This document shows positions 1 through 38,850 of a DNA stretch of 38,850 bases, piece after piece (positions within the stretch are counted from its first letter, which is position 1; every line of letters begins with the position of its first letter). The position numbers and the translations under genes were made by a program. This DNA is from Gemmatimonadaceae bacterium. GTDB taxonomy: Bacteria > Gemmatimonadota > Gemmatimonadetes > Gemmatimonadales > Gemmatimonadaceae. The stretch lies in NCBI GenBank assembly GCA_025929535.1, contig JAICLZ010000038.1:1-38850 (forward strand). The letters are read 5' to 3'. The notes beneath the pieces were generated by a model that was not told the DNA's origin, searched no databases, and saw only the letters and a list, made by a program, of their open reading frames with translations.

Positions 1-1
1 C

Positions 2-220
2 GCGGGCCCGCTCGCGTCGCGCGCCGCGAGTGCGATCGGCATCATCGAGAAGATGGTCGAGTACGTGTCCGCGAACGCGCCGCTCACGCAGCCACTCACG
101 GCCACCGAGGTCGGCCACGCCGCCGCGTTCCTCGCGAGCCCGCTGGCGAGCGGCATCACGGGAAGCACGGTATACGTGGATAAAGGCTATCACGCCATGG
201 GGATGGCCGTTCCGGACTAG
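2..220 (+). CDS. fabI: Enoyl-[acyl-carrier-protein] reductase FabI, C-terminal end (partial)
   Basis: The last 72 residues of an SDR-family enoyl-ACP reductase, cut by the window start. The frame opens with [13 protein letters not shown], continues through [20 protein letters not shown] and ends with a [13 protein letters not shown] tail. This is the substrate-loop and C-terminal region of FabI, which carries out the last NADH-dependent reduction of each fatty-acid elongation cycle in the cytoplasm. The wording is closer to the chloroplast/plant-type enzyme as I recall it (AGPL.SRAA.AIG, ANAPL, ASPLAS.ITG.TVYVD) than to the E. coli form. The catalytic Tyr/Lys lie upstream and cannot be checked. 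Identification is firm for the family; the subtype is inference. Confidence 0.9.
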
Positions 221-244
221 CGCCGCCGACCGAGGCGATTTCGA

Positions 245-265
245 CAGGGCACGCGAGTTGCCCTG
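245..265 (+). terminator. Possible hairpin after fabI
   Basis: CAGGGCA (245-251) and TGCCCTG (259-265) form a perfect 7-bp stem with a 7-base loop, 25 bp past the fabI stop. No T-run follows, so intrinsic termination is only possible. Confidence 0.3.
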
Positions 266-303
266 CTCTGCCGTGCTACCCTCAAGCCTTCGGGAGGCTC
301 TTC

Positions 304-573
304 ATGAGTGGTTCCTACATTCTGTGGTGGTGCATCGTCGGACTCATCGCCGGCGTGCTCGCATCGCTGGTCGTGGGTGGAATCGGGTACGGCATTCTCG
401 GCGACATCGTCGTCGGCATCGTTGGCGCGTTCATTGGTGGCTGGCTCTTTTCCGCTCTCGGTGTCTCTGCCGGAGGCGGAATAGCGGGAACGATCATCGT
501 CGCGTTCATCGGCGCGATCGTTCTGATCTTCATCATTCGTCTGATTCGCGGCGGCACTCGGCGCGCTCCGTAG
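304..573 (+). CDS. GlsB/YeaQ/YmgE-type (transglycosylase-associated) small membrane protein
   Basis: An 89-residue, very hydrophobic protein with three predicted membrane helices (about residues 5-27, 31-53 and 58-80) and the glycine-rich small-residue pattern of the GlsB/YeaQ/YmgE family (PF04226), for example GGIGYGILGDIVVGIVGAF. Family length is usually 80-90 residues. Members are inner-membrane proteins linked to general or acid stress, with no defined biochemical activity. A GGGAGG ribosome site lies about 7 bases before the ATG. The C-terminus ends in a basic tail (RLIRGGTRRAP), probably cytoplasmic. It stands alone on the plus strand, and its 3' end faces the YfiT-like gene across a strong hairpin. 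Confidence 0.85.
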   Translation: MSGSYILWWCIVGLIAGVLASLVVGGIGYGILGDIVVGIVGAFIGGWLFSALGVSAGGGIAGTIIVAFIGAIVLIFIIRLIRGGTRRAP

Positions 574-583
574 CGCGCCGGTT

Positions 584-618
584 CATCACGTGGCGCGCGC
601 GATGTGCGCCACGTGATG
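584..618. terminator. Strong hairpin between convergent genes
   Basis: CATCACGTGGCGC (584-596) and GCGCCACGTGATG (606-618) are perfect 13-bp arms around a 9-base loop. The left arm begins 11 bp after the GlsB-type stop, and the whole hairpin lies within the last codons and stop (586-588) of the minus-strand YfiT-like gene. The position suits a bidirectional terminator; there is no clear T-run. Confidence 0.55.
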
Positions 619-1119
619 CCTGCCGTGCCACGCGTACAGCGCGGCCTGGCGATCCAGCGGATACCGACCCTGTTCCGGATGCATGTACGCGCGCTTCCAC
701 TGCGCGTCCGTCATCGAGCGCATGAGCGCCACCCAACGCTCCTGCACGGATTCGAGCAGCACCAGCGACGTCTCGATCGGCACGTCGCGCGAATCCAGCA
801 GCTCTGCCCACCTGTCTTCCATGTACGTCGTGATGCGCGGCTCATCTTCCGTGAGCGCGAGCTTCATGCGGATGTACGCGTTCAGATGGCTGTCCGGCAC
901 ATGATGCACCACCTGCCGGATCGTCCAGCCGCCCGGACGATAGGGCGTGTTCAGCTTCGCCTCGCTCACGCCCCTCACCGCCGCGCGCAGCGCCGCGGGC
1001 GCCGCCGCGATCTCTTCGATGTAGCGGGCGCGATCGGACGCGGAGATCGCTTGCGGAGCCACGAAGCGCCCGACGGGATAGCGGAGCGCATCGAGCTCGG
1101 GATCGGAGTTCGTTGTCAT
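586..1119 (-). CDS. YfiT/BstA-like DinB-fold metal-dependent transferase
   Basis: A 177-residue protein of the DinB/YfiT four-helix-bundle family, whose founding member transfers bacillithiol (earlier called a putative metal hydrolase). The N-terminal LRYPVGRF (12-19) is the family opening. The metal-site segments are VVHHVPDSHLN (70-80) and WHGRHHVAHI (164-173), which supply three histidines. The ATG at 1119 was chosen because it sits just before the family's usual start; a GTG at 1146 would add nine residues and abuts the stop of the cyanophycinase-like gene (1147-1149), so the two are probably co-transcribed. No thiol-synthesis genes are nearby, so the real substrate is open. Confidence 0.85.
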   Translation of the reverse strand: MTTNSDPELDALRYPVGRFVAPQAISASDRARYIEEIAAAPAALRAAVRGVSEAKLNTPYRPGGWTIRQVVHHVPDSHLNAYIRMKLALTEDEPRITTYMEDRWAELLDSRDVPIETSLVLLESVQERWVALMRSMTDAQWKRAYMHPEQGRYPLDRQAALYAWHGRHHVAHIARAT

Positions 1120-1146
1120 GGTACGGAAGTCGAGAGTCGCCTCCAC

Positions 1147-2049
1147 TCACTGCGGAAGCACCACCTTGCCGGTGGCGGGATAGTAGCTGCTGCCCGACGG
1201 CAGCACACTCAATATTAGTCCGGATTCGCCGAGCACCGGAGCGCCGGCCGGGGTGATCTTCGCATGCCGCGCATCGTAGATCGACGCCGCGCTCTCGCCC
1301 ATCACGCTCCAGTGCCCGTCCGGGTGCACGATGAGCGCGGTCGACTCGTCGATGCCCACGCCCAGATGCGCCGGCGTATCGAGCACCGCGCTGATGAAGC
1401 GGTTGTGCCGGCGGCGCCGCAGAAAGTGCTGATCGATGAGCGCGCCCTTGATCATCCCGAAGCCCGGCACGAGCTCGGTGTTGTCGCGCGCGATCGTCAT
1501 GTAGTGCTCGGTGGTGTCCGACGGCGGCCGCACGCCGCCCGGATGCCGCTCTTCCCCCGTGAGCATCGGATTCGACATCACGGCCGCACCCGCCGACGTG
1601 CCGCCCACCACGGCACCTGCCTCGTAGCGCTCGTGGATCGCCTTTTCGACGCGGGTGCCGAGGAGCGCCTTGGTGAGCAGCACCTGATCGCCGCCGCCGA
1701 ACCACACGCCGGTCACTCCCTTCATGTTCGCCTCCATCGAATCGCTGTTCGCCTCGTCGTGATCGATGTAGTAGGCACGCGCGTCCGCGCCGAGCTTGCG
1801 CAGATCCTCGGCCTTCTCCTCGCCGCTGGCCTTGCCGTCGGAGCTCGCCATCGCGAACACGACGATCTTCGCCTTCTTCCCGCCAGCCAGATCGACGAAG
1901 CGCTGGACCATCGCGGCCGACTGTGGTCCGCCGCCGACTATGAAGAGATAGCCCCGCTTCGCGTGGCCCTGAGCGCCGGCGCTGCTGGCGAGGAGCGCGA
2001 AAAAAAGTGCCGCAACGGTTGTCCGCATTGCCGACCGGGAGCATCGCAT
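1147..2049 (-). CDS. Secreted cyanophycinase-like serine peptidase (family S51)
   Basis: A 300-residue protein with an N-terminal signal peptide (about residues 1-27, ending AGAQG) and a peptidase S51 domain. The family marks are VWFGGGDQVLL (115-125), the nucleophile motif GGTSAGAA with Ser152, and IDQHF (205-209), which carries the conserved His. Cyanophycinase cleaves cyanophycin to beta-Asp-Arg dipeptides, and secreted forms let a cell feed on polymer from others. Related S51 peptidases take other Asp dipeptides, so the substrate is not certain. The ATG at 2049 has a GAGAGG site nine bases upstream; an in-frame ATG at 2028 would still give a signal peptide. No cyanophycin synthetase is in the window, consistent with scavenging. 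Confidence 0.87.
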   Translation of the reverse strand: MRCSRSAMRTTVAALFFALLASSAGAQGHAKRGYLFIVGGGPQSAAMVQRFVDLAGGKKAKIVVFAMASSDGKASGEEKAEDLRKLGADARAYYIDHDEANSDSMEANMKGVTGVWFGGGDQVLLTKALLGTRVEKAIHERYEAGAVVGGTSAGAAVMSNPMLTGEERHPGGVRPPSDTTEHYMTIARDNTELVPGFGMIKGALIDQHFLRRRRHNRFISAVLDTPAHLGVGIDESTALIVHPDGHWSVMGESAASIYDARHAKITPAGAPVLGESGLILSVLPSGSSYYPATGKVVLPQ

Positions 2050-2238
2050 CGTGTGCTACCTCTCACATCGTGGAAAAGGACGGCGCATTCGTGCTGGAAG
2101 GCGCGGTGATCGAAGCATGACGTGAACTTATGATGCGTGCACGCGTTGAACAGCCGTGCTCCCGCGCGGCGCTTGACTCTCACCCGCATACGCCACTACT
2201 TCCGTGCGACTCCCGGCAAAGGTGGAAGTGTGAGACCG

Positions 2239-3210
2239 ATGTTCGCACGAAGGGTTGGACGGGTGCTCGCGGCCGTGATCGTGCTCGCGGCGGGGGCATG
2301 CGGGCGCGATACGGGCACGCCGAAGACGCCGGCGCACGGACCCGAGATCGACAGCACGGCTCCCAGCCGCACCGCAACGGTGAATGGCTTCAAGACGCCC
2401 GAGTCGGTGCGCTACGATTCCGCCGCCGACGTGTTCTACGTCTCCAACATCAACGGCAGTCCGGTCGCGAAGGACGACAACGGCTTCATCTCGCGCATGA
2501 AGCCCGATGGCACGATCGACTCGCTCCAGCTGATAGCCGGCGGCCGCAACGGCGTGACGCTCAACGCGCCCAAGGGGCTCGCGCTCGTGGGCGACACACT
2601 CTGGGTGGCCGACATCGACGCCGTGCGCGCCTTCAACGTGCGCACCGGCGCCGTGGTCGCCACGGTGGATCTCACCCCGTTCCACGCGGTGTTTCTGAAC
2701 GACGTCTGCGTTGGCGGCGATGGCGCGATCTACATCACCGACTCGGGGATGAAGCCGAGCGGCAACGCGATGACGCACGTGGCCGGAGCCGATCGCATCT
2801 TCCGCATCGATGCCGCGCACCACGCCACGATCGCGCTCGCATCGGATTCGCTGCACTGGCCCAACGGCATCACCTGGGATGCGTCCGGCAAGCGCTTCAT
2901 CGTCGTTCCGTACGACAACGTGCCGCAGATACTCGCGTGGAGGCCCGGCACACCTCAGCCGGTGATCATCGGCTACGGCTCCGGTCAATACGATGGCGTC
3001 GAGATTCTCGCCGACAGGCGGCTCGTCATCACCAGCTGGACCGACTCGACCGTCTCCATCCGCGACGGGAACGTGCGCACCGCCATCCGCGAGCTCCCCT
3101 CACCCGCCGACATCGGCATCGACACGCGGCGCATGCACGTGGCGGTGCCGCTGCTCACCAAGGATCGTGTCGAGATACTCACCATTCCCGCACGCAAGGC
3201 AGCGCAGTGA
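2239..3210 (+). CDS. SMP-30/gluconolactonase/LRE-like beta-propeller, exported
   Basis: A protein of 323 residues with an N-terminal hydrophobic segment ending in a lipobox-like AGAC (Cys21), so probably an anchored periplasmic or outer-membrane lipoprotein. The rest resembles the SMP-30/NHL propeller: repeated blade patterns such as GLALVGDTLWVADI, DVCVGGDGAIYITDSG and LHWPNGITWDASGKR, with Asn and Asp residues where this family binds metal. Family members hydrolyse lactones, but many exported ones have no known substrate. The start may be GTG at 2230, which has a closer GGTGG site, or ATG at 2239. The stop overlaps the GTG of the next gene (GTGA), so the two are translationally coupled. Confidence 0.8.
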   Translation: MFARRVGRVLAAVIVLAAGACGRDTGTPKTPAHGPEIDSTAPSRTATVNGFKTPESVRYDSAADVFYVSNINGSPVAKDDNGFISRMKPDGTIDSLQLIAGGRNGVTLNAPKGLALVGDTLWVADIDAVRAFNVRTGAVVATVDLTPFHAVFLNDVCVGGDGAIYITDSGMKPSGNAMTHVAGADRIFRIDAAHHATIALASDSLHWPNGITWDASGKRFIVVPYDNVPQILAWRPGTPQPVIIGYGSGQYDGVEILADRRLVITSWTDSTVSIRDGNVRTAIRELPSPADIGIDTRRMHVAVPLLTKDRVEILTIPARKAAQ

Positions 3211-3749
3211 CGCGCGTCCGCGCCGTTCGCGTTCTGTTTCCCGCCCTTCTCGCTCTCGCCTGCGCGAAGGACAGGAAAGCTGCCGCAAAGCCCGACACCA
3301 TGACCGACTCGGCCGCCACCGCCGCGGCGCAGGCCATCTCGCGCGCCCCCGCCGGCACCTCGATCTCGATGACGGTCACCGGCAAACAGAGCTTCGATGG
3401 AAAGCTGAACGAGCGCGCCGCGTGTACTTACGGCGGTGACACTCGCTCGCCGACCACCAAGGTCGAGGCGTTCGCCCGCGATGCGCAGCTCTCGTTCGAG
3501 ATCGTGAAGCCGCAGGAAGGATCGATCCCCGTGAAGAGCGGTGCCGTGGGTGAGCACGCAGGGCCGCGCATCTCGAATCTGCAGTTCGTGCTGCACAGCC
3601 ACACCTATGGCGACGGGCGCGGCATCGCAACCATCACTGATCCCGTCGGCCGCACGGGCTCGCTCACCGCAGGGCACTTCTCGCGCATTGGACTCGGACG
3701 GCGGCACGGCTCCGATCTCTCCATTAGCGTACGATGGGAGTGCGAGTAG
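3207..3749 (+). CDS. Hypothetical lipoprotein
   Basis: A 180-residue protein starting at a GTG that overlaps the stop of the propeller gene by four bases. The first 20 residues form an export signal ending ALAC (Cys19), followed by a Lys/Ala-rich linker and a globular part with beta character (ISMTVTGKQSFDGKLNERAA, then later VLHSHTYGDGRGIAT and a final DLSISVRWECE). Three cysteines occur (19, in the AACTYGG segment, and in WECE); the last two could pair. I do not recognise the family. The tight coupling suggests it works with the propeller protein at the cell envelope. Confidence 0.75.
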   Translation: MTRVRAVRVLFPALLALACAKDRKAAAKPDTMTDSAATAAAQAISRAPAGTSISMTVTGKQSFDGKLNERAACTYGGDTRSPTTKVEAFARDAQLSFEIVKPQEGSIPVKSGAVGEHAGPRISNLQFVLHSHTYGDGRGIATITDPVGRTGSLTAGHFSRIGLGRRHGSDLSISVRWECE

Positions 3750-3767
3750 CGACTTGACTGAGCAGCC

Positions 3768-4805
3768 GTGAGCACCAAGCGATGGATGTTCGCGATCGTC
3801 TCCTTCGTGGCGGCGATCGGCGTGTCGCTCTACATCGTCATCTCGTCGTGGCCGCGGCAGCACGCCGCCGTCTCGATGGATCTCGGCCCGCATCTCATGC
3901 TGCTCGGCATCGCGCTCTCGGAGCTGCTCGCGCGCGGCGCCAAGGTGTGGCTGAGCGCGATCGCGATGCGCATCCCGATGTCCTATCGTCTCGCCCTGCG
4001 CGCAAGCGCGGGCGGCGATTTCGGCGCGGCGATCACGCCGAACAAGTCGGGCGCCGAGCCGGCGCGCTACCTGATCATGACGGAAGATGGAATGCGCCCG
4101 GCGCAGATCCTTCTCGTGATCTATGCGGAGCTCTTCCTCGAGATGATCTCGCTCGCGCTCGTGGCGGTGGCGCTCTACTTCCTGTTCCGGAATGCCGGCT
4201 CCACGCTCATCGGCGTCATCAGCGCGGTCGGACTGTACTCGCTCTTCGTGCTCGGCACCGGTGCGCTCGGCTGGATTCTCTCCGCGAAGTACGGCACAAC
4301 GGGACCGCCGCCCAGATGGGCGCGGCGGCTCAAGCTGCGCGGTGCGCGCTGGCGCAAGGTGCAGCGGGCACTCGCCACGCTGCGCACGGCGATCAGCGGT
4401 ATCCGCCACATGCGGATCGGCATGACCGCGGTCGCGCTCCTCGCGTCGATCCTCCACATCGGGCTGCGAATCGCGATCCTTCCGGCCATCGTCTACTCGC
4501 TCGGCGAGAAGCAGGTGCCGCTCGCGCCGCTGGTGCTGTGGCCCGTCGCGCTGATGTGGGGGAGCGCGGTCTCGCCGCTCCCGGGTGGCGGCGGCGCCAT
4601 CGAGGTGGGATTCAAGGCGGCGCTCGAGCACTCGATACCGGCGCGGATCTTCGGCGCGGCACTCATCTGGTGGCGCTTCTACACCTTCTATCTCTTCATC
4701 CTGCTGGGCGCGCTCGCAGCAGGCGGCACCGTGCTCCGCGCCCTGCGCGATGACGACGTGAGCGACAGTGAAACGGAAGAGGAAATCGAGCCGGCTACGG
4801 CTTAG
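3768..4805 (+). CDS. YbhN/AglD-type flippase-like integral membrane protein (UPF0104)
   Basis: A 345-residue protein with about eight membrane helices, matching the lysylphosphatidylglycerol-synthase transmembrane / YbhN / UPF0104 family. Typical marks are the first helix, the segment GGDFGAAITPNKSGAEPAR (about 87-105) and the late SPLPGGGGAIEVGF (about 270-283), both hallmark motifs of the family. Members are thought to move or modify lipids or lipid-linked sugars; the substrate here cannot be told. The start is GTG at 3768, 18 bp after the hypothetical lipoprotein. The C-terminus is acidic and cytoplasmic, and the last 11 bp overlap the end of the convergent anti-sigma gene. Confidence 0.82.
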   Translation: MSTKRWMFAIVSFVAAIGVSLYIVISSWPRQHAAVSMDLGPHLMLLGIALSELLARGAKVWLSAIAMRIPMSYRLALRASAGGDFGAAITPNKSGAEPARYLIMTEDGMRPAQILLVIYAELFLEMISLALVAVALYFLFRNAGSTLIGVISAVGLYSLFVLGTGALGWILSAKYGTTGPPPRWARRLKLRGARWRKVQRALATLRTAISGIRHMRIGMTAVALLASILHIGLRIAILPAIVYSLGEKQVPLAPLVLWPVALMWGSAVSPLPGGGGAIEVGFKAALEHSIPARIFGAALIWWRFYTFYLFILLGALAAGGTVLRALRDDDVSDSETEEEIEPATA

Positions 4806-6135
4806 GACCGAAGAGCGCCGCGCGAACGCGCTCGAGCTCTTCGCGCGGAACCGCGCCGCGCAGCGTGCGCACGCGGCCGGACGAATCGGACCAGGTGATG
4901 CTGTTGATGCGCGCGTCGTCCCGCGCCTTTGCCATCACCTGATCGCTGAAGCTCGCGCTCTCCTTCTGACGGGTGCTCGCATCACCGGCAGGCGACCGCT
5001 CGATGAGCGTGACGGTGCCGCCGCTCACCGCGTAGATGGTAGTCACCACCGAATCTCCCGATTCCGTGCTCGTGCTCCTCGATGCGATCACGGGCGATTC
5101 ATCGGTACCGGTCACCGTACCAAGTTTTCGGGGGGCAGACGCAACGCCTGCGCCCGACACGACCACCTCGCTGAGGGCCAGAGGATTCGAGGCCAGCACG
5201 AAGTCGTGCGAGACCGCCGCGCTGGTGAGTGCGAGCGGCGCCGCAACAGACTTGTACCCAATGAGGCGCGCGACGAGAGCGGTCGTGTCCCCGTTTGCGC
5301 GCGCGGCAGGAACGACCAGCTCGTAGCTGCCGTCGCTGTTCGTGACCGCCGAGATGTTCGTGCCGGCGAGCGTGACGCTGGCGGACGCGAGGGGCGCACC
5401 GGCATCGCTCGTCACGCGGCCACTGATCGTGACGCGCGGGCCAGCGATGTCTTTCGCGTCGACCGAATCCGGTCGCGCCGGCGGCGCTGCGTCGGCCATC
5501 GCGGCCGGCGCACCATTGCTCGACCGCAGGCGCGTCAACTGCCGCTCGGACTCGAGCCGCGACTTCAGCCGCTCGTTCTGATCGACGGGCTTTGGCTCGG
5601 CAACCGGAGCAGCCGCGCGCGATTGCATCGGGGCTGGAGTGCTACTGGAAATCGCATTCCCCGATGCCTGCGCCGCGGCCTCCGGTTGCTCACTCGGCTT
5701 CATTGTCTGTACCCTCTTTTCCGATGGGGCCGCGCTCTCGAGTGCTGGGCTTGCCGGCAGCTCCTTCTGTTCCCGCGATGCCGCGGCGACTTGAAATTGC
5801 GCCGCGTCGCCGCGCGGCCGCGTTGCGATTACCGTGACGGTGCTCAGCACGAGCACTGCAGCCGCAGCCATCCACGCGCGCGACGTCACGAAGCGGCGAC
5901 GCGCCGCGAGCGGCGGCGAACTCGATCCCGTCGATGCCGCCGGAAGCACTCCGCCGGGAACGGAGTCCAGCGCCGTCAGAATCCGCGACGCCGCCGCGAC
6001 GAACCCGCGCGCCTCCGCCAATGCCGCCGCGCACTCCGCGCATTCGGCGATGTGCGCCTCGGCGTGGGCGCGCTCCGCAGGAGGAAGCTCGCCATCGAGC
6101 CACGCGTGAATCGTCCCTTCCTCAAGATGCTGCAT
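4795..6135 (-). CDS. Zinc anti-sigma factor fused to a carboxypeptidase-regulatory-like domain
   Basis: A 446-residue membrane protein. Residues 1-45 form a zinc-binding anti-sigma domain with the H-x3-C-x2-C motif (His28, Cys32, Cys35), which should hold the sigma factor encoded just upstream. One membrane helix follows at about 86-105. The periplasmic part has an Ala/Pro/Ser-rich stretch, a CarboxypepD_reg-like Ig-fold domain (about 232-313, VTISGRVTSDAGAPLASASV), then LSEVVVSG (321-328), a phrase normally seen where SusC-type TonB-dependent receptors enter their plug. No barrel follows; a 115-residue tail of unknown function ends the protein. It overlaps the sigma gene by 14 bp. Loss of sigma binding is presumably controlled by the periplasmic domain; the signal is unknown. 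Confidence 0.85.
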   Translation of the reverse strand: MQHLEEGTIHAWLDGELPPAERAHAEAHIAECAECAAALAEARGFVAAASRILTALDSVPGGVLPAASTGSSSPPLAARRRFVTSRAWMAAAAVLVLSTVTVIATRPRGDAAQFQVAAASREQKELPASPALESAAPSEKRVQTMKPSEQPEAAAQASGNAISSSTPAPMQSRAAAPVAEPKPVDQNERLKSRLESERQLTRLRSSNGAPAAMADAAPPARPDSVDAKDIAGPRVTISGRVTSDAGAPLASASVTLAGTNISAVTNSDGSYELVVPAARANGDTTALVARLIGYKSVAAPLALTSAAVSHDFVLASNPLALSEVVVSGAGVASAPRKLGTVTGTDESPVIASRSTSTESGDSVVTTIYAVSGGTVTLIERSPAGDASTRQKESASFSDQVMAKARDDARINSITWSDSSGRVRTLRGAVPREELERVRAALFGPKP

Positions 6136-6640
6136 TGCCTTCCCTCCTTTGCTGCTCCTGCTGCAACCGCTCGTACTGCTCCACGAGCCGCCGCCTGGCG
6201 CGGGCGAGCGTCGTCCCGATCGAGCCGACGGACATCCCGAGCGCCGATGCGATCTCCGAATAATCGAGCCCTTCCTCCTTCATCAACAGCGCGAGACGGT
6301 CCCGCTCGACGAGCCCATCCACCGCGGCACGCGCCATCGCTGCATCCTGCGCGCGCTCCATAGCCGACTCCTCCGGCTCGACCGTGCGCTCCTTCTCCTC
6401 CTCGTAGAGCATCGTGAGATGCCTGCGTCTCCGTGAATCCTTGCGCGCCTCATCGCGCACGAGATTGTTCGCGACCGTGAACAGCCACGCACGCTCGTTC
6501 GTCATCGACTCCTGCCGCAGCGCGCGCACGAACGTCTCCTGCGCCACCTCTTCCGCCCAATCGCGGTCGCCGAGCCTGCGCGTCAGATACCGCACGAGCA
6601 TCTCGTTGTAGGCACGGAAGAGGCGGTCGACGTCGTGCAC
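6122..6640 (-). CDS. ECF RNA polymerase sigma factor
   Basis: A 172-residue sigma-70 family protein of the extracytoplasmic-function class, with region 2 (about residues 5-75, including AEEVAQETFVRAL and AWLFTVANNLVRDEARK) and region 4 (about 100-160, with the helix-turn-helix LDYSEIASALGMSVGSIGTT). There is no extra domain. The GTG at 6640 was chosen because it lies at the family's start (HDVDRLFRAYNEML) and only four bases after the stop of the VIT-vWA gene; an AAGGAG lies 13 bases upstream, which is long. A longer reading frame exists but would run back into the preceding gene. It is partnered by the overlapping anti-sigma gene. Confidence 0.92.
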   Translation of the reverse strand: MHDVDRLFRAYNEMLVRYLTRRLGDRDWAEEVAQETFVRALRQESMTNERAWLFTVANNLVRDEARKDSRRRRHLTMLYEEEKERTVEPEESAMERAQDAAMARAAVDGLVERDRLALLMKEEGLDYSEIASALGMSVGSIGTTLARARRRLVEQYERLQQEQQRREGNAAS

Positions 6641-6644
6641 GCTG

Positions 6645-8930
6645 TTACCACTGCTCCTTGAGTGAGCGCAGCTCTGCATTGCCGAGCGTTTCGGCACCAT
6701 CAGGGCTGACCTCGATCGCGATCTGCTGTCCGGACACGAGCACCCTGTCTCCTACCGCAAAGAGTGCCCGCAGATCCGGGATCGCATCGAGCACCGCGAA
6801 GTATGCCGGCGAGAAGGGCTTGATCTTCACGATCTTCGTCCCCGCCTTGAGGTTGATGTCCGTCCAGCGGTCGTTCCGATGCGCGAAGAGATGATTGCCG
6901 GCCCGCTTCATCGCATCCACGCGGTCCTTCTCCCTCGTGCCTGCGGCGCTTCCGCTACCCGAGATGACGACCTCTTGCAGCAGCAAGGGCTTGTCTAGCG
7001 AGCCGATCGATTTTGCATCGCGCTGCTCGGTCGCGGCTCTGGCGGCCTCGAACTTCGCCGCGGGTGCCGCGAGAGGACTGGATGCCGCCACCTGCTGCTC
7101 CTGCACCAGATATGACGTGAGCTCGGTCGGAATGCCATAGCGCTCGCCGAGCGTGCGCAGCTCATCGTCCACTTCGGGCGATGCGCCGTTCTGACGCCGC
7201 GCGGCGCTCAGCCAGCCGATGCGGCGCGTGGCCCAGAGCCTCGGCACGAACGCATTGTCGCGCTCGTGATCGGGAAAGTCGACCGTCGTCTCCCAATGCA
7301 CGGGGCCCGTGGCGCTCCGCCCGTCGAACGCGAGACGCGCGCGTCCGCTTCCGGAGTACCGCGAGAGGAGCACGAGATCCTGTCCGGCAAAGAGATCGAT
7401 CGGGCCTTCGGGAAGCGCGTGCACGAGCCGCACGCATTCGTTTCCGATTTCCCCGCTTCCGCCGCACCGCACGGCCACGCGGAGGTCGCTGGCGATCGGG
7501 CTGGTGAGTCGCGATGCCACGAGTCCCACGGCGCGCTCGACATCTTCCTCTGGGCGCACGAACTGCGCGGTGCCGTGTCCCTCGAGTGCGAGCTGCTCGA
7601 TGAGCTGCGCGTTCACGTCCGCACCGAGCCCGAAGGTGAACACACGCTGCGAGCCGCGCAGCCGGGCGGCGTGTGCAGCGATTGCCGCGGGATCGCGCTC
7701 GCCAATCGTGGGCTCGCCGTCGGTCACGAAGAGGACGACGGACAGGCGCCCTTCGCTCTGATGCGATGGACGATGCGCATACTCATCGCTGTCGCCTTCG
7801 CGGTTCTCATCCTCGCGCGAGCGCGGCGGCGCCAGCGCGAGCTCGAGCGCGCCGTCGATGTTGGTGCCGCCGTTCGCCTGGAGCTCACTCAGGTAGCGCG
7901 TTGCCGCTGCGATGTTCGCAGGCGTCGCGTCGACGAAGTCATCGCGAAAGGTGCGGACATCGCTCGAGAAGTCGATCATGCGAAAGCGGTCGTTGCGGGA
8001 GAGTGTGCCGAGCAGCTGCTTCCCGGCTGCGCGAGCCTGCTCCATTTTGCGCCCGCTCATCGAGCCGGACACATCGAGCACGAAGGTGATGTCGCGCGGC
8101 ACGGTTGCCGTTTGCCGGGATGGCGGCGTGAGCGTGATCAACGCGAAGCCGTCCTCGGAGCCCGGCGCATTCGCGAGCACGGAGATCGCGGCGCGATCCG
8201 TACGCGACGTGGGGATCAGAATGGTCACCGCGGCCCCTTCGCCGCCCACATCGACCACGCACTGCGAGCCGGAGCTCGAGCGCGACTGCAGCTCCTGAGT
8301 TGGCGAGTACGCGTTGCATCGACCGGGGTTCGGGTAGCGCAGCGTGAACGACGATTCGCGCGCATCGTGCGTGTCCGTACCCGACGCCACGAGTGTGCGC
8401 CCGCTGCCGCGCTGATAGTCGACGCGAATCGCGTCACCCTCGCGCGGGGCGATCACCTGGAAGCGAAGCACAACGCGCTTCTCTTCACCGGGATTGATCG
8501 GAAAGATGCGCGCGCGCAGCAGTCCGTAGCCCATCCACTCGACGAGCGCGGGATCGCGCTGGCGGCGCACGATCTCCTCGTAGGTGGAGCGCGCGCGCGC
8601 CGCATCCATGATCTCGCCGCTCATGAGCTGCCCGTTGATCGAGAGCTGGAGCTCCTGAAAGGCGGCGCCGGCGGGAAGCGGATACATGTAGTCCGCCTCC
8701 TGCACGGTTGCGCCGCGATTGCGGAACGTCTCCTCCACCTCATAGCGGAGCACGTGATCGGCGAGCGTCGCGCGCACGTTGCTCGACGTGCGCTCGAGCG
8801 CGACGGGCGGCGCGATGCACCTGTCCAGGCACACGGGTGGCCGAATCGGTGGACGGGGAATGATCCATCCCTGGGCGAGCAGTGCCGTGGGAAAGGCGAG
8901 GTGAAAAACGAACAGGGCCGGGGCGCGCAT
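6645..8930 (-). CDS. Exported VIT-vWA domain protein
   Basis: A 761-residue protein with a signal peptide (residues 1-20), a VIT domain (about 42-165, containing YMYPLPAGAAF and ARSTYEEIVRRQRDPALVEW) and a von Willebrand A domain (about 280-475) with a complete MIDAS start, DVSGSMS (Asp286, Ser288, Ser290), and VTDGEPT with Asp404. Proteins of this plan resemble inter-alpha-trypsin-inhibitor heavy chains and probably bind proteins through a metal ion at the envelope. After about residue 610 comes an Ala-rich linker, then LQEVVISGSG (651-660) and a 100-residue tail. The ATG at 8930 has an AGAGGAGA site at good spacing. It is first in the operon with the sigma and anti-sigma genes. Confidence 0.88.
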   Translation of the reverse strand: MRAPALFVFHLAFPTALLAQGWIIPRPPIRPPVCLDRCIAPPVALERTSSNVRATLADHVLRYEVEETFRNRGATVQEADYMYPLPAGAAFQELQLSINGQLMSGEIMDAARARSTYEEIVRRQRDPALVEWMGYGLLRARIFPINPGEEKRVVLRFQVIAPREGDAIRVDYQRGSGRTLVASGTDTHDARESSFTLRYPNPGRCNAYSPTQELQSRSSSGSQCVVDVGGEGAAVTILIPTSRTDRAAISVLANAPGSEDGFALITLTPPSRQTATVPRDITFVLDVSGSMSGRKMEQARAAGKQLLGTLSRNDRFRMIDFSSDVRTFRDDFVDATPANIAAATRYLSELQANGGTNIDGALELALAPPRSREDENREGDSDEYAHRPSHQSEGRLSVVLFVTDGEPTIGERDPAAIAAHAARLRGSQRVFTFGLGADVNAQLIEQLALEGHGTAQFVRPEEDVERAVGLVASRLTSPIASDLRVAVRCGGSGEIGNECVRLVHALPEGPIDLFAGQDLVLLSRYSGSGRARLAFDGRSATGPVHWETTVDFPDHERDNAFVPRLWATRRIGWLSAARRQNGASPEVDDELRTLGERYGIPTELTSYLVQEQQVAASSPLAAPAAKFEAARAATEQRDAKSIGSLDKPLLLQEVVISGSGSAAGTREKDRVDAMKRAGNHLFAHRNDRWTDINLKAGTKIVKIKPFSPAYFAVLDAIPDLRALFAVGDRVLVSGQQIAIEVSPDGAETLGNAELRSLKEQW

Positions 8931-9013
8931 GGGTAGTCTCCTCTGGGTCGAGAAGGAGACGCCGGCCGCGCGCGAACTTGCACACGCGGGCGTCGAGCCC
9001 CTGAAAACGGGGG

Positions 9014-9051
9014 TTGACGAGCGACGATCATTCATATAACATGTGGGTTAT
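9014..9051 (+). promoter_or_regulatory. Promoter and operator of the arsR-like operon
   Basis: TTGACG (9014-9019) and TATAAC (9035-9040) make a -35/-10 pair with 15 bp between them (16 if GTTGAC is used). The -10 box is part of the inverted repeat ATAAC-ATGTGG-GTTAT (9036-9051), which also covers the start region. GGTTATG recurs 13 bases later (9059-9067 region). The layout suits repression by the ArsR-type product of the gene itself. Confidence 0.55.
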
Positions 9052-9448
9052 GCAACCGCATGGTTATGTACGATCGTCACCCGCGCGCCTCGACGCCGTG
9101 TTCGCCGCCCTCGCCGATCCCACGCGACGCGCCATCCTCGCGCGCCTCGCGTCGGGTGAGGCATCGGTGGCGGAGCTCGCGAAGCCGTTCGCGATGAGCC
9201 AGCCCGCCATCTCGAAGCACCTCAAGGTGCTCGAGCGCGCCGGGCTCGTCTCGCACACCACGCGCGCGCAGCAGCGTCCCCGTCGCATCGAAGCCGAGCC
9301 GCTCGCCGAAGCGACAGCGTGGCTCGAGCGTTATCGCGAGCTCTGGGAGAGCAACTTCCTCCGTCTCGACGATCTGCTCGAGGGGCTCAAGGCCTCGAGT
9401 ACGAGCACGGCCAAGAAAACCCCGCCCACGAAACGAAAGAGGAGATAG
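9050..9448 (+). CDS. ArsR-family winged-helix regulator
   Basis: A 132-residue regulator of the ArsR subfamily that usually sits with SRPBCC genes. LDAVFAALADPTRRAILARL opens the winged-helix domain (about residues 14-33), and the recognition helix is in MSQPAISKHLKVLERAGLV. There is no cysteine cluster, so it is unlikely to be a metal sensor. The tail is very basic (KKTPPTKRKRR). Starts at 9014, 9041 and 9050 are possible; the promoter at 9014-9040 would begin the transcript around 9047, which favours the ATG at 9050 and a nearly leaderless message. It is followed after 3 bp by the VOC gene. Confidence 0.9.
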   Translation: MQPHGYVRSSPARLDAVFAALADPTRRAILARLASGEASVAELAKPFAMSQPAISKHLKVLERAGLVSHTTRAQQRPRRIEAEPLAEATAWLERYRELWESNFLRLDDLLEGLKASSTSTAKKTPPTKRKRR

Positions 9449-9451
9449 TCG

Positions 9452-9859
9452 ATGCCGGCAATGGAGTGGAAGCTCGAGCTCGTACCGATTCCCGTCTCCG
9501 ACGTGGACGCCGCAAAGCGCTTCTACATCGAGAAGATGGGCTTCACGCTGGATCACGATGTCGCGCCGAACGCGCACTTCCGAGTCGTGCAACTCACGCC
9601 TCCGGGCTCGGCCTGCTCGATCTGCTTCGGCCGCGGAATCGTGAAAACGGAACCGGGCTCGGTGCAGGGGCTGCATCTCGTCGTCACCGACATTCACGCC
9701 GCGCGCGCGCAGCTCGTCGAGCGCGGCGTCGAGGCGAGCGACGTGCAGGAGCTCGGCGCCGGAATCTTCTTCGTCTTCCTGAAGGACCCGGATGGCAATA
9801 GCTGGGCGATCCAGCACATCGCCCCGGGAGCCCGCGGTGCAAAAGGTGGCCAGCCATGA
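9452..9859 (+). CDS. VOC (glyoxalase-fold) family protein
   Basis: A 135-residue protein with a single vicinal-oxygen-chelate domain: LELVPIPVSDVDAAKRFY opens the first beta-alpha module, and LKDPDGNSWAIQ near the end is the typical closing strand. Members include glyoxalases, dioxygenases and antibiotic-binding proteins, and a single domain of this kind usually dimerises. The substrate cannot be read from sequence. It begins 3 bp after the ArsR gene, and its last four bases overlap the ATG of the SRPBCC gene (ATGA), so all three are one operon. Confidence 0.88.
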   Translation: MPAMEWKLELVPIPVSDVDAAKRFYIEKMGFTLDHDVAPNAHFRVVQLTPPGSACSICFGRGIVKTEPGSVQGLHLVVTDIHAARAQLVERGVEASDVQELGAGIFFVFLKDPDGNSWAIQHIAPGARGAKGGQP

Positions 9860-10350
9860 AGAACAGCGGCAATCTCACGGTCACGACGCCGAGCGATCGC
9901 GAGATCGCGATGGCGCGCGTGTTCGATGCACCCCGGCATTTGGTCTTCGACGCGTACACGAGGCCGGAGCTCGTGCGCCGCTGGCTCGGCGTCTTCGGCG
10001 GCTGGACGTTCGCCGTCTGCGAGATCGATCTGATGGTGGGCGGCACGTACCGCTATCTGTGGAACGGACCGGAGGGCGCGACGCTCGGCATCCGCGGCAC
10101 CTTCATGGAGATCGAGCGCAACGCGCGCATCGTGTGCACCGAGCGCTTCGACCCGCCCTTCGATCACGGTGAAGCGATCGACACCGTCACCTTCATCGAG
10201 CACGCGGGCAAGACCACACTCACCATCACCGTGCTCGCCCCCTCGAAGGAAGCGCGCGACGGGATGCTCCAGTCGGGAATGGCCGACGGCGTGACCGCGA
10301 GCTTCGACAACCTGGATGGCGTGCTCGCTTCACAGACGCCGTCGGAGTGA
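9856..10350 (+). CDS. SRPBCC (AHSA1-like) domain protein
   Basis: A 164-residue protein of the START/Bet v1-like SRPBCC superfamily, AHSA1 branch. Typical segments are IAMARVFDAPRHLVFDAYTR (about 17-36), VRRWLGVFGGW, then GGTYRYLWNGPEG and GTFMEIERNARIVCTERFD. The fold makes a deep hydrophobic pocket; the ligand is unknown. ArsR-VOC-SRPBCC clusters are common in soil bacteria, and the regulator probably responds to whatever the two small proteins bind or alter. Translation is coupled to the VOC gene by the ATGA overlap. Confidence 0.9.
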   Translation: MKNSGNLTVTTPSDREIAMARVFDAPRHLVFDAYTRPELVRRWLGVFGGWTFAVCEIDLMVGGTYRYLWNGPEGATLGIRGTFMEIERNARIVCTERFDPPFDHGEAIDTVTFIEHAGKTTLTITVLAPSKEARDGMLQSGMADGVTASFDNLDGVLASQTPSE

Positions 10351-10368
10351 GCCGAGGACTCGTGCACT

Positions 10369-10857
10369 GACGGACCGAACGGACACGAACGGACACCAAC
10401 GGCTGAAGCGTCGGCTCGGACCCGCGCTCGGCGAGTACGCTGCGCCTGGAGAGCGGGATGTTTTTGGTTGGCAACTGAAGCAGCTGCAGGGACGCTCTCC
10501 CCTGCCGTTTCCAGTCAAAAATCAGTTGCTTCTCTCCCGAGCGAGCATCATGCCGAGGGGATCGTAGCGGTTTCGCCGTCTCCGTTCGATCCGTTTTCAA
10601 TCCGTTTTTTCATCCGTATCTCAAAAATGTAAGAGCCAGCCCGAGCGGCTGTTCCGTTCTGGGCAGGCGCGCACGACTCAAGCATCAACAATTCTTTGAA
10701 TACAGATTGAACGAACTTGACGGATGAGAAAACGGATTGTGACGGGGCTCGGCGATGGGGCGGGTCGCATGGCGAGTGGTGCTTCTTTGGTTGGCAAGCG
10801 AAGCAACTGAAGGGTTTACGAGCTCACTACGCCTCGTTGCCCACACCCATCAGTGAT
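10369..10857 (-). repeat. Intergenic repeat family, copy A (inverted partner of copy B)
   Basis: This fills the 499-bp gap between the SRPBCC and HD-GYP genes. Read on the minus strand it has the same order as copy B: a box with TTGCTTCGCTTGCCAACC (10770-10815), ATCCGT-type words (10696-10740), a hairpin core (stem 10639-10664), the inverted ACGGAT words (10577-10620), a block with GACTGGAAACGGCAGGGG (10500-10550), a second CCAACC box (10441-10490), and GTCCGTTCGT tandem words (10369-10403). The inner end runs through GAGCTCACT and TGCCCACACCCATCA and covers the last codons of the HD-GYP gene. I see no convincing gene in it. The hairpin may end transcription of the operon. Confidence 0.85.
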
Positions 10858-12262
10858 GGATCGCCTCGTCGGGGATCGCGACCAGCTGGGCCGTCGGCGT
10901 CTTGATGCGGGTGTCGCGGTCGATTTCCGTGATCTGCGGCTCCAGGCGGCGCATCATCTGCGTGAATGACGTGGCGATCTCCGTCTCGAATTCGCGCCCC
11001 GCGCGCTCGTCGATGAACACGAGTGCGCGACCCGGCGGATACGGCTGCCGGTGTGCGCGCTCGATGCGCAGCGCGTTGTAGACGCTGCACACGCGCACCA
11101 GCTTGCTCGCGTAGTGCGTCGGCCGCCGGAAGAGCCGGTTCGGGTAGCCCGTGCCATCCGGACGCAGATGATGTTCGTACGCGACGCACGCCGCGAGCTC
11201 CTGCCGGCGGTCGCTCGAGAGAATGATCCGCGCGCCCTCGGTCGTGTGGCGCTCGATCACCGTGCGCTCCTCCACCGTGAGCTCGATGGGCTTGAGCAGA
11301 AGATCGCGCGGAATGCGCGCCATGCCGAGATCGTGCAGGAGCGCCGCCATCCCGAACTCGTGCACGTCGCGGCTGCCCAGCCCCAGAAACTCCGCCAGCG
11401 CCATCGTCAGCACGGCGACGTTGATCGAATGGATCGCGTTGTACGGGTCCGATGCCTTGAGTCGCAGGAGCGGGATGATCATCGCGCTCGAGCCCTTCAT
11501 CGCGACGGTGAGCGAGCGCACGACCGCGTCCGCCTCGACCAGCGGCACCTTGTCCGCTGTCGTGACCTGCTCGTACATCCACGTGACGGCGCCCGCCTCC
11601 TCATCCAGTCCGAACGGCAGCCCGACACCATCGGCGGGTGTGTGCGGGCCGCTGGCACCGCTGCCACCGCCGCCACCGCTTCCACCTCTTCCACCTACGC
11701 CACGCCCTCGCCCGCGCCCACTCCCGCCACCCGCACCGGGCGTTCCGCTCCCCGGCGTGCCCGCGCCGCGAAGCTCACCATCCGCAATGCTCCCTCCGCC
11801 ACCCTCACCCCAATCCAGGCTTGCCTCCTCGGCCTCATCCCGCACCATCACCGCGCCGAACTTGATGCTGTGCCGCTTCGACGTGTGCGAGGATCGGTCC
11901 TTGACGGTCCCCTCCGCGCCACTCTGCACGATCCGCTTCAGCACGTCCGCGAGAAACTCCTCGTACTCCTCACGGTCCACACCCACGCCGAACTCCAGCC
12001 GCTGCACGCCGACACCCGCGAGCTTCTCCGCCCATGGCCAGTCCTTCATGTCGTGCATCGGCGTCTGGCCGTAGATCACGTCCGTTCCGATGAACGAGAA
12101 CTGCGGAAGCGGATTCTCCTTCTGCAGCTCCACGAGATGCTGGTACGATGCATCCACCGCGCGCCCCCACGTCGGATGCTCGCGCGGATAGAGCATCATC
12201 GTCGACAGGCTTTGCGCGAGCGACGACAGATATTTCACGGGGCTGCCCGAGGCGCTGCTCAC
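10850..12262 (-). CDS. HD-GYP domain protein, copy 1, with glycine-rich insertion
   Basis: A 470-residue cytoplasmic protein. Residues 8-110 form a domain (YPREHPTWGRAVDASYQHL, then WAEKLAGVGVQRLEFGVGVD) that resembles the N-termini of the neighbouring HEAT proteins. A Gly/Arg-rich run follows (about 153-204). Residues 265-445 are an HD-GYP domain, a family that hydrolyses cyclic di-GMP: His278, HD (310-311), His339, EHH (363-365) and DGTGYP (369-374) are present. The later Asp pair expected in DVxDAL reads SVYNAL (393-398), so one metal ligand seems lost. The GTG at 12262 overlaps the TGA of the HEAT gene (GTGA). A longer open frame upstream lies inside that gene and was not used. Confidence 0.85.
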   Translation of the reverse strand: MSSASGSPVKYLSSLAQSLSTMMLYPREHPTWGRAVDASYQHLVELQKENPLPQFSFIGTDVIYGQTPMHDMKDWPWAEKLAGVGVQRLEFGVGVDREEYEEFLADVLKRIVQSGAEGTVKDRSSHTSKRHSIKFGAVMVRDEAEEASLDWGEGGGGSIADGELRGAGTPGSGTPGAGGGSGRGRGRGVGGRGGSGGGGGSGASGPHTPADGVGLPFGLDEEAGAVTWMYEQVTTADKVPLVEADAVVRSLTVAMKGSSAMIIPLLRLKASDPYNAIHSINVAVLTMALAEFLGLGSRDVHEFGMAALLHDLGMARIPRDLLLKPIELTVEERTVIERHTTEGARIILSSDRRQELAACVAYEHHLRPDGTGYPNRLFRRPTHYASKLVRVCSVYNALRIERAHRQPYPPGRALVFIDERAGREFETEIATSFTQMMRRLEPQITEIDRDTRIKTPTAQLVAIPDEAIHH

Positions 12263-14367
12263 GGCCCCCTCGAGCGAATCGCATTCTGCACCGCGGAATC
12301 CGGATCGCGCTCCGCGAGCGACAACACCTTGATCGCCTGCGGCTCCTGCGCCCAGCTCCACGCGAGCGCCGAGAGTGCGGCGAGCATCGGCTGGCTCTTG
12401 GGGGCGAGCTTGCGCCCGAAGAACCACGTGCGCTTTCTCGACAGCGCCGACTTGACCAGCACATCCAGCACGACCGGCAGGCGAACGGGCGCGATCACGC
12501 GGATCGCGAGCACCGCCATCATGCCGTCGAGCGAGCGCTGGTCCAGTCGCTCCGTCAACACGCCAACTGCCTCGCGCGGACACCCGCCCTCGAGCGCAGC
12601 GTTGAGCGCCGCGCGTACGATGCGCTCATCGCTGTCCGACACCGCGAGCGGGATCGCCTCCGCGCGCGTGGCGGGATCGCGTAGCAGCAGCGCGTAGGCC
12701 TCGCGGCGCACGCGCGGATCCGGATGCTTCGCGTAGGGAAGCGCGCTGAAGTCCTTCGGCCACGTCTCCAGTCGCGCCATCAGCAACAGCAGATTGCGCT
12801 GCACGTACCACGGAGCGCCCGGCAGCCGCACCACCACCGCATTCCCCACCTCCGGTCCGAGCTGCGCGAGCATCTCGAACAGACGCCACCGCGCCGTGCG
12901 ATCATCCTCGAGCTCCAGCGCATCCAGCAGGGCGCTTGCCGCCGGAAAGCCCACGCGCGCGACGAGCCGGTACAACACCTCGAAGTCGATCGGCCTGTCG
13001 CGCAGCAGCCGCCGAATCGTTCCCGTGTTGTCGAGATGCCGCCGCAGCGTCCACACCACCGAGTTCGTCTCGGGAGTCTGATCCACGATCGCCAGCAGCG
13101 CCGAGATGCGCCCCGCCTTCACCATCTCCGCCACCGCGTGCTTCGCCGTCGCGCCGAACAGCTCCACCTCCAGCGACATCTGCACGATGTACTCGTCGTT
13201 CACATCCCACTGGCCGGAGCTGGCTGGTGCATTCGTCGCCGGCTCGGCGATCAGCTGCTCGAGCGTCTGCCAATAGCTCTCTTCCGGCAGCGCCGCCGCG
13301 CCGTCCCAGTCATCGATGAGCTGCCGCATGTTCTCGCGGAGCGCCGTGTCCGCCTTCTCACGCCGATTGGGCGATCCCTTTTCCGAATGCTTGGCGAGCT
13401 TCGTCAGGAGGAGCAGCAGCGCCTCCGACATCGTGTGCTCCGATGCGCTGGCGACTGCCTTTGCGAGATCGAGCACCGTGTCGGCGGCGAGCGTGTGCGA
13501 TGCGTTGAGCAGGAATTGCCGCCGCTGCGCACCGGGGCTCGTGCGCTTGAGAATCTGCTGCAGCGTCTCGGGCGAGAGCGCAGTCACGAGCTTCGACACC
13601 TTTCGCTTGAGCGCACCCGACGCCTGGCCGCCCTTCGCCTTGATCTCGTCCATGAACTGGCCGAAGAAGGCGACGATGCCCTTGTCGAACTCGGGATCGC
13701 GCTCGTGTCGCTCGATCGCGCTCGCCAATGCGAGCGGATCCATCGGCGTGTCGGGCGTCAGCGTCGCGTCGCTCTCACCCGTGCGAGCTCCAGTGCCATC
13801 GCCTCCGCCACCGTTGCCGTTCCCGCCATAGAGCGATGCGCTGGCGAGCTTTCCCCACAGCTGCGCCGCCCACCCGGCGCGCTGCTCCGACGTCTGGTCA
13901 TCCACATCCTGCTGCAGCTCGAGCTGGTCGTACGTGAGCGGAAAGAGTCGCACGTGCTGCCACTCGCGCGGCGCCTCCTCGCGTCCGCTCTGCGGCGTCT
14001 CGCGCGCGATCACCGCGAGCACCTCCTGCAGCTCGGACTCCTGCACACCCTCGTACAGGCGGATCGCGCCGATCTCCCGCCGAAAGAGCTTGTGCGCGAG
14101 ATCGCGCGTCACCGTGTGCGCCGGATCCGTGGGCGCGCCATCGATCACGAGATGATTGCGCGCGACCGCGATCGCGATCATCTGCCGCTCCGACAGCGCG
14201 AGCGTCAGTCGCCGCGTGAGCCCGGATACCGCGGACTCGAGCAGCGGATGCCCATTCGGATACATCGAATACTTGTGCAGCCCGACCGACAGCTCGACCA
14301 TGAGGTCGGCCATGTCGCGGCTCAGCGCATCCGTGGGCGTACTGGTGCTGACCTGCGGGGCTGGCAC
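12259..14367 (-). CDS. HEAT-like repeat protein, copy 1, partner of HD-GYP copy 1
   Basis: A 702-residue, mostly helical protein with no signal peptide or membrane segment. The first 125 residues (LMVELSVGLHKYSMYPNGHP, then LAHKLFRREIGAIRLYEGV) match the N-terminal domain of the HD-GYP neighbours. A Gly/Asn-rich loop lies near 180-200. From about residue 400 the sequence runs as HEAT-like helix pairs, such as APWYVQRNLLLLMARLETWP, HPDPRVRREAYALLLRDP and SDERIVRAALNAALEGG. HEAT solenoids bind other proteins. It is the first gene of the operon, overlaps the HD-GYP gene by four bases, and has a close paralogue at 16435-18525. Function is unknown; a scaffold or regulator for the HD-GYP partner is an inference. 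Confidence 0.82.
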   Translation of the reverse strand: MPAPQVSTSTPTDALSRDMADLMVELSVGLHKYSMYPNGHPLLESAVSGLTRRLTLALSERQMIAIAVARNHLVIDGAPTDPAHTVTRDLAHKLFRREIGAIRLYEGVQESELQEVLAVIARETPQSGREEAPREWQHVRLFPLTYDQLELQQDVDDQTSEQRAGWAAQLWGKLASASLYGGNGNGGGGDGTGARTGESDATLTPDTPMDPLALASAIERHERDPEFDKGIVAFFGQFMDEIKAKGGQASGALKRKVSKLVTALSPETLQQILKRTSPGAQRRQFLLNASHTLAADTVLDLAKAVASASEHTMSEALLLLLTKLAKHSEKGSPNRREKADTALRENMRQLIDDWDGAAALPEESYWQTLEQLIAEPATNAPASSGQWDVNDEYIVQMSLEVELFGATAKHAVAEMVKAGRISALLAIVDQTPETNSVVWTLRRHLDNTGTIRRLLRDRPIDFEVLYRLVARVGFPAASALLDALELEDDRTARWRLFEMLAQLGPEVGNAVVVRLPGAPWYVQRNLLLLMARLETWPKDFSALPYAKHPDPRVRREAYALLLRDPATRAEAIPLAVSDSDERIVRAALNAALEGGCPREAVGVLTERLDQRSLDGMMAVLAIRVIAPVRLPVVLDVLVKSALSRKRTWFFGRKLAPKSQPMLAALSALAWSWAQEPQAIKVLSLAERDPDSAVQNAIRSRGP

Positions 14368-14465
14368 GGGCGTCGAGGGGGATCGAAGAATGGAGGCTGG
14401 CCGTCGCCAACCCCTCCGAATACGACAGCCACACCCCTCGCTACGTCACGGGCAAATCGCCCGGA

Positions 14466-14944
14466 ATCAGTGATGGGTGTGGGCAGCGAGGCGCAGTGAG
14501 CTCATAGAACCTTCAGTTGCTTCGCTTGCCAACCAAAGAAATGCCGCTCGCCATGCACACCGCCCCAACGCCGAGCAGCGATCGATCCGTTTTCTCATCC
14601 GTCAAATCCGTTCCATTCGTATTTTCACAATTGTTGATGCCTGAATCGTGCGCACCTGCCCAGAACGGCAACGGCCGCTCGGGCCGGCTCTTACATTATT
14701 GAGATACGGATAACAAACGGATTGAAACGAATTGAACGGAGACGGCAAAACTCCACGGTTTCCGTCGTCATCGCGCGGGAGCAAAGACAACCGACTCTTG
14801 ACTGGAAACGGCAGGGGAGGAGCATCCCTGCCGCTGCTTCCGTTGCCAACCAAAAACATCCCGCTCCCCAGGCGCAGCGTCCTCACCGAGCACGGCTCCG
14901 AGCAGACGCTTTTTCCGTTCGTGTCCGTTCTGTCCGTTGGTGTC
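14466..14944 (+). repeat. Intergenic repeat family, copy B (inverted partner of copy A)
   Basis: This is the main content of the 836-bp gap between the two HEAT/HD-GYP operons. Order on the plus strand: TGATGGGTGTGGGCA and GTGAGCTCAT (14471-14504), a CCAACC box (14511-14556), words ATCCGT at 14585, 14597 and 14606 plus ATTCGT at 14615, a hairpin core (stem 14658-14684), inverted words ACGGAT at 14706 and 14717, ACGAAT at 14727 and ACGGAG at 14736, a block ending ACTGGAAACGGCAGGGG (14777-14816), a second CCAACC box (14834-14872), and CCGTT tandem words (14913-14942). The two CCAACC boxes are about 323 bp apart, so this is about 1.3 units of a tandem repeat. Confidence 0.85.
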
Positions 14945-15079
14945 GTCTCATCCAACGCAGTTGACCTTTCGAGTCGCGCGCGCCTGACCACAAGGGCAAG
15001 AACAAGGGCAACGGCAACCGGGGAACGTCCACACAAACGGAGCTGACGGACACAGACGGAAGCGGCGGCAACCCTGACC
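14945..15079. other. Non-coding spacer between repeat copies
   Basis: The stretch holds an AAGGGCAAGAACAAGGGCAA direct repeat (around 14991-15010) and further ACGGA words (15042-15060) that look like worn pieces of the same repeat family. I see no gene. Confidence 0.5.
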
Positions 15080-15190
15080 GCATGATGCTCGCTCTGGAGA
15101 GAAACAACTGATCTTTGCTGGAAACGGCAGGGGTTGATGCTTGCCTCATGCGCGCCTGCCCGAAACGGCAACAGCCGCTCGGGCTGGCAC
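15080..15190 (+). repeat. Partial copy of the intergenic repeat, abutting HD-GYP copy 2
   Basis: GCATGATGCTCGC, then the block ending CTGGAAACGGCAGGGG (to 15133), is joined directly to the hairpin core (TTGATGCTTG..., stem GCCCGAAACGGC-AACA-GCCGCTCGGGC at 15158-15184). The CCAACC box and ATCCGT words that separate these parts in the full unit are missing. It ends 14 bp from the HD-GYP stop, where its hairpin could act as a terminator. Confidence 0.75.
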
Positions 15191-15203
15191 TACTACCGCC
15201 CGA

Positions 15204-16460
15204 TCACGTACGAACGATCGGGGTGCCGCGCGGCGTCATCAGCGATGCGTGCGCCGGCACGGGGAGCTGCTCGCCGGCGGCGCGCGCAAGCAGCGGTTGC
15301 CCTTCCTCCAGCGGAATGATCCGCCGCTCCCACCGGCGCATCATCGTCACGAAGGCCTTGGCGATGTCCGCATCGAACACCGTTCCTGCCTTGTCCTCCA
15401 CGTAGCGCAGCGCACTCTCCGGCGTCCACGCGCCGCGATGGAAGCGCCGCGTGCGCAGCGCATCGTAGCAGTCGCACACCTGGACCAGCTTGCTCGCGTA
15501 GTGACACTCGCGCTCGAAATGCGGCGTTGGATATCCCTGGCCGCCCGGCAGCATGTGGTGCTCGTACGCAACCACTGCCGCCACATCGAGCTGCGGCTCG
15601 CTCATGAGAATGATGCGCGCGCCCTCGACGGGGTGTTGGCGGATGACATCCCACTCCTCGTCCGTTGGCGGCCCGGCCTTCGACACGATGTCCTTCGGCA
15701 CCTTCGTCATTCCGACGTCGCGCAGCAGCCCCGCCACGCCGATCGCTCGCGTGTCACGGCTGCCCAGGCCGAGAAATTCGGAGAGGCCCATCACGAGCAC
15801 ACTCACGTTGAGCGCGTGCGCCGTGGTGTACTGATCGAACTCCTTGAGCTGCAGCAGCGGCATCAGGATCTCGCTGTCGCCGTGCATCGCGACCGACAGC
15901 GATGCGACCACGGCCTCGATCTCGCCGGCGGGGAGCGGGCGTCCTGCCTCCACCTCGCCGTAGATCATCCCGATCGTCTCCGCTTCCTCGTCGAGCGGAA
16001 AGCTCATCCCCATGATCGGCAGCGGATCCGTGAGGAACTGCTCGGCATCGCCGCGCACGCCGATCGCGCCGTACTTGATCGAGGTGTACTCCGACCCTTC
16101 GTGCCGCTGCGTGTGGCGCGGATCGCGCCATCCCGGCGTCACCTCGGCCATGATCGTGTAGAGGAAATCGTCGAACTCCTCCCTGATCACCGCGCACACG
16201 AACTCCATGCGCTGAATCCCCGACCTCGTGAAGCGCTCGCACCACTCCCAGTCCTTCAGCTCGCGCAGGTGGCGGTTCTGGAACACCACCTCGTCGCCCA
16301 GAAACGAGAACTTCAGCACGAGCTCCGATCGCTGAAGCTCCTGCACGGCCTCGAACGCCAGCTGCGCGGACTTCGCGCGCGCCGGGTGCGTGGGCCCGTA
16401 GAGCGCCATCGCCGAGAGCGACTTCCCGAAGGCGTTAAGGAAGCGAATTGGATCTGTCAC
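15204..16460 (-). CDS. HD-GYP domain protein, copy 2, with degenerate HD and GYP motifs
   Basis: A 418-residue paralogue of the protein at 10850-12262, without its glycine-rich insertion. Residues 1-105 are the shared N-terminal domain (ALYGPTHPARAKSAQLAFEA). The HD-GYP domain (about 200-385) keeps His215, His276, EHH (300-302) and DCYDAL (330-335), but the HD pair is Arg247-Asp248 (GLLRDVGM), and the DGxGYP motif is GGQGYP (306-311). Loss of the metal-binding His argues against normal phosphodiesterase activity; it may bind the nucleotide or its partner instead. The GTG at 16460 overlaps the end of the HEAT gene by 26 bp and sits at the same point of the domain as in copy 1. Confidence 0.83.
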   Translation of the reverse strand: MTDPIRFLNAFGKSLSAMALYGPTHPARAKSAQLAFEAVQELQRSELVLKFSFLGDEVVFQNRHLRELKDWEWCERFTRSGIQRMEFVCAVIREEFDDFLYTIMAEVTPGWRDPRHTQRHEGSEYTSIKYGAIGVRGDAEQFLTDPLPIMGMSFPLDEEAETIGMIYGEVEAGRPLPAGEIEAVVASLSVAMHGDSEILMPLLQLKEFDQYTTAHALNVSVLVMGLSEFLGLGSRDTRAIGVAGLLRDVGMTKVPKDIVSKAGPPTDEEWDVIRQHPVEGARIILMSEPQLDVAAVVAYEHHMLPGGQGYPTPHFERECHYASKLVQVCDCYDALRTRRFHRGAWTPESALRYVEDKAGTVFDADIAKAFVTMMRRWERRIIPLEEGQPLLARAAGEQLPVPAHASLMTPRGTPIVRT

Positions 16461-18525
16461 TCGGTCTCCGTCTGGGAAGGGCGGCCGCACGTATGTCGAC
16501 GTCCTTCGATTTCTGTGCACGCTCGAGCACCGACTTCACGCTCGGCTCCTCGCTCCATCCGTGCGCGAGACCCGCGAGCGCCGCGAGCATCTCGGTGCTC
16601 TTGGGCACGAGCTTCATGCGCCCCAGCACCTTCGTTCGCTTGACGGCATAGCCGAGCAGCCACTCGAGCGTCTCGGGATCCGCGGACGCGCCCACGACGC
16701 GAATGCCGAGCGCGCGCATCTCGGGATGTACGGACCGGCGCTCGACGTTGCGCATGATGAGCGGCAGCGCCGCCTTGGGGCAGTCGTCGAGCGCAGCGGC
16801 CATGGCGGTCTTCACGATGCCGTCATCGCGATCGCTGAGCGCAGCAATGATCGTCGTCTGGCGATGCTGCGGCATGCGGAGCATCAGCTTGAGCGCCTCC
16901 CGCCGCACCCGCTCGTCGGAGTGCGTGAGGAAGAGCTGCGGCGAGAAGCCATCCGGCACTTTCGGAAGCAGCACGAGGAGCGTGAGCAGATTGCGCTGCA
17001 CGTACCACGGGATGTCCTCGTTCATGAGCCGCGTCACGATCATGGGGCCGGCGTCGGTGCCGAAGCGGGCGAGCAGATCGAGCAGCTTGCGGCGCATCGT
17101 GCGCGTCTCGCTGGTCTCGAGCCCGTCGAGCAGCAGCTCCACGACGTCGAGCCCCATGCGCTGCGAGATGCGCTCGAGCAGCGCCGGGTCGATCTGCTCC
17201 TCGCGCAGCAGGTGACGCAGGTTGTCGGGTGTGGCCACGAGCGGCCAGAGCTCCTCCGCGGTCGCGTTGTTCGCCGGCGCGCGATCGAGGAGATCGAGCA
17301 GCATCGCGATGCCGCCGTGCGAGATCAGCTGATTGACGGCGAGCCATACGGGTCCGCCGAGCGTGTCGGTCTCGAGCGCCGTGGCGACGAGGCGCTTCGG
17401 CTCGCACGGGTGCTGGCGCTGCAGCATGAGCGTGAACACGCGCCGTTGTGCCATGCGGTCGAGCGCGTCCTGATAGCCGTCGGGATTCAACCGGCGCGTG
17501 TCCCAGTTGTCGACGAGCTGCTCGACCTGGTCGCGCATGGCGGTCGATGCGCCGGCGCGCATGAGCGAACCACCTTTCTCCGCCTGCAGCGCGAGCTTGC
17601 CGAGGAGTCGGAGCAGCGAGCTGGAGATGGTCTGATTCGACGCCTTTGCCGCGGCCTGCACGAGCGCGAGCACGGCATCCGCGGCGAGATGCTGCGAGCT
17701 GTCCATCACGAACCGCTTCCGCTTCTCCGCGTCTCCACCCATGTCGAGCAGGCGATCGAGCGCGGCAGGCTGCAGCGACTTGATGAGCTCCGAAAGCTCC
17801 GAGGTGATCTTGATCGACTCCTCGCTCTGCGGTCCCTTCAGCGATTCGGTGAGCTGCATGAGAAAGCCCACCACCGACTGATCGTATGCGGGATCGCGCT
17901 TCTCGTTGATGGCGCTCGCGAGCACGAGCGGGCTGAGGAGCTCCTCGTTCCCGGGGTCGATGCCGACCATCAGTGTCGCGCGCGCGAGGGCGATCCAGAT
18001 GAGCTTCGCTCCGGCGCGCTTGTTCTCATCGCTCGTGAGACCGCTCTCCTCACCCATCAGCTCGAGCTTGTCGTAGGTGAGTGTGGTGACCTGGATGTGC
18101 GGCCAGCGGAGCGTCTGCGCAGCGATCGCGATCTGGGGCTTTTCGGTCTCCTCGATGGAAGAGGCGTAGAGGAAGTCGGCCAGCTCATCGCGCAGCACAC
18201 CCGGCACGATGCGGATCGAGCCGATGCGCTGGCGGTGCATCCGCTGCGCGAGCTCGCGCATGAGCGAATGGGCGGGATCGGTGGCAACGCTGCCGATCAC
18301 CACCTGGTTGCGGGCGAAGGCGAAGGTGACCGGATCGACGCCGTTGAGAATGGCATCGAGTCTCCGCACGCACTTCTCCACGGCGCCCGCGAGCTGGGGG
18401 TGGCCCTGGGGATAGATGGCGTGCTTCTGAACGGCGACCGCGAACTCGATGAGGAACTCCGCGAGGTTCTTCGGAATTCCACTCGAGCTCGGGCTCGCCG
18501 GAGGTGCGGCGGAGGGGTAGGTCAC
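16435..18525 (-). CDS. HEAT-like repeat protein, copy 2, partner of HD-GYP copy 2
   Basis: A 696-residue paralogue of the protein at 12259-14367, with the same plan. The N-terminal domain (LIEFAVAVQKHAIYPQGHP, then LAQRMHRQRIGSIRIVPGV) is followed by a helical middle and HEAT-like pairs from about residue 400 (DIPWYVQRNLLTLLVLLP, HSDERVRREALKLMLRMPQ). The C-terminal PKSTEMLAALAGLAHGW matches PKSQPMLAALSALAWSW of copy 1. It lacks the Gly/Asn-rich loop of copy 1. The start is GTG at 18525 with no clear ribosome site. It is the first gene of the second operon, which lies upstream of the first on the same strand, as expected from a tandem duplication. Confidence 0.82.
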   Translation of the reverse strand: MTYPSAAPPASPSSSGIPKNLAEFLIEFAVAVQKHAIYPQGHPQLAGAVEKCVRRLDAILNGVDPVTFAFARNQVVIGSVATDPAHSLMRELAQRMHRQRIGSIRIVPGVLRDELADFLYASSIEETEKPQIAIAAQTLRWPHIQVTTLTYDKLELMGEESGLTSDENKRAGAKLIWIALARATLMVGIDPGNEELLSPLVLASAINEKRDPAYDQSVVGFLMQLTESLKGPQSEESIKITSELSELIKSLQPAALDRLLDMGGDAEKRKRFVMDSSQHLAADAVLALVQAAAKASNQTISSSLLRLLGKLALQAEKGGSLMRAGASTAMRDQVEQLVDNWDTRRLNPDGYQDALDRMAQRRVFTLMLQRQHPCEPKRLVATALETDTLGGPVWLAVNQLISHGGIAMLLDLLDRAPANNATAEELWPLVATPDNLRHLLREEQIDPALLERISQRMGLDVVELLLDGLETSETRTMRRKLLDLLARFGTDAGPMIVTRLMNEDIPWYVQRNLLTLLVLLPKVPDGFSPQLFLTHSDERVRREALKLMLRMPQHRQTTIIAALSDRDDGIVKTAMAAALDDCPKAALPLIMRNVERRSVHPEMRALGIRVVGASADPETLEWLLGYAVKRTKVLGRMKLVPKSTEMLAALAGLAHGWSEEPSVKSVLERAQKSKDVDIRAAALPRRRPSDRSNSLP

Positions 18526-18904
18526 GAGAGCGCGGTCACGACGGGAAAGTGGTCAAGCGAGTGACAGATGCCCGAGGAAAACGCAACGGCAAAGCCGAGC
18601 TCAGCACCCGATCACGATTGACGATCGAGGGTACGGCAATGCACGGAAACGCCGGTCTGGCCCAAAAAAACGAGAATTGGCGCCTGTTGTGGCAACACTT
18701 AGGCGACAGTAACACGCTTCCATGAGTTCTTTAGGCGCGTACTTGCTGTCACTAGCTGCGCAGCCAGCGTCACGCCATTCGCCCTTCGGCTCTTCTGCGC
18801 ATCGTTCCGCGCGATGTTGCGCGCACCGTTCCGCGCGATGTTGCGCGCGATGTGGCACACGCTCTGCCCGTTGTCGCCATCCTCTCATCACAGTTGGCGG
18901 CATC
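18526..18904. other. Intergenic region with upstream signals for divergent genes
   Basis: No gene is supported here. It separates the minus-strand HEAT/HD-GYP operon from the plus-strand small-protein gene, so it should hold both promoters, but I could not place convincing boxes. It contains an A-run (18664-18670) and the tandem repeat listed separately. Confidence 0.5.
18803..18848. repeat. 24-bp tandem repeat, two copies
   Basis: CGTTCCGCGCGATGTTGCGC is present at 18803 and again at 18827, with a third fragment (GATGTGG) after it. It lies about 55 bp before the small-protein start and is rich in GCGC. Confidence 0.8.
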
Positions 18905-19222
18905 ATGAAGAAGGATCCCAAGCAGCAGCCCAAGAGCACCACCAAACCAACGCGCGCCGGGGCGGAAGCCGCGGAGGGGATAAAGGCCGTCTCCGGGCAG
19001 CGTGGGGGCGAGACCACGCGGAGCGACAAGGACGCGGTGCGAAAGCCACCCACGCAGTCTGCCGATACCATGAAGCACCCTGGGTCCGCACCGCTCGAGC
19101 ATCGTGACATGGAGCACGAGAGCGGCTATGGCGGCAAGGGAGGCCAGCCTCGCGTCAGCTCCGACCAGCGCGAGACAACCGACGACAACGGATCGTTGCG
19201 CTCGGAGACGAACAAGCGTTAA
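18905..19222 (+). CDS. Small hydrophilic, probably disordered protein
   Basis: A protein of 105 residues, rich in Lys, Gly, Thr, Ser, Gln, Asp and Glu with almost no hydrophobic core (starts MKKDPKQQPKSTTKPTR, ends SLRSETNKR). Such composition predicts disorder, as in some stress or desiccation-protective proteins, but no named motif is visible. The frame stays open upstream to 18722; the ATG at 18905 was chosen because residues before it are low-complexity Cys/Arg/Ser encoded by the tandem repeat. A weak GGCGG lies before it. It may be regulated from the 379-bp region upstream. Confidence 0.6.
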   Translation: MKKDPKQQPKSTTKPTRAGAEAAEGIKAVSGQRGGETTRSDKDAVRKPPTQSADTMKHPGSAPLEHRDMEHESGYGGKGGQPRVSSDQRETTDDNGSLRSETNKR

Positions 19223-19312
19223 GTCAGGGAGTAGATATTCGAACGTCACGAGCGCGGCGGCCTCCACGGGCGCCGCGTGGGCACTCCCCCGCTCACTAAA
19301 CCGACGGAATCG

Positions 19313-21295
19313 ATGATGTCTTGCACCTCGAGGGCGCTCACCGGCGCCCTCTGCTTCTCACTCGCCGCCACGGCGGCCCGTGCCCAGGAAGCCGTTCCGC
19401 TCCACAAGGGAGACCTGGTTCGATTTCTCACCGGTTCGACGTACAGCAAGCCGGAGATCGCCGCGATCGTCCGGCGCGCCTGCCTGGCATTCGGTCCCAC
19501 CACCCGCGACTACCAGGATTTCCGCGGGCTCGGCGCCACCACCGCGGTGATCGACGCGATGAAGCGGTGCACCCAGAACAACAACAAGGTCGCGCGCGCG
19601 GAGACCGCCGCACCCGCTGAAGTGCGCCCCATGGAGATCGATCTTCCGTATCGGGGTGTCACCGCACCCGCCGGGTCGGTCGCGCTCTACACCGTTACCG
19701 TGCATCGCGGATCGACGCCGCTGGCCGGCGTGCGCCTGCTCCTTCGCGGCTCGCGCGAGATCGCCGGCGGCGCACACGCGGAGCTGATCGCGAACACCGA
19801 TCGCGACGGTCGCGCCACCTTCTCGATACCCGCGGGCACCACGGCCGGCAACACCAATCTCAAGATCGCCGACGCCGACGGCGTGCAGATGAACGGTGTC
19901 ACCGACTTCGTGCTCACGACACTTCCCGCAAGCCCATCACTCGTCAACGTCACGCCGCAGACGCTCGACATCGGCGCGGGACGCGGCACGCGCGACGTCA
20001 CCGTCGCCGTCAACGATCCGTTCTCCAATCCGGTGCCGCGCCTCGCGGTGTCGCTCAAGCAGCTGCCGGCCCGCAGCAGCGCGATCGCTCCTTCGCAGAT
20101 CACCGACAACGCGGGCGTCGCGCACTTCTCCATTCAAACCGCACCGCTCGAGGATGGCGACAGTCTCGTCGTGAGCATTGGCGATCGCGCCTTCGCCACG
20201 ATTCACGTGACGGCGGCGGCCGAGATCACGACACTGCTGCTGGAGGCGGAGCGCCGGTTGAGCGAAGGCAGCCTCACGGCGGAAGGCGCGTACGACAGCG
20301 TGCTCGCCGTGGATCCGAACAACACGCGCGCGCTGGTCGGCCGCGGCTACGTCCGCGCGGCGCAGTCGAAGTACGAGCCCGCATCGCACGACTTCGAGGA
20401 GGCGCTGAAATCCGGCGAGGATCGCACGAGTGCGCTCACCGGACTCGGATATCTCGCGCTTCGGCGCAACGATCTCACGAGCGCCGCCGCGCGCTTCGAT
20501 GAGGCGCTGCACATCGATTCCACCGATCAGGGTGCGGCGACGGGTCGCGCATATGCGGAGCTCTGGCGCCTCGATCCGCGCCAGGCGACGCATCGCAGCG
20601 CGGCACTCGCGAGCCCGCGACCCGTCTCCTATCCCGCCAGTGCCGCGAATCAGCTGCGCGCCGGCATCGACTTCTTCGCCGCGCGAAACACCGCGGCCGC
20701 GAGCCGTGCCCTCACGAGCGCGGCGAGCGCGGCTCCGTCGTGGCCCGACGTGTACTACGAGCGCGCGCTCGTCTACCAGGCCCAGGGCAACACGTCACAG
20801 GCCATCGCCGATTTCCAGCACTACCTGCAGCTGCGCCCGAACGCCGCCGATCGCGATGCGGTGTCGTCGCGCATCGGCGCCCTCGATCGGAGTCCGACCA
20901 AGGCGTTCGTGAGCGGCATTCTCCCCGGCGGCGGGCAGTTCTACACCCATCAGCCCATACTCGGCGTCGCCGTGCTGGGCGGTGTGATCGCGAGCGGCGT
21001 GTGGGCGCTCAAGTCCTCGCCGATCATCTTCACCGATCCGTTCGGGCATCCGTACCAGGCGGGAACGGAGCGAAAGCATCTGTGGACCGGCGTGGCCGTC
21101 GGTGGCGGCATCTGGCTGCTGGGTGCGGTCGAAGCGGCGGTTCACGCGTCGAGCGCGCGGGGCGATCCGTATCCGCCGGAGGCGCTCGCCGCTCCCGCAC
21201 GGAAAAGCGCCGAGCTTCCGCACCTCATTCCGACCGTGGGCTTCGAGCCGACCGGTCCCCGGGTGGGGGCGGCGCTCAGCTTTTCGATTCGCTGA
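19313..21295 (+). CDS. Exported Ig-like/TPR protein with C-terminal membrane domain
   Basis: A 660-residue protein with a signal peptide (about 1-25, ending ARAQ). Residues about 110-310 look like two Big-type immunoglobulin domains (VTAPAGSVALYTVTVHRGS; NVTPQTLDIGAGRGTRDVTV). Residues about 320-535 are tetratricopeptide-type helix pairs (TALTGLGYLALRRNDLTSAA; WPDVYYERALVYQAQGNTSQ). The last 120 residues carry FVSGILPGGGQFYTHQP and two membrane helices, resembling the DUF5683/TM2-like ends of envelope proteins. Two ATGs stand side by side at 19313 and 19316 after an ACGGAA. The function is unknown; the build suggests an envelope assembly or scaffold protein. It converges on the Big2 lipoprotein gene 18 bp away. 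Confidence 0.78.
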   Translation: MMSCTSRALTGALCFSLAATAARAQEAVPLHKGDLVRFLTGSTYSKPEIAAIVRRACLAFGPTTRDYQDFRGLGATTAVIDAMKRCTQNNNKVARAETAAPAEVRPMEIDLPYRGVTAPAGSVALYTVTVHRGSTPLAGVRLLLRGSREIAGGAHAELIANTDRDGRATFSIPAGTTAGNTNLKIADADGVQMNGVTDFVLTTLPASPSLVNVTPQTLDIGAGRGTRDVTVAVNDPFSNPVPRLAVSLKQLPARSSAIAPSQITDNAGVAHFSIQTAPLEDGDSLVVSIGDRAFATIHVTAAAEITTLLLEAERRLSEGSLTAEGAYDSVLAVDPNNTRALVGRGYVRAAQSKYEPASHDFEEALKSGEDRTSALTGLGYLALRRNDLTSAAARFDEALHIDSTDQGAATGRAYAELWRLDPRQATHRSAALASPRPVSYPASAANQLRAGIDFFAARNTAAASRALTSAASAAPSWPDVYYERALVYQAQGNTSQAIADFQHYLQLRPNAADRDAVSSRIGALDRSPTKAFVSGILPGGGQFYTHQPILGVAVLGGVIASGVWALKSSPIIFTDPFGHPYQAGTERKHLWTGVAVGGGIWLLGAVEAAVHASSARGDPYPPEALAAPARKSAELPHLIPTVGFEPTGPRVGAALSFSIR

Positions 21296-21313
21296 GCGCC
21301 GCGAGCCTGCGGA

Positions 21314-23713
21314 TCAGGGAAGAACGGTCACCAGCGCCGATCCGCTCTTCCCCTGCGTCGATGCGGTGATCGTGGCGACTCCAACTCCGACTCCGGTGAC
21401 GAGCCCATTGCCGTCGACGGTGGCCGCGTCGGCGTTGTTCGAATCCCACGTCACCACGTGTCTATGGCTGCCTGAGTCGGCCTCCTGGATCGACGCCGTG
21501 AGTTGCACTGTCGTTCCAACGAGAATCGCGGACGCCGGCGGCGTCACGGTTACGGACGACACCGGCGCCGCGTTCACCTGCAGCGTGGCCGTGCCCGACT
21601 TGCCCTCACTGGTTGCCGTGATGGTCGCGGTGCCGGGGCCGGTGGAGGTCGCGAGCCCGGAGTTGTCGACGGTCGCCACCGAGTGATCGCTCGAGTCCCA
21701 CGTCACGGTGCGACCGGTGAGCGGATGGCCCTGCGCATCCTTCAGCATCGCCGTGAACGCCGCCGTGCCACCGTCGGTGATCGTCTGACTCGGCGGATCC
21801 ACTGCAACGCTACCCACCGGAGGCGGATCGACGGTGAGCGTTGCCGCGTTGCTAGTTATCCCTTCGCTCGATGCGGTGATCTGGGCGGTGCCCGCCGCGA
21901 CGCCGGTTGCAACGCCTGAGGCGTCGATGGTTGCGACCGCGGTGTTGTCGGAATTGAACGTCACGGTGCGGCCGGTGAGCACATGACCCGCGGCATCCTT
22001 GGTCACGACCGTGAATGCCGGCGTCGTTTGCCCGACGACCACGGATTGCGTAGTGGGCGAGAGCTCGATCGACGCGATGGGAACATCGATCACGACGATC
22101 GTTGCCGTGCCGGTCTTCCCACCCGCGGTGGCGGTGACGGTCATGGTCCCGGGCGAAAGCGCAGTCACACGTCCGTTGCTCGAGACCGTGGCAATGTTGT
22201 CGTCGCTGCCGTCCCACGTGATGGCGCGTCCCGTAAGTGGATTTCCGTCCGCGTCCGTCGGCGTGGCGGTGAGCTGCTGCTGCTGAAGCACCACGAGCGT
22301 GTCGAGCGATGGCGTCACCGTGACCGAGGCTACCGGCACGGGCGCCACGGTCACCGTCGCGGTCGCGGATAGCCCGGTTCCCTGGAGCGTCGCCGTGATG
22401 ACGGCCTGGCCCGGAGCGCCGGGCGTCACGAACCCCGTGCCGCTCACGCTCGCGACGCTCGAATTGTTCGAGCTCCAGTTGATCACACGTCCGGTTTGCG
22501 AAAGCGTACCACCGGCCGAATCGAGCAGCGCGACTGCGAGCTGCGTTCCCTGATCACCCTCGGTGAAGGAGAGCGCATCCGGCGTCAGGGTGACTTTGCG
22601 TGCCGGTACGAGCGAGACCGTGACGTCCGCGGTGCCGTGCACGGAGCCGCTCGTCGCGGTGATGGTGGCGGTGCCGGGTGCGACGGCAATGACGAGCCCG
22701 GTCGAGCTGACCGTCGCGACCGCGCTGTTGCTGGACTCCCAGGTGATGGTCTGGCCGGGAATCGGGTTGCCGTTCGCGTCGGTGACCGTGCCCGTGAGCT
22801 GCTGCCGTTGCGTGACGAGCAGCGAGACGGTGCCCGGTGAGACGACGACGGCATTCGCCGGCGGCAGAGTGACGGTGACCGGCACGTTGACGTGCACGGA
22901 GCCGCTGGTGGCGGTGATCGTGGCGGTGCCCGCCGCCTGACCGGCAACCAGGCCGGTGGACCCGACGATCGCGACGGCGGGCTTGTCGACCGTCCAGGTC
23001 ACTGGCGCGCCCGAGATCACGCTGCCGTTGCCGTCCTTCACCGTTGCCGTGAGCTGCGATGTCTGCCCCGCGATGACGGTAATGCTCGGCGGCGCGACCG
23101 CGATGCTCGCGGCAACCGCGGCGCCCACGGCGATTCCGGAGGTGCCCGACTTTCCTTCGCTCGTGGCGGTGATCGTGGCAGCGCCGGAGGAGACGCCCGT
23201 GACGATGCCGGTGTTGTCGACGGTGGCCACGGCTTCATTGTCCGAAGACCACGTGACGGTGCGGCCCTCGAGGGCGTTGCCGCTGCCGTCGAGGGGCTCC
23301 GCGACGAGATGCACGGTCTCCCCCACCTTGATCGCGGCGCTGGTGGGCGTGACGCGCACCGAAGCGACGCCCGGCGGGATGACCACGATCGTCGTGATTC
23401 CGGATTTGCCGCCGGAGCTCGCGGCGATGTGCGCGGTGCCGACCGCGACGCCGGTGACGACGCCCGTGCCCGAGACCGTGGCGATGGCGGTGTTCTCGGA
23501 GCTCCAGAAGAGGCTGGGATTCCCGCTCGCGCCGTCTACCGTCGCATGGAGCGTGGACGTCGAGCCCAGCGCGACCGTGTCGGGGTTCGGCGTGATCGTG
23601 ACGCCATTGCCACCGCCGCCGGGGCCGGTGGAGTCGCCTCCACACGAGAGAGCGACCGCGCACGCGAGCAGGGAGAGGAACGGTATGAAGATCGAACGAC
23701 GTGCAGCACGCAT
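21314..23713 (-). CDS. Lipoprotein with nine Big2 immunoglobulin-like repeats
   Basis: A 799-residue surface or periplasmic protein. The N-terminal signal ends in a lipobox-like ALSC followed by GGDSTGPGGGG, a common lipoprotein spacer in this group. The rest is nine consecutive Big2 domains of about 85-90 residues; each has an opening like SVTVTP, a middle like GRTVTWDSSDHSVATVD, and a closing TGVGVGVATITASTQGKSG. They begin near residues 36, 122, 210, 295, 380, 465, 550, 635 and 720 (approximate). Such repeats are found in adhesins and extracellular stalks. The ATG at 23713 places the signal correctly; an upstream start at 23794 would bury it. Confidence 0.88.
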   Translation of the reverse strand: MRAARRSIFIPFLSLLACAVALSCGGDSTGPGGGGNGVTITPNPDTVALGSTSTLHATVDGASGNPSLFWSSENTAIATVSGTGVVTGVAVGTAHIAASSGGKSGITTIVVIPPGVASVRVTPTSAAIKVGETVHLVAEPLDGSGNALEGRTVTWSSDNEAVATVDNTGIVTGVSSGAATITATSEGKSGTSGIAVGAAVAASIAVAPPSITVIAGQTSQLTATVKDGNGSVISGAPVTWTVDKPAVAIVGSTGLVAGQAAGTATITATSGSVHVNVPVTVTLPPANAVVVSPGTVSLLVTQRQQLTGTVTDANGNPIPGQTITWESSNSAVATVSSTGLVIAVAPGTATITATSGSVHGTADVTVSLVPARKVTLTPDALSFTEGDQGTQLAVALLDSAGGTLSQTGRVINWSSNNSSVASVSGTGFVTPGAPGQAVITATLQGTGLSATATVTVAPVPVASVTVTPSLDTLVVLQQQQLTATPTDADGNPLTGRAITWDGSDDNIATVSSNGRVTALSPGTMTVTATAGGKTGTATIVVIDVPIASIELSPTTQSVVVGQTTPAFTVVTKDAAGHVLTGRTVTFNSDNTAVATIDASGVATGVAAGTAQITASSEGITSNAATLTVDPPPVGSVAVDPPSQTITDGGTAAFTAMLKDAQGHPLTGRTVTWDSSDHSVATVDNSGLATSTGPGTATITATSEGKSGTATLQVNAAPVSSVTVTPPASAILVGTTVQLTASIQEADSGSHRHVVTWDSNNADAATVDGNGLVTGVGVGVATITASTQGKSGSALVTVLP

Positions 23714-23914
23714 CGAGCACTCATTGTGGCGAGGATCCCACGCATCCGCGCGTGCGACAGCGCACGCGAAGCGACGCGGTGGGGGGTAGATCATAATGAA
23801 TCAGCACGCATCTGTGAAAGCGCGCTGGTTGAAATGTGCAAGCGATGAGCCACGTCCGGCGCTGGCAGGATAGCCGATGCGCGCCGAAAAGGGTCCATCG
23901 GTAGCGAAAGCTGC

Positions 23915-23960
23915 TTGCATGTCACCGGGTGGTGACTGTACCTTGTCACTGGTCGGTGAC
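23915..23960 (+). promoter_or_regulatory. Twin palindromic operators before the tetR-like gene
   Basis: GTCACCGGGTGGTGAC (23921-23936) and GTCACTGGTCGGTGAC (23945-23960) are two palindromes of the form GTCACY-N4-GGTGAC, 24 bp centre to centre. A possible -35 TTGCAT is at 23915 and a weak -10 (TACCTT) at 23939-23944, which would put the sites on the promoter. They lie between the TetR gene and the divergent Big2 lipoprotein gene, so they could act on both. Confidence 0.65.
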
Positions 23961-23972
23961 TTGGGAGCGGAC

Positions 23973-24542
23973 GTGGCCACACGAAGAGACCGGTTCGAAA
24001 CGCGAGCAACCATTCTCCAGAGCGCGGCGGAGCTGATCGCCGCGCACGGCGTTCGCGCGCTGGGGGTGAACGTGCTGGCGGAAGCGGCGGGGTGCGACAA
24101 GGTGCTCATCTACCGCTACTTCGGTGGCCTGGACGGCGTGCTGGAAGCGTTGGGTGCGGAGCGGATGCTCTGGCCGCGGGTGGAGATTGAGAACGAGGGT
24201 GGCGGTGCGTCGCTCTCGGAGGCCCTGCAATCCGTGGTGCTCGAGGAATGGGTCAGCATGTGGGGCGATGCCTTGCTGCTGCAAGCGGCGGCGGCGGAGC
24301 TCGGGGGAAACAATGCGCTGGGTCGGGCCGTGGCGGCACAGCGCGAGGAGCGGCACACCGAGATCATTTCCTCGCTCCGGACAACGCACCGTGTACCACC
24401 CTATGTCGATCTGGACGCACTACTCGAGCTTCTGAGCGCTGCCGTCACGCTCTTCGCGCTACGCACCCCACGCACGCCGCAGGCGTGGCGCCGAATCGAG
24501 AAGACGATCGGGATGGTCGCACGTGCGCTACTCGAATCCTGA
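23973..24542 (+). CDS. TetR-family regulator
   Basis: A 189-residue regulator: the DNA-binding part is at the N-terminus (RATILQSAAELIAAHGVRAL, then LAEAAGCDKVLIYRYFGGLD as the helix-turn-helix), followed by a helical ligand-binding domain with no recognised ligand. The start is GTG at 23973, with GGGAG six bases before it; an ATG at 23919 in the same frame would lie inside the first operator. Two palindromes upstream and one just after the stop fit autoregulation. It is convergent with copC. Confidence 0.9.
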   Translation: MATRRDRFETRATILQSAAELIAAHGVRALGVNVLAEAAGCDKVLIYRYFGGLDGVLEALGAERMLWPRVEIENEGGGASLSEALQSVVLEEWVSMWGDALLLQAAAAELGGNNALGRAVAAQREERHTEIISSLRTTHRVPPYVDLDALLELLSAAVTLFALRTPRTPQAWRRIEKTIGMVARALLES

Positions 24543-24546
24543 CCAT

Positions 24547-24562
24547 GTCACCAACCGGTGAC
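24547..24562. promoter_or_regulatory. Third palindrome matching the TetR operators
   Basis: GTCACCAACCGGTGAC has the same GTCACC-N4-GGTGAC form as the two sites at 23921 and 23945. It lies 4 bp after the tetR stop and 15 bp before the end of copC, an odd place for an operator. It could also fold into a stem, but no T-run follows. Confidence 0.55.
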
Positions 24563-24577
24563 ACGCTGCTCAGCGAG

Positions 24578-25000
24578 CTACTCCGCTCCCGAGCCCTTGA
24601 GCACGAAGCTGTAGCTGCCGGAGGTCGGGTGCCCGTCGCGCGAGACCACGCGGTAGGTCACCACATAGGTGCCGGGAGACGTGGGGGGCGTCGCCAGATC
24701 CAGCGCTGCCGTCGCCGCCGCAGTGCCCTCGTGACGGAGCCCGCTCGTCTTCACCGTATCGCCGCCCACGCGCACGATCCTCACGCGGCTCAAGCCCAGC
24801 TCCACAGGCTCCGAGAACCAGAGACGGACCGACTTGGGAGTGGACGCGATCGTGTCGTTCACGGCTGGGTCGGCGCGCACGAGATGCGCGTGAAAGGCGG
24901 TGCCGCGCCCGGCCAGCATGGGCGTGGGCGGCGCAAAGGCGGTCACACCGGCGAAGAGCAGGGCGGCCGGAACGATCGAATGAAGGGCGGAAAGTCGCAT
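24578..25000 (-). CDS. copC: CopC-domain copper-binding periplasmic protein
   Basis: A 140-residue protein with a signal peptide followed by HAHLVRADPA (37-46), LWFSEPVELGLSRV (60-73) and SRDGHPTSGSYSF (120-132), the standard CopC pattern. The mature N-terminal His, Asp122 and His124 should form the Cu(II) site. CopC holds copper in the periplasm and often works with the membrane protein CopD, which is absent here. The ATG at 25000 gives the proper signal peptide; a longer frame from 25078 was rejected. No ribosome site is seen. It converges on the TetR gene, with one palindrome between them. Confidence 0.87.
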   Translation of the reverse strand: MRLSALHSIVPAALLFAGVTAFAPPTPMLAGRGTAFHAHLVRADPAVNDTIASTPKSVRLWFSEPVELGLSRVRIVRVGGDTVKTSGLRHEGTAAATAALDLATPPTSPGTYVVTYRVVSRDGHPTSGSYSFVLKGSGAE

Positions 25001-25164
25001 GAGTGAAAGATAGGTGAGCGGACAGCGGTTACGAGTAATACCAACGCCGGAGAGCAACGTGCCGTTGCAACCGAGCATCTTTCCCGAGCCCGGCAGGAGT
25101 TAGCCTTCGCTGTAACTGCCTTCAACATGACGAGAGCCTTGCCTGATCGCATCGTGTCGTCCGC

Positions 25165-25917
25165 GTGATCGACGTCGAGAGCCTCACCAAGACCTACGGC
25201 GACTTCCAGGCGGTGCGCGGCATGACGTTCCACGTCGCGCCCGGCGAAGTGCTCGGACTCGTCGGGCCCAACGGCGCCGGGAAGACGACCACGCTGCGCA
25301 GCATCGCCGGCATCATCGTCCCCACGAGCGGCTCCGTGCGCGTGGGCGGCTACGACATGCTCGCGACACCCGAGAAGGCGAAGGCGCTGCTCGCCTTCAT
25401 CCCGGATGAGCCGCAGCTGTTCGAGCATCTCACGGTCGAGGAGCATCTCCGGTTCATCGGCCGTCTCTACGGTGTCGCGGATGCACCCGCGCGCATCGAG
25501 CCGCTGCTCGTCGAGATGGAGCTGCTCGAGAAGCGCGCCGTGCTTCCCGCCGCACTGTCTCGCGGCATGCGCCAGAAGCTCGCGATCGCGTGCGGGCTGC
25601 TCCACACGCCGTCCGCGCTGCTGCTCGACGAGCCCCTCACCGGTCTCGATCCCGCGGGCATGCGTCGCATGAAATCCACGATCGCCGCTCGCGCACGCGC
25701 CGGCGCCGCGGTCGTTCTGAGCTCGCACCTGCTGCATCTCGTGGAAGAGCTGTGCACGCGACTGCTCGTGATGCAGCGCGGACGCGTGATCGCGATCGGA
25801 ACGCTCGCCGAGATCGTCGCGGAGCGCCCCGATCTCGCCGGCCGCGCGCTCGAGGATGTATTTCTCGCGCTCATCGAGGAAGGCGAGCGCCAGGACACGG
25901 CGCAGAGTGGCGCGTGA
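25165..25917 (+). CDS. ABC transporter ATP-binding subunit
   Basis: A 250-residue ATPase with Walker A GPNGAGKTT (34-42), signature LSRGMRQK (131-138), Walker B ALLLDEP (151-157) and the switch His188 (SSHLLH). In the Q-loop region it reads IPDEPQLFEHLT, the form usual in ABC-2-type exporter ATPases. The start is GTG at 25165. Its last four bases overlap the GTG of the permease gene (GTGA), so the two form a transporter. It probably exports a lipid, peptide or drug; the substrate is unknown. Confidence 0.93.
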   Translation: MIDVESLTKTYGDFQAVRGMTFHVAPGEVLGLVGPNGAGKTTTLRSIAGIIVPTSGSVRVGGYDMLATPEKAKALLAFIPDEPQLFEHLTVEEHLRFIGRLYGVADAPARIEPLLVEMELLEKRAVLPAALSRGMRQKLAIACGLLHTPSALLLDEPLTGLDPAGMRRMKSTIAARARAGAAVVLSSHLLHLVEELCTRLLVMQRGRVIAIGTLAEIVAERPDLAGRALEDVFLALIEEGERQDTAQSGA

Positions 25918-27644
25918 ACGACGCGCTCCGCTATCTCCTCTGGCACAGCGCGCGCAATCGCATGCGCGGCCAGGTCGCGCGGCTCAAGCGCCCGCGCTAC
26001 CTGCTCGCGGTGCTCGCGGGCGGACTCTATTTCGGCACGCTGCTCTTCAATTCGCGGATGCCGAGCCCGCTCACGGGCTCGACGTCGAGCACGATCGGCC
26101 AGCTCATCTACACCGCGATCATCTTCGTGACCGTCGCGAGCGGGTGGATCTTCGGCAGCGACCGGCCCGCGCTCGTCTTCACGGAAGCGGAGGTGCAGAT
26201 CCTGTTTCCCGCGCCGCTGTCGAGGTCCGCGCTGGTGCGCTACAAGGTGGCGCAAGCGCAGATCTTCGTCCTCTTCAGCGTCATCATCTGGGTGGTGCTG
26301 CTGCGGCGGGGGGGAACGCCACTGCCCTTCTGGATGCGGGCGATCTCGCTCTGGATCATTCTCTCGACGCTCTATCTCCATCGCGTGGGCGCATCGCTCG
26401 TGCGCACGAGCACCGTGGCGCACGGCAGGCGGGGGGTGCGCGCCAATGCCATTCCGATCGCGATCGTGACCGCGGTGATTCTCGTGGCCGGAATCACGAT
26501 CGTGCGCGCCATCCCGGCGGTGCGCGCGGCGCTGCACGTGGGCGGCGGAGCGGTGGCGCTCGAGCGGCTCGTCACGAGCCAGCCACTCGCGGCCATTCTC
26601 TTCCCCTTCCGGCTGCTCATCGCTCCGCTCTTCGCCGATTCCACTGCACACTGGCTGCTCGCGATCCTTCCCGCGTTCGCGTTGATGGCGGTGCACTACC
26701 CGTGGGTCACGCACACGGACGCGGCCTTCGAGGAAGCGGTGGCCGACGCCGCAGCCAAGCGCGCGCGCGCGATCGCCGCGTCGCGCGACACGCGGCGGCG
26801 CCCGGTCGTGATCGCGGACGGTGCGGTGTCTCGCCCGTGGTTCCGGCTCGCGCCAACCGGACATCCGGCGATCGCCATCCTCTGGAAGAACGTGCTGGGC
26901 TACACGCGCGTGCTCCGGCTCACGACCGTCGCGATCATCGTGTGCGGCATCGCGGTCATCGGCACCGCCGTCTACTCCGAGGTGGGCAACTGGAGCGACC
27001 TCGCGCAGATCGGCGAGACGCTGTGCGCGATTCCCATCGTGATGCTCGTCGTGCTCGGCCCCGGCTTCGTGCGCGCGGATCTCCGCCAGGACCTGCTGCA
27101 GCTCGATCAGCTGCGCAGCTATCCGCTGCGAGGCTCGACGATCGTGATGGCGGAGATCGCGAGCAGCACGATCATCCTCACGGCGATGCAGTACGTGCTG
27201 CTCGCCTCCGCTGCCCTTCTCTCCTCATTCGACGCGCTCCCGCCGGTGCCGATCGCTCCGGCGGTGCTGATCGCGCTCGTCGCGCTCCCCACGCTCAACG
27301 CGATCGGGCTGACCGTGGCGAACGGCGCGGCGCTTCTCTTCCCTGGCTGGGTGCGGCTGGGAGACGGACGCGCAGCGGGAATAGAGGCAATGGGGCAGAA
27401 CGTGCTCGCGATCATCGTGTCGCTCGTCATCACCTTCGTCGCGCTGATTCCGCCGCTCATCGTGACGACGATCGCCGCCTCGGTCGCGGCCGCCCTCTCG
27501 TCGCGCGCGATCAGTATCTGGTATTTCGTTCCGGCGGTGCCGGTGGGCGCGCTCGTGGCGCTGGGAGAGCTGTGGCTCGTGATCAAGTGGCTCGGGCGGG
27601 TGTTCGCGCGCACGGACCTCGCGCAGATCGAGCCGCCGGGGTGA
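25914..27644 (+). CDS. ABC exporter membrane subunit
   Basis: A 576-residue protein with many membrane helices (for example PRYLLAVLAGGLYFGTLLF near the start, IVTAVILVAGITIVRAIPAV in the middle, and IIVSLVITFVALIPPLIVTT near the end) and basic loops. It matches the putative ABC-exporter family paired with single ATPases. The reading frame extends far upstream, but that part lies in another frame of the ATPase gene, so the GTG at 25914 overlapping its stop is the real start. There is no nucleotide-binding domain; it depends on the neighbouring ATPase. It ends 13 bp from the convergent kimA-like gene. Confidence 0.83.
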   Translation: MNDALRYLLWHSARNRMRGQVARLKRPRYLLAVLAGGLYFGTLLFNSRMPSPLTGSTSSTIGQLIYTAIIFVTVASGWIFGSDRPALVFTEAEVQILFPAPLSRSALVRYKVAQAQIFVLFSVIIWVVLLRRGGTPLPFWMRAISLWIILSTLYLHRVGASLVRTSTVAHGRRGVRANAIPIAIVTAVILVAGITIVRAIPAVRAALHVGGGAVALERLVTSQPLAAILFPFRLLIAPLFADSTAHWLLAILPAFALMAVHYPWVTHTDAAFEEAVADAAAKRARAIAASRDTRRRPVVIADGAVSRPWFRLAPTGHPAIAILWKNVLGYTRVLRLTTVAIIVCGIAVIGTAVYSEVGNWSDLAQIGETLCAIPIVMLVVLGPGFVRADLRQDLLQLDQLRSYPLRGSTIVMAEIASSTIILTAMQYVLLASAALLSSFDALPPVPIAPAVLIALVALPTLNAIGLTVANGAALLFPGWVRLGDGRAAGIEAMGQNVLAIIVSLVITFVALIPPLIVTTIAASVAAALSSRAISIWYFVPAVPVGALVALGELWLVIKWLGRVFARTDLAQIEPPG

Positions 27645-27657
27645 TGCGGCGCTCCCA

Positions 27658-29658
27658 TCAGCCGGGGTTGACCTTCTCCACCGGCGCGGCGCTCTCCGCT
27701 TCCATCAATAGCATCTCGCGAGTCATGCGTACGTCTTCGTCCAGTGACTCATCGAGCTGCTCATCGTAGTCGAATCGATCGCGCAGCCGCACGGCATTGC
27801 CGAGATGAAAGGGCACGGCCGTGACGACGACATTGGGCTTGAACAGAAATGCGGTGCGGATGTAGAGCGCCGTCTTGTTGTGGAGAAAGTGCTCCCACCA
27901 ATGACGCGGCACGATCTCGGGAACCACCACCGTCACGAGCTCGCCGGGTGCATCGCGTCGCAGGTTCTCCACGTAATCCACCAGCGGCCGCAGCACCGAG
28001 CGATAGGGCGAGGGAACGATCACGAGCTCCACCCCGATGTCCCATGCCTCCCAATCGGCGCGCAGCTTCGCGGTGGCGGCGCTGTCGAGGTCGATGTACG
28101 TCGCCCGCACATCCGCGCTGATCATCGTCGCGTAGACGAGCGCGCCCGCGGTGGCCTTGGTCACCGCGTTGATGGGCACGACGACGGTGTGGTGCAGCGG
28201 CACGATCGGACTGTGGCCGACGAACTTCACCTCCTCTGCAAACTTCCGGTAGTGCTCGTGGATCGCACGGAGGAGGAGGATGATCAGCGGGATGAGAACG
28301 ACCACGATCCACGCGCCCGACGTGAATTTCGTCGCCACCTGGACGATCGAGACGATGCCCGTGGCGATCGCGCCGAGGCCGTTGAGCGCTGCCTTCCATC
28401 GCCATCCCGGCTCGCGCACCGTGAACCAGTGGCGCACCATCCCTGCCTGCGAGAGGGTGAAGCACACGAAGACGCCGATCGCGTAGAGCGGGATGAGCGC
28501 GGTCGTCTGCGCCTGAAAGATCCACACGAGCAGGATGGCGACGAGCGCCAGCGACACGATCCCGTTCGAGAACGCGAGCCGGTCGCCGCGCGCGGCCAGC
28601 TGGCGGGGCAGGAACTTCTCGCTCGCGAGAATGCTCGACAGCCTGGGGAAATCCGCGAACGCGGTGTTCGCCGCGAGCACGAGTATGGCGAACGTGGCGT
28701 ACTGGAAGACGTAGTACACCTTTCCCATGCCGAAGATGTGGCGGCCCAGCTGCGACAGCACGGTCTCGCGAACGGTGGGCATCACCGCATACTCCTGGGC
28801 GAGCCAGCTCACTCCGAGAAAGAAGACGGCGAGAATCGTCACCATCCAGCCGAGCGTCTTGGCGGCGTTGCGCGGAGCGGGCGCTCTGAACGCCGTGATG
28901 CCGTTCGAGATCGCTTCGGTGCCCGTCATGGCCGAGCAGCCTTCGGCGAACCCGCGCATCATGAGATAGAGAAAGCCGAAGGCGACCGGCGCTCCCATTG
29001 CGGTATGCCGGAGCGAGACCGGATCCACGTGCGTCGCGCCGCTCACCGGTGCTGCTGCGTGACCCATCGACAACCGGTAGAGTCCCACGCCGATCAACGC
29101 GAGCATCATTGCGATGAAGATGTAGGTGGGCAGGCTGAATGCGGCGCCCGACTCGCGTACGCCGCGCAGGTTGACGAGCATCAGCAGCAGGATCGCGGCG
29201 ATGCACAGGGAGACGCGGTACTCGGTGAGGCCGGGATACGCGGACACGATCGCGGCCACGCCACTCGCGATCGAGACCGACACGGTGAGCACGTAATCGG
29301 TGAGCAGCGCTGCCGCCGCAACGAGTCCGGATCCGATGCCGAGGTTGTCCCTGGCGACGGTGAACGATCCGCCGCCTCCCGGATATGCGAAGATCGTCTG
29401 GCGGTAGGAGAGCCCCACCAGCACCAGGAGCGCGACGATGACGACCGATATGGGGAAAACGTAGGTCGACGCCACCACGCCCGGGAGCACGGCGAGCACG
29501 AAGAGAATCTGCTCGGTCGCATACGCCACCGATGAGATGGCGTCGGAGGACAGCACGGCGAGTGCTGTCGTCTTGCTCAGTTTTTCTTCTTCGAGTCGTT
29601 CCGAGGCGAGCGGGCGGCCGACGAGCAGCCGCTTGCTGCGCATGAGTAGGGAGGACAT
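27658..29658 (-). CDS. kimA: KimA-type potassium importer (APC superfamily)
   Basis: A 666-residue protein: about 12 membrane helices (to about residue 480) and a cytoplasmic C-terminal domain. The opening LVGRPLAS then LAVLSSDAISSVAYATEQIL (33-52), SYRQTIFAYPGGGGSF, and GCSAMTGTEAISNGI closely resemble Bacillus KimA. By recalled alignment, Asp39 and Tyr46 correspond to KimA Asp36 and Tyr43, which take part in binding K+. KimA brings in potassium with protons. It sits 37 bp downstream of the KdpD-like kinase, on the same strand, so it is probably controlled by that two-component system. It could be described more loosely as an APC permease. Confidence 0.85.
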   Translation of the reverse strand: MSSLLMRSKRLLVGRPLASERLEEEKLSKTTALAVLSSDAISSVAYATEQILFVLAVLPGVVASTYVFPISVVIVALLVLVGLSYRQTIFAYPGGGGSFTVARDNLGIGSGLVAAAALLTDYVLTVSVSIASGVAAIVSAYPGLTEYRVSLCIAAILLLMLVNLRGVRESGAAFSLPTYIFIAMMLALIGVGLYRLSMGHAAAPVSGATHVDPVSLRHTAMGAPVAFGFLYLMMRGFAEGCSAMTGTEAISNGITAFRAPAPRNAAKTLGWMVTILAVFFLGVSWLAQEYAVMPTVRETVLSQLGRHIFGMGKVYYVFQYATFAILVLAANTAFADFPRLSSILASEKFLPRQLAARGDRLAFSNGIVSLALVAILLVWIFQAQTTALIPLYAIGVFVCFTLSQAGMVRHWFTVREPGWRWKAALNGLGAIATGIVSIVQVATKFTSGAWIVVVLIPLIILLLRAIHEHYRKFAEEVKFVGHSPIVPLHHTVVVPINAVTKATAGALVYATMISADVRATYIDLDSAATAKLRADWEAWDIGVELVIVPSPYRSVLRPLVDYVENLRRDAPGELVTVVVPEIVPRHWWEHFLHNKTALYIRTAFLFKPNVVVTAVPFHLGNAVRLRDRFDYDEQLDESLDEDVRMTREMLLMEAESAAPVEKVNPG

Positions 29659-29695
29659 GGCTTCTGGTTGATGCTACCGGGCTTTGCAGTTCACT

Positions 29696-31204
29696 TCAAG
29701 CAAGGACTTCGGCGGGCTGCTCCGCCGCGGGCAGCGACAGTGAAAACACGCTTCCGCCGCCTTGACGTGCGGCGTAGGTGACGTCTCCGCCCTGCGCGAG
29801 TGCGAGGCCCCGCGCGATCGCGAGTCCGAGTCCCGCGCCATGCGCGGCCAGTGGCGCTCCCGCAGTGCGGTAGAACGGCTCGAAGATCCGCTCGCGATCC
29901 CGCTCGCTCACGCCCGCGCCACGATCGGCGACCGAGACGACGAGCTTGTCGTCCGCGCGATGCACGCCGATGTCGATCGGCGCGTCGGGAGCACTGTACT
30001 TCACCGCGTTCTCGATGAGATTCACGATGACGCGCACGGAGTGGACGAAGTCGAAGCGGCCCAGGGGAACGACCGATCCCGCATCCGCGGTGACGCGAAT
30101 GGATCGCGTCTGCACGATCCCGCGCACGCTCGCGAGTGCGGCGCCGATCAGATCGTCCGCGCTCTCGATTTGCGGCGCGAGATGCAGCGCGCCGCCCATG
30201 AGTCGCGAGTAGTCGAGCAGGTCCGTGATGAGTGAGGTCAGGCGGTCCGCCTCTTCCTCGATCGACACCGCGTTCGAATCACCGGGCGATGCGCCGCGCT
30301 CGACGATCGTGTGCGCAAGTGCCTTGACCGTGGTCAGCGGCGTGCGAAGATCGTGCGAGACTGCTGCGAGCAGCGCGTTCTTCATTCGATCGCTGTCGCG
30401 CAGCGCGGCAGTGTGCGATGCGTCCGCTGCCAGCTGCACGCGCTCGACACCGAGTGCGGCATAGTACGAGAGCGCGTTGAGAAAATCGCGCTGACCCGGC
30501 GCGAGATCGACGCGCGGATCGTTGGTCACCCGCAGCACTCCAACCGATCGCCCATGTACGGTGAGCGCGATCGCTACCGCGCGCGCATCCGCGATCTCAC
30601 CCCACGGCAGCGTCCAGCCGCGCGGCTCGAAGCTTCCGATACTTGGCGAGGCAGCCGGTGACGAGGCCGACTTCGGCCTCGTTGCGTGTGCAAGGAGCTC
30701 GAGGTCGGTATCGCTGCCGCGATGCACGTAGATGTCGCAGCTATCCACGTCGAGCGTAGCGCGAATGACGTCGGCAATCGCGGCGAGCGCCTGCACCGGC
30801 TCGGCCGCATTGAGCGTTTCCGCTCCCAGCGTGGAGAACCCCTCCACCTCGAGCGTGCGCGCACGTGCCTCGCGCGTTCGCCGCTGCGCATGTGCCAGCA
30901 ACTGCGCGGCCACGATGCTCGTGACCAGAAACGACGCCAGCACGAGCCAGTCGAGCGGATTGGTCAGCCCGAAGGCGTAGTAGGGCGGAAGGAAGAGGAA
31001 ATCGAAGAGGAGGAACGCGCTTCCGGCGAGCGTGAGCCCGAGCGCATTGCCGTCGATGGCGCTTCCGACGAGAACGACGAGAAGAAACAGCAGCGCGACG
31101 TGCGCCTTGTCGAGCTGCGAGCGCACGAGCAGCATCGCTCCCGTGAGCGCAAAGAGGACCACGAAGGCGATCGCCCAGCGCCGGGCGCGCGCGCTCGGGC
31201 TCAT
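29696..31204 (-). CDS. KdpD-like sensor histidine kinase without the KdpD/USP input domains
   Basis: A 502-residue kinase: a DUF4118-type four-helix membrane unit (about 10-105), a GAF-like domain (about 125-255), the dimerisation domain with SHDLRTPLTT (283-292, phospho-acceptor His284) and an ATPase domain with NLIENAVKYS (395-404), DRGAGV (427-432) and GAGLGLAIARG. This is the C-terminal half of KdpD, lacking its N-terminal KdpD and universal-stress domains. The start is the ATG at 31204, which overlaps the stop of the regulator gene (ATGA); frames further upstream lie over that gene. It is expected to sense potassium or turgor and act on the paired regulator. Confidence 0.9.
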   Translation of the reverse strand: MSPSARARRWAIAFVVLFALTGAMLLVRSQLDKAHVALLFLLVVLVGSAIDGNALGLTLAGSAFLLFDFLFLPPYYAFGLTNPLDWLVLASFLVTSIVAAQLLAHAQRRTREARARTLEVEGFSTLGAETLNAAEPVQALAAIADVIRATLDVDSCDIYVHRGSDTDLELLAHATRPKSASSPAASPSIGSFEPRGWTLPWGEIADARAVAIALTVHGRSVGVLRVTNDPRVDLAPGQRDFLNALSYYAALGVERVQLAADASHTAALRDSDRMKNALLAAVSHDLRTPLTTVKALAHTIVERGASPGDSNAVSIEEEADRLTSLITDLLDYSRLMGGALHLAPQIESADDLIGAALASVRGIVQTRSIRVTADAGSVVPLGRFDFVHSVRVIVNLIENAVKYSAPDAPIDIGVHRADDKLVVSVADRGAGVSERDRERIFEPFYRTAGAPLAAHGAGLGLAIARGLALAQGGDVTYAARQGGGSVFSLSLPAAEQPAEVLA

Positions 31205-31932
31205 GGCGGCAGCACGAATCGATAGCCCACGCCCGGCTCCGTGAGGATCAGGCGCGGCCGGTACGAATCGGCCTCGAGCTTGCGCCGCAGATGCGCCACG
31301 TACACGCGCAGGTAGAGCTGCGCATCGCCCGCAGCCTGGCCCCATACTGCGTCGAACAGACGCGCGTGTGTCACAGGGCGGCCCGCGTTCGCGATCAGCA
31401 CGCGCAGCAATCCCCACTCCGTTGGCGTCAGATGCACATCCGAGCCCGCGCTGGTGACGATCCGCCGTGCCGTGTCGATCACGAGATCGCCGATCACGAG
31501 CGGTGCCTCCGATCCGGGCACGGGTGTCATCTGCGACCGGCGCACCGCCGCGTGCACGCGCGCGCGAAGCTCCACGGTGCTGAACGGCTTGGTGATGTAA
31601 TCATCCGCGCCGGCCTCCAGCAGGCTCGCCTTCTCGTGTTCATCCGTTCGCGCCGACAGCACGAGGATGGGCACGCTCGACCACTCACGGATGATCCGGC
31701 ACAGGTCGATGCCCTCCATGTCCGGCAGCCCGAGATCGACGATCACCACCGCGGGGCGCTTCTGCTCTGCCATCGCGATGGCATCGCGTCCGTTCGATGC
31801 CTCGAGGATCGTACCCACTTCACGCTCGAGCGCCTGTCGTAGCGCGCTGCGAATCTTCGCCTCGTCATCCACGATGAGCACTGAAGCCAACCTCCGCGCG
31901 GCCTCTGGTGCCGAATCCGATCGTTCAGACAT
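31201..31932 (-). CDS. KdpE-like response regulator (OmpR family)
   Basis: A 243-residue protein: a receiver domain (LASVLIVDDEAKIRSAL, phospho-acceptor Asp66 in VIVDLGLPDMEG, Lys in ITKPFS) and an OmpR-type winged helix (LTPTEWGLLRVLIANAGRPV, then YLRVYVAHLRRKLEADSYRP and GVGYRFVLPP), very close to KdpE in wording. It starts the operon of regulator, kinase and KimA-like importer. The ATG at 31932 was preferred over one at 31959 because the extra residues are Arg-rich and not family-like. No kdpFABC genes are present. Confidence 0.92.
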   Translation of the reverse strand: MSERSDSAPEAARRLASVLIVDDEAKIRSALRQALEREVGTILEASNGRDAIAMAEQKRPAVVIVDLGLPDMEGIDLCRIIREWSSVPILVLSARTDEHEKASLLEAGADDYITKPFSTVELRARVHAAVRRSQMTPVPGSEAPLVIGDLVIDTARRIVTSAGSDVHLTPTEWGLLRVLIANAGRPVTHARLFDAVWGQAAGDAQLYLRVYVAHLRRKLEADSYRPRLILTEPGVGYRFVLPP

Positions 31933-32017
31933 CGATCGACCCGGCCGTGCGCGCCGCACGCGCGCCCGCGAATGAAAGATCGGGGACTAAGGCGACCGAA
32001 AGGGCAGAATTGCTCGC

Positions 32018-32034
32018 TATTAACAAAAAATTCA
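32018..32034 (-). promoter_or_regulatory. AT-rich block upstream of the kdpE-like operon
   Basis: CTATTAACAAAAAATTCAC (about 32016-32034) is one of the few AT-rich stretches in the window. It lies about 85-100 bp before the regulator start, where a promoter or KdpE site would be expected. No exact boxes can be assigned. Confidence 0.25.
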
Positions 32035-32063
32035 CGCTGCCGTCCCGTTGTGCGTCGAGCGGA

Positions 32064-33299
32064 CTACTCCTCGTCCTCGGGCTTGCGGAGCCGGGCGGCG
32101 CCAATGGCATCGTGGCCGAACTTCCGGCGCACCACATCCATCGTACGCGCCACGGTGCGGTCGCGCTCCGTTTCGAGCGATGGCCCCGCGTCCTCGAAGA
32201 GCGCGAGCTGCGGCGGCTCGGGGTTGGTCACGAGCGTGGAGAGCGAGATGCCGATGAGCCGTGCCGCGGTCCGCCGCCGCGAGCGAAGCGTGTGCAGAAG
32301 CTCGCGAGCGATTCCGGAGATCACGCGATCGGACACGACCGCGTCCGGAAGTGTGCGCCCGGCCTGGCGGATCCTGAAGTCCGCGTCCTTGATCTTGACG
32401 CGGATCGTGCGTGCCGCGAGCAGCTCCGTGCGCAGATCGGAGGCCACGCGCGCGGCGAGTGCGAACAGCTCGCGCTCGAGCACCGCGTCGTCGTTGATGT
32501 CCGCCGCGAACGTCTCCTCGCGACTCATGCTCTTCTGATCGCCGTGCGCATCGACCGCGCCGCCGTCGATGCCGCGCACACGATCCCACAGCCACTGCGC
32601 TTCGCGGTCGCCGAACCAGCGAATCAGCTCGGGCAGCGAATGCGCGAGCACATCGGTCACCGTGCGCAGCCCCGCGCGCTCGAGGCGGTTCTGAAATTTC
32701 GGCCCCACCAGCGGTATCTCGGCCAGCAGGAATCGCTTGAGAAATGTGGCCTCCTCTCCCGGCGCCACGATGTGCACACCGGTCGCGTCGTTCCCCGGCT
32801 TGGGCTTCGCGACTTCCACCGCCATCTTCGCGACGAGCTTGTTCGTGCCGCCGCCAACCGAGATCGAGAGCGATGTCTCGGCGCGCACGGCGTCGCGGAT
32901 GCGCTGCGCCGTGCGCTCGAGCGGCTCGCGATCGTAGAGCTGCTCGGTGCCGCCCATGTCGAGGTACCATTCGTCGATGCTCGCGCCTTCGACCACCGGC
33001 GTGAATCGCTGCAGCACCCTGCGAATCTCGGCGCTCTTGCGCGAGCAGGCGGCGCGCGGCACGGGCACGCACATCGCCTGCGGGCAGAGCTTGAGCGCCT
33101 GCGCCGTAGGCATCGCGGAGCGCACACCGAACTTGCGCGTCTCGTACGACGCGGAGCACACGACGCCGCGGCTTTCCCGCGATCCGCCCACGATCAGGAG
33201 CGGAGCTTTCCCCGCGCCCTCGGGATCGATGAGGCGCGCGACGGCGACGTAGAAGGCGTCGGCGTCGGCGAGGAGGATGCGACGGGAAGCACCGGACAC
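32064..33299 (-). CDS. dinB: DNA polymerase IV (Y family)
   Basis: A 411-residue translesion polymerase. Catalytic residues are Asp12 (LLADADAFY) and Asp109-Glu110 (SIDEWYLD); Tyr17 is the steric gate that excludes ribonucleotides. The thumb and little-finger regions follow (IPLVGPKFQNRLERAGLRT, then TIRVKIKDADF). QLALF (364-368) is a beta-clamp binding motif, lying 43 residues before the end rather than at the tip. SIDE is usually followed by AYLD; here it is WYLD. The start is GTG at 33299 without a visible ribosome site. It stands 34 bp after the kinase-TPR gene and has no other repair gene beside it. Confidence 0.93.
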   Translation of the reverse strand: MSGASRRILLADADAFYVAVARLIDPEGAGKAPLLIVGGSRESRGVVCSASYETRKFGVRSAMPTAQALKLCPQAMCVPVPRAACSRKSAEIRRVLQRFTPVVEGASIDEWYLDMGGTEQLYDREPLERTAQRIRDAVRAETSLSISVGGGTNKLVAKMAVEVAKPKPGNDATGVHIVAPGEEATFLKRFLLAEIPLVGPKFQNRLERAGLRTVTDVLAHSLPELIRWFGDREAQWLWDRVRGIDGGAVDAHGDQKSMSREETFAADINDDAVLERELFALAARVASDLRTELLAARTIRVKIKDADFRIRQAGRTLPDAVVSDRVISGIARELLHTLRSRRRTAARLIGISLSTLVTNPEPPQLALFEDAGPSLETERDRTVARTMDVVRRKFGHDAIGAARLRKPEDEE

Positions 33300-33347
33300 G
33301 ACCGAAAGCTAAGCCCCCGCTGGTGGATCCGCCTCAGTGCTCCGCGC

Positions 33348-34880
33348 TCAGGCGGGCGATGCGCGCGTGCGCATCCTGCACGATCGGTTGGAGCTCGGGA
33401 TCGGCATTCTTCCAGAGATCGTGAGCTTGAGATAGCTGTCGATGGCCTTCTTGCGATCGCCCTGCGCCTCGTAGATCTCACCGAGCCGCTGGTACGTTGC
33501 CGCGAGGTAGAAGACATCGCCGAGGATGCGATAGGGGCCCGCGTTCCCGAGGTAGTGCTCGTAGTACGCCCGGGCCGAATCGGCCTGCCCGAGCTTCGCG
33601 AACGCGGACGCGATCTGAAAAACGTTGTAGTTGGGGCGCCCGTCGTATTCGCGTTGTTTCTCGAAGTCGGAGATCGCCTCCGCGTAGCGCCCGCGCGCGC
33701 TCGCGATGTCGCCGAGCGCCGTGAGGCGTTCGACGTCGCCCTTCTGCAGGCTCGCGGGCATCAAGCGCGAATATTCCGACATGAGCCGCTCGCCCTCTTC
33801 CGGCCGACCCGCGATCGCAAAGGCGCTCGCCAGGAGCACGTAGGGGCGATCGACCGGGCTCATCGAGGCAAGTGGATGCTTCGCGAGCGCCGATGTGAGC
33901 ACCTCGATTGCGCGCTCCGGGCGATTCCGCTGGCGCATCTCCATCTCGGACAGAAACGCGTGCTCGGCAAGAAAGTCGGTCGGCGCACCGCGCGCCTCTG
34001 CGGCCGCGGCCGATGCGCGGTATTGCGTTTCCGCCTCGGCGAGCCGACCCTGCGCACCGGCGAGTGCCGCGGCGTCGTTCGCGTTCTGTTCCTGCCAGAA
34101 GGCATTGGACGGCCCCGTGGATTGCAGCACGCGCAGAAAGCGCTCGCCGGCTTGATAGTCGCCGCGCGACGTGGCGAGGGCGAATCGCGCTCGCATCATG
34201 TTCGGATCATGCGGTGATCCGCGCCCCCAGCGTGCGACCGTGGAGTCGGCGGCCTCGCGCTTTCCCTGCGCCAACTGATTGCGCATCGCATGAAAGGGAC
34301 AGGTTCCATAATGCCCCAGCTCCATGCAGCGCACCGCGGCGCTCTCGGCGTCCGCATACTGATGCCGATCGAACAGTGCCTGCGAGATGTTGTTGAGCGC
34401 TATCGCGTTGTCGGGATCGATGGCGAGCATCGAGCGGTACGCGGACAGCACCTTGTCCCGGTCCGGGTCGACGATGTCGAAGTACCAGGCAATCGTCGCC
34501 TGCCGCTCGAGCTCCGTCAGGCGCTCGCGATGCTGGTACGCACGGGTGGACGCATCCATCACCTCCGTGTATGGAGCGCTGCCGTTTGCCAGCAGCACCG
34601 AGAGCTTGCGCCACCCCATCGCGAATCCGCTGTCGATCTCCGTCGCCTCTTTCAGCAGCTGCTCCGCCTGCTCCGATTTTCCCGCGTCCTCGAGCGTCAT
34701 CGCCTGCGTGTACTTCCGCAGCGCATCCAGCGAGCCGGTGGATACGCGCTCGAGTGGCGCATCGGCGCGAATGCTCACCAGCGACTCTCCAATCCGCTCG
34801 CGCAGGGAGCGCGACAGCTTGTCGAGCGCCGGAATCAGCTCGGCATCGTTCGCCGCCGTCTCGCGCTGAGCCGTGAGCAC
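33348..34880 (-). CDS. TPR part of a frameshifted kinase-TPR protein
   Basis: An open frame of 510 codons. It carries TPR-like helix pairs, such as GFAMGWRKLSVLLANG, AIALNNISQALFDRHQYADA, DRPYVLLASAFAIAGRPEE and AATYQRLGEIYEAQGDRKKA. It begins in the middle of what should be one protein with the kinase gene upstream: shifting frame near 34930 joins VGKSYVVSAKVISASTGAV to this part without a break. Near 33421 a second one-base gap changes the end; restoring it gives LTDLWKNADPELQPIV and a natural stop at 33334-33336. So this frame alone has neither the true start nor the true end. The GTG at 34880 is not likely a real start. Confidence 0.75.
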   Translation of the reverse strand: MLTAQRETAANDAELIPALDKLSRSLRERIGESLVSIRADAPLERVSTGSLDALRKYTQAMTLEDAGKSEQAEQLLKEATEIDSGFAMGWRKLSVLLANGSAPYTEVMDASTRAYQHRERLTELERQATIAWYFDIVDPDRDKVLSAYRSMLAIDPDNAIALNNISQALFDRHQYADAESAAVRCMELGHYGTCPFHAMRNQLAQGKREAADSTVARWGRGSPHDPNMMRARFALATSRGDYQAGERFLRVLQSTGPSNAFWQEQNANDAAALAGAQGRLAEAETQYRASAAAAEARGAPTDFLAEHAFLSEMEMRQRNRPERAIEVLTSALAKHPLASMSPVDRPYVLLASAFAIAGRPEEGERLMSEYSRLMPASLQKGDVERLTALGDIASARGRYAEAISDFEKQREYDGRPNYNVFQIASAFAKLGQADSARAYYEHYLGNAGPYRILGDVFYLAATYQRLGEIYEAQGDRKKAIDSYLKLTISGRMPIPSSNRSCRMRTRASPA

Positions 34881-36466
34881 GGCACCCGTGGAGGCCGAGA
34901 TGACTTTCGCCGATACGACGTAGCTCTTCCCACCGGATCGATCTCGCCCACCACCACCGCCGGAATGCCTTCGCGCTCGGCGACCTCGCGCGCGAGCGCA
35001 GGCGTGAGCACCGAGCTCGCAGGCCTCTGCATCCGCGTGAGCGCGTCGGCCACCGCCTGCGGCTCCACGAGCTTGACCGAGGACGATTGCGAGAGATCGA
35101 CGCGGAGCGCCTCGGTGAGCGTGGGAGCGAGTGTCGTGTCGCTCGACCGGTTCTCGAACTGCGCGAGCAGGATCGGCTGCTTGTCCTTGATCAACCCTTT
35201 GGCCTGCAGCGTCCCGATCGGGCCGAAGCCCGTGAGCCGCATCACGGTGTAGGCGATCACCGCGACGGCGAGCACACCAAAGGAGATGACGCCGGTGAGG
35301 ATCGATCTGCGATACGTGAACAGCCGGGCGACTCCCGACGGCGGCGGCAGCTCGGTACCTGTCGTGCTGGCCCGAATGCGCTCGCGCTCCGCTCGAGCGG
35401 CGCCGAGGATGATCGGCAGGTTGAGCAGCAGCACGAGCACCGCGCCCGCGAGCACCCAGTCGGGAAGGCCGAGTGAGTTGCGCAGCACGAGCACCGTGAC
35501 GAGGACCGCGATCGACGCGAGCCCGAAGAGCAACGCCACGCGAACGGGATGCGAGCGGCGAATCGCGGCCGCCGCGCCGGAGGTCATCGCGGCGGTTGCG
35601 GTGGTCGGAGCCATGCCGCCGGTTGGCGTTGCCATGGCCTGCAGCGTTGCCAGCACCTCCGTCGCGTGCTGCACGCGATCAGCCGGAGTTTTCTCCAGCA
35701 GGCGCATAACGAGCGCGTTGAGCGCGGGCGGCACGGACTGACGCGCCGAGGAGACAGGCGCCGGCGCGGTGGTCATGTGTGCCGCGAGCACCTGCTGCGC
35801 GGACATCCCGCTGAAGGGCGGCCGGCCCGCCAGTATCTCGTACGCCGTGGCTCCAACGGCATACAGATCGGCGCGATGATCGACGAGCGGATCTGCCGCT
35901 GCCTGCTCCGGTGCCATGTAGGCGGGCGTTCCGAGCGCGACCCCGATCGACGTGAGCGAGCTCTCCCCGGTTGCGGCACTCACCGCCTTCGCCACGCCGA
36001 AGTCCGTGACCACGGCGTGATTGCCCGAAATCAGAATGTTGTCCGGCTTGATGTCGCGGTGCACGACGCCGTGGGCGTGCGCGTACGCGAGCCCTTCGGT
36101 CACGTCGATCAGGATGCGAACCGCATCGCCGATGGGAAGTCCGCCTTCACGGGCGAGCTTGGCCCGAAGCGATTCGCCCTCGACGAGCGGCATCGTGTAG
36201 TAGAGGAGGTCGCCCGATTGTCCCGCGGCGAGCACCGGCACGATGTGCGGATGCTGCAGCGAAGCCGCGAGCTGGATTTCGCGCCGGAACCGTTCGATGT
36301 TCACGGACGCGGCCATTTCGGGCGGCAGCACCTTGACCACCACCAGTCGGCCGAGCGCGCGCTCGCGCGCGACGAATACGCGTGACATCCCTCCGCCGCC
36401 CAACTCGCGCTCGATCAGGTACGCGTCGCCGAGCGCCTCCTGGAGGCGCGTTTGAAGGTCGGACAT
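34835..36466 (-). CDS. Serine/threonine protein kinase, N-terminal part of a frameshifted gene
   Basis: The kinase domain (residues about 15-275) is complete: glycine loop ELGGGGMSRVF, Lys45 (VVVKVL), HRDIKPDN (136-143), DFG (155-157) and GTPAYMAPEQ. Three membrane helices follow (about 308-330, 334-357 and 390-412), then a TolB/FlgO-like domain (PILLAQFENRSSDTTLAPTL; VLTPALAREVAEREGIPAVV). After GEIDPVG (about residue 512) the frame runs into Arg/Ser-rich nonsense, while the adjacent frame continues the family sequence into the TPR part. The intended protein, 33334-36466, would be about 1044 residues, the usual kinase-TPR plan of this kind of bacterium. The start ATG at 36466 is sound. Confidence 0.85.
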   Translation of the reverse strand: MSDLQTRLQEALGDAYLIERELGGGGMSRVFVARERALGRLVVVKVLPPEMAASVNIERFRREIQLAASLQHPHIVPVLAAGQSGDLLYYTMPLVEGESLRAKLAREGGLPIGDAVRILIDVTEGLAYAHAHGVVHRDIKPDNILISGNHAVVTDFGVAKAVSAATGESSLTSIGVALGTPAYMAPEQAAADPLVDHRADLYAVGATAYEILAGRPPFSGMSAQQVLAAHMTTAPAPVSSARQSVPPALNALVMRLLEKTPADRVQHATEVLATLQAMATPTGGMAPTTATAAMTSGAAAAIRRSHPVRVALLFGLASIAVLVTVLVLRNSLGLPDWVLAGAVLVLLLNLPIILGAARAERERIRASTTGTELPPPSGVARLFTYRRSILTGVISFGVLAVAVIAYTVMRLTGFGPIGTLQAKGLIKDKQPILLAQFENRSSDTTLAPTLTEALRVDLSQSSSVKLVEPQAVADALTRMQRPASSVLTPALAREVAEREGIPAVVVGEIDPVGRATSYRRKSSRPPRVPCSRLSARRRRTMPS

Positions 36467-36520
36467 CGAGTGGAACCTGCGCCCGCTGCCAGGGCTGCGC
36501 GAGGCCGGAGCGCGGCCGCA

Positions 36521-37423
36521 TCAGCCGGGCTCCGCGAAGGGTGCCAGCGCCCCGGCATAGCCTTCGAAAAGCCGCGGCGGGGCCACCACCTTCCGGTGCT
36601 CGATCATGGACTTGAGCTGAAGCGCGTTCACTCCCGCCTTCCCCAGATTGTGATTGTTCGTGAGCACGTACACGTCCTCCGCCCGTGCCGCGATCTGCTC
36701 GACACGGGAGACCCATGGCGCGAGCTCGTCCGGTGAATAGAGGTAGTCGTACCGCTCGCGCACGTTCGCGCTCTCGCGAAACCACTCCTTATAGTTGCGC
36801 CCGTGCACGCGCACGTAACCGATCGGTGACGTAACCGCCGCACTCGGCTTGATGCTCTTCTTGAACAACGGTTGATCGATGTTCACGAACCCGACGCCGA
36901 GCTCCGCGAGCGAGTCGTAGAAGTGCGGCACGTTCCACGACTCGTGCCGAATCTCGACGACGAGCGGGAACTCGCGAAATGCGCTCACGACGTCGCCGAG
37001 CCACATGCGATTCTCCTCAGTGCGCCTGAAGGACCAGGGGAATTGCACCAATACGGCGCCGAGCTTTCCCGCAGCGTGCAGCGGCTCGAGCGCGATGCGC
37101 GCATCGCGCTCGTCTGCGCGCGTCCATGCGCTCGCACGCTCGTGGGTGAAGCGCTGCCAGAGCTTGATGGCGAATCGGAAGTCGGGCGCATGCGCGGTCT
37201 TTGCGAGCCACCCCTCCACCTTGGGCTCGTCCGCGGGCGCGTAGAAGGTGGAGTTGATCTCGATGACGTCGAAGTAGTGCGTCATGTACGTGAGCCGGTC
37301 CACGCCGCGAAGCATCGGCTTGGGATAGAGTACGCCATTCCAGTCGGCGTACGCCCAGCCGGCGGTGCCGATGCGAATACGTCCTTGATGCGGCGTGCCG
37401 GTAGTCACGTCTTCATCCCGCAC
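36521..37423 (-). CDS. DUF72 (YecE-like) protein
   Basis: A 300-residue protein of the DUF72/YecE family, a TIM-barrel fold of unknown activity. Family marks: RIGTAGWAYADWNGVLYP (about 17-34), YFDVIEINSTFYAPA, FRFAIKLWQRFTHER, GAVLVQFPWSF, VEIRHESWN, and YVLTNNHNLGKAGVNALQL near the end. Length is normal. The start at 37423 follows repeat copy C; it may extend shorter to the GTG/ATG nearer RIRIGTAG. It lies 54 bp before the kinase gene, on the same strand, and could be co-transcribed with it. Confidence 0.9.
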   Translation of the reverse strand: MRDEDVTTGTPHQGRIRIGTAGWAYADWNGVLYPKPMLRGVDRLTYMTHYFDVIEINSTFYAPADEPKVEGWLAKTAHAPDFRFAIKLWQRFTHERASAWTRADERDARIALEPLHAAGKLGAVLVQFPWSFRRTEENRMWLGDVVSAFREFPLVVEIRHESWNVPHFYDSLAELGVGFVNIDQPLFKKSIKPSAAVTSPIGYVRVHGRNYKEWFRESANVRERYDYLYSPDELAPWVSRVEQIAARAEDVYVLTNNHNLGKAGVNALQLKSMIEHRKVVAPPRLFEGYAGALAPFAEPG

Positions 37424-37481
37424 ACGACCTCTCGCTCGTCACTCGACACTATCTCTCGTACCCGCACGCGCGGGGTCGAGC

Positions 37482-37825
37482 TGTTGAAGCCTGCATCATG
37501 CGCGCGTGTCCCGGAACGGCAACAGCCGCTCGGGCTGGCTCTTACATCTTTGAGATACGGATAACAAACGGATTGAAACGAATTCAACGGAGACGGCAAA
37601 CTCCCACGATCCCCTTCATCGCTGCGCGGGAGCAACGACACCCGATCTTTGACTGGAAACGGCAGGGGTGTAGAGCGGTTCAGTCACTTCGGTTGCCAAC
37701 CAGAAAAGCACCGTTCCCCATGCGCACGGTCCTAGCGCCGCGCCCCAGTGCGATCCGTTTCTTATCCGTCAAATCCGTCCAATCCGTATTTCCAAGATTG
37801 TAGATGCCCGAATCGTGCGCGCTCG
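37482..37825 (+). repeat. Intergenic repeat family, copy C (circularly permuted)
   Basis: This fills most of the 491-bp gap between the DUF72 and 58-residue-protein genes. It begins at the hairpin core (TTGAAGCCTGCATCATGCGC, stem 37510-37534), then the ACGGAT words (37556-37600), the GACTGGAAACGGCAGGGG block (37628-37668), the CCAACC box (37693-37722), the ATCCGT words (37753-37788), and the beginning of a second core (TTGTAGATGCCCGAATCG, 37798-37825). Copies A and B instead begin and end with the CCAACC box. The core-to-core distance is about 316 bp. No gene is supported; short open frames here are chance. Confidence 0.85.
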
Positions 37826-37914
37826 ATCCCGTGACGCCAAGCCGGTCACGGGCGTTTAGCTTTATATATCACTCGGCGCCTTTCGCCGCGCGCCGACCAC
37901 ACCACGGAGGCTCG

Positions 37915-38091
37915 ATGAACGAGAAGGAGATGCAGGCGCTGCTCAAAAAGACCATGGCGAAGGCCGCGGCCAAGAAGAATCCCAATCGCCCCACCTACGA
38001 CAAGGCACTCGACGCCATTCGCGGCGAGCGCCCCGAAGCGTCCGAAGACGCGACGGAGATCTTCAAGGAGATGAAGAAGCGCACCTTCTAA
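37915..38091 (+). CDS. 58-residue protein of unknown function
   Basis: A short, charged protein (MNEKEMQALLKKTMAKAAAKK, then RPTYDKALDAIRGERPEA and EIFKEMKKRTF), likely two amphipathic helices with a Pro/Asn break between. The ATG has a good GGAGG four bases upstream. The TTTATATATC run at 37860-37869 could be a promoter element. I do not recognise a family. The strong ribosome site and normal codon pattern make it a likely real gene; its stop is 4 bp from the convergent efflux-pump gene. Confidence 0.65.
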   Translation: MNEKEMQALLKKTMAKAAAKKNPNRPTYDKALDAIRGERPEASEDATEIFKEMKKRTF

Positions 38092-38095
38092 GGCG

Positions 38096-38850
38096 CTACA
38101 CCTCCAGTCGATCTCCCGGCTTCGCGACCACCTCGTACAGCGCCGGCATCAGGAACACGGAGATCAGCAGTCGCGAGAACAGCCCGCCCACGATCACGAT
38201 CGCGAACGGCCGCTGCGAGTCCGAGCCCACGCCCGTCGAGAGCGCCGCGGGCAGCAGCCCGAACGCCGCCACCAGCGCCGTCATCATGATCGGGCGCAGT
38301 CTCAGCAGCGCCGCCTCCCGGATCGCCTCCGACACCGGCCGCCCCTCGATTCGCAGCTCGTTCACGTACGAGATGTAGACCACCGCGGTCTGCACGCTCA
38401 CGCCGAACAGCGCGAGAAAGCCGATCCCCGAGCTCACCGAGAACGGCGTTCCCGTGAGCTTGAGCGCGAGAATCCCCCCGATCGGCGCCGACAGCACCAC
38501 GCCGAGCACGGTGATGCCCGGAAACTTGAAGTTGCTGTAGAGCGCGAAGAGAATGAGGAAGATCAGCACGAGCGTGATCGGCAGCACCACCTGCAGCTGA
38601 CCGCGCGACGCCGAGTAGTCCTCGTACTCGCCGCCCCAGCGCAGACGATACCCGGGTGGCAGGTGCACCCGCTTCGCCACCTCCGCCTGCGCCTCCTTCA
38701 CCGCGCTCGCGAGATCGCGCCCGTTCACCGAGTACTGCACGCCGATGAAGCGCGAGTTGTCCTGGCGGTAGATGAAGGAGGCCCCGCTCGTCACCTGGAT
38801 GTGGGTGAGCTCGCGCAGCGGCACCTGCTGCCCGTCCGGCGTGGCGACGA
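38096..38850 (-). CDS. CusA/CzcA-type heavy-metal RND efflux pump, C-terminal end (partial)
   Basis: The last 251 or so residues of an RND inner-membrane pump, cut by the window edge. The readable frame begins VATPDGQQVPLRELTHI and contains the porter end (LPPGYRLRWGGEYEDYSASR), then membrane helices 8-12: VLPITLVLIFLILFALYSN, GITVLGVVLSAPIGGILAL, FLALFGVSVQTAVVYISYV, the RLRPIMMTALVAAFGLLPAA segment and the final helix. The GVSVQTAVVYISYVNEL wording belongs to the CusA/CzcA (HME) branch, which exports Cu, Ag, Zn, Co or Cd with a periplasmic adaptor and outer-membrane channel; the metal-selecting residues lie outside the window. Confidence 0.9.
   Translation of the reverse strand, partial: VATPDGQQVPLRELTHIQVTSGASFIYRQDNSRFIGVQYSVNGRDLASAVKEAQAEVAKRVHLPPGYRLRWGGEYEDYSASRGQLQVVLPITLVLIFLILFALYSNFKFPGITVLGVVLSAPIGGILALKLTGTPFSVSSGIGFLALFGVSVQTAVVYISYVNELRIEGRPVSEAIREAALLRLRPIMMTALVAAFGLLPAALSTGVGSDSQRPFAIVIVGGLFSRLLISVFLMPALYEVVAKPGDRLEV

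Follow-up and report, generated by a model that had tools for sequence, protein, structure and literature searches.

HD-GYP domains are familiar mainly from single-chain proteins that also carry sensor domains, and RpfG is an HD-GYP phosphodiesterase. In the window, by which we mean the whole 38,850-nucleotide stretch of contig JAICLZ010000038.1 from a Gemmatimonadaceae bacterium that we analysed, two HD-GYP genes each overlap the end of a gene for a large HEAT-like protein, and all four proteins begin alike. This raises the question of what holds such partners together, and whether the HD-GYP proteins still act as enzymes of cyclic di-GMP turnover.

The four open frames lie on the minus strand exactly where the first-pass annotation had placed two HEAT / HD-GYP pairs (Table 1). 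The upstream pair overlaps by 26 bases when HD2 is read from GTG 16460, and the downstream pair by four bases (GTGA) taking GTG 12262 as the first codon of HD1, a start that several of the 18 homologues inspected match. Searches of the region found neither a sigma-70-like promoter nor an Rfam match; terminator-like sites numbered two, where 4.1 were expected, and none of the open frames scanned was a HEAT/HD-GYP fusion gene.

Table 1. Features of the two gene pairs, in window positions; residue numbers follow PmGH, and the E-values of the N-terminal domains come from a profile that includes the window's own rows.
Feature	Position	Strand	Basis
HEAT2, 696-residue predicted alpha-solenoid protein, first gene of upstream pair	16435..18525	-	ORF; sub-threshold HEAT_2; AlphaFold model; dN/dS 0.09
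Shared N-terminal domain of HEAT2 (YPQGHP)	18130..18474	-	profile E 6.4e-31
HD2, 418-residue degenerate HD-GYP protein, GTG start	15204..16460	-	ORF; Pfam; dN/dS about 0.10
Shared N-terminal domain of HD2 (YGPTHP)	16131..16460	-	profile E 4.5e-36; predicted model
HD-GYP domain of HD2	15261..15980	-	Pfam HD_5 9.4e-18; matches 4mcw, DvhD, Bd1817
HD2 broken catalytic signature, R-D-V-G-M for H-D-x-G-K (H221R, K225M)	15708..15722	-	alignment
HEAT1, 702-residue HEAT-like protein, first gene of downstream pair	12259..14367	-	ORF; sub-threshold HEAT_2; HEAT2 homology; dN/dS 0.17-0.21
Shared N-terminal domain of HEAT1 (YPNGHP)	13963..14313	-	profile E 1.0e-27
HD1, 470-residue degenerate HD-GYP protein, Gly-rich linker, GTG start	10850..12262	-	ORF; Pfam; homologue starts
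Shared N-terminal domain of HD1 (YPREHP)	11909..12262	-	profile E 1.4e-36
HD-GYP domain of HD1	10919..11593	-	Pfam HD_5 1.6e-18; 4mcw E 8.2e-22
HD1 K225M position (HDLGM)	11321..11323	-	alignment
HD1 D305S position (VCSVYNAL for VCDVYDAL)	11084..11086	-	alignment
Dispersed repeat copy filling HD2-HEAT1 gap	14466..15191	+	repeat search
Dispersed repeat copy just past HD1, inverted relative to the gap copy	10365..10857	-	repeat search

The similarity of the four N-termini proved to be true homology. Comparing 36 HEAT with 36 HD-GYP N-termini, hhalign returned a probability of 98.0% (E 1.6e-13, 99 columns), and six of six pairings between HEAT and HD-GYP profiles scored 93.6-98.0%, whereas control profiles built from six other HEAT blocks reached only 0.1-0.6%. 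This difference rules out chance resemblance and places the four N-termini in one domain family, the outcome that had been proposed for a profile search. Additionally, residues 14-130 of HEAT2 match the next downstream gene in seven relatives in whole-genome searches (E 9e-7 to 1e-3). In the predicted models of HD2 and HEAT2 the N-termini share the order helix-helix-strand-strand-helix-strand-helix-strand, with one extra short helix ahead of the last strand in HEAT2; the VIA-align comparison of the HD2 model barely covers residues 1-150. Pfam and NCBIfam listed no match with E up to 1 within this region of any of the four proteins, in a list from which matches above about 0.1 had mostly been screened out. 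Across 37 aligned N-termini the phrase originally noticed, Y-x-x-x-H-P, keeps its Y, H and P without exception, but the proline after the tyrosine is not constant, because HD2 reads YGPTHP. The GV/GI-x-R strand, suggested as a second common element, matches between the two HD-GYP proteins, but its arginine is misaligned with that of the HEAT proteins.

The first genes score 17.7 and 24.3 bits against Pfam HEAT_2, under the cut-off of 27.7. The AlphaFold model of HEAT2 (mean pLDDT 84.8, pTM 0.50) is an alpha-solenoid with a long run of stacked helix pairs, and HEAT/ARM proteins make up most of its best PDB matches, at low TM-scores (ten best Foldseek matches: E 3.4e-5 to 2.8e-4, TM 0.13-0.27 by query length). 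HEAT1 is homologous to HEAT2 along its length. Scaffolds such as the PP2A A subunit and transportin are likewise HEAT-repeat alpha-solenoids; HEAT2 differs from them by these low TM-scores, by the lack of demonstrated sequence kinship and by its added alpha/beta N-terminal domain.

The second genes belong to the HD-GYP family by profile, with strong Pfam HD_5/HD matches, and by fold. The label "cyclic-di-GMP protein" needs qualifying because metal-site residues are altered in both proteins. HD1 carries D305S, at a PmGH metal ligand, together with K225M, at the catalytic lysine, and D308N, and retains H189, H221, D222, H250, H276, H277 and an ordinary DGTGYP. HD2 has lost the histidine of the HD pair (R-D) and also carries K225M, with D305 retained; only HD2 is without the complete pair (H221, D222). 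The first-pass annotation had not mentioned these substitutions. Both proteins keep the double histidine, the GYP motif and the arginines at 314 and 317. For binding, the retained GYP and arginines say little, because in PmGH the changes G284A, Y285A, P286A, R314A and K317A caused no substantial drop in activity. The losses in HD1 and HD2 are conserved, the K225M/D305S set being common to 98 of 266 sequences, and six single-copy partners elsewhere are also without K225 and D305. The dN/dS values of HEAT2, HD2 and HEAT1 indicate purifying selection and rule out that the degenerate genes are pseudogenes in decay. Since active-site residues, among them metal ligands, are lost in both, HD1 and HD2 are probably non-catalytic cyclic di-GMP receptors, as judged from their sequences.

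Characterized relatives show how far this arrangement departs from known ones. The phosphodiesterases PmGH (4MCW) and PA4781 (4R8Z) have the same domain, as seen by sequence in HD1 and HD2 and by model in HD2. The residues tested are intact in 114 of the 126 non-redundant partner HD-GYPs of relatives, whereas HD1 and HD2 are each without one ligand and K225; they differ further by an N-terminal domain without Pfam match and, in the fetched type-1 loci, by a preceding HEAT-like gene. DvhD of Desulfovibrio vulgaris (9RBZ, 9RC0), a non-catalytic cyclic di-GMP receptor that like HD1 and HD2 has lost metal-coordinating residues, has periplasmic dCache and PAS domains and lacks the double histidine; HD1 and HD2 keep both histidines, so that their losses differ from those of DvhD, and they have another N-terminal domain and a HEAT-like partner protein. 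The best structural match of HD2 is Bd1817 of Bdellovibrio (3TM8 and others), an inactive, unconventional HD-GYP for which a di-iron centre and a lid-closed site have been described.

The pair is conserved, as had been anticipated. In overlapping sets of fetched loci it was present in 33 of 33, 75 of 80 and 38 of 40, the missing cases (5/80 and 2/40) being contig ends, and in the type-1 loci the HEAT-like gene always lies ahead of the HD-GYP gene. The domain is not private to this set, contrary to what was first proposed. A third operon elsewhere in this genome repeats the plan, domain and gene pair included, in diverged form (its HEAT protein gave no plasmid match), 13 of 15 fetched second-type loci from Gemmatimonadota relatives have domain and pair, and in another phylum the plan occurs in 15 of the 16 genomes with matches (119 searched). 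A pairing confined to this locus is thereby ruled out. At 18 of 116 loci the gene directly after the pair encodes a GGDEF cyclase, suggesting a circuit that makes and breaks the signal locally.

From this data we propose, with middling confidence, that a conserved module of two proteins is present twice at the locus and that the homologous N-terminal domains likely link its HD-GYP protein to its predicted HEAT-solenoid scaffold. Binding of cyclic di-GMP by HD1 and HD2, as predicted receptors, would then be passed to the solenoid and set its state. For most relatives, the metal ligands tested are all present in the partner HD-GYP, which would cleave the dinucleotide, and where a GGDEF gene follows, synthesis and breakdown could occur side by side. 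In the lineage of the window, one enzyme probably lost K225 first, the set would then have doubled, and the copies would have lost different ligands, H221 in HD2 and D305 in HD1. A more far-reaching version, which we regard as possible and put forward tentatively, is an undescribed, widespread second-messenger module whose N-terminal domains would form a heteromer and so couple an HD-GYP that binds a dinucleotide with a HEAT solenoid; here, two pseudo-phosphodiesterases with different lost ligands would form a double receptor reading different dinucleotides or concentrations. Our search of the literature on HD-GYP or cyclic di-GMP with HEAT or Gemmatimonadota, at the level of titles and opening lines of abstracts, found no description of a HEAT / HD-GYP pair.

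The shared domain may also be read as a ligand- or partner-sensing input, with each protein reading one cue separately and co-transcription serving stoichiometry only. Such an input would explain why the domain occurs in HEAT proteins without an adjoining HD-GYP match in the fetched stretch (L053:559-2076, L265:5863-7368), but we consider it unlikely, given that at most of the fetched loci the two neighbouring genes of a pair both encode the domain, and this in more than a single type of operon. Moreover, the invariant phrase looks structural: it immediately precedes helix 2 in the HD2 and HEAT2 models, and its histidine is mostly asparagine in second-type HEAT proteins (12 of 14, a rough regular-expression count affected by unmatched rows and stray letters), which makes a sensing role of the phrase less likely. 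The domains may also self-pair within each protein instead of pairing HEAT with HD-GYP, and the ligand could be some other dinucleotide.

A module unrelated to cyclic di-GMP, with the degenerate HD-GYP serving as an interaction or structural domain in another process, appears quite improbable to us in view of the intact active sites of most relatives' partners and the adjacent GGDEF genes. HD1 could still be a working, if altered or weak, phosphodiesterase, because it keeps the HD pair and four other histidines and because PmGH D305A leaves some activity. HD2 alone would then be a pseudo-enzyme, regulating HD1 as in enzyme/pseudo-enzyme pairs. We find this doubtful: HD1 has also changed at K225 and D308, where alanine in PmGH was as damaging as ligand loss, and many sequences share its K225M/D305S set. 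The receptor reading of both proteins stays the preferred one.

A two-gene partnership of HD-GYP and HEAT-like solenoid is kept in Gemmatimonadota, recurs in another phylum and stands several times in tandem. Should the partners indeed be linked by their N-terminal domains, the module defines cyclic di-GMP signalling of a scaffolded kind, and the conversion of one enzyme into two receptors, through different ligand losses, would be traceable in the tandem set.

That the set was duplicated holds in the sense that two homologous pairs stand in tandem. HEAT1 and HEAT2 share 35-37% identity and do not group as sisters in the tree, so the duplication does not look recent. A single clade is not rejected (p-AU 0.26), and the HEAT and HD-GYP trees differ in part on the order of duplication; a single duplication is neither shown nor rejected. 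Other tandem sets exist, and those of genomes G106, G144 and G372 have intact HD-GYPs; doubling alone therefore does not imply loss of catalysis. The gap between HD2 and HEAT1, which a dispersed repeat fills here, measures less than 80 bases between open frames in two sister species.

In both minus-strand gene pairs of the window, HEAT2/HD2 and HEAT1/HD1, the first gene is predicted to encode a solenoid protein. The structure prediction for HEAT2 is a run of helices (mean pLDDT 84.8, pTM 0.50) whose top-ranked PDB hits, chiefly HEAT/ARM proteins (transportin and PP2A among them), have low TM-scores, and the HEAT_2 scores of HEAT1 and HEAT2 lie under the Pfam cut-off. The second gene of each pair carries an HD-GYP domain (PF13487; 67.5 and 65.0 bits in Pfam). 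We set the HD1 start where several database homologues begin, and its 4-base overlap depends on that start.

Coordinates of the gene pairs and associated features (L, fetched locus; G, genome; G000, source genome)
Feature	Position	Strand	Remarks
HEAT2	18525-16435	minus	open reading frame; predicted solenoid protein
HD2	16460-15204	minus	HD-GYP gene; start 26 bases inside HEAT2
HEAT1	14367-12259	minus	open reading frame; predicted solenoid protein
HD1	12262-10850	minus	HD-GYP gene; 4-base GTGA overlap with HEAT1
VIT-VWA gene	6645-9035		1.8 kb downstream of HD1
Dispersed repeat, inverted copies	10365-10857 and 14466-15191		flank the HEAT1-HD1 pair on both sides
Third HEAT/HD-GYP operon	L251:7867-11103 (G000 contig 41, ~17.9-21.1 kb)		same N-terminal domain; HD-GYP intact
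Tandem HEAT-HD-HEAT-HD set	L302 (G372), other phylum		both HD-GYPs intact

The N-terminal region of the four proteins gave no match in Pfam or NCBIfam. When the HEAT and HD-GYP N-termini were aligned as profiles of 36 sequences each (hhalign), they matched with a probability of 98.0% and an E-value of 1.6e-13 (six further HEAT blocks, run as controls, reached 0.1 to 0.6%), bearing out the similarity of the four N-termini proposed in the first-pass annotation. With the second operon type, represented by the third operon of the source genome, all 6 of 6 profile pairings scored 93.6 to 98.0%, and in whole-genome searches the HEAT2 N-terminus matched the following gene in seven relatives (E 9e-7 to 1e-3). 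The HEAT2 and HD2 models share the order helix-helix-strand-strand-helix-strand-helix-strand, HEAT2 having one additional short helix. In the phrase Y-x-x-x-H-P, the Y, H and P are invariant across 37 aligned N-termini. Because the phrase directly precedes helix 2 in both models and its H is replaced by N in 12 of 14 second-type HEAT proteins (a rough count), capping preference suggests a helix cap rather than a binding site.

The proposal that the pair is conserved also held. HEAT2 matches were found in 47 of 60 genomes, the source genome counted and some being weak C-terminal HEAT matches only, and an HD-GYP gene lay directly 3' of the HEAT gene in all 33 loci fetched from these genomes, a few with broken frames (assembly errors or real frameshifts). 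In the best 80 of 106 loci from named records, 75 carry the pair (70 flagged by script, five recognized by eye from an open frame extending far upstream) and the remaining five stop at a contig edge. A further set gave the pair in 38 of 40 loci, one with just the start of the HD-GYP gene, the two others being cut; the three sets overlap in some genomes. Among 249 genomes of this phylum that were searched, 146 have a HEAT match at 1e-8, weak C-terminal matches counted too. Two pairs like those of the window (type 1; L146, L106) are found in assemblies bearing the titles Acidobacteria and Actinobacteria, through transfer or contamination.

Searching the source genome with the N-terminal profile returned a single gene beyond the four of the window. 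It lies on contig 41, where the third operon encodes an HD-GYP protein together with a HEAT protein scoring 67.3 bits against HEAT_2. Among 15 fetched loci of this second type, 13 hold the pair; the exceptions are L264, which is truncated, and L265, where the HEAT gene stands alone. The N-terminal domain was detected in 11 of these 13 HD-GYPs at E 0.02 or better (0.5 at L260, none at L262). The HEAT proteins encoded at L053:559-2076 and L265:5863-7368, each some 500 residues long, carry the N-terminal domain, but the fetched stretch shows no HD-GYP match beside them. In the phylum of a genome titled Acidobacteria, 16 of 119 genomes match at 1e-40, and all except G327 contain HEAT-HD-GYP pairs. 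Type-1 N-terminal profiles match both partners in 10 of these 15 paired loci (E 0.01). Each of the remaining five has one or both partners cut, matched by the second-type profile alone, or matched by no type-1 profile. Further tandem sets occur in G106, G144 and, in this other phylum, G372, all with intact HD-GYPs.

We called an HD-GYP intact when H189, H221, D222, H250, H276, H277, D305, K225 and D308 were all kept, the ligand numbering being that of the phosphodiesterase PmGH (PMC4159591). The fetched loci gave 144 type-1 partners, 142 of them with complete motifs and 130 of them intact; once near-identical copies were dropped, the intact count was 114 of 126. The 12 exceptions are four of the window's genus, three in the group G040, G052 and G056, three more in G125, G126 and G141, a K225R case and a D305E case. 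All 13 second-type HD-GYPs have K225 and the full set of seven ligands (one has E at 308); in the other phylum the ligand set is complete in all 20 scored and K225 is present in 19. HD1 has K225M, D305S and D308N; HD2 has H221R and K225M, and G instead of D before GYP. Among the 266 matches listed, a set in which the way of searching favoured relatives of HD1 and HD2, 98 have D305S/K225M, 65 have H221R/K225M and 84 keep all three residues; GYP and R314 are each kept in 262.

In the simplest reading, the two homologous N-terminal domains would associate and keep the HD-GYP attached to the solenoid; with an intact HD-GYP, the pair would be a phosphodiesterase on a scaffold. HD1 and HD2 of the window's lineage may act as receptors rather than enzymes, because each lacks residues without which PmGH hydrolyses less or not at all (PMC4159591). 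DvhD, an HD-GYP of Desulfovibrio vulgaris with a broken HD pair, is described as binding c-di-GMP with no metal seen (PMC13090378). Against a receptor role, HD1 might still be weakly active, and the retention of GYP and the arginines says little about binding, since alanine at these sites hardly altered PmGH activity (PMC4159591). Comparing codons within the genus, we obtained dN/dS values of 0.09-0.11 (HEAT2, HD2) and 0.17-0.21 (HEAT1); HD1 gave 0.17 and, over a 201-codon fragment, 0.34. We found no description of the HEAT/HD-GYP pair in the open-licence papers searched, and file it as a variant of HD-GYP signalling, not a categorically new system.

A tree branch with support 95.9 separates 26 K225M rows from 32 intact rows, the K225M group having been picked after an earlier tree was seen and the motifs of database rows checked. 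HEAT1 and HEAT2 do not come out as sisters in it, although a single clade is not rejected (p-AU 0.26). The first-pass annotation had described two operons. Since the HD2 and HEAT1 open frames are just 47 to 73 bases apart, stop to stop, in two sister species (L209, L035), the window's pairs were probably once one four-gene operon. A dispersed repeat, matched 48 times across the genome (those in the window counted), occupies the window's HD2-HEAT1 gap, and an inverted copy comes just after HD1. At L207, L213 and L214 a single D305S/K225M pair has at its 3' end an opposite-strand HD-GYP open frame with HN for its HD pair, and in L214 this frame has a GGDEF match too.

The neighbourhood survey covered 116 loci, non-redundant and extending 1.5 kb or more downstream. 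A GGDEF gene directly follows the HD-GYP on the same strand in 18; all 18 cyclase genes read GGDEF or GGEEF, their HD-GYPs are intact in 18 of 18, and a VIT-VWA gene is also near in 11. Counting the window, 17 of the 116 loci have a VIT-VWA gene at most 2.5 kb from the HD-GYP. No GGDEF gene lies within 2.5 kb of HD1 or HD2 in the window; the source genome has nine GGDEF matches elsewhere, and cyclic di-GMP signalling is therefore likely present. Between the VIT-VWA gene and HD1 the plus strand carries an ArsR-glyoxalase-AHSA1 gene set (9014-10350). The 826-residue product of 21314-23794 contains Big_1 domains as well as nine Big_2 stretches and is likely a surface or secreted protein.
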